Shown in pieces: positions 1 through 64,000 of a stretch of 64,000 bases of DNA. The stretch's first letter is position 1, and each line of letters starts with the position of its first letter. The stretch lies in contig NZ_FOPZ01000002.1 of the NCBI RefSeq assembly GCF_900113615.1, positions 124,001 through 188,000 on the forward strand. The letters run 5' to 3'. Below the pieces are notes generated by a model. That model saw only the letters and a program-made list of their open reading frames with translations. It ran no database searches and was not told where the DNA came from. The DNA is from Halorubrum aquaticum (GTDB lineage: Archaea; Halobacteriota; Halobacteria; Halobacteriales; Haloferacaceae). The position numbers were made by a program, and so were the translations under genes.

Positions 1-1374
1 CTCCCCTCGATCGGCCTCTCCGAGTTCCCGGCGGTGCTGCTCGCGGTGATCGCCAGCACGTTCTTCGTCGGGTTCGGCGGCGGCGTCGTCTTCCCCATCC
101 TCCCGAACCTCGGCGCGGTCCTCGGCATCTCCGCGTTCATGGTCGGCGTGATCCTCTCCGCGAACCGTTGGGTCCGGCTCGTCGCCAACGCGCCCGCGGG
201 CGCGCTCGTCGACCGGTACGGGACGCGGAAGCCCTTCGTCGCCGGGCTGTTCATCGAGGGGGTCGCCACCCTCGGATACGTCGTCGCGATCGCGTTGCCG
301 CCGGCGGAGTCGTTCCGTCCGGTCGCGACGGGACTGCCGGCGATATCGGTCGGATCGTTCGCGGTCGGCTCCAACGAGTGGTTCGCTGCCGTCGCGCTCG
401 CGGTCGCGCCCGAGACGTGGTTCCTGCTCGCGCGCGTCCTCTGGGGCGTCGGGTCCGCCGCGGTGTTCGCGACCGCCTACACCATCGCCGCGGACGTCTC
501 CGACAGCGGCTCGCGGGGGACGAACATGGGGGTCGTCCGCGGCGGCATCACGATGGGCTTTCCGGCGGGGCTCGTGCTCGGAGGCGTCGTCTCCTCCGTC
601 GCGGGCAACGTCGCGGCGTTCGTCGTCGCCGCCGCGTTCGCCCTCCTCGCAAGCGTCGTCGCGTACCGACTCGTCCCCGAGACGCACGTGACGACCGACG
701 GCGAGAAGCAGTCGGTCAAGCCGTGGGACATCGACACCTCGACGCCGGCGGTGACCGTCGGGCTCGTGAACTTCGGGCTCATGTTCGCGTACATCGGGGC
801 GCTCTTCGCCACCCTCGTGTTGTTCCTCGGCGAGACCGACATCTCGCTTCTGGGACTCGACCCGCAGGGCACCTCGGGGCTGTTCATGGCCGGAACCGTG
901 GTCTCCGCGTCGGTGTTCATGTTCGCCGGCGGCCGGGTCTCCGACTCCCGCGAGTCGCGGACGCCGATCCTCCTGGGGTTCCTCGTCGTCTCGTTCGTCG
1001 GCTTCCTGCTCCTCGCACGGGCCGGCTCGTCGCTCGAACTCGGCGTGGCCTGTATCGCCATCGGGGCGGGCCAGGGCGGGACGAGCGGGCCCATGATGGC
1101 GCTCTTGGCCGATCTGACGCCCGACGAGCGGATGGGGCGGGCCTCCGGCACCAACAACGTCTTCGGCGACGTCGGGGGCGGACTGGGACCGATGGTGTCG
1201 CTCCCGCTCGTCGAGAGCGTCGGATTCGCGCCGGTGTACGCGGCGTGTGCGGCGGTCCCGCTCGCCGCCGGGATCGCGCTGCTCGTCGGCGTCCGACGGG
1301 AGACGGGGACGTTCGTCCCCGGCCGCGACGCCGGCGAGTCGACCGGAGGAGAGGCCGCACCGACCGAGGCGTGA
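1..1374 (+). CDS. MFS transporter, 5' end cut by window edge
   Basis: Major facilitator superfamily permease of the cytoplasmic membrane. The frame is open from base 1; the first in-window GTG (base 34) lies inside a hydrophobic helix, so the true start is most likely outside the window. Eleven or twelve hydrophobic helices are visible. The loop after the second contains DRYGTRKP, the MFS motif A (D-R-x-G-R-R/K), and the second half repeats it weakly as GGRVSDSRESR. A Gly/Pro-rich 'GIGAGQGGTSGP' segment resembles drug and sugar exporters. The C-terminus is a short Gly/Glu tail. Substrate cannot be told. It is followed within 100 bases by the L11 gene, which has its own promoter. Confidence 0.88.
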   Translation, partial: LPSIGLSEFPAVLLAVIASTFFVGFGGGVVFPILPNLGAVLGISAFMVGVILSANRWVRLVANAPAGALVDRYGTRKPFVAGLFIEGVATLGYVVAIALPPAESFRPVATGLPAISVGSFAVGSNEWFAAVALAVAPETWFLLARVLWGVGSAAVFATAYTIAADVSDSGSRGTNMGVVRGGITMGFPAGLVLGGVVSSVAGNVAAFVVAAAFALLASVVAYRLVPETHVTTDGEKQSVKPWDIDTSTPAVTVGLVNFGLMFAYIGALFATLVLFLGETDISLLGLDPQGTSGLFMAGTVVSASVFMFAGGRVSDSRESRTPILLGFLVVSFVGFLLLARAGSSLELGVACIAIGAGQGGTSGPMMALLADLTPDERMGRASGTNNVFGDVGGGLGPMVSLPLVESVGFAPVYAACAAVPLAAGIALLVGVRRETGTFVPGRDAGESTGGEAAPTEA

Positions 1375-1438
1375 GTCGCGGGTCCGGCCGACGGACCGCC
1401 GTATGCGAACCGCTCGCGCCCGCTGGGCGAAAGAACAA

Positions 1439-1450
1439 CCGTTAAAAGTC
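1439..1450 (+). promoter_or_regulatory. TATA-like box of the L11 gene
   Basis: CCGTTAAAAGTC is centred about 26 bases before the L11 ATG. With no Shine-Dalgarno between, this is the geometry of a leaderless haloarchaeal transcript. Inferred from position and AT content only. Confidence 0.55.
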
Positions 1451-1470
1451 ATCGGCGGGTTCGTACGGAC

Positions 1471-1947
1471 ATGGCTGGAACCATCGAAGCGCTCGTCCCC
1501 GGCGGGCAGGCCAACCCCGGTCCGCCGCTCGGCCCGGAACTCGGCCCGACGCCGGTGGACGTGCAGGACGTCGTGAACCGGATCAACGAGGAGACCGCCG
1601 CGTTCGACGGCATGGAGGTCCCCGTCACCGTCGAGTACGACGACGACGGCTCCTTCACGATCGAGGTCGGCGTCCCGCCGACCGCGGAGCTGATCAAGGA
1701 CGAGGCCGGCTTCGAGACGGGCTCCGGCGAGCCCCAGGAGGACTTCGTCGCCGACATGTCCGTCGAGCAGGTGAAGAAGGTCGCCGAACAGAAGTCGAGC
1801 GACCTGCTGGCGTACGACACGAAGAACGCCGCCAAGGAGGTCGGCGGCACCTGCGCCTCCCTCGGCGTCACCATCGAGGGCGAGGACGCCCGGACGTTCG
1901 ACGACCGCGTCGACGCCGGCGACTACGACGACGTCCTCGAGGCGTAA
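1471..1947 (+). CDS. rpl11: 50S ribosomal protein L11
   Basis: Ribosomal protein L11 of the large-subunit GTPase-associated stalk base, which binds 23S rRNA and supports factor-dependent GTP hydrolysis. The 158-residue product opens with MAGTIEALVPGGQANPGPP and PLGPELGPTPVDVQDVV, the family's hallmark N-terminal domain with its flexible Gly-Pro linker. The C-terminal RNA-binding half contains KSSDLLAYDTKNAAKEVGGT. Acidic tail and overall charge are haloarchaeal. In many archaea L11 sits with L1, L10 and L12; here its neighbours are an MFS gene and a monooxygenase, so it is transcribed alone. Confidence 0.97.
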   Translation: MAGTIEALVPGGQANPGPPLGPELGPTPVDVQDVVNRINEETAAFDGMEVPVTVEYDDDGSFTIEVGVPPTAELIKDEAGFETGSGEPQEDFVADMSVEQVKKVAEQKSSDLLAYDTKNAAKEVGGTCASLGVTIEGEDARTFDDRVDAGDYDDVLEA

Positions 1948-2004
1948 CGCTCCGGTTCCTTCGGTCACGCTTCCCGCGGCTTTTCGCTCGTTTCCGATCC
2001 TACA

Positions 2005-2052
2005 CCGTCGACGCCGACACCCCCTCGAGTCGACGGCTTCCGCCTCCGGAGG
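2005..2052. promoter_or_regulatory. Two palindromes upstream of the LLM monooxygenase
   Basis: CCGTCGAC at 2005-2012 and GTCGACGG at 2029-2036 form perfect 8-bp arms around a 16-base loop. A second perfect palindrome, CCTCCGGAGG, follows at 2043-2052, about 30 bases before the ATG at 2084. They could be an operator or the L11 terminator; the T-rich GGCTTTTCGCTCGTTT just before (about 1978-1993) fits an L11 terminator better than the hairpin itself. Confidence 0.35.
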
Positions 2053-2083
2053 GCAGATACGTCGCCGCCACGAACCCCCGTCG

Positions 2084-3007
2084 ATGACCGGGACGGACCA
2101 CGAGAACCGGGGGTATCGGCGGCTGTTCGGTCCCGACGGGCTGACCTTCGGGGTCGGCTTTCCGCTCACCGGGACGACCGAGTCGACGCCGGCGGTCGAG
2201 GAGGAGGTGCGGCTCGCGAGCCACGCCGAGTCCGTCGGCTTCGACGGGCTCTGGGCGCGGGACGTGCCGACCTACTGGCCCCGCTTCGGGGACGCCGGCG
2301 GGGCGTTCGACGCCTGGCCGCTGCTCTCGCACGTCGCCGCGCACACGGAGTCGATCGCGCTCGGCACGTCGAGTATCGTGTTGCCCCTCCGGCACCCGAT
2401 CCACGTCGCGAAGTCCGCGGCGACCGTCGACCGGCTCTCGGACGGGCGGCTCGTCCTCGGGATCGCCTCCGGCGACCGCGACCCGGAGTACCCGGCCTTC
2501 GGCGTCGACGCCGAGGAGCGCGGGACCGCGTTCCGCGAGCGCGTCGACGCGATCCGGGCGATCTGGCGCGAGGAGTTCCCCGCCGTCGCCGGCGAGTGGG
2601 GAACGCTCGAGGGCGACCTCGACGTGTTGCCGAAGCCGACGACCGGGACGCTCCCGCTTCTGCCGACCGGCAACGCCCGCCAGTCGACCGAGTGGATCGC
2701 CGAGCACGGCGACGGCTGGCTGTTCTATCACCTCCCCGAGAAGACGCTCCGGTCGTATCTCGAGGAGTGGCGCGAACTCGCGGGGGAGAAGCCGTTCGCC
2801 ATCGCCGTCAAGGTCGCGCTCGCGGAGGACCCCGACGCCGATCCCGAACACCTCCATCTGGGGTTCCGCGCCGGCGTCCGGTGGTTCCGGGAGTACTTCC
2901 GTGACCTCGAGGAATACGGCCTCGACCACGCGATCATCGGCCTACAGGCCGACGACCCGGCCGCCGCGATGACGACGTTCGCCGAGGACGTGATCGGCGA
3001 GCTGTAG
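2084..3007 (+). CDS. Luciferase-like (LLM class) flavin oxidoreductase
   Basis: Bacterial-luciferase-like monooxygenase, a TIM-barrel enzyme using F420 or FMNH2. The 307-residue protein shows typical blocks: 'LASHAESVGFDGLWARD' near residue 45, 'ESIALGTSSIVLPLRHPIH' near 90, 'LSDGRLVLGIASGDRDPEY' near 120, and 'LLPTGNARQSTEWIAEHGDG' near 190, where flavin phosphate contacts lie. These fit the LLM subfamily annotated as TIGR03571 (BA3436-like), from memory. Substrate is unknown. ATG chosen because family similarity starts a few residues later and GTGs upstream lie in non-coding palindromes. Stands alone, followed by a sugar kinase with its own start region. Confidence 0.85.
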   Translation: MTGTDHENRGYRRLFGPDGLTFGVGFPLTGTTESTPAVEEEVRLASHAESVGFDGLWARDVPTYWPRFGDAGGAFDAWPLLSHVAAHTESIALGTSSIVLPLRHPIHVAKSAATVDRLSDGRLVLGIASGDRDPEYPAFGVDAEERGTAFRERVDAIRAIWREEFPAVAGEWGTLEGDLDVLPKPTTGTLPLLPTGNARQSTEWIAEHGDGWLFYHLPEKTLRSYLEEWRELAGEKPFAIAVKVALAEDPDADPEHLHLGFRAGVRWFREYFRDLEEYGLDHAIIGLQADDPAAAMTTFAEDVIGEL

Positions 3008-3086
3008 CCGGGAGGCGTGACGAGTCGCGTCTCGTATCGGCCCTGAAACCCGAACCGACTTTGTGACCCCGGCCGGACGGGGTGAC

Positions 3087-4076
3087 ATGACTCGACTCCT
3101 CGTCGCCGGCGAGACGCTCATCGACTTCGTTCCGGAGGGGCACGGCGCGCTCGACGCCGTCGAGACGTTCCACCGCCGGGCCGGCGGCGCGCCGGCCAAC
3201 GTCGCGGTCGGGCTCGCACGCCTGGAGGAGCCCCCGCTGTTCTGGACCCGCGTCGGCGACGGGCCGTTCGGCGACTACCTCGTCAGAACCCTCGCGGAGG
3301 CGGGCGTGCGCGAGGACCTGATCGAGCGGGACCCCGACGCCGACACCACCCTCGTCTTCGTCAGCCTCGACCCCGACGCCGATCGGTCGTTCAGCTTCCA
3401 CCGGAACGGGACCGCGGACACCCGGATGCGTCCGGGGTCCGTCGACGACGACGTCCTCGCCGACGTGGAATGGGTCCACGCGGGCGGGGTCGTCCTCGCG
3501 GACGAGCCGAGCCGGACGGCGACGTTCGACCTGCTGTCGCGGGCGAACGAGGTCGAGGACGCGGTCGTCTCCTTCGATCCGAACGCCCGGCCGGAGCTGT
3601 TCGAGGGAACCGACTTCGTCGACACCTGTCGGCGCGCGTTCGACCTGGCCGACGTGGTGAAAGCGACCGCGGAGGACCTCGTCGCGGCGGGGATCACCGA
3701 CCCGACGGCGGGCGACGGCGACGCGGCCGAACTCGCCCGCGCCGTCTGCGATCTCGGGCCACACACCGCGCTCCTCACCCGCGGTCCGGACGGCGCGCTC
3801 GCGCGCTCGACTCCCGACGCGCCGTGGAACCCCACGGACGAGCCGATCGTCGTCGAACACGGCGGCTACCCCGTCGATCCAGTCGACACGACCGGCGCGG
3901 GCGACGCGTTCACCGCGGGCGCGATCGCGGCGCTGTCGGCCGGCGAGTCCGTCCAAGAGGCGCTGGCGTTCGCGAACGCCGTGGCGGCGCGGTCGACGAC
4001 CGCGAAAGGAGCGATGACGGCGCTCCCGACCCGCTCGGAGGTCGAGTCGTTCCGGGACGCGCACGGCTCGGCGTAG
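3087..4076 (+). CDS. PfkB-family carbohydrate kinase (fructokinase-like)
   Basis: Ribokinase/PfkB-family sugar kinase, transferring phosphate from ATP to a sugar, probably fructose or 2-keto-3-deoxygluconate in haloarchaea. The 329-residue protein carries the N-terminal PfkB motif 'RRAGGAPANVAVGLARL' near residue 31 and the C-terminal catalytic motif 'DPVDTTGAGDAFTAGAIA' near 265, whose GAGD aspartate is the catalytic base. It opens MTRLLVAGETLIDFVPEG, typical of fructokinases. ATG at 3087 is preferred to an in-frame GTG at 3063 because the kinase fold begins directly at the ATG. No sugar-operon neighbours, so substrate remains open. Confidence 0.88.
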   Translation: MTRLLVAGETLIDFVPEGHGALDAVETFHRRAGGAPANVAVGLARLEEPPLFWTRVGDGPFGDYLVRTLAEAGVREDLIERDPDADTTLVFVSLDPDADRSFSFHRNGTADTRMRPGSVDDDVLADVEWVHAGGVVLADEPSRTATFDLLSRANEVEDAVVSFDPNARPELFEGTDFVDTCRRAFDLADVVKATAEDLVAAGITDPTAGDGDAAELARAVCDLGPHTALLTRGPDGALARSTPDAPWNPTDEPIVVEHGGYPVDPVDTTGAGDAFTAGAIAALSAGESVQEALAFANAVAARSTTAKGAMTALPTRSEVESFRDAHGSA

Positions 4077-4127
4077 GGCTCGAAAACAGCGGCGCGGACG
4101 GATCGCGTCGGACCGGATCCGCCTCGG

Positions 4128-4463
4128 TCAGGCCGGATCCGCCTTCGTCACCTCGATCTCGACGTCGTCGGGGTCGATGCCGATCCGGGCGAACTGGGTC
4201 CGGACGTGCTCGCGGGCCGCGGCCACCGCCCGGTCGCGGGTGTCGAAGCCGCGGGGCATCGGCTCCTCGAACGCGACGCGGATCTCCGAGCCGTCGACGA
4301 GGAGCGCCGATCCGCCGCTCTCGACCTGATAGAAGGAGTCACACACCCAGACGTACGCGGCGTCCTCGTCGGGCGCGCCCTTGTACGTCGGCGGCTCCTC
4401 GCCGCGTTCGAACACCGTCCCGGTGAGGTCGGTCCCGCCGGCGCTGCCGCGAACGAGTATCAT
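4128..4463 (-). CDS. Conserved haloarchaeal small protein (DUF7113-like)
   Basis: A 111-residue acidic soluble protein without a recognised catalytic motif. It opens MILVRGSAGGTDLTGTVFERG, has a central 'DAAYVWVCDSFYQVESGG' strand region and a helix 'TRDRAVAAAREHVRTQFARI' near residue 73. It looks like a widespread haloarchaeal family that I believe is catalogued as DUF7113 (from memory). A TTTTACG box about 25 bases before the start on the minus strand supports a leaderless start. It is convergent with the PfkB gene and divergent from the HerA gene. No function proposed. Confidence 0.75.
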   Translation of the reverse strand: MILVRGSAGGTDLTGTVFERGEEPPTYKGAPDEDAAYVWVCDSFYQVESGGSALLVDGSEIRVAFEEPMPRGFDTRDRAVAAAREHVRTQFARIGIDPDDVEIEVTKADPA

Positions 4464-4583
4464 GTTCGGGGTAGGGTCCCGACGCGTAAAAGCGGCCCGT
4501 GGTCGACTCGAGGGATCGGATCCCGGTTCGGGGCTGCGGCGTCCAGGGGAAACGCTTTCGGCCTGCGCGACGGTGACTCGAGC

Positions 4584-6491
4584 ATGACTCTCGAGGACTT
4601 CACCGAGTACACCGACGAGAGCGGCGGTGGCGACGCCGACGCGGCGGAGGCCGGTGGCGACGTCACCACGGCGGAGGCCGGAGGAGACACTGCCACGGCG
4701 GAGTCGGACGGCGGCTCCGCGTCCGGGGCGGCCGACTCCGTCGAAGTCGACGACGTTGCCCCCGAGGACGCCGGAAGCGACGACTTCGCCGCCTACGACG
4801 TCGACCCCGCCGGAAGCGACGCCGGGCTCGGCGTCGTCTCGGTCTCACAGGGGCTCCGCGTCTCCGAGGAGGAGGACGACACGGCGCTGAAGGCGTTCGT
4901 CACGACCGGCAACCGCGACGCGGTGCGGCTGGGGAAGTACCTCGTGGTCCCGTATCCCGACGGCGAGCGGCTCTTCTCGCGGATCACGGCCCTGGAGTAC
5001 GCCCAGGAGTTCCAGTCGGACGACGCCACCGAGATCCACGCCCGACGACAGATGCGCCGCGACGACTTCGCCGAGCGCGACTACAAGTTCATGGCCGAAC
5101 TCGAGCCCATGTCGGTCGTCTACGACGACGTCGACGGGCTGAGCCGCCGGATGACGGATCGGGTTCCGAAGCCGGGCGCGGTCGTCGAGGAGGCCGCGGA
5201 CGACGCGGAGATCAAGACGGGCCTGAAGATCCCCGAGGAGGGCGTCTTCCTCGGTCACCTCTCCGTCGGCGGGGAGAAGGTTCGGACCGCCGCCGAGCCC
5301 CCGACGGTCGACTACCGGATCAAGGACGACTACGGCGACGGCGACCCGCTCGCGTTCAGACACACGCTCGTCGCCGGCGGGACGGGGTCCGGGAAGACCC
5401 ACGCCTCGAAGAACGTGCTCCGGCAGTACCTCGACCCCGACCGGACGTACCCGATGGACGACGGCCGGGAGGCTCGGATGGCCGTGGTCCAGTTCGACCC
5501 GCAGGACGAGTACGCCCAGATGCACGACGACAACCCCGCGATGGACCCCTCGACTGCCCGGCGGTTCGAGCGCGAGGGGATCGCCCACGGCGGCCACGAC
5601 GACACGGTCGCGCTCGTGCCGAAGGTCCCGAACGCGACGTATCCCGGCGAGGGCCACCGCGCCGAGCAGGTCGAGTTCACGATCCCGTTCTCGATGGTGA
5701 ACGAGTACGACATGCCGTGGCTCGTCGCCGGCTCCGGGCTCAACGAGAACCAGTACCCGGCGCTTTTGACGCTCCTCAACCGGTTCTTCTCCGATTACGG
5801 CGACGCGGGCACCTACCGACAGTTCCTCTCGTTTCTCGACGACCCGGCGCTCAAGGAGGAGCTCGACGAGTCCGGGCGGGTCCACGAGAAGACGTTCGAG
5901 GCGGTCATGCGCCGGGTTCGCGGCGTTCCCGGCGGCGTCTTCGACGGCGACGCCAAGCCGATCACGGACCTCGACCACACGCTCGTGCGTTCGGGCGGGC
6001 TCAGCGTCGTCCCGACCTACCACCTCCCGACCTCCAGACAGAAGGAGATCGTCGTGCTCGCGGTCTCGACGATGCTGGTCGGGGACAAGCTCTCGAACGA
6101 CCCGCGCAGCGACCGGATCAAGGAGACACCCCTGCTGATCGGCATGGACGAGGCGCACAACTTCCTCGCGGACGCCGACAACGTCCAGGCGCGCAAGGTC
6201 CTCGACACGTTCACCGAGGCGGCCAAACAGGGTCGAAAGGAGCGGCTCGGCCTCTTCCTCATCACGCAGGACCCTCAGGACGTTGCGGAGTCGGTGTTCA
6301 AACAGGTGAACACCAAGGTCGTGTTGAACCTCGGCGACGAGGACGCCATCGCGAGCGTGAACATCCCCTCCAACCTCGCGGGAAAGGTGCCGTACATGGA
6401 GAAGGGACAGATGGCCGTCTACTCGCCGGACAACTCCGAGCCCGTGGAGCTGATCGGGCTGTCGACGTGCGTCACCCGCCACGGGGAGTGA
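4584..6491 (+). CDS. HerA-type ATP-binding protein (DUF87)
   Basis: Hexameric HerA/FtsK-superfamily ATPase; archaeal HerA works with NurA in DNA end resection. The 635-residue protein starts with about 85 low-complexity acidic Ser/Gly/Asp/Glu residues, followed by a HAS-barrel-like region. Walker A is VAGGTGSGKTHASKN at about residue 262, Walker B with catalytic Glu is PLLIGMDEAHNF at about 517, and an arginine-finger/sensor region 'GRKERLGLFLITQDPQD' follows. ATG at 4584 chosen over a long upstream extension overlapping the opposite-strand gene, since translation there is Arg-rich and unlike haloarchaeal protein. No nurA neighbour is present, so this may be one of the stand-alone HerA paralogues rather than the resection helicase. 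Confidence 0.88.
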   Translation: MTLEDFTEYTDESGGGDADAAEAGGDVTTAEAGGDTATAESDGGSASGAADSVEVDDVAPEDAGSDDFAAYDVDPAGSDAGLGVVSVSQGLRVSEEEDDTALKAFVTTGNRDAVRLGKYLVVPYPDGERLFSRITALEYAQEFQSDDATEIHARRQMRRDDFAERDYKFMAELEPMSVVYDDVDGLSRRMTDRVPKPGAVVEEAADDAEIKTGLKIPEEGVFLGHLSVGGEKVRTAAEPPTVDYRIKDDYGDGDPLAFRHTLVAGGTGSGKTHASKNVLRQYLDPDRTYPMDDGREARMAVVQFDPQDEYAQMHDDNPAMDPSTARRFEREGIAHGGHDDTVALVPKVPNATYPGEGHRAEQVEFTIPFSMVNEYDMPWLVAGSGLNENQYPALLTLLNRFFSDYGDAGTYRQFLSFLDDPALKEELDESGRVHEKTFEAVMRRVRGVPGGVFDGDAKPITDLDHTLVRSGGLSVVPTYHLPTSRQKEIVVLAVSTMLVGDKLSNDPRSDRIKETPLLIGMDEAHNFLADADNVQARKVLDTFTEAAKQGRKERLGLFLITQDPQDVAESVFKQVNTKVVLNLGDEDAIASVNIPSNLAGKVPYMEKGQMAVYSPDNSEPVELIGLSTCVTRHGE

Positions 6492-6580
6492 GACGCGGGG
6501 CGTCGCCGGCGTTCGGGAGGTCTTTCCACCCTCGAAGAACCGCCGACGCGTTTTTGAGACGACCGCGAGAACCTCCGCGT

Positions 6581-7027
6581 ATGACCAAACGGATCCTCGT
6601 GGCGGTCGACGGCTCGGAGGAGGCGGCCGAAGCGCTCCGGTTCGCGGCCGAGGAGTGGCCGGACGCCGACCTGACGGCGCTTCACGTGATCAACCCGGCG
6701 GACTCGACGACCGGCGCGGAGGGCGGGTTCCCCGGCGCGGTCGACCAGTGGTACGACAGCGCGAAGAAACGGGGCGAGCGGATCCTCGCGGACGCGACCG
6801 ACCGGATCGACCGCGAGGTCGCGACGCGACTGGAGGTCGGCCGGCCGACGACGACGATCCTCGACGTCGCCGCCGGCGAGGAGAGTCCCGAGGGCGGGGA
6901 CGCCGAGCCCTTCGACCACGTCGTGCTCGCGAGCCGCGGCCGGACGGGGCTCTCGCGGGTCGTCCTCGGGAGCGTCGCCGAGGGCGTCGTTCGGCGCGCA
7001 GAGGTCCCCGTGACCGTGGTCCGGTAG
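6581..7027 (+). CDS. Universal stress protein (UspA family)
   Basis: Small 148-residue Usp-fold protein. It begins MTKRILVAVDGSEEAAEALR, the family N-terminus with the nucleotide-contacting Asp. Near the C-terminus 'DHVVLASRGRTGLSRVVLGS' matches the ATP-binding G-2x-G-9x-G(S/T) motif, and it ends 'VPVTVVR'. The motif suggests ATP binding and possible dimerisation. A GTTTTTGAG box sits about 26 bases before the ATG, fitting a leaderless start. Usp proteins are abundant in haloarchaea and their individual roles are mostly unknown; neighbours give no extra clue. Confidence 0.93.
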   Translation: MTKRILVAVDGSEEAAEALRFAAEEWPDADLTALHVINPADSTTGAEGGFPGAVDQWYDSAKKRGERILADATDRIDREVATRLEVGRPTTTILDVAAGEESPEGGDAEPFDHVVLASRGRTGLSRVVLGSVAEGVVRRAEVPVTVVR

Positions 7028-7040
7028 GTCCGTTCTTCCG

Positions 7041-7334
7041 CTATTCGTCCCCGTCGGCACGCTCCGCGGAGACGACCTCGCCGAGCATCGACCACCCGTC
7101 CTCGTCGGGGCCGGACCGACCGAGAAGCACCCGCTCGTGGTCCTCGGAGGTGACGAGCCGGAAGGCGGCGTCGCCGTCCGCGTCGGTCCGGACGCCCTCG
7201 CCGCGGAACTCCCGCTGGAAGAACTCGGTCGAGGAGAACTCGAAGACGCCGGACTCGCCGGAGTCGAGCTCGAGACGAACCGGGTCGGGCTGGACGTTGT
7301 GGATCCGCTTGGCGATCGGGTGGAGATCGGGCAT
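7041..7334 (-). CDS. Hypothetical haloarchaeal protein, 97 aa
   Basis: Not recognised by name. A small acidic protein, MPDLHPIAKRIHNVQPD..., predicted mostly beta ('DPVRLELDSGESGVFEFSST', 'AAFRLVTSEDHERVLLGR'), without cysteines or membrane segments. Strong GC bias at third codon positions and a GGTTTTTATTC box 25 bases upstream of the minus-strand ATG support a real, leaderless gene. It is convergent with the Usp gene, with only 13 bases between the stops. Confidence 0.75.
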   Translation of the reverse strand: MPDLHPIAKRIHNVQPDPVRLELDSGESGVFEFSSTEFFQREFRGEGVRTDADGDAAFRLVTSEDHERVLLGRSGPDEDGWSMLGEVVSAERADGDE

Positions 7335-7402
7335 ACCGGAACTCCGTCGGTCGAGAATAAAAACCCGGTGAGCGTGCCGGGCGTCGGAGGACGTGGGAGT
7401 CC

Positions 7403-7422
7403 CTTACTAACCGATCAATCAA
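7403..7422. promoter_or_regulatory. Candidate TetR-type box upstream of the TetR gene
   Basis: On the minus strand this reads TTGATTGATCGGTTAGTAAG. It matches 14 of 20 bases of TTGACTAACTAGTCAGTAAG at 26344-26363 in front of the MATE exporter; all six differences are transitions. It lies about 130 bases before the TetR start codon. See findings. Confidence 0.4.
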
Positions 7423-7553
7423 TTCCGCTCGGACGCGGTCACGCCGTCTCGAGGGGTCAATGGAGCAGTACGCGGATTCGGACCGAGGCGTGATCTGTGG
7501 GATCTGATCGGGGAGTCAAAACCGTTATCCGGCGGGAGAGACAGGCTCCGGTA

Positions 7554-8156
7554 ATGGCCGACGCGCCGGAACGGTCCGTCTCGGACGCGGACGAGGAGAT
7601 CATGCGTGCGACGTATCGAGCCCTGCGCGAGCACGGCTACGCCGACCTCACGATCAAACGCATCGCCGCGGAGTACGGTAAATCGACCGCGGCGATCCAC
7701 TATCACTACGAGACGAAAGACGACCTGCTCGCGGCGTTTCTCGAGTACGTCCTCGACCGCTTCGTCGAGGCGATCCACGACGTCGAGACCACCGACCCGG
7801 AACGGCGGCTGGAGCTGCTCCTGGACAAACTGCTCGTCGACGCCGAGGACCACTACGACCTGCTCGTCGCGATGTTGGAGATGCGGAGCCAGGCTCCCTA
7901 CAAGGAGGCGTTCGGCGAGCGCTTCCGACAGAACGACGAGTACGTCCGGTACCTGCTGCGGACGGTGATCGACCACGGGATCGACGAGGGCGTCTTCGCG
8001 GACGCCGACGCCGAACGGGTCGCGAGCGCGCTCATGACGATCGTCGACGGGGCACGCACCAGGGCCGCGGTGTTGGAGGACCCGACGGAGCTCGCCGCGG
8101 CGCGTCGCGTCGCCGACGAGTACGTGACCGCCATGCTCCTCGAGGGGACGGCATGA
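7554..8156 (+). CDS. TetR/AcrR family transcriptional regulator
   Basis: One-component repressor-type regulator of 200 residues. The N-terminal three-helix DNA-binding domain is clear: 'IMRATYRALREHGYADLTIK' then 'RIAAEYGKSTAAIHYHYETK', the conserved TetR helix-turn-helix ending in the YHY(E/K)TK-type motif, at residues 16-55. The C-terminal ligand-binding domain (about 60-195) is all-helical and unspecific. ATG 7554 is preferred over an in-frame upstream start because an ACCGTTATCC box lies 26 bases before it. Such regulators in haloarchaea often control exporters, but no exporter is adjacent; the box shared with the MATE promoter 19 kb away is a possible target. Confidence 0.92.
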   Translation: MADAPERSVSDADEEIMRATYRALREHGYADLTIKRIAAEYGKSTAAIHYHYETKDDLLAAFLEYVLDRFVEAIHDVETTDPERRLELLLDKLLVDAEDHYDLLVAMLEMRSQAPYKEAFGERFRQNDEYVRYLLRTVIDHGIDEGVFADADAERVASALMTIVDGARTRAAVLEDPTELAAARRVADEYVTAMLLEGTA

Positions 8157-8263
8157 GGCGGGAGCCGTCCGCGGTACCGAAAGGGTAAAACCCGAAACTG
8201 ACCATAGTACAGCCATCGTGACCGCGTTCTCGACCGGAATCTCGACAGGGGTGTCATCGACCC

Positions 8264-9703
8264 GTGGGTGACGCCGACGTCTCGAACGTCGTCCTCGTCA
8301 CGGTCGACTCGCTCCGGGCGGACGCGGTCGGAGCCTACGACGAGACGCGACACACGCCGGTCATCGACTCGCTCGCGGACCGGGGGACCGTCTTCGATCA
8401 CGCCTTCGCGACGGGCAACTGGACTCCCTTCTCGTTCCCGTCGATCCTGGCCTCGACGGACGTGTTCACCGACACCGGCGAGATCGGCGTCGAGGGGGCG
8501 GAGACGCTCGCGGAGACGCTCTCCGCGGACGGGACCGCGACGGCCGGGTTCAACGCGGCGAACGGCTTTCTCACCTCACACTGGGGGTACGACGACGGCT
8601 TCGACGAGTTCGAGCCGTTCGTCGCCAGCGTCGGATCGAGCATCTACAGCCGGTATCTCGCGACCCATCCAACCGTCGAGGCGTGGATCCAGCTCGCGGC
8701 GTCGCCGCTCAGGCGGGCGGGGTCGTGGATCCGCGGCGAGACCGACGACCGGCCGTTCCTCGACACCTCGCGGATGTTCGACGTCGAACACGCCGCGACC
8801 GACTTCATCGAGGGGACCGACGCGCCCTTCTTCCTCTGGATCCACTACATGGACGCCCACACCCCCTACGTCCCGGCACCGAGATACATCCGCGAGGTCT
8901 CCTCGAACTGGCTGGGAACCCACCGGATGCTCCACGCACACACCCGAACCGGACTCGGGTTGGACGTCGACGACCGGACCCTCGAGGAGCTTCGAACCCT
9001 GTATCAGGCCGCCGTTCGACAGATCGACGCCAGCGTCGGCCGGATACTCGAGACGCTCTCGGAGACGGGCGTCGACGACGACACCGCGGTCGTCCTCGCG
9101 GGCGACCACGGCGAGGAGTTCCAGGAACACGGCCACCTCGCACACTACCCGAAGCTGTACGACGAGCTGATCCGGGTCCCGCTCGTCGTCGACGTGCCGG
9201 GATCCCCGGGACGACGGATCGACGGACAGGTCGGCCTCGACGCGATCCCGCCGACCGTGACCGACCTGCTCGGCGTCGATGCGCCGGCGGAGTGGACGGG
9301 GACCTCCCTCGCACCGACCGTGTTCGAGGGGGAAGCGCCGGTCGACGAGCCCGTGGTCTCGGTCACCGTTCGCGGCGAGGACGTGACCGCACAGCCGATC
9401 CCCCGATCGCTTTCGGACGGCGAGCTGTATGTGAGCGTCCGCGACCGCGAGTGGACCTACATCGAGAACGTCGACGCCGGGACGACGGAGCTGTACCACC
9501 GGCCGTCCGACCCGCTTCAGGCCACGGATCGCTCGGCGGACCCGTCCGAGGGGGCACGGGCGGTCATCGATCGGTTCGCTCCCCTCGCCGAGGCACACGC
9601 CGAGGCGGTCCGCGCCGGCGGGACGGACGGCGACGACGGGGGCACGGACGAGTCAGTGGACGAGGACCTCAACGCTCGTCTGGAGGCGCTGGGATACCGA
9701 TAG
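8264..9703 (+). CDS. Sulfatase / alkaline-phosphatase-superfamily hydrolase
   Basis: Alkaline-phosphatase-fold enzyme of 479 residues, cleaving or transferring sulfate or phosphate esters. Metal-binding blocks are visible: 'VVLVTVDSLRADAVGAY' near residue 8 (Asp), 'PFFLWIHYMDAHTPYVP' near 188, and 'VVLAGDHGEEFQEHGHLAH' near 278 (Asp-His). The classical sulfatase nucleophile motif CxPxR is absent; the aligned stretch is NWTPFSFPS near residue 49, with Thr or Ser as candidate nucleophile, like many haloarchaeal members and phosphoglycerol-transferase relatives. GTG start. The stop abuts the GtrA start with no gap, and VTT follows, suggesting a role in cell-surface glycan or lipid modification. 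Confidence 0.85.
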   Translation: MGDADVSNVVLVTVDSLRADAVGAYDETRHTPVIDSLADRGTVFDHAFATGNWTPFSFPSILASTDVFTDTGEIGVEGAETLAETLSADGTATAGFNAANGFLTSHWGYDDGFDEFEPFVASVGSSIYSRYLATHPTVEAWIQLAASPLRRAGSWIRGETDDRPFLDTSRMFDVEHAATDFIEGTDAPFFLWIHYMDAHTPYVPAPRYIREVSSNWLGTHRMLHAHTRTGLGLDVDDRTLEELRTLYQAAVRQIDASVGRILETLSETGVDDDTAVVLAGDHGEEFQEHGHLAHYPKLYDELIRVPLVVDVPGSPGRRIDGQVGLDAIPPTVTDLLGVDAPAEWTGTSLAPTVFEGEAPVDEPVVSVTVRGEDVTAQPIPRSLSDGELYVSVRDREWTYIENVDAGTTELYHRPSDPLQATDRSADPSEGARAVIDRFAPLAEAHAEAVRAGGTDGDDGGTDESVDEDLNARLEALGYR

Positions 9704-10132
9704 ATGGTTCGGTCGTTCCTCCGCGGCCTCGTCTACGGGCCGCTCGCCGTCCAGCTCCGGCGCTTCGTCACGGTCGGGCTCGTCGCGTCGGCGGTCCAGA
9801 TGGCGCTTTTATGGCTGTTCGTCGACGTCGGCGGACTGAACTATCTGATCGGCGCGACGATCGCCATTGAGTTCACGATCGTCCTCTCGTACGTCCTCAA
9901 CAACGCCTGGACGTTTCGTGCCTCACGGAACACCGGTCGGATCGAGTACTTCTCGGGGCTGCTCAAGACCAACCTGGTCCGCGGGACCGCGATCCCGATC
10001 CAGCTCGCCATCCTCTTCGCGCTCGTCGAGTGGGCGGGACTGTTGTACCTCCTCGCGAACGCGGTCGCCATCTTCCTGAGCGGCCTCTACCGATACGTCC
10101 TTGACGCTCGCTGGACGTGGGGTGACACGTGA
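9704..10132 (+). CDS. GtrA-like membrane protein
   Basis: Small integral membrane protein of 142 residues with four hydrophobic helices. It has the GtrA hallmark 'LRRFVTVGLVASAVQMALLW' at residues 17-36 and 'LSYVLNNAWTFR' in the middle, where the N-x-x-W-T-F motif is typical, then 'LYRYVLDARWTW' at the end. GtrA proteins are thought to flip undecaprenyl- or dolichyl-linked sugars during surface glycosylation. Starts directly after the sulfatase stop and overlaps the next gene by four bases (GTGA), so all three genes are translationally coupled. Confidence 0.9.
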   Translation: MVRSFLRGLVYGPLAVQLRRFVTVGLVASAVQMALLWLFVDVGGLNYLIGATIAIEFTIVLSYVLNNAWTFRASRNTGRIEYFSGLLKTNLVRGTAIPIQLAILFALVEWAGLLYLLANAVAIFLSGLYRYVLDARWTWGDT

Positions 10133-10731
10133 GCTCCGTGACGCCGCTCGTCCCGTTCGTCTCGCCTCCCTCGCTCGTCTCCCCCGCCCCGCTCGTCGTC
10201 GACGGGATCCTCTCCGCCTTCGGCGGGGGGTTCGAGTCACTCGTCGAGTCGGCGACGGGGTGGCCCGGCATGGGAATCATCTTCGTGTACTCGTTTCTGA
10301 TCGCCTTCGCGCTTCCCGGCCCGAGCGAGGTCGTGCTCGTCGCGCCGATCGACCTCGGGCTTCCGCCGTGGGCGCATCTCGGGAGCATCATGCTCGTCAG
10401 CGCGACCGGCAAGGCGATCGGCAGCCTGTTCGCGTTCCACATCGGCCAGGAGGTCAAACAGTCCGGTCCGGTCGTCCGGTGGCTCCGGCGGTCCCGGTGG
10501 AACGTCATGGAGTGGTCCGAGAAGCGCTCGGTCGAACTCGCCCAGCGGTACGGCTACGGCGGCCTCGCGATGGCCCTCTCGGTCCCCTTCTTCCCCGACA
10601 CCATCTCGATCTACGCGTTCGCGGTCCTCGAGCGCGACTACACCCGGTTCGCCGTGGCGACGTTCCTCGGGAGTCTCGGCCGGCTCGTCGTCACGGTCGC
10701 GTTCGTCGGCGGGCTCTTCACGGTGCTTTGA
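10129..10731 (+). CDS. VTT/DedA-like membrane protein
   Basis: Membrane protein of 200 residues with the VTT (SNARE-associated) fold. Hydrophobic helices flank 'FLIAFALPGPSEVVLVAPID' near residue 55 and 'ATGKAIGSLFAFHIG' near 90, corresponding to the re-entrant Gly/Pro motif of DedA proteins. Late helices include 'VPFFPDTISIYAFAVLE', where an F-x-P-D/F-motif is common. Members are lipid scramblases or transport proteins. GTG start overlaps the GtrA stop by four bases. Grouping with GtrA and the sulfatase suggests handling of lipid-linked glycans; this is inference from operon structure. Confidence 0.82.
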   Translation: MSSVTPLVPFVSPPSLVSPAPLVVDGILSAFGGGFESLVESATGWPGMGIIFVYSFLIAFALPGPSEVVLVAPIDLGLPPWAHLGSIMLVSATGKAIGSLFAFHIGQEVKQSGPVVRWLRRSRWNVMEWSEKRSVELAQRYGYGGLAMALSVPFFPDTISIYAFAVLERDYTRFAVATFLGSLGRLVVTVAFVGGLFTVL

Positions 10732-10803
10732 GCCCGCAGAGGCCGAGCGTGTGGCGTCGCCGGGGGTGCTTTCCTCACGGATCCGGAACGGCGGGAGTCC
10801 GTC

Positions 10804-11001
10804 TCAGACCACGACCTCGGGACCGACGAGGAGGTCCCGTTTGGCCCGTCCGACTTCCGGTCCTTCCGGCACGAGCCCCGGCGTCGACGCCTCGTCATCG
10901 AACCGGTCGGGGTCCGGATCGAGCGAGGCGAGTATCTCCTCGAACACCGGACCCTCCCGCCCGGTGACGAGGGACCTCCGATCCGGATCCCATCTGCTCA
11001 C
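10804..11001 (-). CDS. Possible small acidic protein, 65 aa
   Basis: Not recognised. Reading MSRWDPDRRSLVTGREG..., 65 residues, acidic, with one short helix 'GPVFEEILASLDPDPDRF' and no cysteine or membrane segment. Codons show the strong G/C third-position bias of genuine genes here, and amino acid use is Asp/Glu-rich, unlike the Arg/Ser-rich composition of shadow frames. It is the only coding candidate between the VTT gene and the VOC gene (10732-11238); the remaining 237 bases before the VOC gene show no clear structure. Confidence 0.45.
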   Translation of the reverse strand: MSRWDPDRRSLVTGREGPVFEEILASLDPDPDRFDDEASTPGLVPEGPEVGRAKRDLLVGPEVVV

Positions 11002-11238
11002 GCCAGTCGTCCGTACTCCCGTCCGGGTCGCTCATACGGCGACCACTGGCCACACACGGATATGGCTGTCTCGACTTCGGATCCCCGAGCGTACGATCGA
11101 CGGCCCCGACGTACCGGAGAGCACGCCCCCGACGGGACGATCCCACCGACGATCGGCCGCGTCACGTGACCCGTCGCCGGATCTCGGGCGAAGGGGGTTC
11201 GTCGGAACGTATTTCCGGGTCGCTTCCGGCCTCCCGGT

Positions 11239-12075
11239 ATGGACCTCCGCATCGACCACGTGACGGTCGCGGGACGGGATCTGGACCGACTCGTCGACGC
11301 GTTCGACGAGGCCGGGTTCCCGGTCGAGTACGGTGGCCGCCACTCGAACGGCGTCACACACATGGCGATCGTCGGGTTTCGGGACGGGAGCTACGTCGAA
11401 CTCATCTCGACGCTGGAGCCGGACGTCGAGTCGCCGTGGTGGGACGGCCCAATCCGCGAGGACGGTGGCCCGTGTGCGTGGGCGGTCGACGTCGACGACA
11501 TCGAGGCGGCGAGCGCCGACCTCCGCGACCGCGGCGTCCGCGTCGACGGCCCCGCCAAATACGAGCGGACGCGCGAGGACGGCACGCTCGTCGAGTGGGA
11601 CCTCACGTACCTGGGCGAGGGCGACCCGGGGTCGACGCTCCCGTTCCTCATCAGCGACCGAACCCCGCGGGAGCGCCGGGTTCGACCGACCGGCGATCTG
11701 GCGACGTCTCCGATCGCTGGGGTTGACACGGTCGTGCTCGGCGTCGACGACCTCGACGCCGCGGTCGAGCGGTTCGGGACCGCCTTCGACGCGAGCGATC
11801 CGACGACCGGCGAGAGCGCCGGCCTGGACGCCGACGTTGCGTCGTTTCCCGACCTGCCGGTCGCGCTCGCGGCACCGCGCGGCGACGGCCCGCTCGCCGA
11901 CCGGCTCGCGGCGTTCGGCCCGCGCCCCGTCGCGTACCTCCTCGGGTACGAGGGCGACGGCCCCGGATTCGACGACCTCGAGTCGGGATCGATCGGGGGG
12001 CGACCGGTCGAGTGGGGTCCGGTGACACACCCGGTTGGCCGTCGGTATCTCGGGTTCGTCGAGACGGACTCGTAA
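11239..12075 (+). CDS. VOC-fold protein (glyoxalase-like domain)
   Basis: Vicinal-oxygen-chelate superfamily protein of 278 residues with two paired modules. It begins MDLRIDHVTVAGRDLDRLVD, the VOC first strand with its metal-ligand His, then 'NGVTHMAIVGFRDGSYVELI' around residue 37, with a Glu ligand at the end. The second half (about 155-278) repeats the pattern as 'IAGVDTVVLGVDDLDAAVE'. This resembles the Glyoxalase_3 family (PF13468, from memory). Substrate unknown; VOC proteins include dioxygenases, lyases and isomerases. Alone on its strand and followed by the gene-free structured block. Confidence 0.8.
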   Translation: MDLRIDHVTVAGRDLDRLVDAFDEAGFPVEYGGRHSNGVTHMAIVGFRDGSYVELISTLEPDVESPWWDGPIREDGGPCAWAVDVDDIEAASADLRDRGVRVDGPAKYERTREDGTLVEWDLTYLGEGDPGSTLPFLISDRTPRERRVRPTGDLATSPIAGVDTVVLGVDDLDAAVERFGTAFDASDPTTGESAGLDADVASFPDLPVALAAPRGDGPLADRLAAFGPRPVAYLLGYEGDGPGFDDLESGSIGGRPVEWGPVTHPVGRRYLGFVETDS

Positions 12076-12292
12076 ACGACGGGGACGGACCCCGTAGAAC
12101 ACGGTATCGACGGTTAATCCCGATCGTTTCCGATCGGATCAACCGATCGATCGTAGGTGTTGTAAGACGGTTGTTTCGGTGAATATCCGGGTGAGTAAAA
12201 GAAGGTCGTTGTTGGCGCGGTGAACACGTTCAAAAACCCAACCGTTCGGTACTACGCAGTCGACTCTCCGGCGGAGAACACCGCCAAAGCCC

Positions 12293-12389
12293 CAGTCGCG
12301 AGGACTCGTGCGACTCGCTGTGCGCTTCGGTCGCTCGCGTTGCTCGCTCCCTGTAGTGCTTGCGTCGTCGGACTTCGTCCTCGCGACTG
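12293..12389. repeat. Inverted repeat, 13-bp perfect arms
   Basis: CAGTCGCGAGGAC at 12293-12305 pairs with GTCCTCGCGACTG at 12377-12389. Outside the arms an AAAG/CTTT pairing adds a second short stem across four C-C/G mismatches. The 71-base loop is rich in GCTCGC/TCGCTC words. Confidence 0.7.
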
Positions 12390-12578
12390 CCCCTTTGAGT
12401 CCCACCCCGCACGGCACCGCACCCGCACCTCACGCCTCCCCAGCCTCGTCGCTCACTCTGTTCGCGACGTCCCTCGCGGTCGGGTTCGCGCCCGTCGGGC
12501 GCTCACCGGCGCGCCACCGCAATCGATCGCTCACTCCTTAGACTGTAGTGAGCATCCGCGAACGGAGTGAGCGGTTCA

Positions 12579-12614
12579 CCGACGGCGAGGCGAACGCCGA
12601 GCCGTCGGCTTTTT
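12579..12614 (+). terminator. Hairpin followed by T5
   Basis: CCGACGGC (12579-12586) and GCCGTCGG (12601-12608) form a perfect 8-bp stem, with an inner GGCG/CGCC stem, followed by CTTTTT. On the plus strand this has the shape of an intrinsic terminator, some 500 bases after the VOC stop, so it may equally serve an unannotated transcript. Confidence 0.45.
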
Positions 12615-12618
12615 CCCT

Positions 12619-12688
12619 CCAGGTTTTTCGAGGAGCGGTTCCCGACGCGAACGCAGTGAGCGGCGGGAACCCGACGAGAAAAAGGTGG
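12619..12688. repeat. Imperfect inverted repeat next to livF
   Basis: CCAGGTTTTTCG...GGTTCCCG on the left pairs with CGGGAACC...CGAGAAAAAGGTGG on the right. The plus strand gives an A-rich and the minus strand a T-rich 3' flank, so it could terminate the liv operon (minus strand), whose last stop is 19 bases away. Confidence 0.5.
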
Positions 12689-12706
12689 GAGCGAAAAGGT
12701 GGAACT

Positions 12707-13411
12707 TTACCCGCCGAGGAACTCGCGGCGGACCTCCTCGTCGTCAAGGAGGGCGTCGCCGTCGTCCTCGTAGCGGTTCTGTCCGTTGGCGAGCACGTAG
12801 CCGCGGTCACAGCGCCGCAGCGCCTCCTTCGCGTTCTGTTCGACCATCAGGACCGTGGTGCCGGCGTCGTTGATCTCGTCGACCCGGTCGAACATGTCGT
12901 CGACGAGGTCGGGCGCGAGCCCCGCGCTCGGCTCGTCGAGGAGCAGCACGTCCGGGTCGAGCATCAGCGCACACCCCATCGCGAGCATCTGCTGTTGGCC
13001 CCCCGAGAGGGAACCGGCGTCCTCGCCCGGCCGGTCGGCGAGCGCCGGGAACCGGTCGTACACGTCGCGTTTCCGCTCTTCCGGCACCTCGTCGAGCACG
13101 TACGCGCCGAGCCGGAGGTTCTCCTCGACGGTCAGCGTCGGGAAGACGTTGTTCGTCTGCGGGACGTAGCCGATGTGCTCGTGGACGACCTCCTCGGGAG
13201 ACAGCCCGGAGATGTCGGTCCCTCGGTACTCGATCGACCCGCCGAGACACGTCGCGAGCCCGACGATCGCCTTCATCACCGTCGACTTGCCCGCGCCGTT
13301 CGGGCCGACGATCGTGACGTACTCCCCGTCGTCGACGTCGATGTCGACCCCGGAGAGGACCTGGAGGTCGCCGTAGCCGGCGTCGAGGTCGACGACCTCG
13401 AGCAGGCTCAT
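12707..13411 (-). CDS. livF: ABC transporter ATP-binding protein, LivF type
   Basis: Cytoplasmic ATPase of a branched-chain amino acid/amide (HAAT) importer, 234 residues. Walker A is VGPNGAGKST near residue 35, the ABC signature is 'SLSGGQQQMLAMG' near 133, Walker B is 'VLLLDEPSAGLAP' near 154, and the switch His is replaced in the region 'VLMVEQNAKEAL', the LivF-typical EQN. Last gene of a five-gene operon with livG, livM, livH and a binding protein, overlapping livG by four bases. Neighbouring oxidase and cyclodeaminase genes suggest an amino-acid substrate. Confidence 0.93.
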   Translation of the reverse strand: MSLLEVVDLDAGYGDLQVLSGVDIDVDDGEYVTIVGPNGAGKSTVMKAIVGLATCLGGSIEYRGTDISGLSPEEVVHEHIGYVPQTNNVFPTLTVEENLRLGAYVLDEVPEERKRDVYDRFPALADRPGEDAGSLSGGQQQMLAMGCALMLDPDVLLLDEPSAGLAPDLVDDMFDRVDEINDAGTTVLMVEQNAKEALRRCDRGYVLANGQNRYEDDGDALLDDEEVRREFLGG

Positions 13412-14172
13412 TCGGCGTCACCCCCGAGGTACGCCTCGATGACGCGCTCGTCCTCGAGCACCGCCTCCGGCTCGCCCTCGACGAGCAGCCTCCCCTGTTG
13501 GAGGACGACTAGCCGGTCGACGAGGTCGGTCAGCGTCTCGAGTTCGTGTTCGATGATCACGATCGTCATCCCGTCCGCGTTGAGGTCGCGGACGTGGTCC
13601 GCGATCTCGCGAGTCAGCGTCGGGTTGACGCCCGCGAACGGCTCGTCGAGGAGCAGCACGTCCGGGTCGAGCATCAGCGTGCGCGCGAGCTCGAGCAGCT
13701 TCCGCTGGCCGCCCGAGAGGTTGCTGCTGTACTCGTCGGCGAGGTGGTCCAGCTCGAACGTCTCGATCAGCTCGTCGGCCCGCTCTCGAACGGTCTCCTC
13801 CCGCTCCCGCATCGAACCGCTCCGGAGCAGCGCGGGAAGCGTCCGTTCGCCCGGCTGGTCCGGCGCGGCGAGCCGGACGTTGTCGCGGACGGTCATCGTC
13901 TCCAGCTCGCGGGTGTTCTGGAAGGTCCGCACCAGTCCGCGATGCGCCAGCGACTCCGGCGGGTCGCCCGTCACGTCGGTCCCGTCGAGGGTGACGGTCC
14001 CCTCGTCGGGCGGGATGACCCCGCTGACGCAGTTGAAGAACGTCGATTTGCCCGCGCCGTTCGGGCCCATCACGCCGACGAGCTCCCCCTCGTCGATCGA
14101 GACCGACAGGCCGTCTATCGCGCGCAGGCCGCCGAAGTCCTTGACGAGCCCCTCCGCGGCGAGGAGGCTCAT
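13408..14172 (-). CDS. livG: ABC transporter ATP-binding protein, LivG type
   Basis: Second ATPase of the HAAT importer, 254 residues. Walker A is MGPNGAGKSTFFN near residue 35, the signature is 'NLSGGQRKLLELA', and Walker B is 'VLLLDEPFAGVNP', the LivG-type F-A-G-V-N-P. The H-loop reads 'IVIIEHELETL'. It overlaps livF and livM by four bases each (ATGA), indicating coupled translation. A 41-base stretch around the Walker B codons is identical in DNA to livF, which may reflect gene conversion or simple constraint. Confidence 0.93.
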   Translation of the reverse strand: MSLLAAEGLVKDFGGLRAIDGLSVSIDEGELVGVMGPNGAGKSTFFNCVSGVIPPDEGTVTLDGTDVTGDPPESLAHRGLVRTFQNTRELETMTVRDNVRLAAPDQPGERTLPALLRSGSMREREETVRERADELIETFELDHLADEYSSNLSGGQRKLLELARTLMLDPDVLLLDEPFAGVNPTLTREIADHVRDLNADGMTIVIIEHELETLTDLVDRLVVLQQGRLLVEGEPEAVLEDERVIEAYLGGDAE

Positions 14173-15212
14173 TGGTCCACCCCCAGCTCCTGTGGATCGC
14201 CCCAGATCCCGGCGGGGCGATAGCGTATCACCGCGACGAGTATCAGCCCGACGACGAGGAGCCGGAAGGCGGCGAACACGTCGCCGGAGACCGGCGTCAC
14301 GCTCAGGCCGAACCGGGAGACGAGCCGCAGACCCATGATGATCGCCAGTCCGGCGAGCACCGCGCGGTGGTTCGCCGCGCCGCCGAGCAGCATCCCGATC
14401 CAGACGGTGACCGTCACCTGGATGGTGAAGAAGCCGGGCGCGACCGCGCCGTTGTACAGCGCGAACAGCCCGCCGGCGAACCCGGCCAGCGCCGCGCCGT
14501 AGACGAACGCCTGCGTCTTGTAGGTGATCGTGGACTTGCCGACCGAGCGCGTCACGAGCTCGTCGGCGCGGATCGCCCGGAGGACGCGCCCGTACGGCGC
14601 GTCGGTGAGGCGGGTGACGACCGCGAGCGTGATCAGGGTGAACCCGCCCAACACGAGCAGGGTCGCGATCAGTCTGGTGTCGGCGTCGCCGACGAGCGCG
14701 GCGATCGGCCGCGGCACGCCGAGGATCCCGACGTTCCCGCCGAAGGTCCCCTCGAAGTTGACGAAGATCGAGTGGAATATCTCGGCGGTCGCGAGCGTGA
14801 CGATCGCGAGGAAGTCGTCGCGGAGGCGGATCGAGGTGGCGCTCACGACGACGCCGAGGAGCGCGGCGGCGATCACTCCGACGAGGAGCGCGAGCGGCCA
14901 GGGGTACCCCAGCGCGATCCCGGAGAAGCTGTCCTGTGCGGCCAGCATCGCGGTCGCGTACGCGCCGACCGCGAAGAAGACCACATGGCCGAAGTTGACC
15001 AGCCCGGTGTGGCCGTACTGGAGGTCGAGCCCGAGCACGAGCATCCCGTAGATCACGAACGTGATCCCGACCTCGACGAAGACGTACAGCGCGCTCGGAA
15101 GGTCCGCCTGAAGCGGCGTCAGAGCGAACAGTCCGCCGACGAGCAGGCAGGCCACCCCGGCGAGCAGGGCTCGATCACCGCGTCCGGACGGGAGACGGTC
15201 GAGGGCGCTCAT
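14169..15212 (-). CDS. livM: Branched-chain amino acid ABC permease, LivM type
   Basis: Inner-membrane permease of the HAAT importer, 347 residues with about nine hydrophobic helices. The LivM landmarks are 'LQYGHTGLVNFGHVVFFAVG' near residue 63, 'TSIRLRDDFLAIVTLATAEI' near 126, and the EAA-like loop 'PYGRVLRAIRADELVTRSVG' near 208, which contacts the ATPases. The long extension at the start, before the first conserved helix, is normal for LivM. Overlaps livG and livH by four bases each. Confidence 0.92.
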   Translation of the reverse strand: MSALDRLPSGRGDRALLAGVACLLVGGLFALTPLQADLPSALYVFVEVGITFVIYGMLVLGLDLQYGHTGLVNFGHVVFFAVGAYATAMLAAQDSFSGIALGYPWPLALLVGVIAAALLGVVVSATSIRLRDDFLAIVTLATAEIFHSIFVNFEGTFGGNVGILGVPRPIAALVGDADTRLIATLLVLGGFTLITLAVVTRLTDAPYGRVLRAIRADELVTRSVGKSTITYKTQAFVYGAALAGFAGGLFALYNGAVAPGFFTIQVTVTVWIGMLLGGAANHRAVLAGLAIIMGLRLVSRFGLSVTPVSGDVFAAFRLLVVGLILVAVIRYRPAGIWGDPQELGVDQ

Positions 15213-16123
15213 GCCTCACGCACCTCCGTTCCGGCGATCCCGCTCGGTTTGACGAGCAGCACGGCGATCAGGATCGCGAACGCGACCGCCGAGGACAGTC
15301 CGGTCATCGACGACGGCAGGAACGCGGTCGAGATCGCGAGCGCGAGCCCGATGACGTACGCGCCGATGATCGCTCCGTAGGGGCTGCCGGCCCCGCCGAG
15401 AATGGCGGCGGAGAGGATCTGGAGGATGTGGCTGTACCCCGTCGTGGAGCTGACGTTCGTCTGGATCGCCATCAGCACGCCCGCGAGCCCGGCGAGGACG
15501 CCGGCGAGCACCCAGACGCTGTCGCGGATCAGCTGGGTGTCGATCCCGCGGACCCGGGCCAGGCTCTCGTCGTCGCCCATCGCCCGCATCGCGATCCCCA
15601 CGTCGGTCCGGGTCAGGAGGAGGTGGACGACGAGAAAGACCGCCACGGCCGAGCCGACCACGGTCAGGTGCTCGGAGGTGAGGAAGAACCCGCCGAGCAA
15701 GTCCACCGATCCGATCGGCACCTCGGGGACCGCGTCGAACCGGAACGTCGCCGTCTCGGTGTCGATGTAGCGGGCGCTCCGACCGCCGAAGAGGCGTATC
15801 GCGTTTCGGACGGCGATCCCGAGCCCGATCGAGGTCAGGAGCATCGGCACCGGACCCGTGTGGTTGATCGGGGTGAAAAACCCCCGGGCGAGCGCGATGC
15901 TGATGACTCCGCCGCCGAGCATCGCGGCGACGACGGCGACGGGAAGCGGGCCGGGGAGCGCGTTCGCGGCGAAGAAGCCGACGAACGCGCCGAGCGTGAG
16001 GTACTCCCCGTACGCGAAGTTGATCATGTTCACGATCCCGTAGATGAGCGTGAACCCGATCGCGGCGATCGCGATGTACGACCCCGTGACGACCCCGAAG
16101 ATGGCTTCCTGAAGCAACCCCAT
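15209..16123 (-). CDS. livH: Branched-chain amino acid ABC permease, LivH type
   Basis: Second permease of the importer, 304 residues, about eight hydrophobic helices. 'IYGIVNMINFAYGEYLTLGA' near residue 28 is the LivH hallmark, and the EAA-like loop 'TDVGIAMRAMGDDESLARVR' near 172 is present, followed by 'GGAGSPYGAIIGAYVIGL'. ATG chosen; the binding-protein gene ends five bases upstream. Together LivH and LivM form the heterodimeric channel. Confidence 0.92.
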   Translation of the reverse strand: MGLLQEAIFGVVTGSYIAIAAIGFTLIYGIVNMINFAYGEYLTLGAFVGFFAANALPGPLPVAVVAAMLGGGVISIALARGFFTPINHTGPVPMLLTSIGLGIAVRNAIRLFGGRSARYIDTETATFRFDAVPEVPIGSVDLLGGFFLTSEHLTVVGSAVAVFLVVHLLLTRTDVGIAMRAMGDDESLARVRGIDTQLIRDSVWVLAGVLAGLAGVLMAIQTNVSSTTGYSHILQILSAAILGGAGSPYGAIIGAYVIGLALAISTAFLPSSMTGLSSAVAFAILIAVLLVKPSGIAGTEVREA

Positions 16124-16128
16124 CGGGA

Positions 16129-17544
16129 TCAGTATTCGCCTTCGGCGACGTACTCCCGGATGTCCTCGGCCGGGACCTCGCTCGTCGACTCGAAGCCGTT
16201 CTCTCCGGCGGTGCTGATCGTGACGCTCCCGAAGACGTTACCGTGTTGGGTGAAGTTCACGGGCGTCGCCGCGCCCTCGTAGGTGATCTCCTCGCCGTTC
16301 GCGAGCGCCTCCTTCCCCTCGGCGAAGGTGTGAACGACCGTGCCGCCGCTTCGGCTGACCGGACCGAGGTTCCGCTGGATGGCCTCGGGGCTCGCCTCGC
16401 CCGCCCGCTCGATCGCCAGGGCGGTCACCATGAGCGCGTCCCACGCCGGCGGCGTCCAGGCGTTGATCTCCGCGTCGCCGTCCTGCCCGGAGTAGGCCTC
16501 CTCGAAGGTGTCGTAGCTCGGTCCGGACTGGCCGGGCGATCCGGCCCACGCACCGTGGATGTCGCTGCCGACCTGGTCGATGATGGCCTGCTGTGCCAGC
16601 GGGTCCGAGAGGATGGGTTGGCGGCCGTAGCCGCCGTCGGACCAGTCGTTGAGCGCCGTGATCGCCGACTCCTGGGGGAGACTGACGAGGAAGGCGTCGA
16701 AGTCGGCGTCGAAGAGTCGGCTGAGCGCCGACTGATAGCTCGAGTTTCCGAGTTCGACCTCCACCCGCTCGGCGACGGTCCCGCCGTTGTTCTCGTAGAC
16801 CTCGAGGAACCCCTCGACGTAGCTGCGCTCCCCCTCGGTGGTCCCGTTGATCACGCCGAGCGTGTCGAGGTCGTTCTCGAGCGCGTACACCGCGCTCCCG
16901 CTGGTGTGGACGGTGTCGCCAACGACGGTCCGCCAGATCCACTCGTCGTCCGAGAGGTCCTCCGGCGTTCCCTTGTCGCCGCCGCGCGTGTCGAGGAACG
17001 TCGACCCCGGCCACGGGGTGACGATCGGCACCTCGAAGTCTTGGAGGAAGTCCCAGAGCGGGTTGATCTCGCTCGAGTAGAGGCCGACGATCCCCGCCAC
17101 GCCGTCGTTCTCGATGAGCTGGGTCGTGACGGTCCGCGCCTCCTGGGGGTCGACGGCGGTGTCCCGACGGACCACCTCCAACTCCGCATCGAGCGGTCCG
17201 CCGGCCTCGTTGATGTGGGCGACGGCGGCGTCGGTCGCCTGCGAGACGCCGGGCTGGAGGAAGTCCCACTGTCCGCTCAGCGACGCGGGCTGGCCGAGGG
17301 CGATGGTGTCGGGGCCGCCGCCGCCGTCGCTCGACCCGTCGTCACTCGATCCGTCCCCGCTCCCGTCGTCCCCGCTGCTTCCATCTCCGCTCCCGTCGTC
17401 GCTCGATCCGTCCCCGCTCCCGTCGTCGCCGCTCCCTTCGCCGCCGCCGAAGCTCACGCAGCCGGCGAGTCCGACCATCCCACCGCTCCCGGCGAGAGTC
17501 AAAAACGTCCGACGGTTCGCGCGTCTATTGGTATCGGGTGACAT
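16129..17544 (-). CDS. ABC transporter substrate-binding protein (LivJ/K type), TAT lipoprotein
   Basis: Extracellular periplasmic-binding-protein type I protein, 471 residues. It starts MSPDTNRRANRRTFLTLAG: an N-RRTFL twin-arginine motif, then a hydrophobic stretch and lipobox GLAGC at about residue 29, giving a membrane-anchored lipoprotein. A 45-residue Ser/Gly/Asp linker follows, then the ligand-binding lobes ('DTIALGQPASLSGQWDFLQ', 'LIENDGVAGIVGLYSSE'). ATG 17544 is used rather than an upstream start because a GTTTTTAATA box lies 27 bases before it. First gene of the livJHMGF operon. Confidence 0.9.
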   Translation of the reverse strand: MSPDTNRRANRRTFLTLAGSGGMVGLAGCVSFGGGEGSGDDGSGDGSSDDGSGDGSSGDDGSGDGSSDDGSSDGGGGPDTIALGQPASLSGQWDFLQPGVSQATDAAVAHINEAGGPLDAELEVVRRDTAVDPQEARTVTTQLIENDGVAGIVGLYSSEINPLWDFLQDFEVPIVTPWPGSTFLDTRGGDKGTPEDLSDDEWIWRTVVGDTVHTSGSAVYALENDLDTLGVINGTTEGERSYVEGFLEVYENNGGTVAERVEVELGNSSYQSALSRLFDADFDAFLVSLPQESAITALNDWSDGGYGRQPILSDPLAQQAIIDQVGSDIHGAWAGSPGQSGPSYDTFEEAYSGQDGDAEINAWTPPAWDALMVTALAIERAGEASPEAIQRNLGPVSRSGGTVVHTFAEGKEALANGEEITYEGAATPVNFTQHGNVFGSVTISTAGENGFESTSEVPAEDIREYVAEGEY

Positions 17545-17570
17545 TCCGATACTGGATCCCGTACACCGGG

Positions 17571-17580
17571 TATTAAAAAC
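17571..17580 (-). promoter_or_regulatory. TATA-like box of the liv operon
   Basis: GTTTTTAATA on the minus strand, 27 bases before the binding-protein ATG. Geometry of a leaderless promoter. Confidence 0.6.
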
Positions 17581-17715
17581 GGACCCGACCATGGTCGACG
17601 CAGTGAGAGAAATCGCCAATTGAGTCGGGTATCCTACACTATCGCGGTCCCGCGTGTCGTTCGGCGTTTCGCCGACGACGGATCGAACCCGGTCGTTCGG
17701 CGTCGCCGATCGCCG

Positions 17716-18699
17716 CTACAGCGAGACCTCGGTCCCGTCGCCCGCTTCCCTGGCCTCCCGGTAGACCGTCTCGCCCGCCGCGGCGTCCAGCGTCGCGGAC
17801 CCGACGCTGGCGACCACCAACACCCCGTCGGGTGACTCCCGGACGTACCCGTCCGCGAGGGGAACGCCGAGCTCGACCAGATCGTCGGCGTCGAAGTCGC
17901 TCGCGAGGAGGTCCCCGGTCTCGGCGACCTCCTCGGGCACGTCGGCGAACACGCGCTCGGCGCGCTCGAGGACGGCGGGGTGAAGCTCCTGGGTCTCCGC
18001 CGTGAAGGCACCGACGGCGACGACGAGGGTTCCCTCCTCGAGCGCGTCGGGCGGGAAGACGGGGTCGGTCGCGGTCGTCGCGGTCACGACCACGTCCGCC
18101 CCCTCGACCGCCTCCCCGGGCGTGTCGACCGCGCGCGCCGGGATCCCCTCCTCGCTCAGGTCGGCGGCACACGCCCTCCGCGAGTCGCTCGGCGAGTGGA
18201 CCCGCACGTCCGAGAGCGGCGCGACGGTCGCGATCGCGCGGGTCTGCCAGCGCGCCTGCGCGCCCGCGCCGAGGACCCCGAGCGTGAGGCCCTCGCCGTC
18301 CGGTTCCGGAGCCAGTTCCCGGACCGAGACCGCACCGATACAGCCCGTCCGGGCGTTCGTGATCGTCGTCCCCGCCATGAACGCCTTCGGGAGCCCCGTC
18401 CGGGCGTCCGTGAGCGCGATCTGGGCGTTGATCGTCGGGAGGCCACGCTCCGCGTTCCCCTCGTGGACGCCGACCAGTTTCGTCGCGTAGTGGTCCGCCC
18501 CGTGGACGTACGCCGGCATCGCGATCCCGGTTCCCGCGGGCTCGTCGCCGTCGAGGCCCGCGCCGACGGGGAAGTGCGGCCGGTGCGGCCGCTCGACCTC
18601 GCCGGCGGCCTGTTTGACCAACGCGTCGTTCACCACGTCGACGAGTCCCGCCAGATCGAGGCTCCGTTCGACCTCCGCCGCGGAGAGTACGAGCACCAT
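17716..18699 (-). CDS. Ornithine cyclodeaminase / mu-crystallin family protein
   Basis: NAD(P)-binding enzyme of 327 residues. Family members deaminate ornithine to proline, reduce ketimines, or act as alanine dehydrogenases. The signature region 'TTITNARTGCIGAVSVRELA' near residue 110 and Rossmann glycine motif 'LGVLGAGAQARWQTRAIA' near 140 are clear. The N-terminal helix 'LSAAEVERSLDLAGLVDVV' is typical. ATG 18699 chosen because homologues begin with this MVLVLSAAEV segment. Divergent from the FAD oxidase and downstream of the liv operon promoter, together suggesting amino-acid use, possibly cyclic imino acids. Confidence 0.88.
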   Translation of the reverse strand: MVLVLSAAEVERSLDLAGLVDVVNDALVKQAAGEVERPHRPHFPVGAGLDGDEPAGTGIAMPAYVHGADHYATKLVGVHEGNAERGLPTINAQIALTDARTGLPKAFMAGTTITNARTGCIGAVSVRELAPEPDGEGLTLGVLGAGAQARWQTRAIATVAPLSDVRVHSPSDSRRACAADLSEEGIPARAVDTPGEAVEGADVVVTATTATDPVFPPDALEEGTLVVAVGAFTAETQELHPAVLERAERVFADVPEEVAETGDLLASDFDADDLVELGVPLADGYVRESPDGVLVVASVGSATLDAAAGETVYREAREAGDGTEVSL

Positions 18700-18786
18700 G
18701 TCCGGGGCGTCGCCCCCCGGCGACTTAGCCTGATCGTCGGCCCGGTCGGTCAGCGTGATCGCCGGACCGGTCGGCGGCGTCGTACG

Positions 18787-18792
18787 TTTATG
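18787..18792 (+). promoter_or_regulatory. TATA-like box of the FAD oxidase
   Basis: TTTATG lies 24-29 bases before the ATG, within CGTACGTTTATGTTCC, in the 116-base gap between divergent genes. Confidence 0.5.
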
Positions 18793-18815
18793 TTCCGGGG
18801 GGTCGATCGGGGGAC

Positions 18816-19985
18816 ATGGACGCACTCGTCGTCGGCGGGGGAGTCGTCGGACTCTCCGCCGCGTACGCGCTTTCCGACCGCGACGTGAACGTGACGCTCG
18901 TCGAGAAGGGCTCGCTCGGGAACGCGAGCACCGCTCGCTCGGCCGGCGGGATCCGGTCGCAGTTCTCCACGCGCGTGAACGTCGAACTCTCGCTCGCCAG
19001 CAAGGAGGTCTGGAACTCCTTCGAGGAACGGTTCGGGGTGGACATCGGGCTCCGGAAGAACGGCTACCTGTTTCTCGCCCGCTCGGAGGCGACCGCGGAG
19101 CGGTTCCGCGAGAACGTCGAGATGCAACGCGAACTCGGCGCGGAGAGCGAACTCCTCACGCCCGCGGAGGCGACCGAGCACTGTCCGGGGCTCGACCCCG
19201 AGCCGTTCGTCGCGGCGACGTACAACCCCGACGACGGCATCGCCGACCCGAACCTCGCCGTCCAGGGATACGCCGAGGCCGCCCGCGAGCGCGGCGTCGA
19301 GATTCGGACGAAGACTGCCGTGACCGACCTCCACCGCGAGGGCGACCGCGTCGTCGGCGCGGACCTCCGGGAGGTCGGCGCGGAGCGATCGGAGCGCGTC
19401 GAGGTCGACCGCGTCGTCAACGCCGCGGGCGCGTGGGCCGCGGCGATCGGCGAGATGGCCGGCGTCGACCTCCCGATCGCGCCCCGACGGCGGCAGATCG
19501 CCGTCGTCGATCCCACGCCGCCGGTTCCCGAGTCGGTCCCGCTGACGATCGACCTCGAGACGGGGTCGTACTTCCGCCCCGAACGGGACGGGGTGGCGCT
19601 CGTCGGCGGCCACTTCGACGGGGACGACGACCCCGATCAGGACCCCGACGCCTACGACGAGGGGATGGACGTCGAGTGGGCGGCCCGCGCGGTCGAGAAC
19701 GCCGCCGAGTACACGGAGTACTTCGGGCTCGACACCCGGATCCAGCGCGGCTGGGCCGGGTTGTACGCGGTCACGCCCGATCACCACCCGGTCGTCGAGG
19801 AGACGATCCCCGGTCTGGTGACCGTCGCGGGCTTCTCTGGGCACGGGTTCCAGCACGCGCCCGCCTCCGGACGGATCGCCGCCGACCTCGTCGTCGACGG
19901 CGAGACCGATCTCCTCGACGTCTCCCCGCTCGCGGGCGACCGGTTCGAGCGCGGCGACACGCTCACCGAGCGGAGCGTCGCCTGA
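18816..19985 (+). CDS. FAD-dependent oxidoreductase (DAO family)
   Basis: D-amino-acid-oxidase/sarcosine-oxidase-type flavoprotein, 389 residues, oxidising an amine or amino acid. The N-terminus MDALVVGGGVVGLSAAYALS is the GxGxxG dinucleotide-binding fold. 'STARSAGGIRSQFST' near residue 43 is a typical DAO motif. The C-terminal 'VAGFSGHGFQHAPASGRIAA' near 340 is the second FAD-binding block found in sarcosine oxidase beta and glycine-oxidase relatives. Substrate uncertain. Divergent from the cyclodeaminase-family gene, next to the liv importer; uptake followed by oxidation of the same amino compound is a reasonable but unproved model. Confidence 0.9.
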   Translation: MDALVVGGGVVGLSAAYALSDRDVNVTLVEKGSLGNASTARSAGGIRSQFSTRVNVELSLASKEVWNSFEERFGVDIGLRKNGYLFLARSEATAERFRENVEMQRELGAESELLTPAEATEHCPGLDPEPFVAATYNPDDGIADPNLAVQGYAEAARERGVEIRTKTAVTDLHREGDRVVGADLREVGAERSERVEVDRVVNAAGAWAAAIGEMAGVDLPIAPRRRQIAVVDPTPPVPESVPLTIDLETGSYFRPERDGVALVGGHFDGDDDPDQDPDAYDEGMDVEWAARAVENAAEYTEYFGLDTRIQRGWAGLYAVTPDHHPVVEETIPGLVTVAGFSGHGFQHAPASGRIAADLVVDGETDLLDVSPLAGDRFERGDTLTERSVA

Positions 19986-20037
19986 GAGAGGGTGGGGCGG
20001 CTCCCTCCGCCACCCGGGCATCGCTACCCCCGCGGCC

Positions 20038-20991
20038 TCATCGCTCCCGGACGGCGTCGGCCGGGAGCAACACGCCGCCCGAGCGGAGCAGGCCCGGAGC
20101 GGTCCCGTCGCCGGCGTCGGCGGCGAGACTCCCGAGCGCGCGACGGCCCGGAACGGCCACGACGCCGGGCGAGAGGAACGACGCCCGCCGAGGGAGTTCC
20201 GCTCCCGGAACGGTCGCCCCGGCGTCGAACCCCGCGCCCTCCGGGAGGACCCGGTCGCCGGGGAGGTACGTCCCCGCCGAGGCGAGCAGTTCCGCCTCGG
20301 CGGGCTCCCCGAGATCGAACGACTCGCCGCGACGCAGGACCGTCCCGTTCCGCAGGACGGCGTCGAGCTCGGCCTCGAGTTCCGGACGGCGCTCGTATAG
20401 GTCGCCGACGACGTCGCCGGGGATCAGGGTCCCCGGACGGAGGACGCCGGTCAGGAAGGAGCCGTCGCCGGATCGGGAGTCGTCCTCGGCGTCCGCGAGC
20501 GCCTCGTAGAGGCCGGGGGCGGCCGCGGCCGTCCGTTCCGGCGGGCACCACACGACCGTCCCGTCGGCCGGATCCGACCCGAGGAACCCGTCGCCGGGAA
20601 CCGACGCCAGCGCGTGTCGCCAGGGTTCGGGGTGGTCGGTTCCGCCGGCGCGCGTCAGGAACGCGCGCCCCGGAACGACCACGACCGCGTCGGCGGCGGC
20701 CACCCGCCTCGTCGTCACGTAGCCGCCGGTGGCGGCTTCTCCCGACGACCTGGTTCCGGGTCGTTCCCGCGGCGCCCCGCCCTTCCCGCCTCCCTCCTCG
20801 GCGGCGATCCGCCTCGCGGAGGAGCGGACCCGTCGCGCGCGCTGTCGACCGACCCCGTCGAGCAGGTCCGCCAGCCCGTCGATCGGGGCGTTCGCGACCT
20901 CCTCGACCGATCCCAGTCCGTGATCGCGGAGTCGCGCCGCGCGGACCTCGCCGATCCCGTAGACGTCCTCGAGCGAACTCACGGCCGACAC
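20038..20991 (-). CDS. Helix-hairpin-helix protein with Pro-Gly-rich C-terminal repeats
   Basis: Function unknown, 317 residues. Residues 6-60 contain helix-hairpin-helix motifs ('SLEDVYGIGEVRAARLRDHG', 'LADLLDGVGRQRARRVR'), usually non-specific DNA binding. After a Gly/Arg linker the C-terminal 200 residues hold irregular short blocks with Gly/Pro turns: 'GVLRPGTLIPGD', 'RNGTVLRRGESFDLG', 'GTYLPGDRVLPEGAGFDAG', 'APGLLRSGGVLLP', suggesting a beta-rich fold. Third and last gene of the tail-tube-like operon, 40 bases after its neighbour. A DNA-binding module beside phage-tail-like proteins is unusual; it could also be an unrelated passenger. Confidence 0.75.
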   Translation of the reverse strand: MSAVSSLEDVYGIGEVRAARLRDHGLGSVEEVANAPIDGLADLLDGVGRQRARRVRSSARRIAAEEGGGKGGAPRERPGTRSSGEAATGGYVTTRRVAAADAVVVVPGRAFLTRAGGTDHPEPWRHALASVPGDGFLGSDPADGTVVWCPPERTAAAAPGLYEALADAEDDSRSGDGSFLTGVLRPGTLIPGDVVGDLYERRPELEAELDAVLRNGTVLRRGESFDLGEPAEAELLASAGTYLPGDRVLPEGAGFDAGATVPGAELPRRASFLSPGVVAVPGRRALGSLAADAGDGTAPGLLRSGGVLLPADAVRER

Positions 20992-21031
20992 CTCGGGGGC
21001 GACGGGGCGGCGGGGACGGCGGCTCGTCGGA

Positions 21032-21523
21032 TCACTCCGCGGACACCTCCGTGATCCCGTCGTGTGCCAACTCGAACGTCTCCGTCGCGACGCCCGAGCC
21101 GAGGGCCGAGAGCGTCGGACCGTCCCATCGCACCGGGCGCGCGCGCTCGCACCGCCAGACGCGGGCGGGATCGCCGCGTTCGTCCAACAGGACCACTCGG
21201 ACGGGTCGCGTCGTGCCGTGGCCGTCGGTCCACTCGCGGAACCACTCCCACAGCGCCGTCCGGTCGGTCACGCCGCGCCGGAGCTCGAGCCGCGGCGACG
21301 CGGATGCGGATCCGCGGCCATCGGGATCCTCGGTTCGAGCGCCTCCCCACGACGCGTCGCGAACAAGGAGCCGTCGCCAGAGCGGTCCGTCAGCCTCCGT
21401 CCCGTCGTCGACGGCACGCGCCGACAGGCCGCGGACCTCGCTGAACCCCGCCGTGCCGACCGCGTCGACCTCGACCAGGAACCGGTGGCTCGGATACGGG
21501 TCGGTTCGGTCATCCGCCGACAT
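21032..21523 (-). CDS. Phage tail tube-like protein (T4 gp19 family), second copy
   Basis: Tail-tube-like protein of 163 residues, of the family annotated as T4 gp19/TIGR02241 (from memory). It begins MSADDRTDPYPSHRFLVEVD and continues 'GTAGFSEVRGLSARAV', then 'LRRGVTDRTALWEWFREWTD', 'RPVRVVLLDERGDPARVW', and ends 'ETFELAHDGITEV', all family landmarks. ATG at 21523 used; an upstream extension is Arg-rich and overlaps the previous gene. Divergent from the other copy, with Ser/Ala and Asp insertions. No sheath, baseplate or AAA+ gene is nearby. Confidence 0.85.
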   Translation of the reverse strand: MSADDRTDPYPSHRFLVEVDAVGTAGFSEVRGLSARAVDDGTEADGPLWRRLLVRDASWGGARTEDPDGRGSASASPRLELRRGVTDRTALWEWFREWTDGHGTTRPVRVVLLDERGDPARVWRCERARPVRWDGPTLSALGSGVATETFELAHDGITEVSAE

Positions 21524-21582
21524 CGTGCCTCCGTCCCTCTCGCTTCCGCGACGACCGCGGGAGTGCTCGGCGATCGAACATG

Positions 21583-22023
21583 CTACGCGGTCCGTTCCAT
21601 CCCCTCGTGGACGATCCCGAGCCGCTCGATCGCGACCTCGGAGCGGTCGGCGGCGAGGTCGGGCGCGACGTAGCGGCTCGGCCACGCGTTCCTGAACTCC
21701 CATCGCGGCCCGGAGCTGCCCTCCTCGTCGAGGAGGACGACCGCGATCGGCCGGCGCGCCTCGCCGAGTTTTCCCTGCTCGACCAGCTTCCGCCACTCGT
21801 AGAGCGCGATGGAGTCGTCGGTCGCGCCGCTCTCCAACACGAGCGGGTCGTACCGGCCGAGCCCGCCGAGCTTGCGCGGAGTGGGCGGCTCGTTCCCCTC
21901 GCGGTACTCGATCACGTCACTCCGGGCGGTCGGGAGCGAACAGCGGCTGAACCCCGCCTTCGCGACGCCGTCGATCTCGAGCAGGTATCGGATCTTCCGG
22001 TACGGCCCGTGTCTATCCGGCAT
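21583..22023 (-). CDS. Phage tail tube-like protein (T4 gp19 family), first copy
   Basis: Canonical member of the gp19/TIGR02241 tail-tube family, 146 residues: 'MPDRHGPYRKIRYLLEIDGV', 'AGFSRCSLPTARSDVIEYRE', 'PTPRKLGGLGRYDPLVLESG', 'IALYEWRKLVEQGKLGEAR', 'IAVVLLDEEGSSGPRWEFRN' and 'IERLGIVHEGMER' follow family order without gaps. In contractile injection systems such proteins stack as the inner tube. ATG 22023 is preferred to a GTG two codons upstream. The next tube-like gene starts 59 bases on. The protein looks intact, with no stop or frameshift. Confidence 0.9.
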   Translation of the reverse strand: MPDRHGPYRKIRYLLEIDGVAKAGFSRCSLPTARSDVIEYREGNEPPTPRKLGGLGRYDPLVLESGATDDSIALYEWRKLVEQGKLGEARRPIAVVLLDEEGSSGPRWEFRNAWPSRYVAPDLAADRSEVAIERLGIVHEGMERTA

Positions 22024-22132
22024 CGGCACGCCCCCGTGGGTCCCGTCCGCTCTCGTTCGTCGGTGCGGCGCCCGTCGGTACGCCGTCCCCCGGTGCGGCG
22101 ACCGTCGCGGCCGCGGATGTGTCCCGTGTCAT
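22013..22132 (-). CDS. Possible small protein (39 aa) ahead of tail-tube genes
   Basis: Not recognised. ATG 22132 opens MTRDTSAAATVAAPGDGVPT..., 39 residues rich in Ala, Gly, Thr and Asp, with high G/C third positions. Its TAG stop overlaps the start of the first tail-tube-like gene by 11 bases, so its translation could couple to that gene. No membrane helix. Too short for composition to be decisive. Confidence 0.3.
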   Translation of the reverse strand: MTRDTSAAATVAAPGDGVPTGAAPTNESGRDPRGRADAG

Positions 22133-22139
22133 GGTACTC

Positions 22140-22155
22140 GTTGTCTATTGACAAC
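22140..22155. promoter_or_regulatory. Perfect 6-4-6 palindrome ahead of tail-tube genes
   Basis: GTTGTCTATTGACAAC: perfect 6-bp arms around TATT, eight bases before the possible ATG at 22132. AT-rich compared with its surroundings (it sits next to TAACCTAACC and AATTAATCC), so it may be an operator in the promoter. Confidence 0.5.
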
Positions 22156-22239
22156 TAACCTAACCAAACGACGGGCCTCCCAATTAATCCTGTCGGGCGA
22201 GCGGGCGGTGACGCGGGGGTACACCCGCCACGCGCCGTC

Positions 22240-23256
22240 TCACGGGGGCGCGACCGCCCGTCGGAGCTTCTCGGTCGAGAGGTTCCGGCCGGTGACCGGG
22301 ACGACGACCGTCTCGCCCGCCACGTCGTCCATCGACCGCACGGCGGCGACGGCGGACGCGGAGGCCCCCTCGATGAGGATCCGCTCCGCCGCCAGCACGT
22401 CACGGACGCCGTCCCAGATCGCCTCCTCGGGAACGGTGATCAGGTCGTCCAGCCGGTCGCGGAGGACCCCGACCGTGAGCGCGAACGGGACCCGCGAGGA
22501 GATGCCCTCCGCCTCCGTCGTCGCCGACTCCGCCGGATCGAGGTGCCCCTCGTGGTACGCGCGGTAGGTCGCGTCTGCCGCCGCGGACTGGACGCCGATT
22601 ACCTCCGCGCCGCCGATCGCGCCGGTCGTGAGACAGTAGCCCGCCGCGCCGCTCCCGCCGCCGACCGGACACACGACCCGGTCGACGGCGGGCAGCGCCT
22701 CCAGTACCTCCAGCCCGGCCGTGGCGACGCCGGCGACGAGGTCGGGCTCGTTCGCCGAGTGGACGTAGCGGAGTCCGTCCTCGGCCGCCCGGCCCTCGGC
22801 CCACTCGCGCGCCTCGTCGTAGTCGGCGCCGGTCGCGACGACCTCCGCGCCGAACCGCTCCATTGCGGCCACCTTCTCCGGGTTCGGATCGGCGGGGACG
22901 GCGATCGTCACCGGGACGCCGAACTCGCGGCCGGCGTAGGCGACCGACTGGCCGTGGTTCCCCGTCGACGCGGCGATGAGGCCCGCCTCGCGGAACTCCT
23001 CGGGAAGCCGGTGGCCGAGCGTGACGCCGCCCCGGACCTTGAACGCGCCCGTCGGGAGCGTGTCCTCGCGCTTGAAGTAGACGTCCGCGCCGGTCTCCGC
23101 GGAGAGCGCCTCGCTCCTGACCAGCGGCGTCCGCGGGAGGTACCGGCGGACGATCTCACGGGCCTCGTACGCGTCTCCCGGCTCCGGCGGCGTGAGGTCG
23201 TGATACGGGAAGACCGTCGTCTCGTCGGGCGAGTCGACGGGTTCGTATCGGCTCAC
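22240..23256 (-). CDS. Threonine/serine dehydratase-like PLP enzyme
   Basis: Fold-type II PLP enzyme, 338 residues, converting threonine or serine to a 2-oxo acid and ammonia in the first step of isoleucine synthesis or catabolism. The PLP lysine is in 'LPTGAFKVRGG' near residue 70, the phosphate loop is 'CPVGGGSGAAGY' near 195, and 'IAASTGNHGQSVAYAGREFG' near 92 holds the Asn contacting PLP. It lacks the C-terminal ACT domain of biosynthetic IlvA, so it is the short catabolic form or a racemase-like relative. GTG start 32 bases from a 19-bp palindrome. Confidence 0.9.
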   Translation of the reverse strand: MSRYEPVDSPDETTVFPYHDLTPPEPGDAYEAREIVRRYLPRTPLVRSEALSAETGADVYFKREDTLPTGAFKVRGGVTLGHRLPEEFREAGLIAASTGNHGQSVAYAGREFGVPVTIAVPADPNPEKVAAMERFGAEVVATGADYDEAREWAEGRAAEDGLRYVHSANEPDLVAGVATAGLEVLEALPAVDRVVCPVGGGSGAAGYCLTTGAIGGAEVIGVQSAAADATYRAYHEGHLDPAESATTEAEGISSRVPFALTVGVLRDRLDDLITVPEEAIWDGVRDVLAAERILIEGASASAVAAVRSMDDVAGETVVVPVTGRNLSTEKLRRAVAPP

Positions 23257-23287
23257 GGTCGCGACCTCTCGAGGTACCTACCGAACG

Positions 23288-23306
23288 CGTTTCGGTTCCC
23301 GAAACG
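23288..23306. promoter_or_regulatory. Palindrome upstream of the PLP dehydratase
   Basis: CGTTTCGG-TTC-CCGAAACG, perfect 8-bp arms with a 3-base centre, 32-50 bases before the dehydratase GTG. No T-run follows on either strand, so an operator is more likely than a terminator. Confidence 0.5.
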
Positions 23307-23446
23307 GCCGTCCTTTTCGAACGTCGACGTCGCGCGTCTCGTGTCATCACGCCTCATGGGTATCGCCTTGCTACGCCGTCTCTACCGGCGTCGATAAACG
23401 CTTCGCATGAGGGTCCGATTCGCCGGCTTCACCCGGTTCGCGTCCG

Positions 23447-24721
23447 CTACTCCGCGGCCGATATCGACCGTATCGCGTCGGTCAAGGTGTCGACCGCGAG
23501 CGGAATGACCGCCTCGTCGACGTCGAACGTCGCGGTGTGGTGGCCGGTGGGGTTGCTCGCGCCGAACCCGACGTAGGTCGCGTCGCCGCCGTTCCGCTGG
23601 ACCGCCCGCATCAGCCGCGTCGCGTCCTCGCTGCCGCCGAGCGCGTCGCCCTCGTCGGGCGTGACGGTGGCGTCGTGTCCGGCCGCGGCCGCGGAGACGG
23701 CGTCGACGAGCGAGTCGTCACACTCGGAACTCGGGGCCCCGTTGCGGAACGACACGTCCACCTCGCAGTCGTGGAGCTCGGCCGCGCTCCGGAGCACGCG
23801 GAGGGCGTGGTCCTCGACGTAGTTCCTGAGCTCCGTCGTCGTCCCGCGGACCTCCCCCTCGAGCGAGGCCGACTCGGGCACGATGTTCGTCGCGGTCCCG
23901 CCCTCGACGACGCCGACGTTGACCCGCGTCGCGCCGTCGCCGTGCCGGGGGATCGCGTGGAGGTTCCCGACCGCGGTCGACAGGGCCTGGATGGCGTGTG
24001 CGCCCTCCTGCGGGCTGTTGCCGGCGTGAGCCGGCGACCCCTCGAACGTCGCCTCGAAGCCGTTGATCGCGAGGAACGACTCGATGCCGGGGACCACCAC
24101 TCCGGTCTCGACGTCGAGGCCGACGTGGACGGCGATGAGGGAGTCGACGTCATCGAGGTGGCCGCTGCCGACGACGGAGGCCGCGCCCGCGCCCAGCTCC
24201 TCGGCGGGCTGGAAGAGCACCTTGAGCGTTCCCTCGAAGTCGCTCTCCTTTACGGCCTCGAGGACGCCGACGCCGATGGCGGCGTGTGCGTCGTGTCCGC
24301 AGGCGTGCATGCGATCGTCGTACGTCGACCGGAACCCCTCGGCGGCGGGGACGTGGTCGGGGTCCTCGGACTCCGACTGGGGGAGGCCGTCGATGTCGAC
24401 CCGGACCAGCACGGTCGGGCCCTCTCCCTTCCGGAGGACCGCGAGCGCGCCGGTGTAGCCGTCCTCGACCTTCGAGAGCACGTCCTCGTCGACGCCGGTC
24501 TCGCGGGCGCGCTCTCTGGCGCGCGCCAACTGGTCGTCGGTCGGCGGACGGATCCGCTCCTCACGGTGGACCTCGCTGCCGACGTACAGCTCGTCGGGAC
24601 CGATCGCCTCCAGCTCCTCGACGATCCGGTCGGTGGTGTAGAACTCGCGCCAGCCGATCTCGGGACGCCGGTGGAGGTCGCGACGCAACTCGATCAGTCG
24701 GGACTGCGATTGGGCGTTCAC
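23447..24721 (-). CDS. M20 family amidohydrolase (aminoacylase type)
   Basis: Zinc-dependent amidohydrolase of the M20D group (hippurate hydrolase / IAA-amino-acid hydrolase relatives), 424 residues, removing an acyl group from an N-acyl amino acid. 'DRMHACGHDAHAAIGVGVLE' near residue 136 provides the metal Cys/His ligands typical of this group, and 'VLFQPAEELGAGA' near 170 the catalytic Glu pair. The final block 'GFGASNPTGHHTATFDVDE' carries the last His ligand. GTG start. The N-terminal 'RDLHRRPEIGWREFYT' is the usual opening. Same strand as the next M20 gene but separated by 61 bases. Confidence 0.9.
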   Translation of the reverse strand: MNAQSQSRLIELRRDLHRRPEIGWREFYTTDRIVEELEAIGPDELYVGSEVHREERIRPPTDDQLARARERARETGVDEDVLSKVEDGYTGALAVLRKGEGPTVLVRVDIDGLPQSESEDPDHVPAAEGFRSTYDDRMHACGHDAHAAIGVGVLEAVKESDFEGTLKVLFQPAEELGAGAASVVGSGHLDDVDSLIAVHVGLDVETGVVVPGIESFLAINGFEATFEGSPAHAGNSPQEGAHAIQALSTAVGNLHAIPRHGDGATRVNVGVVEGGTATNIVPESASLEGEVRGTTTELRNYVEDHALRVLRSAAELHDCEVDVSFRNGAPSSECDDSLVDAVSAAAAGHDATVTPDEGDALGGSEDATRLMRAVQRNGGDATYVGFGASNPTGHHTATFDVDEAVIPLAVDTLTDAIRSISAAE

Positions 24722-24782
24722 GGGGGGAGTTGGCGGAAGGGCCGCTTAAACGTTGACCCGGTCGCCGATCGCCGGTCGGACC

Positions 24783-26030
24783 TCAGTACGACTCGAGCGT
24801 CGACGCGGTCGCGTCGGCGATGACTTCACTCGCGAGCCGCACGTCCGTCCACTCGACGTGCTCGTCGGGCTTGTGTGCGAGATCGACGGATCCGGGGCCG
24901 AACACGACGGTCGGGATCCCGGCGTCGAGGTAGTGGCGGGCGTCGGTGCCGCCGGTGAACCCCTCGTAGTTCGGCTCGATCCCGCGGTCGCTCGCGGCCT
25001 CGGCCACACGCTCGACCACCGGCTCGTCCCGGCTCACCTCCGACCCCTCGAACTGGACCGAGAAGCGCTCGAAGGTGGGCGGGTGCTCGGTGAGCCACTC
25101 GCTTTCGGCGATGACCTCGTCGAGCCGCTCCCGGAACTCGGCTTCGACTCCCGCGACCGTCTCGTGGGGGGCGACGCCGATACGGATCTCCGATGTGAGG
25201 TGTGAGGGGACCGACGACGCCCAGTCGCCGGCCTCGACGGTGCCGAAGTTGATCGGCCACGGGTTGTCGAACGCCTCGAAGAGGGGGTGAGTGACGCGCT
25301 CGGCGCGCTCGCGTTCGAGGTCCTCGAACGCGTGGCGGATCCGCTCGAAGTGCGGGAGCACCGACTCGCCCTCCCAGGTGCGCGCGGCGTGTGCCGACTC
25401 GCCGAAGACCTCGAGCCGCTTCATCAGGCTCCCCTCGGCGGCGACCACGAGCGAGAAGTCGGTCGGCTCGGCGATGATCGCCGCGTCGCGCTCGAAGGGG
25501 TACGGGTTCTTCTCGGCGGCGACCGCCGCGCCGATCCCGCCCTCCTCCTCGCCGACGACGCCCTCGACGACGATCCGTCCGTTGAGGCCGAGCTCGTCCG
25601 CACGCGCCTCGACCGCGAGCGCGGCGAAGACGCAGGCGGCGAGCCCGCTCTTCATGTCGAGCGACCCGCGCCCGTAGAGGCGACCGTCCTCCCAACGGGG
25701 GTCGAACGGGGCCTCCGTCCAGGAGCCCTCGTCGACGGGGACCACGTCGACGTGGCCGTTCAACACGACGGTCGGCCCGTCGTCGGGGTCGCCGAGCTCC
25801 AGGACGCCGCCGAGGCTCGGCCGGTCCTCCAACTCGAGCGTCTCGACCGGCGGGAACGACGGGTGTGCCGCCAGGACCTCCGGGTCCGGCTCCCACTCGT
25901 AGACCTCGAAGCCGAGGTCGGCGAGGTGGTCGCGGAACCAGGACTGAACCGCCGCCTCCTCGCCCGGATAGCTCTCGAAGGAAACCAGTTCTCGGATCGT
26001 CTCCCGTAACGCGTCTTCGCGGACGTCCAT
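24783..26030 (-). CDS. M20 family metallopeptidase (ArgE/DapE type)
   Basis: Di-zinc deacylase or peptidase, 415 residues. 'VLNGHVDVVPVDEGSW' near residue 85 has the first His-Asp pair, 'LYGRGSLDMKSGLAACVFA' near 113 the bridging Asp, and 'VEGVVGEEEGGIGA' near 150 the catalytic Glu. 'FTGGTDARHYLDAGIPTVVF' near 365 supplies later ligands. This is the acetylornithine deacetylase/succinyl-diaminopimelate desuccinylase fold; true substrate cannot be told. ATG 26030 is preferred over starts six and eight codons upstream because a TCTGTTATGG box lies 27 bases before it. Confidence 0.9.
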   Translation of the reverse strand: MDVREDALRETIRELVSFESYPGEEAAVQSWFRDHLADLGFEVYEWEPDPEVLAAHPSFPPVETLELEDRPSLGGVLELGDPDDGPTVVLNGHVDVVPVDEGSWTEAPFDPRWEDGRLYGRGSLDMKSGLAACVFAALAVEARADELGLNGRIVVEGVVGEEEGGIGAAVAAEKNPYPFERDAAIIAEPTDFSLVVAAEGSLMKRLEVFGESAHAARTWEGESVLPHFERIRHAFEDLERERAERVTHPLFEAFDNPWPINFGTVEAGDWASSVPSHLTSEIRIGVAPHETVAGVEAEFRERLDEVIAESEWLTEHPPTFERFSVQFEGSEVSRDEPVVERVAEAASDRGIEPNYEGFTGGTDARHYLDAGIPTVVFGPGSVDLAHKPDEHVEWTDVRLASEVIADATASTLESY

Positions 26031-26054
26031 GCTATCGGGTGGTACCATCACCAC

Positions 26055-26379
26055 CCATAACAGATTTCGGATCCTGCGATCCGGTACCGCATCCCGGACG
26101 GTCGCGAACGAGCGCTGCGCCGGCGTGACCCACGACGGTGACCGCTCCGGGTCGTGGTGATCGCACCTGCGCCGAGTCGTTTCCGGACGCCTCGTCGGCG
26201 TTCTGAGCCGGTCGGACCGCTCCGTCAGTTCCCGCCTGATATCAGGTCAGAGTAGCGGTCGTGATACGATTCGATCAGTCGCATATTGCCGATTCATGGG
26301 CTACATTCGGCGACTATCCAGTGGATCGTGCTTCCAAAGTCTTTTGACTAACTAGTCAGTAAGTACCCATACGACCGAC
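26055..26379. other. Regulatory gap upstream of the MATE exporter
   Basis: No credible gene in this stretch. It contains the M20 promoter at its left end (TGTTATGG), a perfect palindrome CCTGATATCAGG at 26235-26246, then an AT-richer 130 bases leading into the palindromic box at 26344-26363. Confidence 0.6.
26344..26363. promoter_or_regulatory. TetR-type operator candidate before the MATE exporter
   Basis: TTGACTAACTAGTCAGTAAG. Within it TGACTA-AC-TAGTCA (26345-26358) is a perfect 14-bp inverted repeat. It lies 17-36 bases before the leader ATG at 26380, exactly over the expected TATA/BRE position, so a bound repressor would block initiation. Same box type as at 7403-7422. Confidence 0.55.
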
Positions 26380-26421
26380 ATGGACGACATCGAGATCACT
26401 CCTTCGGAGGCGACGCGCTGA
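26380..26421 (+). CDS. Possible 13-aa leader peptide of the MATE gene
   Basis: ATG at 26380 opens MDDIEITPSEATR followed by TGA, which shares its A with the MATE ATG (TGATG). The acidic composition and start position at the expected transcription start suggest a translated leader coupling MATE expression. Only 13 codons, so support is structural, not compositional. Confidence 0.35.
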   Translation: MDDIEITPSEATR

Positions 26422-27872
26422 TGGGTGTCCTGCGTCGGATCGACTCGCTGTTCAAGGGCCCCGAGGAGTTCGATCTCACCTCCGGCGGCATCGGCAAGCC
26501 CCTGTTCTTCCTCTCGATGCCGATCGTCGTCACGAACCTCTTTCAGACCGCGTACAACCTCGCCGACACCTTCTGGCTCGGCCAGTACAGCACGGACGCG
26601 CTGGCGGCGATCAGCTTCGCGTTCCCGATGGTGTTCCTGCTCATCTCGCTGGGGATGGGGATCTCCGTCGCGGGCAGCGTCCTCGTCGCACAGTACACCG
26701 GAGCGGAGGAGGCGCGGGAAGCGGAGTACGCCGCCTCCCAGACGGTGACGTTCGCGGTGATCGCCTCGGTGCTGCTCGGGGGCGTCGGCTACTTCCTCGT
26801 CGAGGAGTTCCTCGGGATAATGGGCGCATCGGAGAGCGTCCTCCCGCTGGCGGCGCGATACATGGAGACCATCTCGGCGGGGCTCGTCTTCATGTTCGGC
26901 TTCGCGGTGTTCATCGCGCTCATGCGCGGGTACGGCGACACGATCACGCCGATGCTCGTGATGTTCGGGTCCGTGGTGCTCAACATCGCGCTCGACCCGT
27001 TCCTGATCTTCGGCTGGGGGCCGTTCCCCGCGCTCGGGATCGAGGGAGCCGCCATCGCGACGGTGTTCTCCCGGGCGCTGGCGCTCGTCGTCGGTCTCGC
27101 GATCATGTTCCGCGGGACCCGCGGGGTCCGGATCCGCCTCGGCGACATGGCGCCCGACGGGGACTACCTGCGCCGGCTTCTACGGATCGGCCTCCCCGCG
27201 ACGGTCGAGGGGACGGGCCGGGCGCTGTCGATGAACCTGCTCCTGTTCATCGTCGCGCTCTTTCCCGACCCGATCGTCGCCGCCTACGGCATCGGGACGC
27301 GGGTCTTCTCGGTGGTGTTCCTGCCGGCGATCGCGGTCGCCCGCGGCGTCGAGACGATGACCGGCCAGAACGTCGGCGCGGGCGAGCCCGACCGCGCCGA
27401 GCGAGCCGCCGATCTGGCCGCGAAGACGCTCTTCGGGATCCTCTCCGCCGTCGGGATCCTCGTGTTCCTCGTCCCCGAGCCGATCGTCTCGGTGTTCGTC
27501 GGGGCGGACCAGGTCGCCGCCGACCGGGTCGTGGCGGTCGGCTCGCAGTTCCTGCGGGTGGTCGCGTTGACCTTCGGGTTCATCGGGATCATGCGGGCGT
27601 ACACCGGGAGCTTCCGGGGCGCCGGAAAGACGCTCACGGCCGCCGCCATCTCCGTGTTGATGCTCGGCGTCATCCGGTTCCCGATCGCGTGGGTCGCCGC
27701 CGGCCGGATCGGCGAGACGGGCATCTGGCTGTCGTTCGCGGTCTCGAACGTCGTCGGCGCGGCGATCGCCTACGTCTGGTACCGCCGCGGAACCTGGCGC
27801 ACGGGGGATCTCACCGAGCGAACCGTCGACGCCGACGAGCCGATCGCGACCGCCGAGTCGACGGACGACTGA
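26421..27872 (+). CDS. MATE family efflux transporter
   Basis: Multidrug/organic-cation antiporter of the cytoplasmic membrane, 483 residues, twelve hydrophobic helices in two related halves. It opens 'SGGIGKPLFFLSMPIVVTN', then 'YNLADTFWLGQYSTDALAAI' near residue 47, characteristic of MATE proteins. The second half repeats it as 'VARGVETMTGQNVGAGEPDR' near 310 (the internal MATE G-x-N-x-G motif). The Lys/Glu-poor, acidic C-terminus is haloarchaeal. A TetR-type palindrome and overlapping 13-codon ORF precede it, suggesting inducible control by substrate. Confidence 0.92.
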   Translation: MGVLRRIDSLFKGPEEFDLTSGGIGKPLFFLSMPIVVTNLFQTAYNLADTFWLGQYSTDALAAISFAFPMVFLLISLGMGISVAGSVLVAQYTGAEEAREAEYAASQTVTFAVIASVLLGGVGYFLVEEFLGIMGASESVLPLAARYMETISAGLVFMFGFAVFIALMRGYGDTITPMLVMFGSVVLNIALDPFLIFGWGPFPALGIEGAAIATVFSRALALVVGLAIMFRGTRGVRIRLGDMAPDGDYLRRLLRIGLPATVEGTGRALSMNLLLFIVALFPDPIVAAYGIGTRVFSVVFLPAIAVARGVETMTGQNVGAGEPDRAERAADLAAKTLFGILSAVGILVFLVPEPIVSVFVGADQVAADRVVAVGSQFLRVVALTFGFIGIMRAYTGSFRGAGKTLTAAAISVLMLGVIRFPIAWVAAGRIGETGIWLSFAVSNVVGAAIAYVWYRRGTWRTGDLTERTVDADEPIATAESTDD

Positions 27873-27899
27873 GGGAGTTCGGGGACGTCGCCGGCCGCC

Positions 27900-28502
27900 T
27901 CACTGGTTCTCCAACGCGTCGAGGACGCACGCGCAGGCGATCACCGCCTCCTTCGGGACGTCGCTCGCGTCGTCGATGCTGACCGTATAGGCGTCCCGCA
28001 GCGAGAACTTCCCCTCGATGTCGCCAACGTGGTCGCCGTCGGCGTCGAATATTTCGTACTTGTTCGGGACGAGGTTCGCGACCGAGACGAGGTGTCGAAG
28101 CGCCGAGAGGAGTTTGTTCTTCGACCGGATGGTCGCCAGCGCCTCGCCCGTCTCGGGGTCACGGATCGTCCAGTTCTCCATCAGAAACGAGAGGTCCTCG
28201 TCGAGGACGACGACCTCCTCGCCGGTTCCCGCGTCGGTGAGGGCGTAACTGCCCGCGACGTCCATGATCCCGCCGGCCTTGACCGTGAACGCGTCCTCGC
28301 CGTCGCCGGTGACGAACGGGAACTCCTCTTTCATCTTGAACAGCTTCTGTTTCCCGCGGAGGACGACGTTTCCCGCGCCGTCTCGGACGGCGTACTTGTT
28401 CCGGATCGTGGACTGTTTCACCTCGTAGCGGTCGTCGACGAGGTCGACCGTCGAGATGTCGTAGCGGTTCGGTCGCGATCCGGAGGTGGAGGGCTCGACC
28501 AT
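27900..28502 (-). CDS. LURP-one-related (tubby-like fold) protein
   Basis: 200-residue protein of the LURP-one-related family, related to tubby C-terminal domains and phospholipid scramblases. Repeating beta-strand units of the type 'YEVKQSTIRNKYAVRDGAGN', 'LFKMKEEFPFVTGDGE', 'SYALTDAGTGEEVVVLDEDL', 'WTIRDPETGEALATIRSK' and 'YEIFDADGDHVGDIEGKF' match the family's 12-strand barrel. It ends in a hydrophobic helix 'VPKEAVIACACVLDALE', expected inside the barrel. Cellular role unknown. A CCTTTTTGC box 26 bases before the start supports the ATG chosen. Convergent with the MATE gene. Confidence 0.85.
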   Translation of the reverse strand: MVEPSTSGSRPNRYDISTVDLVDDRYEVKQSTIRNKYAVRDGAGNVVLRGKQKLFKMKEEFPFVTGDGEDAFTVKAGGIMDVAGSYALTDAGTGEEVVVLDEDLSFLMENWTIRDPETGEALATIRSKNKLLSALRHLVSVANLVPNKYEIFDADGDHVGDIEGKFSLRDAYTVSIDDASDVPKEAVIACACVLDALENQ

Positions 28503-28596
28503 GGGTAACGGGACGCCACGGGCCGCAAAAAGGTCCCGCTCGGTAGCGGTCGGTCGATCGAACGCCTCTTGGGTCGACCGTTCGTCGGAGCGATCG

Positions 28597-29469
28597 ATGG
28601 ACTTGGGCCTCGGGTTCGCGGTCGTCGCCGCCGTCGTCTGGGGCGTCTACGTCTTCGTACTGAAGCGGTGGTTCGAGGGGTACTCCGCGGCCGCACTCAC
28701 CGTCTGTATCAACTCGTTCGCGCTGGCGTGGTACGCCCCGGTCACCCTCGCCGACCGCGGCGGTTCCCTCGCCGCACTCGGCGGGTTCGGACCTCCCGAG
28801 GTCGGGATCGTCGCGCTCACCGTCGTGGCGACCGCGCTCGCGTTCGTCCTCTTCTTACGGGCGATAGCCGAGGGACAGGTCTCGTACGTGACGCCGATCA
28901 ACAAGGTCGTGCCGATGTTCGTCCTCCCGCTCGAGGTGCTGCTGCTCGGGGAGGTGTTGAGCCCCGTTCAGGTCCTCGGGGTCCTCGTCGCGACGTTCGC
29001 GGTGTACGTCGCCAATTACGAGCCGGGGGGACTCCTCGAGCCGTTCCGCAAGGCGGCCCGATCGCGCCCGGCCCAACTCGCGCTGGTGAGCGCGATGTGT
29101 TACGCGGTGAGCGACCTCGGCAAACGCGTCGCGCTCCAGGAGCTCGCGCTCCCCGAGACGCTGTGGGTCCCCCTGCTTCTGGTCGGCGTCGCGCTCGTCC
29201 TGCTTCCGAGCGCTGTCCGAAACCCGCCCACCGGGGTCCGCGCGGACCTCCCGAAGCTGGCCGCCGCGGGCGGGATCGTCGCGGTCGGCGAGCACGTCAC
29301 GACGCTCGCGTTCGCGTCGTTGCCCGCCAGCATCGCCTCGCCGGTGATCAACACGCAGGCGATCGTCGCGGTCGTCCTCGGCGGCGTCCTGCTCGGCGAG
29401 CGCTACTTCCGGATCCGGCTGATCGCGGCGCTGCTCGCGGTGGTCGGCGTGACGCTGATCGCGCTTTGA
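28597..29469 (+). CDS. EamA/DMT-family transporter
   Basis: Ten-helix drug/metabolite transporter, 290 residues, made of two five-helix EamA repeats. It starts MDLGLGFAVVAAVVWGVYVF, typical for the family; 'YVTPINKVVPMFVLPLEVLL' near residue 98 and 'ASPVINTQAIVAVVLGGVLL' near 247 mark the end of each repeat (the P-x-x-x-x-x-P-E/G-type motif). ATG 28597 chosen because the preceding frame overlaps the opposite gene's promoter. Substrate unknown; DMT proteins commonly export amino acids or metabolites. Confidence 0.9.
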   Translation: MDLGLGFAVVAAVVWGVYVFVLKRWFEGYSAAALTVCINSFALAWYAPVTLADRGGSLAALGGFGPPEVGIVALTVVATALAFVLFLRAIAEGQVSYVTPINKVVPMFVLPLEVLLLGEVLSPVQVLGVLVATFAVYVANYEPGGLLEPFRKAARSRPAQLALVSAMCYAVSDLGKRVALQELALPETLWVPLLLVGVALVLLPSAVRNPPTGVRADLPKLAAAGGIVAVGEHVTTLAFASLPASIASPVINTQAIVAVVLGGVLLGERYFRIRLIAALLAVVGVTLIAL

Positions 29470-29513
29470 GGTGAAACCCGCCTCGCTCCGCGTCCGCCGG
29501 CCGCCACGTCGCC

Positions 29514-30746
29514 TCACTTCGCGTTCGCCAGCCGCTTCACCGTCTCGACGTACACGCGCGCGCCCTCCTCGGCGTCCGCCCACTCCGTGAACTCGGCCTC
29601 GTTGTGGGTCTTGCCGTCGACGCTCGGCACGAACAGCATGGCGGTGTCCGTCATCTCGTTCACGTAGCTCGCGTCGTGGCCGGCCCCGCTCACCATCGCC
29701 CGGTGGGACGCGCCGACAGCGTCGGCGGCGGCGAGCGCCGTCTCGGCGACGGTCGGGGAGAACTCGGTGTGGGGGATCCGCCAGATCTCCTCGAGGTCGT
29801 ACTCGACGCCCTCGCGCTCGCAGGCGGTCTCGACCTCGCGTTCCACGGCCTCGACGAGGTCGCCGACGACCGCGTCGTCGTAGCTGCGCACGTCGACGGT
29901 GAACCGGACCTCGGAGGGGATGACGTTGATCGACCCCGGCGCCACCTCGAGTTCCCCGACGGTCGTCACCACGTCGTCGGCGAAGCGATTCGACAGCCGC
30001 CGGACCGCTCCGACGACGTCCGAGGCGGCGACGAGCGCGTCCTTCCGGGAGTACATCGGGGACGGTCCGGCGTGGTCGGCGTCGCCGTGGACCACCACCT
30101 CGAGCCACGCCATCCCGAACACGCCCTCGACGACGCCGACCGAGAGTCCCTCGTCCTCGAGTTTGGGTCCCTGCTCGACGTGGAGTTCGAGCGAGGAGTG
30201 GTACTCCTCGCGGGGACCGACCGGGTCGTCGCCGCGATACCCGATCCGATCGAGCGCCTCCGCGACGGTCACGCCGTCGGCGTCCGCGTGCTCGAGGACT
30301 TCCTCGAGGTCGAGTTCGCCGGTGAACGCCCCGCTTCCCATCAACGCCGGCTTGAACCGCGACCCCTCCTCGTTGGTCCAGTTCACGATCTCGATCGGCC
30401 GGCGGTGCTCGACGCCCTCGTCGTCGAACGCCCGGAGCGTCTCGAGCGCGGAGAGGACGCCGAGCTGGCCGTCGAACCGGCCGCCGTACGGCTGTGAGTC
30501 GAGGTGCGACCCGATGAGCACCGGCTCGGCGTCGGGGTCGGTTCCCTCCGCGCGCCCGAAGACGTTGCCGATCCGGTCGATCCGAACCTCGAGTCCGAGG
30601 TCCTCCAGGTCCGAGACGAACAGGTCCCGTACCTCTCTATCCTCCTCGGAGAGCGCCAGCCGGTGGAGGCCGTCGGCGTCGGTTCGGCCGATCTCGGAGT
30701 ACCGTTCGAACGTCTCCCTGAACCGTTCGGGGTCGATGGTGACCAT
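29514..30746 (-). CDS. M20 family hydrolase (N-carbamoyl-amino acid hydrolase/allantoate amidohydrolase type)
   Basis: Zinc hydrolase of the hydantoinase/carbamoylase group, 410 residues, cleaving an N-carbamoyl (ureido) group. 'IGSHLDSQPYGGRFDGQLG' near residue 81 supplies His and bridging Asp, 'NWTNEEGSRFKPALMGSGAF' near 124 the catalytic Glu pair, 'ELHVEQGPKLEDEG' near 190 another His ligand, and 'VSGAGHDASYVNEMT' near 355 the last His. This order is diagnostic for AmaB/HyuC/AllC. No hydantoinase gene is adjacent, so the natural substrate may be an N-carbamoyl amino acid, allantoate or beta-ureidopropionate. ATG 30746 preferred to a GTG three codons upstream. Confidence 0.9.
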   Translation of the reverse strand: MVTIDPERFRETFERYSEIGRTDADGLHRLALSEEDREVRDLFVSDLEDLGLEVRIDRIGNVFGRAEGTDPDAEPVLIGSHLDSQPYGGRFDGQLGVLSALETLRAFDDEGVEHRRPIEIVNWTNEEGSRFKPALMGSGAFTGELDLEEVLEHADADGVTVAEALDRIGYRGDDPVGPREEYHSSLELHVEQGPKLEDEGLSVGVVEGVFGMAWLEVVVHGDADHAGPSPMYSRKDALVAASDVVGAVRRLSNRFADDVVTTVGELEVAPGSINVIPSEVRFTVDVRSYDDAVVGDLVEAVEREVETACEREGVEYDLEEIWRIPHTEFSPTVAETALAAADAVGASHRAMVSGAGHDASYVNEMTDTAMLFVPSVDGKTHNEAEFTEWADAEEGARVYVETVKRLANAK

Positions 30747-30784
30747 GTCTCCCACTGCGTCGAAGGGGCAACTAAAACCAGCGG

Positions 30785-30892
30785 CCGGCGGGTCGGGGAA
30801 TCAGAGTCGGGGAATCGGGTCGGCGGGTCGGCGTGGAAGGCAGGGAGTCAGCGTGGAGGTCGGGGAGTCGAGGTCGGGGAGACGGAAACGAG
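30785..30892. repeat. Degenerate short tandem repeats
   Basis: Repeats of GTCGGGGAATC / GTCGGGGAGTCG / GTCGGGGAGACG with GGGTCGGCG variants, about 10-13 bases each, filling the gap between the hydrolase start and the TPP-enzyme stop. No frame here is credible. Confidence 0.5.
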
Positions 30893-30899
30893 TCGACCC

Positions 30900-32576
30900 T
30901 CAGTCGTGGATCGCGACGTCGAGGACGGTCGGACCGTCCCGCTCACGGCTTTCGGATATCGCGTCGGCGATCGCGTCGGGGTCGTCGACGAGCTCGCCCG
31001 TCGCGCCGTAGCTCTCCGCGTTCGCTGGGATGTCCATCGGCGGCTCGAAGTCCATCGCGGTGAAGTCGTGGTCGCCCTCCTCCCCGCCCAGCACCCGGAG
31101 CGTGTTGTCCTTTAAGATCCGGTAGTTCCGGTTGTCGGCGACGACCGTGGTGAGGTCCACGCCGTGTCGCACGGCCGAGTAGATCGCCTGCGGGTAGTAG
31201 AAGTACGACCCGTCGCCGATGAACGCGACCACGTCGCGCGGGTCGGGACGCTCGCGCTCGGCGATGGCCGCCCCGATCGCCGCGGGGAGCCCGTAGCCGA
31301 GCCCGCCGCTCTTGTTCGCGATCCACTGTTCGGGGCCGAGCGGGACGCTCCACCGGACCGCGTGGCCCGCGGTAACGCCCTCGTTGACGACGAGCGCGTC
31401 CGATGCGGCCTCGGCCATCGCTTCACCCAGTTGGCCCTTGGAGGCGCGCGGGTCGTCCGGGTCGGGAGCGGCGGGGCGCTGGTCCTCGCGGATCGCCGCG
31501 ACGCGCTCTCGGGCGCGGTCGAGCCGGTCGTCGCGCTCGCTCGCGGGGAGGTCCTCCGAGAGGAGTTCCGTGAGCTCGCGGAACACGTGTTCGGGGTCGC
31601 CGAGCACCGACGCGTCCGCGGGCCAGTTCTTCCCGAGCTCCCAGCCGTCAGGGCCGATCTGGACGATCGTCGCGTCGGCGAGCAGTTCTTCGTCGTGCGC
31701 GAGCGAGGTCGTCGCCGAGCCGCAGCCGACGAACACGACCGTGTCGCCGTCGACGGTCTCGACGAACCCGGGCTCGGTCCCCGGCACCGTCCCGCCCCAG
31801 AGTTCGTGGTCGGTCGGGAAGTTCGACTCCGCGGTGATGAACTCGCCGTGGACCCGGACGCCGGCCGACTCCGCGAAGTCGACGGCCGCCTCGATAGCGG
31901 CGGGGCCCGACCGGGCGACCTCGTCGCCGATCACCATCACGGGCTCGTCGGCCTCGGCCACGAGGCGCGCGGCGGCCGCGACCGCGTCGGGGTCGCCGCG
32001 TCCCGCGTCGGGGATCGGGCCGAGCCGCTGGACCCCGGCGTCGGTCTCGTCGGTCATCACGTCGACCGGCAACTCGAGGAAGACCGGGCCCGTCGGCGGG
32101 GTGAGCGCCTGTCGCACCGCCCGCCGCAGCATCGCCGGGAGGGCGTCGACGGAGGGGACGGAGGCGCTCCACTTCGTGTACTGGTCGACGAGCGCCTCGA
32201 GGTCGCCGTGGAGGATGGGCTCCTCGTGTTGGAAGTCGGTGCTGTAGTTGCCCGCGGTGACGAGGAGCGGCGAGCCGGAGAAGGCGGCACCGATGACGTT
32301 GCCGACGCCGTGTGCGAGCCCCGGCGCGACGTGGAGGTTCGTGACGCCGAGCGGGTTCACGGAGTCGTCGTGATGCGAGTGGTACCGTCGCGCCGTCGCG
32401 TACCCGGCGGCCATCCCGGTGGCCACGTCCTCGTGGAGGGCGAGGACGTACTCGATCGAGCTGTCCGAGACCGCCTGAACGGTCGGAAGCTCCGTCGTTC
32501 CGGGGTTTCCGAAGACGTGTTCTACGCCGTACTCCTCCAACGCGTCGACCAGATATTCCGCCCCGGTGACTGCCAT
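30900..32576 (-). CDS. Thiamine-diphosphate enzyme, benzoylformate decarboxylase-like
   Basis: ThDP-dependent decarboxylase of the acetolactate synthase superfamily, 558 residues, probably decarboxylating an aromatic or branched 2-oxo acid. The N-terminal Pyr domain has 'VEHVFGNPGTTELPT' near residue 18 and 'ALHEDVATGMAAGYATAR' near 45 (catalytic Glu), both characteristic of benzoylformate decarboxylase. The PP domain has 'VVAFIGDGSYFYYPQAIYSA' near 462, the GDG-N ThDP/Mg2+ motif ending near 'VVADNRNYRIL'. A CGTTTTTTC box 26 bases before the ATG marks the promoter. Other options are phenylpyruvate or indolepyruvate decarboxylase. Confidence 0.85.
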   Translation of the reverse strand: MAVTGAEYLVDALEEYGVEHVFGNPGTTELPTVQAVSDSSIEYVLALHEDVATGMAAGYATARRYHSHHDDSVNPLGVTNLHVAPGLAHGVGNVIGAAFSGSPLLVTAGNYSTDFQHEEPILHGDLEALVDQYTKWSASVPSVDALPAMLRRAVRQALTPPTGPVFLELPVDVMTDETDAGVQRLGPIPDAGRGDPDAVAAAARLVAEADEPVMVIGDEVARSGPAAIEAAVDFAESAGVRVHGEFITAESNFPTDHELWGGTVPGTEPGFVETVDGDTVVFVGCGSATTSLAHDEELLADATIVQIGPDGWELGKNWPADASVLGDPEHVFRELTELLSEDLPASERDDRLDRARERVAAIREDQRPAAPDPDDPRASKGQLGEAMAEAASDALVVNEGVTAGHAVRWSVPLGPEQWIANKSGGLGYGLPAAIGAAIAERERPDPRDVVAFIGDGSYFYYPQAIYSAVRHGVDLTTVVADNRNYRILKDNTLRVLGGEEGDHDFTAMDFEPPMDIPANAESYGATGELVDDPDAIADAISESRERDGPTVLDVAIHD

Positions 32577-32629
32577 GCTCGGAGGGTCTCGCCCGACCGA
32601 AAAAACGATTTGGGCCTCGGAACGCCCGG

Positions 32630-32665
32630 CCGACGAACGGGCGGTCGACGAACGAGCGGTCGACG
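32630..32665. repeat. Two tandem copies of GACGAACGRGCGGTC
   Basis: CCGACGAACGGGCGGTC GACGAACGAGCGGTC, a direct repeat with one mismatch, in the 121-base gap between divergently placed TPP-enzyme start and ABC-permease stop. Possibly slippage-derived. Confidence 0.45.
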
Positions 32666-32697
32666 GTGGCGACGCCGACGCCGTCGGCGGCGTGCGC

Positions 32698-33840
32698 TCA
32701 GCCGCGGAGCGCCTCCACGGGGGACTCGTTCGCGGCCTTCCAGGCGGGATACACGCCGCTCAGGACGCTGGCCGTCACCGCGAACCCGAAGCCGTACACC
32801 AGATACCGCGAACTGGCCCACCCGAGCGCCCCGGTCGCGTCGCCCGTGATCACGTGGAACAATACCATCCCCGTCGCGAGCGACACGAGCGCGCCGATCA
32901 GGCCGCCGAGCGCGCCCAACAGCGTCGCCTCGGTCAGGATCATCCGCAACACCTCGCCACGGCGGATCCCGACCGCCCGGAGCACGCCGATCTCCCCGCG
33001 GCGTTCGACCGTGCTCATCAACATCACGTTGAGGATGGCGACGCTCGCGACGACCAGCGAGATCCCGCCGATCCCGAGCAGGGCGAGCGACAGCGTGTCC
33101 AGGAAGCCGCCGACCTGTGCCCGGTTCCCGAACGTGGTGACGCGCAGTTCCTCGTCGTTCTCGGCGTTGAACCGGGTGTCGAGCCGGTCGCCGATCCGGC
33201 CGGCCGCGTCGCCGTCGGCCGCGATGATCGTCACCGTGTCGTAGTGTCGCTGGTCGGCGAGTCCCGACACCGGGATCACGAGATCTCCGCCGCCGAAGCC
33301 GAACGAGTGCTCCGACTCGATGAACCCGCGGATCCGGTAGATCCGCCCGTCGTACTCGACGGGATCGCCGGACTCGAGACCGAGCCTGTCCGCCGTGGCG
33401 TTGCTGATCAACGCGCCGGAGTGTAACCGCTCGGGGGCCTCCCCCTCGGTGAGGTCGTACAGCGCGCTCGCGTCGGTCACCCCCGTCACGCTCATCCTCG
33501 CCTCCATGCCGTTTCTCGCCTCGAGCGTCGTCGCGTTCGTCTTCTGAGGGATCACCCGCGCGTCGGTCACGATCGCGCGCATCTCCTCGACCTGCTCTTC
33601 CGTCACCCCGTCCGTGTCGCTGTCCGGCCCCGAGGAGACGGTCACCTCGTTCGTGAGATCGCCGAGCTGTGCGGTCGCCTGCTGTTCGAGCGCGACGGTG
33701 GCCATCCCCAGCGAACAGATGGCGACCACGCCGATGACGATCCCGAGCGCCGCGAGGGCCGTTCGGAGCCTGTTCCGCCCGAGGTTGCGCCACGCCATCA
33801 GCACGCTCGGGAACCGCCAGAGGAGGGAGGCGATCCTCAC
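32698..33840 (-). CDS. ABC transporter permease, MacB/FtsX type
   Basis: Membrane permease of a MacB-like exporter, 380 residues. One helix near the N-terminus ('NRLRTALAALGIVIGVVAIC', about residue 24) is followed by a roughly 200-residue extracytoplasmic domain, then three helices in the last 130 residues including the FtsX motif 'VERRGEIGVLRAVGIRRGEV' near 286. This 1+3 topology is that of MacB/LolC-type mechanotransmission permeases. GTG start overlaps the ATPase stop by four bases (GTGA); the long in-frame extension upstream is an Arg-rich shadow of the ATPase. Confidence 0.92.
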   Translation of the reverse strand: MRIASLLWRFPSVLMAWRNLGRNRLRTALAALGIVIGVVAICSLGMATVALEQQATAQLGDLTNEVTVSSGPDSDTDGVTEEQVEEMRAIVTDARVIPQKTNATTLEARNGMEARMSVTGVTDASALYDLTEGEAPERLHSGALISNATADRLGLESGDPVEYDGRIYRIRGFIESEHSFGFGGGDLVIPVSGLADQRHYDTVTIIAADGDAAGRIGDRLDTRFNAENDEELRVTTFGNRAQVGGFLDTLSLALLGIGGISLVVASVAILNVMLMSTVERRGEIGVLRAVGIRRGEVLRMILTEATLLGALGGLIGALVSLATGMVLFHVITGDATGALGWASSRYLVYGFGFAVTASVLSGVYPAWKAANESPVEALRG

Positions 33841-34502
33841 GGCCGCGTCACCCCGTCGACGAGCCGAACGACCCGATCGGCGTACTCGACCAGCTGTTCG
33901 TCGTGCGTGATCGCGACGACGGCGAGGTCCTCCTCGTTTTTCAGCCGCGTGATCTCGTCGAGGATGGTCCCTCCCGTCTCCTGATCGAGGTTCCCCGTCG
34001 GCTCGTCCGCGAGGAGCACCTCCGGCTCGTTGACCAGCGACCGCGCGATCGCGACGCGCTGTTTCTGTCCGCCCGACAGCTCGTCGGGCGTGTGCGTGAG
34101 CCTGTCGCCGAGGCCGACCCGGCGAAGCAGGTCGACGGCGCGGTCGTGCCGGTCGACGGACGTGTCCCACATCGAGGGGAGTTCGACGTTCTCGACGGCG
34201 GTGAGCATCGGGAGGAGATGGAAGTCCTGGAAGACGAACCCGAGCGCGGAGCGGCGCTCCTCGGTGCGCTCGTCCTCACTGAGATCCGTCACGTTCCGAC
34301 CCTGGAGCGAGACGGTGCCCTCGGTGGGCTCGTCGAGCAGGCCGATCAGGTTGAGCATCGTGCTCTTGCCGCTCCCGGAGGGACCGGTGATGGTGACCAT
34401 CTCGCCGCGTTCGGCCGAGAAGTCGACGCGTTTCAGTGCATCGATGATCTCGGCACCGCTCTCGTAGCGTTTGCCCACGCCGCGGAGTTCGACGACGCTC
34501 AT
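33837..34502 (-). CDS. ABC transporter ATP-binding protein, MacB/LolD type
   Basis: Cytoplasmic ATPase partner, 221 residues. Walker A GPSGSGKST is near residue 41, followed by 'MLNLIGLLDEPTEGTVSLQG', the LolD/MacB-typical sequence. The signature 'DELSGGQKQRVAIARSLV' is near 139, Walker B 'LLADEPTGNLDQETG' near 161, and the switch 'AITHDEQL' near 199. It overlaps the permease and the CARDB-like protein by four bases each, so all three form one coupled operon. Confidence 0.95.
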   Translation of the reverse strand: MSVVELRGVGKRYESGAEIIDALKRVDFSAERGEMVTITGPSGSGKSTMLNLIGLLDEPTEGTVSLQGRNVTDLSEDERTEERRSALGFVFQDFHLLPMLTAVENVELPSMWDTSVDRHDRAVDLLRRVGLGDRLTHTPDELSGGQKQRVAIARSLVNEPEVLLADEPTGNLDQETGGTILDEITRLKNEEDLAVVAITHDEQLVEYADRVVRLVDGVTRP

Positions 34503-35995
34503 TCGCGGTTCCAGAGGTAGTAGAGCCCGCCGGCGGCACCGATAAGCGCGATGACCCCGACGAGTATCGGGAGCGTCGGGAGCCCGGAGTCGCCCGGCGG
34601 TCCCTGCGGGCCTCCACTGCCGCCGGACGGCCCGCCGCCGCTCTGCTCGCTCGTCGCGGCTCCCGTCGGCGGGAACCCGGTCGAGGAGACCTCCACCGGC
34701 CGGACCGTCGTGACTCGCTCGCCGTCGACGAGGTAGGACACCTCGACGGGGACCTCGGTGGTCCCGTTCCCGACGGACGCGGCGAGTTCGAAGGTGGCGA
34801 ACTCGCTGGCGTCGACCGCGCCGACGAAGTACTCGCCGGACCCGCCCTCGGGCGTGACGCCGTCGCCGCCTCGCACGCTCACGAGGACGGACTCGGCGTC
34901 GCTCCCGCCGACGTTCGCCGCCTCGCCGTCGATCGAAACGCTCCCGGCGCGCCGCGTGGCCTCGACCGCGGTCAGGCGTATCTCCCCGGAAACGTCCGGT
35001 TCGAGAGCGACCTCGCGGGAGACCTCGTGGGTCTCCCCGTTCGCGGCGTAGCTCGCGGTGAACGTGACGTTCCCCGCGTCGTATCCCTCGGTGTCGAACG
35101 CCGCCGACCGGTTCTCGTCAGCCGGGACGTCACGGGTGTACCGCCGGTCGCGTACCTCGCCGTCGACCACCGCTGCGACCTCGACGTCGGAGAACGCCAC
35201 GTTCCCGTAGTTCTCGAGGGAGACCGTCGTCCGGTCGGGGGCGCTCCCGGCGATCGAGAGGTCGCCGCGCACGTCGGGCGTCTCGCCGAGGGCGCGCCTG
35301 ACCTCGTGGGTCTCCCCGTTCGCGGAGTAGTTCGCGACGAACGCGAGGTCGTCCACGTCGTCTCCCTCGGTGTCGAAGGTCACCGTTCGGTCGTCGCCCG
35401 GCGCGACGTCGAGCGCGTGTCGTCGGGCCCGGCGTTCGTCCCCGCTCATCGCGGCGATCTCGACGTCGGTGAAGTCCACGTTCCCGTAGTTGGTGAGCGT
35501 GACGGCGGTCTCCCCGGAGGCGTTCCGGTCCACCGAGAGGTCGCCGTCGGCGTCGGGTTCCTCGACGTCGACCACGAGGGGGTACGAGTACGAGTTCGAG
35601 TCGCCCGCGCCGTCCCTGACGACGACGTGGACGGTGACCCGCTTTTCACCGGGGGTATCGAAGACCGTCGTCACCGGGACGGTCACGCTCCCGCCGGGGG
35701 CGACCGATCCGACGTTCTCGACGCGCTCGTACTCGGTCGGCCAGTCGCGGAGGTACACGTCGGTGACCTCGACGGTCCCGTTGGTCCCTTCGAGGTTGGA
35801 GACCGTCGCCTCCATCGTGACGGTCTCGCCGACGACCGGGGAGTCCGGCGACGACGTGACGGAGGTCACTTGGACGGCGGGGGCGTCGGCCGAGGCGGTC
35901 GTCGCCGTCCCGCCGAGCGAACTCACGAGGAGGACACAGACGAGGAGGACGCCGCCGGCGACCGCCGAGACGGCGCGGAGGCGCTTCACTCGCAT
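34499..35995 (-). CDS. Secreted CARDB/S-layer-like protein with C-terminal anchor
   Basis: 498-residue surface protein. A signal sequence covers residues 1-36 ('AVAGGVLLVCVLLVSSLGG'). Residues 40-336 are Ig-like CARDB domains: 'VVGETVTMEATVSNLEGTN' near 54, then two tandem 93-residue copies (151-243, 244-336), each with 'ENYGNV' or 'TNYGNV' and 'ANGETHEV'. A Gly/Pro/Ser-rich stretch (about 450-470) leads to one C-terminal membrane helix, 'LPILVGVIALIGAAGGLYYL'. Comparable COG1361-type proteins in haloarchaea precede MacB-like genes; it may act as the exporter's external subunit, like MacA, though it has no sequence relation to MacA. First gene of the operon. Confidence 0.8.
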   Translation of the reverse strand: MRVKRLRAVSAVAGGVLLVCVLLVSSLGGTATTASADAPAVQVTSVTSSPDSPVVGETVTMEATVSNLEGTNGTVEVTDVYLRDWPTEYERVENVGSVAPGGSVTVPVTTVFDTPGEKRVTVHVVVRDGAGDSNSYSYPLVVDVEEPDADGDLSVDRNASGETAVTLTNYGNVDFTDVEIAAMSGDERRARRHALDVAPGDDRTVTFDTEGDDVDDLAFVANYSANGETHEVRRALGETPDVRGDLSIAGSAPDRTTVSLENYGNVAFSDVEVAAVVDGEVRDRRYTRDVPADENRSAAFDTEGYDAGNVTFTASYAANGETHEVSREVALEPDVSGEIRLTAVEATRRAGSVSIDGEAANVGGSDAESVLVSVRGGDGVTPEGGSGEYFVGAVDASEFATFELAASVGNGTTEVPVEVSYLVDGERVTTVRPVEVSSTGFPPTGAATSEQSGGGPSGGSGGPQGPPGDSGLPTLPILVGVIALIGAAGGLYYLWNRE

Positions 35996-36311
35996 GTCAC
36001 GTCGACCGGAGTCCGGATCGATCGCGGCGAGGAACGGGGAACCTGTGCGTCGGGATCACGCGGTACGCGTCGGTGGAGGGCTGATCGCTGCACACGTCCT
36101 CGGACAACGTCCTCCGTTAAATCGTCTTCCCCGGAAGCGCGTCAGTCTCCCCGGGAACGGACTCCGTTTCCTCCGGCGGACGTCCCCGTCGACCGTCGGT
36201 CCGCTCCTTCCCCCGAACCGCCCGTCGCGCGTCGGAGTCGCCCGTCGAGGCTCGGGGCGTCCCTTCGACGCTCGGGGTGTACTTTTGGGTCACGGGCGCG
36301 TACGCGAACGC
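35996..36311. other. Divergent intergenic region, 316 bp
   Basis: Separates the CARDB operon (minus) from the SDR gene (plus). GATTTAACGG on the minus strand near 36112-36122 could be the CARDB operon promoter, giving a 120-base leader. GTACTTTTGGG at about 36279-36288 lies 26 bases before the SDR ATG. Between them are two copies of a CGA(G/C)GCTCGGGGYGT repeat (about 36244 and 36266). No coding frame. Confidence 0.6.
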
Positions 36312-37031
36312 ATGACGCGCACTGTCGTCGTCGCCGGCGCGGGTCCGGGGCTCGGAGCGTCGATCGCACGGAAGTTCGCCGCCGAGGGGTGTCGGGTCGC
36401 GCTGTTCGCCCGGTCGGAGGCGTACGTCGAGGAGCTCGCGGCCGACCTCCCGGAACCCGGCGAGGGACTCGCGGTGCCGGTCGACCTCACGGACGTCGAT
36501 CGGGTTCGCGAGGGGTTCGAGACGGTTCGGGAGGCGTTCGGCCCCGTGGACATCCTCGTCAACCACGCGAGCGCGGCCTCCTGGACGGGGCTCATGGACA
36601 CGAGCGTCGAGGAGTTCGAGGAGGCGTGGGCCGTCAACGGACGCGGCGCGTTCGTCTGCTCGCGGGAGGCCGTCGCCGACATGCTCGAGACGGGCGGCGG
36701 AACGGTGCTCTTCACCGGCGCGACCTCCGCGGTGCGGAGCCGCGGCGGGGCGATCGGCTTCACCGCCGCGAAGTTCGCCGCCCGCGGGATGGCGATGGAC
36801 ATCGCTCAGGAGTTCGGGCCGGAGGGGGTCCACGTCGCCCACGTCGTGATCGACGGGCAGATCGACTCGCCGGAGGCCCGCGAGCGCCGGCCGGACCGCG
36901 GGGCGGAGACGTTCCTCGATCCCGACGAGCTGGCCGAGACGTACTGGCACCTCGTGGAGCGGGACGACGTCGGCACGCAGCCGTTCGAGGTCCACGTCAC
37001 GAACGGGCCGCGACCCTCGGAGTTCGTCTGA
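36312..37031 (+). CDS. SDR-family oxidoreductase lacking the catalytic tyrosine
   Basis: Short-chain dehydrogenase of 239 residues. MTRTVVVAGAGPGLGASIAR is the NAD(P) binding TGxxxGxG variant, and 'VDILVNHASAASWTG' near residue 78 is the NNAG-like strand-4 motif. The YxxxK catalytic motif is replaced by FTAAK ('GGAIGFTAAKFAARGMAMDI' near 145), then 'EGVHVAHVVIDGQIDSPEAR' follows. This combination is a known SDR branch whose members also lack the tyrosine, so reaction type is uncertain. TATA-like box 26 bases before the ATG. Confidence 0.85.
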   Translation: MTRTVVVAGAGPGLGASIARKFAAEGCRVALFARSEAYVEELAADLPEPGEGLAVPVDLTDVDRVREGFETVREAFGPVDILVNHASAASWTGLMDTSVEEFEEAWAVNGRGAFVCSREAVADMLETGGGTVLFTGATSAVRSRGGAIGFTAAKFAARGMAMDIAQEFGPEGVHVAHVVIDGQIDSPEARERRPDRGAETFLDPDELAETYWHLVERDDVGTQPFEVHVTNGPRPSEFV

Positions 37032-37161
37032 TCCGTCTCGGACCCTTGGGGACGAGAACGTCGAGAGAGCGACCGTCACGCGACCGAAACCCCACCGCCG
37101 CGGACCCCCCACCGAAGCCGATCCGGTCGTTTTATTACGCTCGTGGTTTCGATTCGATGAC

Positions 37162-37944
37162 ATGGCCCTCCAACTCGGCCAGGCGGTTAGCGACGGCATC
37201 GGACGAATACTCACCAGGACCGGCGGGATCCTCCTCGCGGGGCTGCTCGCCATTCAACTGGTCACCCAGGCGGCGGTCAACACCGCCGTGATCGGCTACC
37301 TTCCCCCGGAGGTGGCCGCGCAGTTCGGCGAGACCGCGGGACTGGCGCTGCCCGTCCCCGGAGAGGTCGGGCTCGCGCTCCTCGCCGCGACGCTGCTCGC
37401 GAGCTCCGTCTACTTCGTGGTGCTCTCGCGGGCGCTGGCCCGCCCCGCCCGCGACCTCGCGTCGTTCCCCTCGGAGCTGTTCACGCGGCGGACCGGCCGG
37501 GCGACCCTCTCGATGGTCGTCGGCGGCGTCGTCGTGTCGATCGCGGTCACGCTCGGGTTCGCGGCGCTCTTCTTCCCCGGGATCTTCCTCGCCGCCTCGT
37601 TCCTGTTCTTCACGTTCGCGGTCGGCGTCGAGGACCGTGGAACGGTCGGTGCGCTCAAGCGGAGCTGGGCGCTCGCGCGCGGTAACCGACTCAAGCTCGC
37701 CCTGCTCGTGGTCCTCTCCGGCGGGATCGGCGGCACCGTCGGCGCGGTCGGGTCGATCCTGGACCTCGCGGGGCTCGCGCTCGCCTCCGAGGTCGCCGTG
37801 AGCGTCGTCACCAGCGTCCTCTTCACCGTGCTGTACGCGGTGATCGCCGCCGCGTATCTCCAACTTCGCGACGAGCCGTCCGGCGGCTCCGGCGGCGCCG
37901 TGACGGCGGACCCGATCGACGCCTCCTCGACGGCGGAGCTGTAG
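37162..37944 (+). CDS. Haloarchaeal membrane protein (DUF7847-like)
   Basis: Integral membrane protein of 260 residues, about six hydrophobic helices, with no catalytic motif. It opens MALQLGQAVSDGIGRILTRT, has a characteristic middle 'LFTRRTGRATLSMVVGGVVV' and 'GTVGALKRSWALARGNRLKL' near residue 160, which resembles membrane domains of glycerophosphodiesterase-like haloarchaeal proteins now labelled DUF7847 (recollection). A GTTTTATTA box 26 bases before the ATG supports leaderless initiation. Function unknown. Confidence 0.82.
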   Translation: MALQLGQAVSDGIGRILTRTGGILLAGLLAIQLVTQAAVNTAVIGYLPPEVAAQFGETAGLALPVPGEVGLALLAATLLASSVYFVVLSRALARPARDLASFPSELFTRRTGRATLSMVVGGVVVSIAVTLGFAALFFPGIFLAASFLFFTFAVGVEDRGTVGALKRSWALARGNRLKLALLVVLSGGIGGTVGAVGSILDLAGLALASEVAVSVVTSVLFTVLYAVIAAAYLQLRDEPSGGSGGAVTADPIDASSTAEL

Positions 37945-37991
37945 GGACTCCGCGACCCGGCGACCGGACGACCCGGCTCCCGACCCCGCGC

Positions 37992-39368
37992 TCACTCCGG
38001 GAAGACCTTCCCCGGATTGAGCGTCCCGTGCGGGTCGAGCGCGTCCTTGATCGACCGCATCGCTGCGACGCCGGTCTCGCCGTGTTCGACCGGCAGGAAC
38101 TCGCGTTTCCCCTGCCCGATCCCGTGCTCGCCGGTGGCGGTCCCCCCGAGGTCGATCGCCTCCGTGACGATCGAGTCGTAGATCTCGTGGGCCTCCGCGA
38201 CGGCCCCCTCCTCGTCGGGGTCGACGAGCACGTCGAAGTGGACGTTGCCGTCGCCGGCGTGCCCGAACGTCGGGATCGGCACGTCGTGGGCGTCGGCCAC
38301 CGCGTGGACGTGCGCGACGATGCTCGAGAAGGAGCCGATCGGCACCGCGACGTCGCCGGCGTGAAGCGACTCCAACTCGGGGTAGTACGCCCGGACCGCG
38401 TCCGCCAGCTCGTGCCGCGGCTTCCAGACCTCCTCGGGGTCGGTCTCGCCGTCGAGGAGGACCTCGATCGGGTCGTGGGCGTCGAGTATCGTCCGACAGA
38501 ACTCGACCTCCCGCTCGAGGCCGTGGTCGGCCTGGAACTCCAAGAAGAGCGTCGGTCCCTCGGGGAACTCGGAGCCGACGTAGTCGTTCACCATCCGGGC
38601 GCTCAAGCCGTCGACGAGTTCCACGGCGCTGACGTCGACGCCCGAGGAGACGAGGTCGGCGGCGGCCGCGGTCGCGTCCTCGAGCGTCCCGAACGTGGCC
38701 CGCCCGACACGCGTCCGCTCGGGCCGGCCGGCGAGCGAGAGCGTCGCCCGCGTCACCACGCCGAGGGTGCCCTCGCTGCCGACGATCAGGTCACGGAGGT
38801 CGTACCCCGAGGAGGTCTTCTCGGCGCGGGTCCCCGCCGTGAGCACGGAGCCGTCGGCGAGGACGACCTCGATCTCACGGACCCAGTCGCCGACCTTCCC
38901 GTACTTGACGGTCCGTTTCCCGCTGGCGTTCGTCGCGATCATCCCGCCGATCGTCGCCATGTCGCCGGAGGTGGGAAGCGGCGGGAAGAAGAGACCGTGG
39001 GCGGCGACCGCCTCGTCGACGTCGGCACCGATCACGCCGGGCTCGACGTCGATCTGGCGGTCCTCCGGCCGGACGTCGAGCACGGCGTCCATCCGGGTCA
39101 GATCGAGACTGATCCCGCCGTTTGCGGGGACTGCGTTGCCCTCGATTCCCGTCCCCGCGGCGAAGGGCGTGACGGGGATCCCCCGCTCCGTCGCGGCCGC
39201 GAGCACCGCCGACACCTCCTCCGTCGACTCCGGCCAGACGACGACGTCGGGCGGGGAGGCCGACTCGGGCGACGTACCCCAGTCGGTCCCGTGGTAGTCG
39301 CGGTCGGCGTCCGTCGTCGACACCTGGTTCGGCGAGAGGATCGAGCGGAGAAACGACGCGTCGGTCAT
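37992..39368 (-). CDS. FAD-binding oxidase, GlcD/D-lactate dehydrogenase type
   Basis: FAD-linked 2-hydroxyacid oxidase, 458 residues, oxidising glycolate or D-lactate and passing electrons to the respiratory chain. The FAD-binding PCMH fold is seen in 'RGIPVTPFAAGTGIEGNAVP' near residue 63, 'TSGDMATIGGMIATNASGKR' near 132 and 'YDLRDLIVGSEGTLGVVTRA' near 188. The substrate domain ends 'FGHAGDGNVHFDVLVDPDEE' near 368 and 'TGEHGIGQGKREFLPVEHG' near 412, both hallmark GlcD/DLD motifs. No GlcE/GlcF partner is adjacent. A CCTTTTTGC box lies 26 bases before the ATG. Confidence 0.93.
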   Translation of the reverse strand: MTDASFLRSILSPNQVSTTDADRDYHGTDWGTSPESASPPDVVVWPESTEEVSAVLAAATERGIPVTPFAAGTGIEGNAVPANGGISLDLTRMDAVLDVRPEDRQIDVEPGVIGADVDEAVAAHGLFFPPLPTSGDMATIGGMIATNASGKRTVKYGKVGDWVREIEVVLADGSVLTAGTRAEKTSSGYDLRDLIVGSEGTLGVVTRATLSLAGRPERTRVGRATFGTLEDATAAAADLVSSGVDVSAVELVDGLSARMVNDYVGSEFPEGPTLFLEFQADHGLEREVEFCRTILDAHDPIEVLLDGETDPEEVWKPRHELADAVRAYYPELESLHAGDVAVPIGSFSSIVAHVHAVADAHDVPIPTFGHAGDGNVHFDVLVDPDEEGAVAEAHEIYDSIVTEAIDLGGTATGEHGIGQGKREFLPVEHGETGVAAMRSIKDALDPHGTLNPGKVFPE

Positions 39369-39434
39369 GCGGGAGGCTGGCGGGTGACGGGCAAAAAGGT
39401 AGCGCCGGTCGGATCCCCTCTCGAATCGACGACG

Positions 39435-40604
39435 CTACGCCTCCCAAAAGCGGCTCTCGTCGAGGCGGTCGATGGCGCGGTCGATCGTCTCCTCGTTCCG
39501 CGAGAAGGTGAATCGGACCCACTCCTCGCCCTCGTCGGTGTAGAAGCTGCTTCCGGGGACCGCGGCGACGCCCGCCTCGCGGATGAGCCGGAAACAGAAC
39601 TCCGTGTCGTCCTCGTCGGTCGGATAGCGCGTCAGCATGTAGTACGCGCCGTCCGGCTTCACGGGGTCGAGCCCGACGGACCGGAGGCCGTCGTACAGCT
39701 GTTCCCGCCGGCGCTCGTAGGAATCGGAGAGCTCCTCGTAGTAGCTCTCGGGCAGCGAGAGCGCCTCGACGCCGGCGTGCTGGAACGGGGTCGGCGCGCA
39801 GATGCTCGTGTAGTCGTGGAACTTCCGCAGCTCCGCCGAGAGCGGCTCGGGCGCGAGCACGAAGCCGACGCGCCACCCGGTGACCGAGTACGTCTTCGAC
39901 ATCCCCGTACAGACGACGGTCCGCTCGGCGAGGCCGTCGACCGTCACCGGACTCCGGTAGTCGTCCGCGTAGACGATGTGCTCGTAGATCTCGTCGGTGA
40001 TCACGATCAGGTCCTCCTCGACGGCGACCTCGGCTATCAGTTCCAGTTCCTCGGGCGTGAACACCTTCCCGGTGGGGTTGTGCGGGTGGTTCAAGATCAG
40101 GATCGACGCGTCGGCGGCGGCCTCGCGGAGCGCGTCCGCCTCGACGGCCAGCCCGTCGGTGATGTCGATCGGGACCGGCTCCCCCTCGGCGAACTGGACG
40201 CCGGGGATGTAGCTCTCGTAGGTCGGCTCGAAGTAGACGACGCCGTCGCCGGGGTCACAGAGCGCTAAAAGCGCGGACATGAGGCCCTCGCTCGTCCCGC
40301 TCGTGATCGTCACCTCCGTCTCGGGGTCGTAGGAGACCCCCTTCCAGTCGGCGTAGCGGTCGGCGACCGCCTCCCGCAGCGCGGGGAGCCCCCAGGTGAT
40401 GGTGTACTGGCTGTCCGTGTCGATCGCCTCCCGGGCGGCCTCCTTGACCGAGGGCGGCGTCTCGTCCTCGTCCGGGATCCCCTGTGAGAGGTTGATCGCG
40501 TCGTGGGCGTGTGCCTCCCGGGTCATCTCCCGGATGACCGACTCGTTCATCCCGCCGACGCGGCGGCTCCCGAGCGACCGATCGAACGCGTTTTCGAAGG
40601 TCAT
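39435..40604 (-). CDS. PLP-dependent aminotransferase, class I/II
   Basis: Fold-type I aminotransferase of 389 residues, converting an amino acid and 2-oxo acid. 'HDAINLSQGIPDEDETPPSV' near residue 34 and 'GTSEGLMSALLALCDPGD' near 103 are typical, 'LILNHPHNPTGKVFTPEELE' near 170 holds the Asn contacting PLP, and the Schiff-base lysine is in 'VCTGMSKTYSVTGWRVGF' near 235. C-terminal Arg is in 'GEEWVRFTFSRNEETID'. Close to aspartate/kynurenine-type transferases; substrate not defined. CGTTTTCCC lies 25 bases before the ATG. Confidence 0.92.
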   Translation of the reverse strand: MTFENAFDRSLGSRRVGGMNESVIREMTREAHAHDAINLSQGIPDEDETPPSVKEAAREAIDTDSQYTITWGLPALREAVADRYADWKGVSYDPETEVTITSGTSEGLMSALLALCDPGDGVVYFEPTYESYIPGVQFAEGEPVPIDITDGLAVEADALREAAADASILILNHPHNPTGKVFTPEELELIAEVAVEEDLIVITDEIYEHIVYADDYRSPVTVDGLAERTVVCTGMSKTYSVTGWRVGFVLAPEPLSAELRKFHDYTSICAPTPFQHAGVEALSLPESYYEELSDSYERRREQLYDGLRSVGLDPVKPDGAYYMLTRYPTDEDDTEFCFRLIREAGVAAVPGSSFYTDEGEEWVRFTFSRNEETIDRAIDRLDESRFWEA

Positions 40605-40833
40605 ACCCTCGCTACCGAGGCGACCGGGAAAACGGATCGGGTTCCGGCCGCGTCCCTCCGTGATCGATGACGTGGATCGGCCGACGACGTGGTCGTCGGT
40701 CGCCGGACGACGCCGACCGCGTGTGATCGTCTCTCGACCTCGATACGCTTATGATGGAGGATCGTATGTTTGTCGGACGTGATCGCTCGCAAGCCTCGCG
40801 ATTCGGCGACGGATCGTTCGACGGAGGGACAGC

Positions 40834-41952
40834 ATGCGTAAAGTAACCGACGGATCGCCGAGCCTGAAGCGCCGCCGCTTCCTTCAGGGCGCGGCGACGA
40901 CGGGCGTCGCGGCCGCCGCGGGCTGTCTCGGCGGCGACGGCGGCAGCGACCGCGTCCCGATGGACGTCACGGAGTGGCCGCCCGAGGACCTCGAGTCGAA
41001 CCTGAACATGTGGAACTGGTACGACTCCTGGGCCGAGTACGCGATCGACGCCTTCGGCGAGGAGTTCGACGTGGAGGTGACCAACTCCGGGTACTCCTCG
41101 GCGGACCAGTGGTACTCCCAGCTCCAGGCCGGAAACGACGAGATCGACAACATCGCTGCCACGACGAACTGGGTCGAACGGTCGATCGAGAACGACTTCC
41201 TCCACGAGCTGCCGGTCGACGTCATGCCGGCCTGGGAGAACATCAGCGACCGCATCAAGGAGGCGAGCTCCTACCAGCAGGACGGCTCGGTGTACGGGAT
41301 CCCCGAGGCGCTGGTGTTGTACCCGCTCACGTACAACGACGAGTACTTCGACTCGGCACCCGACTCCTGGGGCGTCCTCTGGGACGAGGAGCACGAGGGC
41401 GACCTCTGTATGTGGGACAACGCCACGGTCTCCTGTCAGATCGCCGCGCTGTACACCGGACAGGACCCGATCCAGCCCGACGACTACGACGAGATCGAGG
41501 AGGTCCTCATCCAGCAGAAGCCGCTGCTCCAGACCTACTGGGGCGACTACCAGCAGGGCATGAGCCTCTTCGTCAACGAGGACGTCGTGGCGGGGCCGCT
41601 CACGATGGGCCGGACCTACACGGCGCGGTTCCAGGAGGGCGCGCCGGTCCACTACACCGCACCCCAGGAGGGGGCGATGTACACGAGCGACCTCTTCGTC
41701 ATCCCGCAGGGCGCGCCGAACCCGATCGCGAGCCTCCAGTTCACGAACTGGGCCAGCGAGACGGAGAACGCGGCACAGCTGTTCGAGACCATGGGCTACC
41801 AGCCCGCCGTCGACATCAGCGACGAGCTCTCCGAGGAGGACGCCGAGTTCACGAACTGGCCCGACGAGTGGGACCTCGTCTTCTCCGAGACCCTCTCCGA
41901 CGAGGTCCGCTCCCGGTACGACGAGATCTGGACCGCCGTGAAGGCCGCCTAG
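40834..41952 (+). CDS. Extracellular solute-binding protein (PotD/polyamine type), TAT lipoprotein
   Basis: Binding protein of a spermidine/putrescine-type importer, 372 residues. The N-terminus MRKVTDGSPSLKRRRFLQGA has a twin-arginine motif RRRFLQ, and the lipobox GVAAAAGC gives a lipidated Cys at about residue 30. 'NLNMWNWYDSWAEYAIDAFG' near residue 54 and 'QDGSVYGIPEALVLYPLTYN' near 148 are PotD landmarks, including the Trp/Tyr-lined ligand site. Mature protein is strongly acidic. First gene of the operon with potABC-like genes; polyamines are plausible, but iron(III)- or thiamine-type ligands are not excluded. Confidence 0.9.
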   Translation: MRKVTDGSPSLKRRRFLQGAATTGVAAAAGCLGGDGGSDRVPMDVTEWPPEDLESNLNMWNWYDSWAEYAIDAFGEEFDVEVTNSGYSSADQWYSQLQAGNDEIDNIAATTNWVERSIENDFLHELPVDVMPAWENISDRIKEASSYQQDGSVYGIPEALVLYPLTYNDEYFDSAPDSWGVLWDEEHEGDLCMWDNATVSCQIAALYTGQDPIQPDDYDEIEEVLIQQKPLLQTYWGDYQQGMSLFVNEDVVAGPLTMGRTYTARFQEGAPVHYTAPQEGAMYTSDLFVIPQGAPNPIASLQFTNWASETENAAQLFETMGYQPAVDISDELSEEDAEFTNWPDEWDLVFSETLSDEVRSRYDEIWTAVKAA

Positions 41953-41953
41953 A

Positions 41954-43111
41954 ATGTCGCTGCTGCGCGTCCGCGGGCTGACGAAGGAGTTCGGTGACTT
42001 GGTCGCCGTCGACGACGTGGGCTTCGACATCGAGGACGGCGAGTTCGTCTCCATCCTCGGCCCCAGCGGGTCCGGGAAGTCGACGGTGCTCCGGATGGTC
42101 GCGGGGTTCGAGGAGCCGACCGACGGCGAGATCGCCCTCGACGACGTCGAGATCGTCGGCTCTCCCCCGTTCGAGCGCGACGTGAACATGGTGTTTCAGG
42201 ACCTCGCGCTGTTCCCGCACCTCACGGTCGCGGAGAACATCGGCTACGGTCTGAAGCAGTCGGGGGTTCCGGCCGACGAGCGCCGCGAGCGGACCGAGCG
42301 GATGTTGGAGATGGTCCGTCTGGAGGGGTACGGCGACCGCTCGCCCGCCGAACTCTCGGGCGGGGAACAACAGCGGGTCGCGCTCGCCCGCGCGCTCGTC
42401 AACGAGCCGGCGCTCGTGCTGTTCGACGAGCCGCTCTCCTCGCTCGACCGCAAGCTCCGCCAGCACATGCAAAGCGAGCTCCAGCGGATCCAGATCGAGA
42501 CGGACACGACGTTCCTCTACGTCACCCACGACCAAGAGGTCGCGCTCGCGGTCTCGGACCGGCTCGTCGTCCTCGACGACGGCGAGATCCAGCAGGTCGG
42601 GACCGTCGAGGAGCTCTACGAGGCGCCCGCGAGCCGGTTCGTCGCGGACTTCATCGGCGACGTCAACGCCGTGGAGGGACGCGTGACGGCCGTCGATGAC
42701 GCGGAGATCGTCGTCGACACGGGTGACGACGAGGTCGCCGTCCCCCGTACCGCGGCCGGGAACGCCGCGGCCGACGTCGCGGTCGACGACGCCGTCGACG
42801 TCTGCGTCCGACCCTTCCAGGTTCGCGTCGAGTCCGCCGGGTCCGCCGGTGCGTCCGACTCCGACGACGCGTCGAATCCCGCCGACGCCGACGGGGCGTT
42901 CGCGACGACCGGCGTCGTGCGAAGCCGGAGCTATCAGGGAAGCGACTCCCTGTACGGGATCGAGACGGATCGCTGGGGGCGGCTGTCGGCGGAGGTCCGC
43001 TCCGCCTCCTTCGACGTCGACGACCGCGTCACGGTCGCGTGGGACGCCGCGGACGTCCACGTCTACCGCCGCGACGGGAGCGAGTCCCCCGACACGGACG
43101 GAGGGACCTGA
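41954..43111 (+). CDS. potA: ABC transporter ATP-binding protein, PotA type
   Basis: Importer ATPase, 385 residues. Walker A is GPSGSGKST near residue 38, the signature 'LSGGEQQRVALARAL' near 133, Walker B 'LVLFDEPLSSLDRKLRQHM' near 154 and H-loop 'FLYVTHDQEVALAVSDRLVV' near 190. A C-terminal TOBE-like regulatory domain follows (residues 235-380), with a Ala/Ser/Asp-rich insertion. Starts one base after the binding-protein stop, and its stop overlaps the permease ATG (TGATG). Confidence 0.95.
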   Translation: MSLLRVRGLTKEFGDLVAVDDVGFDIEDGEFVSILGPSGSGKSTVLRMVAGFEEPTDGEIALDDVEIVGSPPFERDVNMVFQDLALFPHLTVAENIGYGLKQSGVPADERRERTERMLEMVRLEGYGDRSPAELSGGEQQRVALARALVNEPALVLFDEPLSSLDRKLRQHMQSELQRIQIETDTTFLYVTHDQEVALAVSDRLVVLDDGEIQQVGTVEELYEAPASRFVADFIGDVNAVEGRVTAVDDAEIVVDTGDDEVAVPRTAAGNAAADVAVDDAVDVCVRPFQVRVESAGSAGASDSDDASNPADADGAFATTGVVRSRSYQGSDSLYGIETDRWGRLSAEVRSASFDVDDRVTVAWDAADVHVYRRDGSESPDTDGGT

Positions 43112-44121
43112 TGCCGGAGCCGTCGCGTTCCGACGACGGAGGGGCCGCCGAGTCCGTCGACGAAGGGACTGCCGAGTCCGTCGACGGGAGGACCACCGAG
43201 TCCGGCGGGGAACTCGCCACCGACGGCGGGTCCGTCTCCGGCGTCGACGGCCGGGTGAGCGGTCTCACGACCTACCTCCGTGAACGCCCGCGGCTCCGGA
43301 CGCTCGCGATCGCCGGGCCGCCCTACGGGCTCCTGGTGGTCTTCTTCGCGATCCCGCTTCTCGCGATGCTCGTCGTCTCCTTTCAGGCCGACCAGATCGG
43401 GGGCGCGTGGACGCTGCGCAACTACACCGACTTCCTCACCTCGGACACGTACCTCACGGTGGTCTGGCGGACGTTCCTGATCAGCGTTCAGGTGACCGCG
43501 ATCGTGGCGGCGGTCGGATACGCGCTGGCGTACAGCATCGTCCGGTTCTCCCGGCGGACGACGCTGCTCCTCCTCTTGGTCATCCTGCCGTTCTGGACCA
43601 GCTACATCATCCGGATGTACGCGTGGATCAACATCCTCCAGAGCGACGGCGTCCTCGATTCGGTACTGAACCTCGTCGGACTGCCGGCGCTCTCGCTCTT
43701 GTACACCGACACGGCCGTGCTCATCGGGTTCACGTACGTCTGGCTGCCGCTCGCCGTGCTGCCGTTTTACGCCTCGTTGACGAACCTCGACGGCGACCTC
43801 ATCGAGGCCTCGAAGGACCTCGGCGCGGGGCCGATCCGGACGTTCCTCTCGGTCACGCTGCCGATGACGGTAAACGGCGTGGTGACCGGCGTCGTGTTGG
43901 TGTTCATCCCGACGTTCGGCTCGTTCATCACGCCGCGACTGCTCGGCGGGACGAACAACGTCATGATCGGGATGGTGATCGAAAACCAGTTCAAGAGCGC
44001 GTTCAACTGGCCGTTCGGCGCGGCCATCGGGATGGTGATCTCCGTCGTCGTCGTGGCGCTGTTGCTGCTCGCGACGCGGCTCGGCGGCGGCCTCTTCGGA
44101 ACCGGAGGTGAGGAGTCGTGA
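43111..44121 (+). CDS. potB: ABC transporter permease, PotB type
   Basis: Inner-membrane permease, 336 residues. After an unusually long 65-residue hydrophilic Ser/Gly/Glu/Asp-rich N-terminus come about six helices, starting 'GPPYGLLVVFFAIPLLAMLV'. The EAA loop 'DGDLIEASKDLGAGPIRTFL' near residue 230 is the ATPase docking site. ATG 43111 overlaps the potA stop; an earlier in-frame start lies within potA and is Arg-rich. Overlaps potC by four bases. Confidence 0.93.
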   Translation: MPEPSRSDDGGAAESVDEGTAESVDGRTTESGGELATDGGSVSGVDGRVSGLTTYLRERPRLRTLAIAGPPYGLLVVFFAIPLLAMLVVSFQADQIGGAWTLRNYTDFLTSDTYLTVVWRTFLISVQVTAIVAAVGYALAYSIVRFSRRTTLLLLLVILPFWTSYIIRMYAWINILQSDGVLDSVLNLVGLPALSLLYTDTAVLIGFTYVWLPLAVLPFYASLTNLDGDLIEASKDLGAGPIRTFLSVTLPMTVNGVVTGVVLVFIPTFGSFITPRLLGGTNNVMIGMVIENQFKSAFNWPFGAAIGMVISVVVVALLLLATRLGGGLFGTGGEES

Positions 44122-44951
44122 GCGCGATCGATCGGGTGACTGACCCGTTCGAGCGGTTCACGCAGGCGCACGCCTCGCGCATGGCCTCGCTCGTGGTCGT
44201 CACGGTGCTCGCGTTCCTCTGGCTGCCGATCGGCGTGCTCGTGTTCATGTCGTTCGCGGACGGCGGCGTGTTGTCGTTCCCGCCGGACGAGCTCACGCTC
44301 CGGTGGTACCGGGTGTTCCTCTCGAACGACGCCGCGCTCGACGCCATCGTCACGACGCTGACCATCTCGGTCCCCGCGACGGGGATCACGGTCGCGCTGT
44401 CGACGATGATCGCGTACGCGGTCGACCGGTACGTCTTCCCCGGGCGCAACTGGCTACAGCTGCTTTCGACGCTGCCGATCATCGTCCCGCTCGTGGTGAC
44501 CGGGGTGGCCATGGTGCTGTTCTTCAACGGCACCCTCGGGCTCCCCGACTACGTGTCGGTGGTGATCGCCCACGTGATCCGGACGATCCCCTTCGCGACG
44601 CTGGTCATCCTGCCGACGTTTATGTCCTTCGATAGGGGCCTCGAGGAGGCCTCGAAGGACCTCGGCGCCGACGAGTTCGAGACCTTCCGGCAGGTCACCC
44701 TGCCGAACGTCTTCCCGGGGGTCGTCGCGGGCGGCCTGCTCGCGTTCACCCTCTCGTTCAACGAGTTCGTCTACACCTACTTCGTGAAGGGGTCGGGCGA
44801 TCCCACCCTTCCGGTGTACATCTGGAACCAGATCCGGTACAACGTGACGCCGGAGGTGAACGTCATCAGCGTCGTCTTCCTCGGGGTGGCGGTGTCGATG
44901 GTGCTCGCGGCCGTCTCGCTCACGCGAGTCGACCTGATCGCGCGGCGCTGA
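44118..44951 (+). CDS. potC: ABC transporter permease, PotC type
   Basis: Second permease, 277 residues, with six hydrophobic helices. The EAA loop 'DRGLEEASKDLGADEFETFR' near residue 173 is present. It opens with a GTG overlapping the potB stop by four bases. 'SLVVVTVLAFLWLPIGVLVF' is the first helix. Together with PotB it forms the channel of the importer; binding protein and ATPase complete the operon. Confidence 0.93.
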   Translation: MSAIDRVTDPFERFTQAHASRMASLVVVTVLAFLWLPIGVLVFMSFADGGVLSFPPDELTLRWYRVFLSNDAALDAIVTTLTISVPATGITVALSTMIAYAVDRYVFPGRNWLQLLSTLPIIVPLVVTGVAMVLFFNGTLGLPDYVSVVIAHVIRTIPFATLVILPTFMSFDRGLEEASKDLGADEFETFRQVTLPNVFPGVVAGGLLAFTLSFNEFVYTYFVKGSGDPTLPVYIWNQIRYNVTPEVNVISVVFLGVAVSMVLAAVSLTRVDLIARR

Positions 44952-45051
44952 CGCGGACCGACGGACCGTCGCCGACGGATCGCCGCCGGCTGACCGCCGC
45001 CGCGCGCCCCGGCGACGGGACGTTTTTGTCCGTCGCCGTCACAGACCGGAT

Positions 45052-45255
45052 ATGGACGCTCCGGACGCGGCGCTTTTCGGCGTCTCCGCGGTCGTCGCGG
45101 CGACCGTGGTCGCGGCGGTGGTCGTCGCCGGCCTGCTCTTCGGGTTCGACGAGTCCGTTCTCCGGCCGTTCGCGCTGCTCGTCGCCGAGCCGTTCGCGTG
45201 GATCGTCGTCGCCGCGCTTCTCGTCGCGGTCGTCGGTCACGCGTACATCGGGTAG
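45052..45255 (+). CDS. Small membrane protein, 67 aa
   Basis: Not recognised. 67 residues with two long hydrophobic helices, 'AVVAATVVAAVVVAGLLFGF' at about 12-32 and 'WIVVAALLVAVVGHAYIG' at the end. CGTTTTTGTC lies 25 bases before the ATG, supporting a leaderless gene. No charged or catalytic motif. Follows the pot operon by about 100 bases but has its own promoter. Confidence 0.7.
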   Translation: MDAPDAALFGVSAVVAATVVAAVVVAGLLFGFDESVLRPFALLVAEPFAWIVVAALLVAVVGHAYIG

Positions 45256-45366
45256 CGGCGTTCCGTCCCTCCGGGACGACCCGAGCGGGACTCCGTGGAC
45301 GGTCGTGAAACGGAACCGAACGGCAGTCGTCAGTTGATCGACGAGAGACCGAGGGATCGACCCCGT

Positions 45367-45594
45367 TCAGTCCAGGACTCTTCGGGCGACGACGACGACC
45401 GCGATCCCGGCGGCGACGACGCCGACGATCGTCGGACCGAGCCGTCCGGATCCCCACTCCCACCCGAAGAACCGCGTTCCCACGATCGCGACGACGGCTA
45501 CGAGGACGCCGAATGCGGTTACCACGGGCGACTGGCTGTGAAACCCGGAGACCATCTCTGCCGTGTGTGTTACCCGGCTCGTGTCAAAAGTCAT
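45367..45594 (-). CDS. Small membrane protein, 75 aa
   Basis: Two-helix membrane protein, with 'VTAFGVLVAVVAIVGTRFFG' and 'GPTIVGVVAAGIAVVVVARR'. Start choice is uncertain: ATG 45594 gives 75 residues, but a second ATG at 45555 (MVSGFHSQSP...) gives 62, and CTTTTGACA lies about 27-32 bases before that second ATG. No known motifs. Convergent with the preceding small membrane gene. Confidence 0.6.
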   Translation of the reverse strand: MTFDTSRVTHTAEMVSGFHSQSPVVTAFGVLVAVVAIVGTRFFGWEWGSGRLGPTIVGVVAAGIAVVVVARRVLD

Positions 45595-45680
45595 TGCCCG
45601 TATCGACCGCAACCGGATCAAAGCGGGTCATCGGCTGCGGACGTGAACGGAGGCGGACGAACGAACCCGGACCGCCGCGG

Positions 45681-46559
45681 CTACCGGCCGCCGTCCGTCA
45701 GCGCGACGCGGTCGTCGGCGTCGGAGTCGCCGGCCGACTCCGCCCCGCTCGCCGCGGCCGCCGGCTCCGTCGCGCGCCGCTCGACGGACGCCTCCTCGAC
45801 CGCGAAGTGCTTCCAGACGGTGACGCCCGCGACCGCGTACGCGACGAGGTCGTAGTGGACCGCGCCGTCGAAGCCGGTGAACGCCGCGAGCGTGCTGTAG
45901 CCGAAGACGGCACAGACGCCGCCGACGAAGGCGACCTCTCGGGTGATCCGCCCCTCGGTCGCGGCGGCGACCGCCCGTCGGATCGTCGGCCCGCAGGCGA
46001 CGAGGAACGCGACCCCCGACAGCGCCGCGAGGTTGACGAAGAAGTGCGTCGCCACCCGCGAGTCGAGGATCGACCGGAGGTACTCGACGGTGACCGGGTC
46101 GTAGAACAGCCACTCGACGCGCGTGGGGTACAACACGCCGATGTACGGCGTCGCGACCATGAGTCCGAAGAGGACCGCGACGGCGACGCGAGCGGAGGCG
46201 AACTGCGAGGCGCGACGGCTCGCGAACGCCTCGTCACCGGGGGCGACCGCGAGGTCGTACGACTCCAGCGTCTCCCTGATGTCGGCCCGCGAGACGGACG
46301 GGTCGTGGTGGACGCCGACCGTCCCGTTTCGCTGGGTCGCCGAGGCGGCGCTGACGCCGTCGTGGTCCGCGAGGACGGCCTGTAAAAGCGACTCGTCGCG
46401 CTTCGTCTCGAGTCCACCCACCTCGAAGGTGTCCTGGACGTGTGACTCCGGGACCCGTGCGACTCGCGGACCCGCGTCCGGGCCCGGGTCGTCGATCCCC
46501 CGCCTTCCGGCCGCGGCCTCGAGCGCCGAACGAGGGCCGCGATACGGCTCGTCTGACAT
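45681..46559 (-). CDS. Truncated P1B-type ATPase-like protein with cysteine-less HMA domain
   Basis: 292 residues. Residues 43-106 look like a heavy-metal-associated (HMA) fold, 'DTFEVGGLETKRDESLLQAV' then 'NGTVGVHHDPSVSRADIRET', but the metal-binding CxxC is replaced by ETKR. Then about four or five membrane helices (124-145, 168-190, 207-228, 236-254) follow in the order of P1B ATPase helices MA, MB, M1 and M2, ending at 'LVAYAVAGVTVWKHFAVE'. No actuator, DKTG phosphorylation or ATP-binding domain is present. The stop is clean and the C-tail acidic. ATG 46559 is a choice; 46586 gives nine extra residues. Function unknown. Confidence 0.72.
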   Translation of the reverse strand: MSDEPYRGPRSALEAAAGRRGIDDPGPDAGPRVARVPESHVQDTFEVGGLETKRDESLLQAVLADHDGVSAASATQRNGTVGVHHDPSVSRADIRETLESYDLAVAPGDEAFASRRASQFASARVAVAVLFGLMVATPYIGVLYPTRVEWLFYDPVTVEYLRSILDSRVATHFFVNLAALSGVAFLVACGPTIRRAVAAATEGRITREVAFVGGVCAVFGYSTLAAFTGFDGAVHYDLVAYAVAGVTVWKHFAVEEASVERRATEPAAAASGAESAGDSDADDRVALTDGGR

Positions 46560-46770
46560 GGGAGAGGGGTCGGGTTCCATCGCCATGAAACTTCCCCCGC
46601 CGACGGATCGCTGGCAAAGGGGGGTGACCATCGGCAAAAGTAAGTCCGGTTACCGACATCACGTCGACACACAGTCATGGATCGCAGTCTGCTCGCCGGT
46701 TCCGGAGCGGGAGTCTCGTTCGATCGTCGTCTCGATCGTCTCGACGGAGTCGTCCGGAGGGGTGGTTCGG

Positions 46771-48102
46771 ATGAACGGTAACGGTCTCACCCGACGTGAC
46801 GTGTTGCGGGCGACCGCCGGCGGTGCCCTCGTCGCCGCCGCGGTCCCCGGCGGCGCGGCGGGCCAGGAGCTCGTCCGCGGGGACGACCTGATCGCCCGCT
46901 GGCCGTTCGCGAACGGGCTCGAGGACGCGGTCGGCGGAATCGACGGCACGGCCGCCTACGGCGACCCGACCGTCGGGAGCTACGACGGGCGGCGGGCCGT
47001 CCGGTTCGACGGGGACGACGGGGTCCAGATCGGCAGCGGCGGCGACAACCCGGAGATGAGTTTCGTCCAGTCCGGCGACGGTCCCGTCACCATCGCCGGC
47101 TGGGTGTACTTCGACCGAGCGGAGGGAGGGAAACCGAACAACGAACCCGCGAGCCACCACGTCCTGCGGAACGACGCGGAGTACACGCTCCTCGCGACGC
47201 CGGAGACGGACGCGAACGACACCGTCGAGTTCGTCTTCCGGATCGGCGACCTCGGCGGCGGCGAGAGCTACTCCACGCTGGATCACGCCGACGACGAGCT
47301 GTACGCCTCGGTCGGCCGGTGGCACCACTTCGCCTTCGTCGTGGAGCCGGAGGAATCCCTGCGCTTCCACCTCGACGGCGAGGAGCGGTTCGTCGACACG
47401 GAGATGGACGGCTACAGCCCGCGGAACACGAATTACTGGTCGCATCAGACGATCGGGAGCTGGTACGGAACCGGGAATCCGGACTGGTACGACCTCCTCG
47501 TCGGAAAGCTGTCCGACCTGCGGATCTACGACGCCGGGCTGTCCGCAGAGGAGATCGCCCGGATCCATGCCAACCGATCGAACGACGGAAGCGACGGCGA
47601 CGAAAGCAGTGGAGATGGCAGCGATGGAAGCGACGAGGAAGACGGCGAAAGCGATGGAGGTGGCGGCGACGGAAGCGACGAGGACGACGAAGGAAGCGGC
47701 GGAGACGCCGGAGGAGATGCCGACGGGGAACCCACCGCCGCGTTCGAGTACGAACCGTCCGAGCCGGCGGCGGAGACGCAGGTCGCGTTCAACGCCGCCG
47801 ACTCCGCCGCGCCGGGAAGCGAGATCGTCAGCTACGAGTGGGAGTTCGGCGACGGGGAGACGGGATCCGGCGAGACGGTGACGCACGCGTACGCCGATCC
47901 CGGCGGATACAACGTCCGGCTCACGGTCACCGACGACCGGGACGCGAGCGCCAGCACCGTCGAGACCGTCTCCGTGGCGGACGGCGAATCGACGATCGAG
48001 GTCCCCGGCTTCGGGATCGGGAGCGGACTCGCCGCCCTCGGCGGAGCCGGATACCTGATGAAACGACGCGCCGACGGTTCCGTCGAGGATACGACCGATT
48101 GA
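46771..48102 (+). CDS. TAT-secreted LamG/PKD surface protein with PGF-CTERM-like tail
   Basis: 443 residues. The twin-arginine signal LTRRDVLRATAGGALVAA is at residues 6-23. Residues 33-270 form a LamG/jelly-roll domain ('LIARWPFANGLEDAVGGIDG', 'GWVYFDRAEGG', 'HFAFVVEPEESLRFHLDGEE', ending 'LRIYDAGLSAEEIARIHAN'). A 45-residue Ser/Gly/Asp/Glu linker follows, then a PKD domain (about 318-400; 'SYEWEFGDGETGSGETVTHA', 'YNVRLTVTDDRDAS'). The end 'VPGFGIGSGLAALGGAGYLM' plus basic residues resembles a PGF-CTERM tail processed by archaeosortase A. Likely a carbohydrate-binding cell-surface protein. Confidence 0.85.
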   Translation: MNGNGLTRRDVLRATAGGALVAAAVPGGAAGQELVRGDDLIARWPFANGLEDAVGGIDGTAAYGDPTVGSYDGRRAVRFDGDDGVQIGSGGDNPEMSFVQSGDGPVTIAGWVYFDRAEGGKPNNEPASHHVLRNDAEYTLLATPETDANDTVEFVFRIGDLGGGESYSTLDHADDELYASVGRWHHFAFVVEPEESLRFHLDGEERFVDTEMDGYSPRNTNYWSHQTIGSWYGTGNPDWYDLLVGKLSDLRIYDAGLSAEEIARIHANRSNDGSDGDESSGDGSDGSDEEDGESDGGGGDGSDEDDEGSGGDAGGDADGEPTAAFEYEPSEPAAETQVAFNAADSAAPGSEIVSYEWEFGDGETGSGETVTHAYADPGGYNVRLTVTDDRDASASTVETVSVADGESTIEVPGFGIGSGLAALGGAGYLMKRRADGSVEDTTD

Positions 48103-48173
48103 GACCTCAGCTGACTGAGACCTCGGCCGACTGAGATCTCAACCCCGTTCGACCGACGACGATCGTCGACGAG

Positions 48174-49310
48174 TCAGCGGATCGCCGGCGCGTGTCGCTC
48201 GAACGTCTCCGCGGGGACGCCGTCGACGGCGACGGACTCGACCTCGTGTGTGGGCCACTGGCCCGTCTTCGTGAGCAGTTCGTGGCGGTCGCCGTCGACG
48301 AGGTAGGTGTCCTCGCTTTTCGCGCCGTCGACGGTCGGGTTCCAGGCGTATCCCATCGGCTCGACCACGGGTTCGTCGTGATCGGGTCGCGCGATCCACT
48401 CGCGCCCCGCGTAGCCGGCGGCCCCGCCCTGATGGTGCCGTTTCCACTCCCCGTCGAAGCCCACCGCGTCGTACGCCTCGCGGATCGCCTCGAAGACGTC
48501 GCCGGCGGTTCCCGGCCCGTCTCCGGCGCCGAGGTCGCCGGCGGCGGCCGCGCGGGTGGCGGCGAGCGCCGTGGCCTCGACGCGCGTGGCCGCCCGATGG
48601 CGTCGTTCGAGCCAGTCCGGAGCGTCGAACGCGACGGTCCGGGTGAGCGAGGCGTACAGCCCGTCACGCTCGGCGGTGATCGAGACGAGCGCGTACTCGC
48701 CGAGCGTCTCGTCGGTGGGGACGAAGTGGCGGTAGGACCGTGCGCGCTCCGCCCCCCCGACGAGGACCACCGGCGTGTTCACGTCCCGCGAGGAGAGCGA
48801 GATGTCGATCCCGGCGGCCACCTCGTACTCCGGGTCCTCCGGCTCGAGGTTCCGACAGACGGTCTCGAGCGCCGCCGCGGCCTCGCGACCGAGTTCGCGG
48901 TAGCGGTCCACGTCGTCGTCGGTGAGCGGCTGGCGGAGTCGCCTCGCCTCGATCGGCTCGAACTCCGGCGTGTCGAACTCGGGCGCGTCGAAGTCGACGG
49001 CGGCGGGCAGCGGGGATCGGTCGGCGACGGCTCCCGCGAGCGAGTCCGCGTACCACGGGAAGGACTCGACCGCGAACGCGTCCGGCAGCTGCTCGTCGGC
49101 GAGCCGGTGGGCCTCGATGTCGCTCGTGATCACGCGGAACTCGCCGTCGTAGCCGGCGGCGGCGATACCGTGTCGCGCGTCCGCGTCGACGACGTTGTCG
49201 CCGCCGGTGAGCCACGCGAACCCGTTCGGCTCGGCGAACCACGCGGCCTCGAGCCCGCGGGCGTCGAGGTATTCGTCCAACCGGTCCGCGCGAGCGGAGA
49301 GGTCGACCAT
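48174..49310 (-). CDS. M24-fold (creatinase/prolidase-like) protein missing most metal ligands
   Basis: Pita-bread-fold protein, 378 residues. N-terminal creatinase-like domain begins MVDLSARADRLDEYLDARGL. In the C-terminal domain the usual five metal ligands (D, D, H, E, E) seem changed: 'ALVSITAERDGLYASLTRTV' has Ser where both Asp residues are expected, 'RHHQGGAAGY' keeps His, 'GYAWNPTVDG' has Asn for the first Glu, and 'AKSEDTYLV' keeps the last Glu. A metal-dependent peptidase is therefore doubtful; a creatinase-like metal-free hydrolase or a pseudoenzyme is possible. ATG 49310 follows a GTTTTACTG box at 26 bases. Confidence 0.82.
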   Translation of the reverse strand: MVDLSARADRLDEYLDARGLEAAWFAEPNGFAWLTGGDNVVDADARHGIAAAGYDGEFRVITSDIEAHRLADEQLPDAFAVESFPWYADSLAGAVADRSPLPAAVDFDAPEFDTPEFEPIEARRLRQPLTDDDVDRYRELGREAAAALETVCRNLEPEDPEYEVAAGIDISLSSRDVNTPVVLVGGAERARSYRHFVPTDETLGEYALVSITAERDGLYASLTRTVAFDAPDWLERRHRAATRVEATALAATRAAAAGDLGAGDGPGTAGDVFEAIREAYDAVGFDGEWKRHHQGGAAGYAGREWIARPDHDEPVVEPMGYAWNPTVDGAKSEDTYLVDGDRHELLTKTGQWPTHEVESVAVDGVPAETFERHAPAIR

Positions 49311-49470
49311 ACGACACGGCTCGCGCCGACGCAGTAAAACCGGTCGAAAGCCGTCGACGGTGCGGCGGTGTGCGGCCGTCGATCCGAGTCCGCGATCGTC
49401 CCGCGGGCCCCGAAACGAAAGGTTCAATTACGTCCCCCGGAAACGACGAGATGCGTCAGTAAGCCCCGGC

Positions 49471-49545
49471 GGGTTGGTAGTCTAGTCCGGTTATGACACC
49501 TCCTTGACATGGAGGAGGCCGGCAGTTCAAATCTGCCCCAACCCA
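49471..49545 (+). tRNA. tRNA-Val (anticodon GAC)
   Basis: 75 bases. Acceptor GGGTTGG pairs with CCAACCC, discriminator A. Anticodon stem CCTCC/GGAGG with loop TTGACAT gives anticodon GAC (valine, GUC/GUU codons). T-arm GGCAG-TTCAAAT-CTGCC. No encoded CCA. Upstream TTCAATTACG about 40 bases away may be its promoter. No integrase or attachment repeat is near. Confidence 0.97.
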
Positions 49546-49663
49546 TTCTCGACGACACGACGAGCGACGGCGATGAGTCGTGTCGCGTTCTCGAGCGCGT
49601 TCCGGAACCCGGGTCGTCGAGCGACCGTCGAGGATTTATTTTCTTCGAGGGAGACCTCGACCC

Positions 49664-50482
49664 ATGCCACACAGCGTCTGTCTCACGTACGACTTCGACG
49701 CCGTCGCCGGGTGGACGAGCGCCGGAATGCCGGAGTACCGATCGTGGGGCGTCTACGGGGCCGAGACCTGCGTCCCGCGACTGCTCGACCTCCACGACCG
49801 GACCGGTGTCCCCTCGACGTGGTTCGTTCCGGGACACACGATCGAGAGCTTCCCCGAGGCCGCCGGAGAGATCCACGACCGCGGCCACGAGATCCAACAC
49901 CACGGGTGGAGCCACGACCCGCTCCCCTCGTTCGGCTCGCGGGAGGCCGAGCGCCGCGACTTCGTCCGCGGGATCGAGGCCATCGAGGAGTTGACCGGCG
50001 AGACGCCGACCGGCTTCCGGAACCCCGCGGGCGGCTTCTCGGAACACACCGTCGACCTGCTTCGGGAGTTCGACTTCGAGTGGGACTCCAGCGGCACCGA
50101 ACGCGACCTCCGACCCTACTACCTCCGCGAACGGGGGACCGTCGAGCCCGGAGCGCCGTACCGACGCGGCGAGCGGACCGACCTCGTGACGGTCCCGGTC
50201 CCGTGGCACCGCGACGACTGGCTCCAACTCTTCCCCGTGGCCTCCGACCCGCAGTTCGTCTCCTACGGCCACGAGCCCGACGTGTTCGGCCGCTGGCGGA
50301 CGGAACTGAGATGGATGCGCGAACGCGTCGAGGAGGGCGTCCTGACGCTGTTATTACACCCGCAGTGTGCCGGTCGCGCCCCGTTCGTCGCCGAGCTCGA
50401 GGCGTTCATCGACGACGTGAGCGAACTCCCCGACACGGAGTTCGCCGACGTCTCGACCGTCGTCGAGTCGTTCTCGGGGTAG
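49664..50482 (+). CDS. Polysaccharide deacetylase family protein
   Basis: NodB-homology carbohydrate esterase, 272 residues, removing N- or O-acetyl groups or acting on related imides such as allantoin (PuuE-like). The start is MPHSVCLTYDFDAVAGWT, with the TYDFD motif 1 (catalytic Asp pair), then 'GHEIQHHGWSHDP' near residue 84 (motif 2, two His metal ligands), 'PTGFRNPAGGFSEHTVDLLR' near 122 (motif 3) and 'TLLLHPQCAGR' near 230 (motif 5). A TTTATTTTC box 26 bases before the ATG supports the start. Cytoplasmic because no signal peptide. Confidence 0.9.
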   Translation: MPHSVCLTYDFDAVAGWTSAGMPEYRSWGVYGAETCVPRLLDLHDRTGVPSTWFVPGHTIESFPEAAGEIHDRGHEIQHHGWSHDPLPSFGSREAERRDFVRGIEAIEELTGETPTGFRNPAGGFSEHTVDLLREFDFEWDSSGTERDLRPYYLRERGTVEPGAPYRRGERTDLVTVPVPWHRDDWLQLFPVASDPQFVSYGHEPDVFGRWRTELRWMRERVEEGVLTLLLHPQCAGRAPFVAELEAFIDDVSELPDTEFADVSTVVESFSG

Positions 50483-50498
50483 GCGCGACGGGGGTTCC

Positions 50499-51932
50499 TC
50501 AGTCGTCGCCGCCCGCGCTCGACCGGTAGCGTCGACTCACGACCTTCCAGCGGCCGGACCGGAACAGCCCGTAGTTGATGATCCCCGGGACGAACGGCTC
50601 CAGGATCAGCGCCAGGTAGAGCCCGACGACGCCGAGCGGCGTGACGAGTCCGAGGAGCGCGGCGGGAAGCGCGAAGACGTACCGACCGAGCAGCGAGGCG
50701 ACGAAGGGCCACCGAGTGTCGCCGGCACCGACGAGCGCGCCCGAGGCCGTCCCGTCGAGGCCGAGTCCGACGGCGCTCACGGCCGCGACGGCGATGAACG
50801 TCGCGGTCGCGGCGACCTCCTCGGGCCCGGAGACGAAGAGTTCCGCGAGCGGCGACGAGAACAGGACCACGACCGCGGCGAGGAGCACGTAGATCACCAT
50901 CGCGAGCCGAATGATCTCCGCGCCGTAGGCGCCGGCTTCCTCCTCCTCGTCGGCACCGAGCCGCTGGCCGACGAGGGAACTCGACGCCAGCGACATCCCC
51001 CAGTTGACGCTGTTTATCATCGCACGAACCCGCCGTGCGACCTCGAGGGCGGTCACGACGACCGGTCCGAACGAGGAGGCGACCCATAAAAGCGGGAAGA
51101 CCACGAGCCCCTGTGCGAGCCGACGGCCGATCTCGGGGGCGGAGACCTCGAGCAACTGCCGAACGATCCCCGCGTCGACGACCGGTCTCGATATCGAGAT
51201 CGGAACCGGACTCGGCTCCATTCCCAGCCCGCCGTACGAGCGGCCGAGCATCCCCCACCCGAGGACGACCATCACCGCGCCGGTCGAGAGCGTCGTCCCC
51301 AACGCGACCCCGGCGACGCCCATGTCGAGCCCGAAGATGAACAGCGCGCTGAGCACGACGTTGAGCACCGCGCCGCCCGTTCGGGCGACCATCTCGGTGA
51401 AGGTGTCCCCGACGCCGGTGTACGTCCGGCTGGCGATGAGGTTCAGCGTCTCGAACAGCACGGCCGGCGTGACGTACAACAGGTAGGTCGTCCCGTACTG
51501 AAGCGACTCGGGCCCGGCACCCAACACGGCGATCAGCTCGGGGGCGAACAGCGCGAAAAGCGCCATGACCGGAAGCGACACCGCCGCCGCGAGCAGGGCG
51601 CTCTGTGTGACAACGCGCGAGGCGCGGCGGGTGCGACCGCCGCCGTAGTTCTGTGAGACGAGACTCACCGTCCCGCCCGCCAGTCCGAGCCCCAACAGGA
51701 CGACGATGCTCCAGTAGCCGAGCGCGAACGCCAGCCCCGCCGTTCCGGCGGTGCCGATGGCGATCCCGACCATCGCCAGGTCCGCGGTCTGTTTCGACAT
51801 GATCGCGAACCCCGTGACCACCCGCGGCCAGGCGAGATCGAGCGTCGGACGGAACCGATCGGCGTCGATGATCCCCCAGCGATCGAGGAGTCTCCCGAGG
51901 GCGTCGATCGGACCGTCACGAGGGGTCGGCAT
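50499..51932 (-). CDS. MATE family efflux transporter (second)
   Basis: Multidrug/toxic-compound extrusion antiporter, 477 residues, about twelve helices. 'DLAMVGIAIGTAGTAGLAFA' near residue 44 and 'LVSQNYGGGRTRRASRVVTQ' near 92 are MATE landmarks. The second half has 'MSLASSSLVGQRLGADEEEE' near 300, the repeat of the same G-Q-x-L-G-A motif. ATG 51932 is preferred to an upstream start eight codons away. It shows no adjacent regulator, unlike the first MATE gene at 26.4 kb; convergent with the deacetylase. Confidence 0.9.
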   Translation of the reverse strand: MPTPRDGPIDALGRLLDRWGIIDADRFRPTLDLAWPRVVTGFAIMSKQTADLAMVGIAIGTAGTAGLAFALGYWSIVVLLGLGLAGGTVSLVSQNYGGGRTRRASRVVTQSALLAAAVSLPVMALFALFAPELIAVLGAGPESLQYGTTYLLYVTPAVLFETLNLIASRTYTGVGDTFTEMVARTGGAVLNVVLSALFIFGLDMGVAGVALGTTLSTGAVMVVLGWGMLGRSYGGLGMEPSPVPISISRPVVDAGIVRQLLEVSAPEIGRRLAQGLVVFPLLWVASSFGPVVVTALEVARRVRAMINSVNWGMSLASSSLVGQRLGADEEEEAGAYGAEIIRLAMVIYVLLAAVVVLFSSPLAELFVSGPEEVAATATFIAVAAVSAVGLGLDGTASGALVGAGDTRWPFVASLLGRYVFALPAALLGLVTPLGVVGLYLALILEPFVPGIINYGLFRSGRWKVVSRRYRSSAGGDD

Positions 51933-52056
51933 GGACTGTACTGGCCCGGACGGCACTTCGCTCTGGCGGCTTCCGGAGTCGATTGCCGGAGTTCGAAGGC
52001 GAAGCGGCCCGGCGGAGAAAAGCGGCGATCGGCGGCGACGACCGGAACCGACCGAG

Positions 52057-52260
52057 TCAGTACAGCTGTCGCTCCCGCGACTCCCGTTCCTCCTCCTCTT
52101 CTGCCTCCGCTTTCAGCTGCTTCCGACCCTCTCGGTACTCCCGGATCCCCGGGATCAGCTTGTTCTTGACGTCGAGCACGAACGAGACGATCCCGTACGC
52201 CCAGAAGAAGAACAGCACGGTCATCCCGCCGTAGTAGACCAAGGCGACGACGTTACTCAT
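52057..52260 (-). CDS. Small membrane protein at the end of the sugar ABC operon
   Basis: 67 residues, with one or two hydrophobic stretches ('VVALVYYGGMTVLFFFWAYG', then 'IVSFVLDVKNKL') and a coiled, highly charged C-terminus 'RKQLKAEAEEEEERESRERQ'. ATG overlaps the ATPase stop by eight bases (ATGAGTAA), so it is translated from the same operon. Homologues at the end of haloarchaeal sugar ABC operons are familiar, but without assigned function. Confidence 0.75.
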   Translation of the reverse strand: MSNVVALVYYGGMTVLFFFWAYGIVSFVLDVKNKLIPGIREYREGRKQLKAEAEEEEERESRERQLY

Positions 52261-53452
52261 CGCCACCACCCGAGCGGGTGTCCGAGACCCGGGATTCGAA
52301 GCCCGAAGCGGAGAGGTCGTCGACGCCGTGGACCAACGCGTCGCCGGAGGCGCTGTCGAAGAGGTGGACCTTCGTACGGTCGAAGACGACCTCCATCGAC
52401 TCGTCCTCCTCGATCTCCCGGTCCGGGTCGACGCTCATCAACAGCTGGTCCGAGCCGGCCGCGTCGCCCTTCATCGTCCCGCCGTCCGTCTCGTCGAAGG
52501 TGAGGTAGACGAAGATCTGGTCGCCCATCGGTTCGAGCACGTCCGTTGTCACGTGGATGGGCTTCGACGGCGTCGAGATGGCTCCCTGCGTGTCGGTCGG
52601 GTAGACGTCCTCGGGTCGGACCCCGACCGTGACGTCGTCGCCCGCGGACGCGTCGGGGACGTTCTCGACGTCGAGATCGATCGAGAAGTCGTCGGTCTCC
52701 GCCGCGTTCGCGGTCAGTTTCCCCGGGAGCAGGTTCATCGACGGCGAGCCGATGAAGCCGGCCACGAAGAGGTTCGCCGGCTCGTTATAACAGACGAGCG
52801 GCGGGTCGATCTGCTGGAGCTCGCCCCCGTCTATCACGGCGATCCGGTCGGACATCGTCATCGCCTCCGCCTGGTCGTGGGTGACGTAGATGATGGTGGT
52901 GTCGAGCTCCTTGTGGAGCCGCTGGAGCTCCGTCCGCATGTGGACGCGCAGCTTGGCGTCCAGGTTCGCGAGCGGCTCGTCCATGAGGAAGACGTCCGGC
53001 TCGCGGACGATCGCGCGGGCGATCGCGACCCGCTGCCGCTGGCCGCCGGACATCTCCTCGGGCATCCGGTCGAGCATCCCCTCGAGCTGGACGACGTCGG
53101 TTGCGTGTTCGACGCGTCGGTCGATCTCGTCCGGGTCGTAATCGCGGAGCCGGAGTCCGAACGAGATGTTCTCGTAGACGTCCATGTGCGGGAACAGCGC
53201 GATGTTCTGGAACACCATCGCGACCCCGCGGTCCTTCGGCGGCAGGTTCGTGACGTCCAGGTCTCCGATGGTGATCGTCCCCTCGGTCGGTTTCGTGAGC
53301 CCGGCGATCGTCTCCATCGTGGTCGACTTGCCGCACCCCGACGGGCCGACGAGACAGATGAACTCCCCGTCGTCGATGTCGAGGTTCATGTCGTCGACCG
53401 CCGTGACGTCCTCGTAGCGTTTCGTGACGTGTTCGAGTGTTAAGTTGGCCAT
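52253..53452 (-). CDS. ABC transporter ATP-binding protein, MalK/UgpC type
   Basis: Sugar importer ATPase, 399 residues. Walker A GPSGCGKST is near residue 38, signature 'EMSGGQRQRVAIARAIV' near 133, Walker B 'VFLMDEPLANLDAKLRVHM' near 156, then 'IIYVTHDQAEAMTMSDRIAV' near 192. A C-terminal OB/TOBE domain (about 240-375) contains 'VTVGVRPEDVYPTD', the MalK-type regulatory motif. Gap of four bases from the permease. Position in the operon with sugar-binding protein supports carbohydrate transport. Confidence 0.93.
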   Translation of the reverse strand: MANLTLEHVTKRYEDVTAVDDMNLDIDDGEFICLVGPSGCGKSTTMETIAGLTKPTEGTITIGDLDVTNLPPKDRGVAMVFQNIALFPHMDVYENISFGLRLRDYDPDEIDRRVEHATDVVQLEGMLDRMPEEMSGGQRQRVAIARAIVREPDVFLMDEPLANLDAKLRVHMRTELQRLHKELDTTIIYVTHDQAEAMTMSDRIAVIDGGELQQIDPPLVCYNEPANLFVAGFIGSPSMNLLPGKLTANAAETDDFSIDLDVENVPDASAGDDVTVGVRPEDVYPTDTQGAISTPSKPIHVTTDVLEPMGDQIFVYLTFDETDGGTMKGDAAGSDQLLMSVDPDREIEEDESMEVVFDRTKVHLFDSASGDALVHGVDDLSASGFESRVSDTRSGGGDE

Positions 53453-53456
53453 GGAA

Positions 53457-54452
53457 TCACTCCTTGAGTCCGCCCGCAGTCAGTCCGCTGACGATCCGCT
53501 CCTGTGCGACGATGACGATGATCACGATCGGCAACACCCCGACGATGCTCGCGGCCGCCATGAGGTTGAACTCCGTCGTGTACTGCGTCTGGTAGCTCAG
53601 GATACCGCCGAGAAGCGGCGACCAGTTCTCGGGGTTGTTCTCCAGCGCCATGATCGAGCTGAAGAAGTACTCGTTGTAGACCGTGATGAACGTCAACACG
53701 GCCGCGGTCGCGAGTCCCGGCGCCGAAAGCGGCATGATCACCCTGACGAGCGCGCCGAGCCGGGTCGTTCCCTCGACCCTCGCGGCGTCCTCCAGCCCGT
53801 CGGGGATCTGCGCGTAGAAGGTCGTGAGAATGAAGATCGCGAGCGGTAAGAACAGCGCGCTGAACGGCAACACCATGCTCGCGGGGGTGTTCACGAGCCG
53901 CGGCGACTCGAACAGTTCGATCCCGAGGAACGGGATCACGACGGCGTTCCCGAGGAACGCGTCGAAGAGCGGCACGAGGAACGCCGCCGGCGGGAAATAC
54001 GAGATCATCAACACGACGAGCATGAGGAGCCCCCGGCCCGGGAATTCGAGCCGCCCGAAGACGTACCCGGCGAGCGTGGCGACCGCGAGGACGATCACCG
54101 TCGTCGAGATGGCGAGCACGAAGCTGTTGAACATGAACAGGTGGAACGGCACCTGCTCGAACATCTCGACGAACGCGTACACGTTGAACCCCTGCGGGTG
54201 CGGGAACTCGATCCCGATGATCGGCAGGGACCAGTCGCCCGTGAGGATCTGGCTCGTCGGCGTCAACGCCAACACGAGCAGCCAGTAGAACGGGAACAAC
54301 GTCGTGACCAGGAAGAAGCCGGCCGCGACGATGAAGAGCGCCCGGTAGAGCCGGTCGCGCTTCTCCTGGTTCTCGATCACGCTGCTGGTCCACCGCGCCA
54401 GCGGACCGCCCTCCGATTCCGTCGAGTCGTTCGATCCGTCGGTGGTTGCCAT
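53457..54452 (-). CDS. Sugar ABC transporter permease, UgpE/MalG type
   Basis: Inner-membrane permease, 331 residues, with an unusually long hydrophilic N-terminus, then six helices starting 'LFIVAAGFFLVTTLFPFYWL'. The EAA loop is 'IPDGLEDAARVEGTTRLGAL' near residue 218. The C-terminal 'QERIVSGLTAGGLKE' is the standard ending of this permease class. The start overlaps the following region of the other permease with one base between genes. Confidence 0.93.
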   Translation of the reverse strand: MATTDGSNDSTESEGGPLARWTSSVIENQEKRDRLYRALFIVAAGFFLVTTLFPFYWLLVLALTPTSQILTGDWSLPIIGIEFPHPQGFNVYAFVEMFEQVPFHLFMFNSFVLAISTTVIVLAVATLAGYVFGRLEFPGRGLLMLVVLMISYFPPAAFLVPLFDAFLGNAVVIPFLGIELFESPRLVNTPASMVLPFSALFLPLAIFILTTFYAQIPDGLEDAARVEGTTRLGALVRVIMPLSAPGLATAAVLTFITVYNEYFFSSIMALENNPENWSPLLGGILSYQTQYTTEFNLMAAASIVGVLPIVIIVIVAQERIVSGLTAGGLKE

Positions 54453-54453
54453 G

Positions 54454-55458
54454 TCAGAACCCCTCCTTGTACCGCTGGTAGATGACGACCGAGGCGATCA
54501 TCCCGACGATCCCCGCGGTGACGAACGCGATCGCCGAGGAGAGCCCGCGACTGGTGTAGAACGTCTCGACGACCATACACGACAGCGACGGGACGGTCGT
54601 ACAGCTCGAGACCGTGTCGATCAGCCCGTAGATCCGCATCGCGTTGATCGTCCGGAAGAGGACGGCGATGATGAGCGTGGGCAACACGAGCGGGAACGTG
54701 ATCAGCTTGAACTGCTGCCAGGGGCTCGCGCCCGCGACCTTGGCCACGTCGTAGAGGTTCCGGTCGATGCTCTGGAGCCCCGCGAGGATGAGGAGCGCCA
54801 TGAACGCCGACGTCTTCCAGATGTCGGCCACCGTGATGATCAGGAACGTGCTCGCCGGGTCGTTGAGCGTGTTCGTCTCCGCCACGAGGCCGAGCGGCGC
54901 GAGGTAGCTGGTCAGGAAGCCGGTGCTCGGGTGGAACATCAGATAGAAGATCATTCCCTGGATGACGAGCGGGATCGCCCACGGGATGATGATCGCCGCG
55001 CGAACCCACCGCCGCCCGTAGAAGTCCTTATCGAGGATGAGCGCCTGCCCGAACCCGATGATCGTCTCGAAGGAGACGCTCACGAGCGTGAAGAGCAGGG
55101 TCACGATCAGGGTGCTTCGAACCCATCCGTCGACGTGGACGAACGGGAAGCTCCCGGACGTCGTCACGTCGGGGAGGAAGGTGACCGACCCGGGGAGACT
55201 CGGGTTCGCCGCGCCGGTGAACAGGTCGACGTAGTTCTGGAGTCCGACGAACGTCGGCTCGCCGGCGCCCAACACGCCGGTGAAAAGCGACAGCTCGAAC
55301 GTCCGTAACAGCGGGTAAAAGGCGATCGCCCCGAGCAGGACGAAGACGGGAGTCAAGAGCAGGTAGGCGAACGCGGTCTCGCCGAGGTTCTCGAGCCATC
55401 GGCTGAACGAGACGACGGGTCCCGGCCACTTCGATTCGTGTTCGCGTCCGGTGCTCAT
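54454..55458 (-). CDS. Sugar ABC transporter permease, UgpA/MalF type
   Basis: 334 residues, six hydrophobic helices: 'AFAYLLLTPVFVLLGAIAFY' near residue 29, then 'ALPLVIQGMIFYLMF'-like helix near 150. EAA loop 'QSIDRNLYDVAKVAGASPWQ' near 235. The stretch 'SSCTTVPSLSCMVVETFY' near 285 contains an extra pair of cysteines, not typical for the class. ATG is two bases after the binding-protein stop. Confidence 0.92.
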   Translation of the reverse strand: MSTGREHESKWPGPVVSFSRWLENLGETAFAYLLLTPVFVLLGAIAFYPLLRTFELSLFTGVLGAGEPTFVGLQNYVDLFTGAANPSLPGSVTFLPDVTTSGSFPFVHVDGWVRSTLIVTLLFTLVSVSFETIIGFGQALILDKDFYGRRWVRAAIIIPWAIPLVIQGMIFYLMFHPSTGFLTSYLAPLGLVAETNTLNDPASTFLIITVADIWKTSAFMALLILAGLQSIDRNLYDVAKVAGASPWQQFKLITFPLVLPTLIIAVLFRTINAMRIYGLIDTVSSCTTVPSLSCMVVETFYTSRGLSSAIAFVTAGIVGMIASVVIYQRYKEGF

Positions 55459-55460
55459 CG

Positions 55461-56951
55461 TTACGACCCGCTTTCCTCGCTCGCTTCGATGGCGTCTTGA
55501 AGTGTCGATGCGGCGTCAGCCGGGCTCGTGTCGCCGGCGACTGCGGAGTTGACCTGTTCGGCGATGGTCGTCGACTGCGAGGGCCACTGGGTCGTGACCG
55601 GCCGCGGCATCGCTCCCTGCCCGGCCACCTGAAGCGTGCCCATGTAGTTCGCAACCACGCCGACGCTCTCGGGGTCGGTCACGTCGTCCGCCTCGAAGAG
55701 GTCCGGCTTCGGCGGGAGCCACGCGATGGTCTCGAGCATGCCGATGTTGAAGTCGTCCTGCGTGGTGGCACGAAGCACCTCCAAGGCCGCCTCCTTGTTC
55801 TCGGAGTTGGGGTTCATCGTGAGGTGCCAACCGCCCTGTGCGGAGGTCGAGCCGCCGGTGCCCGGGTACGCGCCCTCGCCGTCCTCGACCGCGTACGGCA
55901 TCGGCATCGTGCCGAGGTCGCTCTCGTCGTCGAAGCTCTCGTAGTCGCCCGTGAGCGCCTCCACGATCGCGTACGGCCAGTTGCGGTGGAAGGCGGCCTG
56001 TCCCTCCGTGAACGGCGCGAGCGCCGGGTTCTCCGTCCAGGACGTGATGTCCGGGGAGGCGAGTCCGGTGGGGTACGCGTCGAGGGTGTTCTCGTCGTCC
56101 TCGGTCGCCGCGAGCGTGTACATCATGCTCAGCGCCTCGATGAACTCGGGCTCGTCGATGGTGACCGGACGGTCGCCGACCGGGCCCTGGAGGTTCTCGT
56201 TGCCGCCGAAGTACGCGCCGCCGAAGGAGGTCATGACCTCGTTGAAGCTACAACAGGCGGTGCCCTCGTAGACGTCCATCTGCGTCGAGAACCCGAACTC
56301 GGCGCTCGAGGCGTCGACGATCTCCTGAGCCATCTCGCCCCACTCCTGCCAGGTCATCGGCTCGGTCTCCCACTGGGCGAAGTCCTCGTCGGTGTAGCCG
56401 GCCTCGCGGGCGTAGTTCTTGTTGTACATCATCACCGCGTAGTCCGGGAACAGCGGGACGCCGAACAGGTCCCCGCTCTCGGTGTCCCGGACGGTGTCGG
56501 TGAACGCCTGGAAGTAGTCCTCGTTGATGGTCGAGAGCGTCTCGTCGTCCAGTTCCTCGGAGAGGTTCGCGAGGTAGCCCCGCTGGATGAAGACGTTCGC
56601 CCAGCCGGTGTCCATCATGAACAGGTCGGGGCTGGTCTCCTCGGCCTGGAGCAGGGAGACGTACTGGTCCCGCTGTTCGCCGGTGTCGTTGGACTGCTCG
56701 CTGAACTCGATCTCGACGTCCTCGCTGAGGCCGTTCTCGTAGAGGAGTCCGGGCATGTCCTCCCTGATGTCCTCGATGGTGGTCGAGCCCATGGCGATCG
56801 TCACGGACGACCCGGAACTACCCTCGTCGCCGCCGTAGATACATCCCGAGAGGCTCGCTGCCGCCCCTCCGGCCCCGGTGGCCTTGATGAACTTCCGGCG
56901 GGAGACGCTCGATCCGGTCCGACTCACATCGTGTGAACCACTGTCCTCCAT
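55461..56951 (-). CDS. Sugar-binding extracellular protein (family 1), TAT lipoprotein
   Basis: Extracellular solute-binding protein of 496 residues. The start has SRRKFIKATG (twin-arginine) and a lipobox ASLSGC giving a lipidated Cys at about residue 37. 'LFMMDTGWANVFIQRGYLAN' near 115 and 'RNWPYAIVEALTGDYESFDD' near 325 are typical of MalE/Ugp-type cluster D proteins. The first of a five-gene operon, with permeases, ATPase and small membrane protein. Substrate probably glucose, trehalose or maltose by analogy with haloarchaeal tsg operons, but not shown by sequence. Confidence 0.92.
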   Translation of the reverse strand: MEDSGSHDVSRTGSSVSRRKFIKATGAGGAAASLSGCIYGGDEGSSGSSVTIAMGSTTIEDIREDMPGLLYENGLSEDVEIEFSEQSNDTGEQRDQYVSLLQAEETSPDLFMMDTGWANVFIQRGYLANLSEELDDETLSTINEDYFQAFTDTVRDTESGDLFGVPLFPDYAVMMYNKNYAREAGYTDEDFAQWETEPMTWQEWGEMAQEIVDASSAEFGFSTQMDVYEGTACCSFNEVMTSFGGAYFGGNENLQGPVGDRPVTIDEPEFIEALSMMYTLAATEDDENTLDAYPTGLASPDITSWTENPALAPFTEGQAAFHRNWPYAIVEALTGDYESFDDESDLGTMPMPYAVEDGEGAYPGTGGSTSAQGGWHLTMNPNSENKEAALEVLRATTQDDFNIGMLETIAWLPPKPDLFEADDVTDPESVGVVANYMGTLQVAGQGAMPRPVTTQWPSQSTTIAEQVNSAVAGDTSPADAASTLQDAIEASEESGS

Positions 56952-56972
56952 GGCAGATCGTGTTATTTGTGT

Positions 56973-56985
56973 CTATTTATAATTA
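56973..56985 (-). promoter_or_regulatory. TATA box of the sugar ABC operon
   Basis: TTATAAATAGACA region on the minus strand, 25-30 bases before the binding-protein ATG, inside a very AT-rich patch (56960-57018). TAGTAACTA at 57008-57016 is a small perfect palindrome that could be an operator. Confidence 0.6.
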
Positions 56986-57218
56986 ATGGTGGCTATTACA
57001 ACACCGGTAGTAACTAATTGTGCGAGTGAACGTCGGGGGAGGGTCGAACGTCACACTCGGGGCCGGACGCCGCCGCCGGGAGGCCGATCCATCATATCAT
57101 CGAGGCCGACGACAAAAAGTTTCGGTCCATCAACAGATCGGCGGAGGTGATCGGTCGGTCGCCGTCGCGCGGTCGGCGACGTGTTTTTATCCGTTCGGCG
57201 TGGTCTTCGACCGAGACG

Positions 57219-57893
57219 ATGCCACGGGAACAGTATCAGACGAAACTGGAGAACCTCCGCGACGACGTGCTCTACATGAGCGAACTCGTCGCCGATCGGC
57301 TCAGAATGGGCCTCGACGCCCTCGAACGTCGGGACGCCGAACTCGGCGAGCGGGTGATCACGGGTGACGCCGAGGTCAACGAGCTCTATCTGGAGTTGGA
57401 ACAGCAGTGTACGGACCTCATCGCGCTTCAACAGCCGGTGGCCGGCGACCTGCGGTTCATCGCGGCCTCGTTCAAGATCATCACCGACCTCGAGCGGATC
57501 GCCGACCTCGCGACCAACCTCGGCGAGTACGCCGGCCAGGCCGAACGGGAGGTGTTCCCCGACGTCGACGTCCAGCGGATCGGCGACGACACCCTCGAGA
57601 TGCTCGACGTCGCGATGACGGCCTACGCGGAGTCCGACTCGGATCGGTGTCACGTGGTCGCCGAGATGGACGACGACCTCGACGCCGCCTGTGAGACGGC
57701 GAGCGACCTCGTCGTGCGGGATCTGATAGAGCAGGACGACCTCGGCGAGGAGGGCGACGTGGAGGCGACGATGGCGAACGTCTCCCGGCTGCTGTTGACG
57801 ATCCGCGACCTCGAACGCGTGGGGGACCACGCGGTCAACATCGCCGCCCGCGCGCTGTACATGATCGAGAACGACGACGAGCTGCTGTACTGA
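57219..57893 (+). CDS. phoU: Phosphate uptake regulator PhoU
   Basis: Helical PhoU protein of 224 residues that modulates phosphate transport and signalling. 'MPREQYQTKLENLRDDVLYM' starts the first three-helix bundle; 'DLRFIAASFKIITDLERIAD' near residue 80 and 'NVSRLLLTIRDLERVGDHAV' near 187 are the two repeated PhoU signatures with the metal-binding E/D-x-x-x-D motif. GTTTTTATCC lies about 30 bases before the ATG. No pst genes are adjacent, so it may be one of several haloarchaeal PhoU-like proteins. Confidence 0.93.
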   Translation: MPREQYQTKLENLRDDVLYMSELVADRLRMGLDALERRDAELGERVITGDAEVNELYLELEQQCTDLIALQQPVAGDLRFIAASFKIITDLERIADLATNLGEYAGQAEREVFPDVDVQRIGDDTLEMLDVAMTAYAESDSDRCHVVAEMDDDLDAACETASDLVVRDLIEQDDLGEEGDVEATMANVSRLLLTIRDLERVGDHAVNIAARALYMIENDDELLY

Positions 57894-57970
57894 TCCCGAC
57901 CGTCGTACCGACCCACCCCCGCCGACTGGTCTTCCGACGCGTACATATCACGCGCCGACGAGAAGCGCAC

Positions 57971-58366
57971 ATGAGCACGTACACCACCGACGTTCCCGTT
58001 CGCTTTCGCGACATCGACGCGATGGGCCACGTGAACAACGCCGTGTACGCGACGTACCTCGAACAGGCCCGGACGGACTACTTCCGTGACGTCCTCGGGG
58101 CGGACCTCTCGGGCGTCGCGACCGTCCTCGCGTCGGTGTCGATCCAGTTCCGGCGGCCGGTCGAACTCGAGGACGGCGCGGTGACCGTCGAGGTCGACGT
58201 GCCCGAACTCGGCGAGTCGAGCGTGCCGATGGCCTATGAGGTCCGAGCGGGCGGCGAGACCGTCGCCGAGGCGGAGTCGGTCCAGGTCGCCGTCGACGAC
58301 GAGGGGTCCTCGCGACCGATCCCCGAGGAATACCGGGAGGCGATCGAGACGTACCACGGGCTCTGA
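57971..58366 (+). CDS. Acyl-CoA thioesterase (hot-dog fold, YbgC type)
   Basis: 131-residue hot-dog-fold thioesterase. 'VPVRFRDIDAMGHVNNAVYA' at residues 7-26 is the 4-hydroxybenzoyl-CoA thioesterase signature with the catalytic Asp. 'TYLEQARTDYFRDVLG' and 'ASVSIQFRRPVELEDGAVTV' follow. GTACATATC lies 25 bases before the ATG. Probably hydrolyses short or medium acyl-CoA. Single gene. Confidence 0.9.
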   Translation: MSTYTTDVPVRFRDIDAMGHVNNAVYATYLEQARTDYFRDVLGADLSGVATVLASVSIQFRRPVELEDGAVTVEVDVPELGESSVPMAYEVRAGGETVAEAESVQVAVDDEGSSRPIPEEYREAIETYHGL

Positions 58367-58438
58367 GCCGGACACGCAGCACCGCGAGGTCCGAGCCGGA
58401 CACGTACCTTCTTGCCCGCGCGGGCCCACGCTTCACGC

Positions 58439-58678
58439 ATGTCGATCCGACTGTACGCCCTCGAGGGATGTCCGTGGTGTGAGAAGGTTCACGACGCGCT
58501 CGCCGACGCCGGGATCGAGTACGAGACGACGTGGGTCGACGCGTTACACTCCGACCGCGACGAGGTGAAACGCGTGAGCGGCCAGCGCGGCGTCCCCGTG
58601 TTGGTCGACGAGGAGCGCGGGGTGACGATGGCCGAGAGCGCGAACGTCATGGAGTACGTCGAGCGCACGCTCGCATGA
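58439..58678 (+). CDS. Glutaredoxin/thioredoxin-fold small protein
   Basis: 79-residue thioredoxin-fold protein. 'IRLYALEGCPWCEKVHDALA' at residues 3-22 carries the CPWC active-site disulfide motif, then 'RVSGQRGVPVLVDEERGVTM' with the cis-Pro of VP, and 'ESANVMEYVERTLA'. Resembles glutaredoxin or GST N-terminal domains. The TGA stop overlaps the next ATG (ATGA), linking it to cobalamin adenosyltransferase, possibly by supplying reducing power; this is inference. Confidence 0.88.
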   Translation: MSIRLYALEGCPWCEKVHDALADAGIEYETTWVDALHSDRDEVKRVSGQRGVPVLVDEERGVTMAESANVMEYVERTLA

Positions 58679-59208
58679 CGATCTACACCGGCCGCGGCGA
58701 CGACGGCGAGACCGACCTCCGCGACATGAGCCGGGTGTCGAAGTCCAGCCACCGGATCGAGGCGTACGGCACCGTCGACGAGGCGAACGCGCTGATCGGA
58801 ACGATCCGGCCGACCGGCCACGACGACCTCGACGACCTGCTGGAGACCGTCCAGAACCATCTCCACGTGGTCCAGGCGGACCTCGCGAACCCCGATCCGT
58901 CCCCCGACGACCCGGCGGTCGAACCGGAACACGTCGAGGCGTTGGAGACGCGGATCGACGGGTTCGACGGGGAGTTGGAGCCGCTGCGGTCGTTCGTGCT
59001 CCCCGGCGGCGGCCGGGCGGGCGCGGCGCTCCATCACGCCCGAACGGTGGTCCGTCGCGCGGAGCGCCGGACCGTCGATCTCGCCCGGTCCGAGCCGATA
59101 AACGAGACCGTCGTGACCTACCTCAACCGGCTCTCGGACCTGCTGTTCACGCTCGGCCGGGTCGCGAACGCACGCGACGGCGAGCCCGAGGAGTCGCCGT
59201 CGTACTGA
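58675..59208 (+). CDS. Cob(I)alamin adenosyltransferase, PduO type
   Basis: ATP:corrinoid adenosyltransferase, 177 residues, making coenzyme B12. 'MTIYTGRGDDGETDLRDMSR' is the PduO N-terminus with the ATP-binding TGxGDxGxT motif, 'HRIEAYGTVDEANALIG' near residue 26 is a second hallmark, and 'SFVLPGGGRAGAALHHARTV' near 103 completes it. 'RRAERRTVDL' and 'YLNRLSDLLFTLGRVAN' at the end are also conserved. Coupled to the glutaredoxin-like gene. Confidence 0.95.
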   Translation: MTIYTGRGDDGETDLRDMSRVSKSSHRIEAYGTVDEANALIGTIRPTGHDDLDDLLETVQNHLHVVQADLANPDPSPDDPAVEPEHVEALETRIDGFDGELEPLRSFVLPGGGRAGAALHHARTVVRRAERRTVDLARSEPINETVVTYLNRLSDLLFTLGRVANARDGEPEESPSY

Positions 59209-59245
59209 CCGGGCGCGTCCGCCTTCGCCCCCATCTCCACAAAGC

Positions 59246-59252
59246 ATATATT
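59246..59252 (+). promoter_or_regulatory. TATA box of the 89-aa acidic coiled-coil gene
   Basis: CATATAT lies 26 bases before the ATG, within AAAGCATATATTCG. Confidence 0.6.
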
Positions 59253-59274
59253 CGTCCTTCACCAAAGGACAGAT

Positions 59275-59544
59275 ATGAGCAAGCACTTCGAGGACGCGAA
59301 ATACTACCTCGGTCGAGCCGCTGAACACGCGAAGGCGGGCGTCAAGGAGGAGCTCGAGCCGCTCCAGGAGCGGGTCTCGAAGCTCGTCGGCGACGAGCCG
59401 GAGGAGGAGCCGGAGCCGTCCCGTCTGGAGAAGCTCCAGGCGGACCTGAAGGACCTCGAAAAGCGGGCGGAGGGCGAGGCCCGCGAGGCCGTCGAGTCGG
59501 CTCGCGAGCGCGTCGAGGCGTATCGCACGCGCGACGCGGAGTGA
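59275..59544 (+). CDS. Haloarchaeal acidic helical protein (DUF7553-like), 89 aa
   Basis: 89-residue, highly charged, nearly all-helical protein: 'MSKHFEDAKYYLGRAAEHAK', 'EELEPLQERVSKLVGDEPEE', 'KDLEKRAEGEAREAVESARE'. Heptad pattern suggests coiled coil. It is a haloarchaeal-only family that I recall as DUF7553. Function unknown, perhaps structural or nucleic-acid associated. Own promoter; tRNA-Val follows on the same strand. Confidence 0.82.
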   Translation: MSKHFEDAKYYLGRAAEHAKAGVKEELEPLQERVSKLVGDEPEEEPEPSRLEKLQADLKDLEKRAEGEAREAVESARERVEAYRTRDAE

Positions 59545-59591
59545 GCCTCCCCGCCCGTCGCGAGACATCTCGGCGGTGAGCGACAAAGCAA

Positions 59592-59702
59592 CTCTTAAGT
59601 CCCGACATCGGAAAGGTGGGATCGCCTGGGTCGGTGGTCTAGTCCGGTTATGACGGCTCCTTCACACGGAGCAGGTCGGCGGTTCAACTCCGCCCCGACC
59701 CA
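59592..59702 (+). tRNA. tRNA-Val (anticodon CAC), with upstream promoter box
   Basis: The mature tRNA is 59628-59702 (75 bases). Acceptor GGGTCGG/CCGACCC, discriminator A, anticodon stem GCTCC/GGAGC with loop TTCACAC, anticodon CAC (valine GUG), T-arm GGCGG-TTCAACT-CCGCC. No encoded CCA. Upstream CTCTTAAGT (about 59591-59599) lies 30 bases before the tRNA and is the probable TATA box. D-arm matches the other tRNA-Val in this window. Confidence 0.95.
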
Positions 59703-59992
59703 CTTCTGACGAATCAGGTCCGCGGAGCTGACGCCCTGTAAACAGATATCCGTCGGAGACGGCCGGTCGTTGAGTCGTGCTTGTAGAACGCGTTCCGATG
59801 GGAATCGGACCGATGAGAACGGGACCGTTGCTGGGGCGGCGAACACGTCCCTCCACCGCGATCGGTCGGTGCTTCGACCGTCTCGGCCATGACGAGGTGA
59901 CACGACTTGGCGAGCGACGGCCGTCTTCGAAAACTCGACCGGAGGGGGCGACCGATCAATAATTCCATTACGCGTCGCGACCACGTCGGCGT

Positions 59993-62155
59993 ATGAGTAC
60001 GCGCTCTGGTCTCGACGATCGGTCGTCGTTCCTCCCGGACTCGAAGACCATCGAGATCCTCCACGTCGAGGACGACCGGAGCTTCGCGGACCTCGTCTCG
60101 ACGTTTCTCGAGCGCGAGCACGAGGCCTTCTCGGTTCACACCGAGACCGACCCTCGGGAGGCGCTCGCGGCCCTCCGAGGGGACGAGACGGCGTACGACT
60201 GCGTCGTCAGCGACTACGACATGCCCGGGCTGAACGGCCTCGAGCTGTTGGAGCGGGTCAGACGGGAGCGACCGAACCTCCCGTTCGTGCTGTTCACGGG
60301 GAAGGGAAGCGAGGAGATCGCCAGCGAGGCGATCACGGCGGGCGTCACGGACTACCTCCAGAAGAGCGGCGGAACGGAGCAGTACCGCGTGCTCGCGAAC
60401 CGGATCCGGAACGCCGTCGAGCGATACTGGGCGGAGCGCTACATGAACCGCGGGCTGGAGGCGATAGAAACCGCCCGGGACGGGATCAGCATCCTGAGCG
60501 AGGACGGCCACGTCGAGTACGCGAACACCGCGTGTGCGGAGGTCCTCGGATACGACCGCGAGGACCTGATCGGCCGCCACTGGGAGACGTTCTATCGCGA
60601 TGACGACGTCGAGGAGGTCTACGACGTGTTGCTCCCGGAAGCGCGAGAGAGCCGGTGGCGGGGGCCGACCACGTTCATCCGGCGGGACGACGAACCGGTC
60701 GAGGTCGATCACACGCTCTCGTACACCGACGACGGCTCGCTCATCTGTACGCTGTCCCGATCGAACGCCGACGGAGCCGTCTCCCGTGACCTCTCGGCGA
60801 AGGAACGAGCGATGGACGAAGCGCCGATCGGGATCGTCCTCACCGACCCGCGTGCGGACGACAACCCGATCGTGTACGCGAACGAGGAGTTCGGCGACCT
60901 CACCGGGTACGACCGGTCCGAGGTGATCGGCCGGAACTGCCGGTTCCTTCAGGGCGAACGGACCGATGAGGAGCGAATCGACCGGATCCGGTCCGCGATC
61001 GACGCCGAGGAGCCGGTGACCGTCGAACTACGGAACTACCGGAAGGACGGCACGGAGTTCTGGAACCGTCTCCGGATCGCGCCGATATACGACGAGGACG
61101 ACGACCTGTACCGCTTCGTCGGGTTTCAGGACGACGTCACGGAGCGGAAACGACGGGAGGATCGACTGCGCTCGAACAGCGCGCACCTCGAGGCGCTCTT
61201 TACCGATTCGCCGGACATGATCGCGGTTCACGACGCCGACGGCGTCATCCGGAACGCGAACCGCCGGCTGTGTGAGGAGCTCGGGTATACGGAAGCGGAA
61301 CTCGTCGGGCGGACGGTCTGGGACCTCGACCCGACGGTCGACCCGAAGGAAGCCCGTTCGTTCTGGGCGGGCCTCCCGACGAACGAGCCGAGGCGCTTCG
61401 AGGGTGAACTCGAGCGGCGGGACGGCTCGACCTTCCCGATCGAGATCCACCTGATCCGGATGGACATCGACGGCGAGGACCGGTTCGTCGCGATCGACCG
61501 AGACATCACCGAACAGCGGGCTCGGGAGTCCGAACTCCTCGAGCGGAACGAGCGGCTCGACCGGTTCGCGAGCGTGGTGAGCCACGACCTCCGGAACCCG
61601 CTCACCGTCGCGGAGGGAAGGATCGAACTCCTCCGCGAGGAACACGAAAGCGAGCACGTCGAGGAGATCGACGACGCGCTGGATCGGATGCGGGGGCTGA
61701 TCGAGGACCTGCTCGTGCTCGCACAGGACGGCGAGGACGCGTTGGACGTCTCGCGGGTCGAACTGGCGGACCTCACCCGGACGTGTTGGGACGCGATCGA
61801 GACGGGGGACGCGACGCTCCGCATCGAGACCGATCGGACGGTACGAGCCGATCGGGAGCAACTCCGACAGCTGCTCGAGAACCTCGTCGTGAACGCGGTC
61901 GAACACGGCGGCGACGACGTGACCGTCACGATCGGTGACACCGAGACGGGGTTCTACGTGGCGGACGACGGATCGGGACTCCCGGCGACCGACGCGGACG
62001 TGTTCGAGGCGGGGTACTCGACCGTCGAGGGCGGCACCGGGTTCGGGTTACACATCGTCGAGAACGTCGTCGAGACCCACGACTGGGAGGTCACCGCGGA
62101 AAACGGACCGGCAGGCGGCGCGCGATTCGAGATATCGACGTCGGCCGGCGAGTGA
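59993..62155 (+). CDS. Hybrid PAS/LOV sensor histidine kinase with N-terminal receiver
   Basis: 720-residue cytoplasmic sensor kinase. Residues 20-135 are a receiver domain (phospho-Asp74 in VVSDYDMPG, Lys124). Residues 155-260 form a PAS domain. Residues 275-385 form a second PAS with a full LOV signature: GRNCRFLQ with photo-reactive Cys316, Asn348 and Asn358 in NYRKDG and FWN, and Gln379. A third PAS spans 397-510. The HisKA block SHDLRNPL carries phospho-His531, and the HATPase N-box (ENLVVNAVEHGG) and G-boxes (DDGSGLP, GGTGFGLHIVEN) are intact. TCAATAATT lies 27 bases before the ATG. Blue-light signalling is predicted from the LOV signature. Confidence 0.93.
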   Translation: MSTRSGLDDRSSFLPDSKTIEILHVEDDRSFADLVSTFLEREHEAFSVHTETDPREALAALRGDETAYDCVVSDYDMPGLNGLELLERVRRERPNLPFVLFTGKGSEEIASEAITAGVTDYLQKSGGTEQYRVLANRIRNAVERYWAERYMNRGLEAIETARDGISILSEDGHVEYANTACAEVLGYDREDLIGRHWETFYRDDDVEEVYDVLLPEARESRWRGPTTFIRRDDEPVEVDHTLSYTDDGSLICTLSRSNADGAVSRDLSAKERAMDEAPIGIVLTDPRADDNPIVYANEEFGDLTGYDRSEVIGRNCRFLQGERTDEERIDRIRSAIDAEEPVTVELRNYRKDGTEFWNRLRIAPIYDEDDDLYRFVGFQDDVTERKRREDRLRSNSAHLEALFTDSPDMIAVHDADGVIRNANRRLCEELGYTEAELVGRTVWDLDPTVDPKEARSFWAGLPTNEPRRFEGELERRDGSTFPIEIHLIRMDIDGEDRFVAIDRDITEQRARESELLERNERLDRFASVVSHDLRNPLTVAEGRIELLREEHESEHVEEIDDALDRMRGLIEDLLVLAQDGEDALDVSRVELADLTRTCWDAIETGDATLRIETDRTVRADREQLRQLLENLVVNAVEHGGDDVTVTIGDTETGFYVADDGSGLPATDADVFEAGYSTVEGGTGFGLHIVENVVETHDWEVTAENGPAGGARFEISTSAGE

Positions 62156-62161
62156 GATCCG

Positions 62162-62629
62162 CTACCGACACCTCGCCCGCTCGGCAGGGGTTCGCCGATC
62201 GTCGCCGTCTCCGTCGCTCTCGTCATCTCCGTTGACTCCCTCGTTCCCGTTGACTCCGTCGTCCTCGTCGCCCTCGTCGCCGGGGTCGTCCCCTCGGTCG
62301 TCGAACCGAACGACGATCCGTTCGGCGGTGAGCGCGTACACGGTCATCTCGGTTCCCTTCTCGGAGTACCAGGTCTCGACGGGCGTCACGAGGTCGGCTC
62401 CCCGCAGGCGACGGAGATGGTACGAGACGTTCTGAAGCGAGCGGTCGACCGTCTCGGCGAGATCGGAGGCGGTCGACGGCTCCTCGCGTAACGCGCTCAG
62501 GATCTCCTGGGCCGCCTCCGAGGAGACGACCGACAGCACGTCGGTCTGCTGGTCGCGATCGACGACGACGTCCGTTCGCTCCCGGGGAGTGTGCTCGACC
62601 GTCGGTTGGTGGGGAAAGACGCTTGCCAT
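62162..62629 (-). CDS. ArsR-type winged-helix regulator
   Basis: 155-residue DNA-binding protein. 'LSVVSSEAAQEILSALREEP' near residue 32, 'TASDLAETVDRSLQNVSYHL' near 54 and 'RRLRGADLVTPVETWYSEKG' near 74 form a typical winged HTH of the ArsR/HTH_20 type found widely in haloarchaea. The tail is Asp/Gly/Asn-rich and disordered, with 'NGNEGVNGDDESDGDGDD'. ATG 62629 preferred; upstream is non-conserved. No Cys for metal binding. Divergent from the GbsR-type gene and 6 bases from the stop of the kinase, so the three may be one signalling locus. Confidence 0.88.
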   Translation of the reverse strand: MASVFPHQPTVEHTPRERTDVVVDRDQQTDVLSVVSSEAAQEILSALREEPSTASDLAETVDRSLQNVSYHLRRLRGADLVTPVETWYSEKGTEMTVYALTAERIVVRFDDRGDDPGDEGDEDDGVNGNEGVNGDDESDGDGDDRRTPAERARCR

Positions 62630-62690
62630 GGATCGTGTCGGAGGGAGGTCGTTCCGCTTGTTCGGCTCATCTCGAACGAACGAATCAAAC

Positions 62691-62724
62691 GATTTAATAC
62701 TTACGGAATATACACGACGTATAT
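62691..62724. promoter_or_regulatory. Divergent promoter region with 17-bp inverted repeat
   Basis: GATTTAATAC (62691-62700) is a TATA-like box. ATATAC-ACGAC-GTATAT (62708-62724) is a perfect inverted repeat with 6-bp arms. Placed between the ArsR-type gene (minus) and GbsR-type gene (plus), it is a likely operator for one of them. Confidence 0.6.
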
Positions 62725-62776
62725 GACTCAGCAGGGGACTCATGGGGGCAGACCGCGACGCTCGATCCATGACTGA
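62723..62776 (+). CDS. Possible 17-aa leader peptide of the GbsR-type gene
   Basis: ATG 62723 lies 26 bases after TTTAATA and encodes MTQQGTHGGRPRRSIHD, ending TGA at 62776, overlapping the regulator ATG (62769) by eight bases. Basic and Gly-rich, unlike normal genes here, so coding is uncertain; the alternative is a plain leader. Confidence 0.3.
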   Translation: MTQQGTHGGRPRRSIHD

Positions 62777-63290
62777 GGGAGACCGGGACCTCGCCCGCGA
62801 GCGCGTCATCGAGTCGATGGAGCGTTCGGCGGAGGTGTACGGCCTGACCCGTAGCGCCGGCCGCCTCTACGGCGTGTTGTACTTCGCGGACGGGCCGCTG
62901 TCGATCCCGGAACTGGTCGAGGAGACCGGCTACGCGAAGTCGACGGTGAGTAACGTCACGCGGACGTTGACGCGGGTGGGACTCGTCCGTCGCCGGTCCT
63001 CCGAGGGGGGCGGGAGGCGGGTACGGTTCGCGGCCGAACGGGACGTCTGGTTCGTCCTCCAGGACGTGTTACGGCAGTACGGCCAGCGGGAGGTCGAGAC
63101 CACGCTGCGGGCGATCCGTCGGGCGGAATCGGAACTCCCGGACGACGACTCCCTCGACGCCGTCGTTCACGACCGCGAGCGCGTCGAGGACCTTCGAGAG
63201 ACCTACGAGGACGTCGCGGAGGTCGTTCGGCTCGCCTCGGAGTACTCGGCCTCCGAACTCCGCGAGGCGCTCGAGGAGTACGAGCGGTAG
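62769..63290 (+). CDS. GbsR/MarR-type winged-helix regulator
   Basis: 173-residue DNA-binding regulator. 'YGLTRSAGRLYGVLYFADGP' near residue 22, 'LSIPELVEETGYAKSTVSNV' near 42 and 'TRTLTRVGLVRRRSSEGGG' near 62 are the GbsR/MarR winged HTH, followed by an all-helical dimerisation domain (about 85-173). GbsR family members regulate osmoprotectant choline uptake in bacteria, but haloarchaeal ones have other roles. ATG 62769 chosen; an earlier ATG (62742) would add nine residues. Divergent from an ArsR-type regulator. Confidence 0.9.
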   Translation: MTEGDRDLARERVIESMERSAEVYGLTRSAGRLYGVLYFADGPLSIPELVEETGYAKSTVSNVTRTLTRVGLVRRRSSEGGGRRVRFAAERDVWFVLQDVLRQYGQREVETTLRAIRRAESELPDDDSLDAVVHDRERVEDLRETYEDVAEVVRLASEYSASELREALEEYER

Positions 63291-63323
63291 CCGGACTCGT
63301 ACGAACCGCACGGATCCCTCGTC

Positions 63324-63875
63324 CTACCAGTAGACGGTGTACGTACACGTGTCGTCCCCGTGACGACGACACGCCTCCCCGGTCTCCTCGAGGAAGACGA
63401 AGGCGTCCACCGGGGCGTGCGCCTGAGCGACCCCGCGGACGAGCCCCCGGTCGAACGGACACGGATACGGGTTGTGACACGTGACCTCGCCGGTTCGGTC
63501 GTCCACGTGATCGAACCGATAGAAGCCGATGTCTCCGCCGCGGTGGTTCCGCCGGTAGGCGTCGTCGATCGACGCGAGCCCTTCCGGAACGGCGTCGGCG
63601 TCGCCGGGCCAATCGGCCACGTCCGGGAGCTGCTCGCCGAGACGGTCGAGCACGTGCGGCTGGAGGTCCTCCGCGATCGTTTCGAAGGCGTTCAGCCACG
63701 CCTGCTGGGGGTACCATTCGCCCGGCTCGGGGTCGACGATCCCCTCCTCGGCGAGCGCCGTCAACGCCCGGTCACGGTACGCCTCCGAGAACCGTCCCAT
63801 CGCCTCCTCGACGATGGTGAGCACCGTCCGGCCGTTCACCTGTACGTCCCGGTCGAACGCCTCGTATGGCGCCAT
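63324..63875 (-). CDS. V4R-like sensor-domain protein (hypothetical)
   Basis: 183 residues, function not recognised. N-terminal half is helical ('YEAFDRDVQVNGRTVLTIVE', 'EAMGRFSEAYRDRALTALAE', 'WLNAFETIAEDLQPHVLDRL'), C-terminal half beta ('IGFYRFDHVDDRTGEVTCHN', 'AHAPVDAFVFLEETGEACRR'), ending HGDDTCTYTVYW. The C-x(n)-C-R-x-H-G-D-D-x-C-x-Y end resembles V4R/heme-NO-binding-like sensor domains, where cysteines bind ligands or metal; also Cys near 142 and 147 (TCHNPYPCP). GGTTTTATC lies 27 bases before ATG 63875. A ligand-sensing partner for nearby regulators is possible. Confidence 0.7.
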   Translation of the reverse strand: MAPYEAFDRDVQVNGRTVLTIVEEAMGRFSEAYRDRALTALAEEGIVDPEPGEWYPQQAWLNAFETIAEDLQPHVLDRLGEQLPDVADWPGDADAVPEGLASIDDAYRRNHRGGDIGFYRFDHVDDRTGEVTCHNPYPCPFDRGLVRGVAQAHAPVDAFVFLEETGEACRRHGDDTCTYTVYW

Positions 63876-63917
63876 CGTTTCGACGCGTGTGGCGGCCGAG
63901 AGATAAAACCGACACAT

Positions 63918-64000
63918 CGACCGCGCCGAATCGCCGATCGTGACGCGGTGTCGTCCCTTCTGGAATCACCGAATCGACTACCGACCCGAAGTGAACGCCC
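63918..64000. other. Right-edge remainder, no gene seen
   Basis: Only 83 bases beyond the V4R-like gene's upstream frame. No start codon with strong coding signal can be judged at the edge; may hold a promoter for the next gene. Confidence 0.4.

Follow-up and report, generated by a model that had tools for sequence, protein, structure and literature searches.

The window, a stretch of 64,000 nucleotides, corresponds to positions 124001-188000 of contig 2 of a haloarchaeal genome (G000; 3.18 Mb, 99.5% complete). It contains a module of three minus-strand genes, referred to here as tube 1, tube 2 and the third gene. A check of the open reading frames confirmed that all three exist at the positions given in a preliminary description of this DNA and that they are open and intact. 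The module comprises the following features:

22024..22239, minus strand: intergenic region preceding tube 1, with partial conservation among the seven species aligned; putative promoter region
21583..22023, minus strand: tube 1, Cis1-like tail-tube protein of 146 amino acids (PF06841, TIGR02241, alignment)
21940..21942, minus strand: codon of tube 1 Cys28, fixed in the pair proteins (alignment)
21032..21523, minus strand: tube 2, Cis5-like tube/adaptor protein of 163 amino acids with a rebuilt beta2-beta3 loop (PF06841, fold match)
21296..21418, minus strand: tube 2 codons 36-76, replaced variable beta2-beta3 loop (alignment, pLDDT)
21149..21151, minus strand: codon of tube 2 Cys125, fixed in the pair proteins (alignment)
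20038..20991, minus strand: third gene, 317 amino acids, N-terminal helix-hairpin-helix (HhH) domain and Pro-Gly-rich region (PF14520 match)
20812..20976, minus strand: HhH domain of the third gene, residues 6-60 (PF14520, AF2)

Tube 1 and tube 2 are separated by 59 bp, tube 2 and the third gene by 40 bp. The intergenic block upstream of tube 1 is probably the promoter region. According to a genome-wide profile search, tube 1 and tube 2 are the only gp19 genes of this genome, and profile searches revealed neither a sheath nor a Baseplate_J gene in it. Spike (VgrG/PAAR), AAA+ ATPase and cap genes were not recognised in the flanks of the pair loci. A threonine-dehydratase-like gene adjoins the module (window positions 22240-23256); a second copy, 87% identical, is located at G000:C3:194080-195090.

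Both tubes had been assigned to the gp19/TIGR02241 family, which was borne out by the profile searches. Tube 1 matched PF06841 with an E-value of 1.7e-34 (118.9 bits, cut-off 28.2) and TIGR02241 with 4.2e-34 (117.3 bits, cut-off 62.4), tube 2 the same profiles with 2e-22 (79.9 bits) and 2.5e-19 (69.4 bits), respectively. In sequence, the two proteins are thus related to gp19/TIGR02241 and not to the Hcp families. Among the NCBIfam models, tube 1 is nearer to CIS1 and tube 2 to CIS5 of the contractile injection systems (CIS), syringe-like machines that are driven by a contractile sheath, but both scores lie far below the equivalog cut-offs (100.5 versus 220 bits and 63.9 versus 260 bits). A tube fold may be assigned to tube 1 from its sequence. 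The first half of tube 2 is divergent, its best matched stretch beginning only at position 51 of the 134 positions of PF06841. Thus, the earlier assertion that both tubes contain complete family blocks does not hold for tube 2. Its tube fold was nevertheless recovered by a single-chain AF2 model of moderate quality (mean pLDDT 74.2; 70 residues at 90 or more), which in Foldseek matched CIS tube and adaptor proteins with E-values down to 1.4e-8. The top three matches were adaptor-type chains (7aeb_Y, 9qgl_5A, 6rao_F), and Afp5 was among the nearest folds. By profile and fold, the two proteins therefore resemble Cis1, the tube protein, and Cis5, the baseplate adaptor ring protein of CIS.

The two tubes differ in the beta2-beta3 loop with its EG motif, which is present in tube 1 but absent in tube 2. 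That the replaced segment of tube 2 is this loop follows from the strand order in the AF2 model, in which residues 36-73 have pLDDT values under 50 and are predicted to be disordered. In all 15 tube 2 proteins of CIS compared, the segment comprises exactly 27 residues and contains an EGG core, whereas in all 22 proteins of the pair type it is 30-57 residues long, lacks EGG and varies in sequence among genera; a replacement of this kind was seen in none of the 15 CIS proteins. In phage tubes, the beta2-beta3 loop supplies most of the inter-ring contact and joins the stacked rings, and without it tubes stop growing or hexameric rings remain (PMC8718954). On these grounds, tube 2 rings are predicted to be unable to stack on that face. 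Tube 1, on the other hand, retains the canonical YREGN...PTPRKL motif (Y, R and G in 22/22 pairs, E in 21/22) and should therefore still stack. Each protein also possesses a cysteine that is fixed in the pairs. Cys28 of tube 1 occurs in 22/22 pair proteins but in only 3/14 CIS proteins, Cys125 of tube 2 in 22/22 and 0/15, respectively.

The third protein had been described as an HhH protein rich in Pro-Gly, and both features were confirmed. Its first 60 residues matched PF14520 (HHH_5) with an E-value of 8.4e-9 (36.2 bits, cut-off 27), and in the sequence, basic residues come after the GIG and GVG hairpins. With 11 Pro-Gly dipeptides, the protein has the highest density of this motif in the window, a value reached by none of 2000 shuffles. 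The N-terminal 60 residues resemble the HHH_5 domains of L32e, RadA and NusA; the remainder, by contrast, is restricted to one lineage. Beyond the HhH domain, no relative was found in the other haloarchaea searched, and the approximately 230 Pro-Gly-rich residues match none of the families searched. An AF2 model built with six sequences gave a mean pLDDT of 40, only the HhH part being predicted with any confidence. Matches to the HhH profile occur in 387 of the 392 genomes of the order, but since nearly all of them are generic HhH domains, this figure is uninformative on the module. Full-length relatives are encoded exclusively beside the tube pair, in the module of the Halorubrum type. Hence, the suggested partner, whose DNA binding is putative, applies to the Halorubrum-type lineage but not elsewhere, as the full-length protein was not detected in the other haloarchaea covered by the search. 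It represents an add-on in a single lineage rather than a component that defines the pair. In genome G019, the third gene (L024:10821-11800) contains a frame change near the C-terminus, the lost end being encoded in another frame; the change is either genuine or due to misassembly.

To describe the distribution of the pair, 392 genomes of the order were considered. PF06841 tubes were detected in 76 of them, of which 45 also encode the sheath (PF17482) and 31 do not. The sheathless group consists of 21 genomes with an adjacent pair containing a tube 2 of the divergent type and ten genomes in which a single tube of some other kind stands alone. Together with G037, which originates from outside the sample, 22 pair genomes were thus available, spanning six genera and two families. 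The genera include Halorubrum, Haloferax and Halorientalis, the species Halorubrum rubrum, Halorubrum halodurans, Halorubrum cibi and Halorientalis regularis as well as Haloferax denitrificans, gibbonsii, prahovense, marisrubri and sulfurifontis. The co-occurrence survey proposed earlier hence confirmed that the tube pair recurs without a sheath, while the third gene accompanies only the Halorubrum-type pair. In the genus to which the window belongs, the module is patchy (about seven of 51 genomes). In six other species, the same surroundings harbour a tube 1 of this type (82-97% identity), behind which tube 2 and the HhH protein are encoded; G049, the closest tube-bearing relative, has a tube 1 that is 97% identical, and at locus L023 the reading frame of tube 2 is open. 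Where the module is missing in the genus, the FAD-dependent oxidoreductase gene that neighbours it elsewhere is present in different arrangements.

The pair is surrounded by unrelated housekeeping genes that are different in each genus. The neighbour sets, recognised from their sequences, comprise ribonucleotide reductase, histidinol-phosphate aminotransferase and FAD oxidoreductase or a metal P-type ATPase and a glycosidase. A comparison of the neighbourhoods revealed no partner or cargo gene common to the pair loci across genera. The large genes that precede tube 1 in other genera (677-701, 528-555 and 1046-1054 amino acids) were considered as divergent sheaths but were identified by eye as P-type ATPase, FAD oxidoreductase and ribonucleotide reductase, respectively. 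The tube genes overlap by 4 bp in genus g41 and at several loci of Haloferax. Moreover, about 150 bp upstream of tube 1 are conserved in Haloferax although the gene beyond differs, which suggests that the pair may have its own promoter. An origin from a virus or plasmid was rejected, since the searches yielded no close relatives of the pair among viruses or haloarchaeal plasmids. A solitary tube gene of a different type is present on one Natronosalvus plasmid.

In maximum-likelihood trees, which were unrooted, contained some long branches and included only 14-15 CIS tubes, all 22 tube 1 proteins of the pairs fell into one clade (97/92) beside the tubes of haloarchaeal CIS. All 22 tube 2 proteins likewise formed one clade (100/97), which persisted after removal of the loop columns (100/96). 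A single clade for each tube fits one origin from haloarchaeal CIS, and a single conversion of such a system would be the simplest history. The claim that both tubes are under selection was corroborated by intact reading frames in 22/22 pairs and by the dN/dS ratios (median pairwise values, NG86). For tube 1, the ratio was 0.236 in the Halorubrum-type loci, nearly the same as for the flanking peptidase gene (0.238), and 0.172, 0.386 and 0.189 in other genera. The tube 2 values were 0.314 (Halorubrum type) and 0.287, 0.224 and 0.311 (other genera), its core (0.143-0.217) being more constrained than its loop (0.447-0.554; Halorubrum type 0.217 and 0.447, respectively). The third gene is under looser constraint than the tubes (0.496 overall, 0.395 in the HhH domain). 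It is well supported by these comparisons that the pair is a conserved unit and not a stray fragment.

Among known systems, Hcp of the type VI secretion system (T6SS) has a related hexameric-ring fold. It works together with a sheath, VgrG and a membrane complex. The nearest solved folds of tube 2 are the baseplate adaptors Cis5, Pvc5 and Afp5, from which it differs by the replaced beta2-beta3 loop. Related genes of the Cis1 and Cis5 type occur in the haloarchaeal CIS, the archaeal T6SS of Halogeometricum borinquense (PMC11566945). However, these systems possess a sheath and a baseplate, which the pair lacks besides having the tube 2 loop replaced, and they contain two small genes between the tube genes, while those of the pair are adjacent. 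The survey describing them used the sheath Cis2 as query (PMC11566945), so that sheathless tubes would not be part of it; of the 76 tube-bearing haloarchaeal genomes found here, 31 have no sheath and would thus be overlooked. In the literature searched, in which subscription journals were thinly covered, no description of a sheathless Cis1-Cis5 pair or of orphan or sheathless tubes was found. Thus, the tube family and the haloarchaeal CIS (PMC11566945) were known already, whereas the sheathless pair appears to be a new variant.

As the pair apparently arose only once, has been conserved and has had its second subunit rebuilt, it gives the impression of a tail tube recruited for a new use. The preliminary description had offered two alternatives, a domesticated minimal tube complex or a fragment of a dispersed injection system, and the recurrence of the sheathless pair in six genera with intact frames, purifying selection and one origin favours the former. 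The chances seem about even that a sheathless tube or ring device made of two subunits descends from one ancestral CIS of haloarchaea; such a device would be cellular, non-viral and non-contractile, occur in at least six genera, have taken on a new job and have been missed by sheath-first surveys. Somewhat more tentatively, the pair may be interpreted as an exapted CIS remnant, in which Cis1-like tube and Cis5-like adaptor-ring subunits were kept as adjacent genes and form a non-contractile ring or short-tube complex. In this scenario, a haloarchaeal CIS would have lost all other components and retained the tube and adaptor-ring subunits. Tube 1 would still make stackable hexameric rings, the oligomeric state being that of the family, and a tube 2 ring, unable to stack at its replaced loop, would cap or limit the stack. 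The two subunits might assemble in the cytoplasm into a static pair of rings or a short tube, in which tube 2 forms the cap or the base. This assembly would serve as a scaffold, channel or cargo-holding ring without ever being fired. In the Halorubrum-type lineage, the downstream HhH protein would have been added and may serve to anchor the complex on nucleic acid or on a further protein. If true, a pair kept by selection after the loss of the contractile apparatus would show that the tube alone can be exapted. It would also provide a minimal two-protein system in culturable Haloferax for the role of a tail tube without a sheath and for one loop as a stacking switch.

Several other explanations have to be weighed against an exapted tube or ring complex. 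The pair might be a slowly decaying relic, the functionless last genes of a lost CIS, as could be suspected from its patchy presence in the genus of the window, the variable tube 2 loop, the looser third gene and the frame change near the end of that gene in G019. Decay is difficult to reconcile with 22 intact pairs, a tube 1 dN/dS ratio equal to that of a flanking enzyme gene, core values of 0.14-0.22 in tube 2, two cysteines fixed in 22/22 pairs and one origin across six genera, which makes this reading rather improbable. It is unlikely, if somewhat less so, that the proteins act as Hcp-like rings which bind and protect a small client in the lumen and form no tube and mediate no injection. 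Hcp-type hexameric rings are known as effector receptors and chaperones (PMC5874247), and tube 2 is Hcp-like in its fold, but a neighbouring client gene common to the genera was not found in the comparison of the loci.

A capping-type tube 2 could also serve as a decoy that poisons the tail assembly of an invading virus or competing element with gp19-like tubes. A tube 2 that has lost its stacking loop would match what is expected of a chain terminator (PMC8718954), and the absence of a CIS sheath from all pair genomes is compatible with such a role. This is improbable, however, as the searches found no similar tube in haloarchaeal viruses, the stacking motif is kept in tube 1 and PADLOC gave no match, the last result also speaking against a known anti-phage system. 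Least probable by far is the dispersed injection system of the preliminary description, with sheath, baseplate and spike genes elsewhere in the genome. In none of the 22 pair genomes was a sheath detected by PF17482, which found sheaths in 45 other genomes, or by a second profile, which was built from nine haloarchaeal CIS sheaths and run without a positive control. Baseplate_J was absent from 20 of the 22, including that of the window, though found in all three CIS controls, and the window's genome is 99.5% complete. The genome-wide sheath and baseplate searches hence rule out this possibility almost entirely, even if one Baseplate_J gene each in G014 and G296 could be adduced in its favour. 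These strong matches (G014:C44:20005-20412 and G296:C1:2321531-2321944) are possibly derived from proviruses.

Tube genes of other kinds were encountered in further haloarchaeal genomes. Solitary ones immediately followed by a Peptidase_S74 (endosialidase chaperone) protein were identified at L043:2745-4283 and L107:9798-11085 and, similarly, at L040, L044, L045 and L109; the genomes concerned are mostly sheathless, but G069 and G083 possess a CIS elsewhere. In two Halorubrum genomes without a sheath, a solitary gp19 tube precedes a conserved protein of approximately 136 amino acids that has no Pfam match (L041:9452-10333 and L042:9425-10285). In two sheathless genomes of the window's genus, a Nob1-like PIN-domain gene lies close to a solitary gp19 tube whose N-terminus carries a hydrophobic extension (L037:9560-10111 and L038:9544-10089). 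Finally, in the full CIS loci of G219 and G241, two tandem tube-1-like genes adjoin the sheath gene (L103:9757-10605 and L104:8186-9074).
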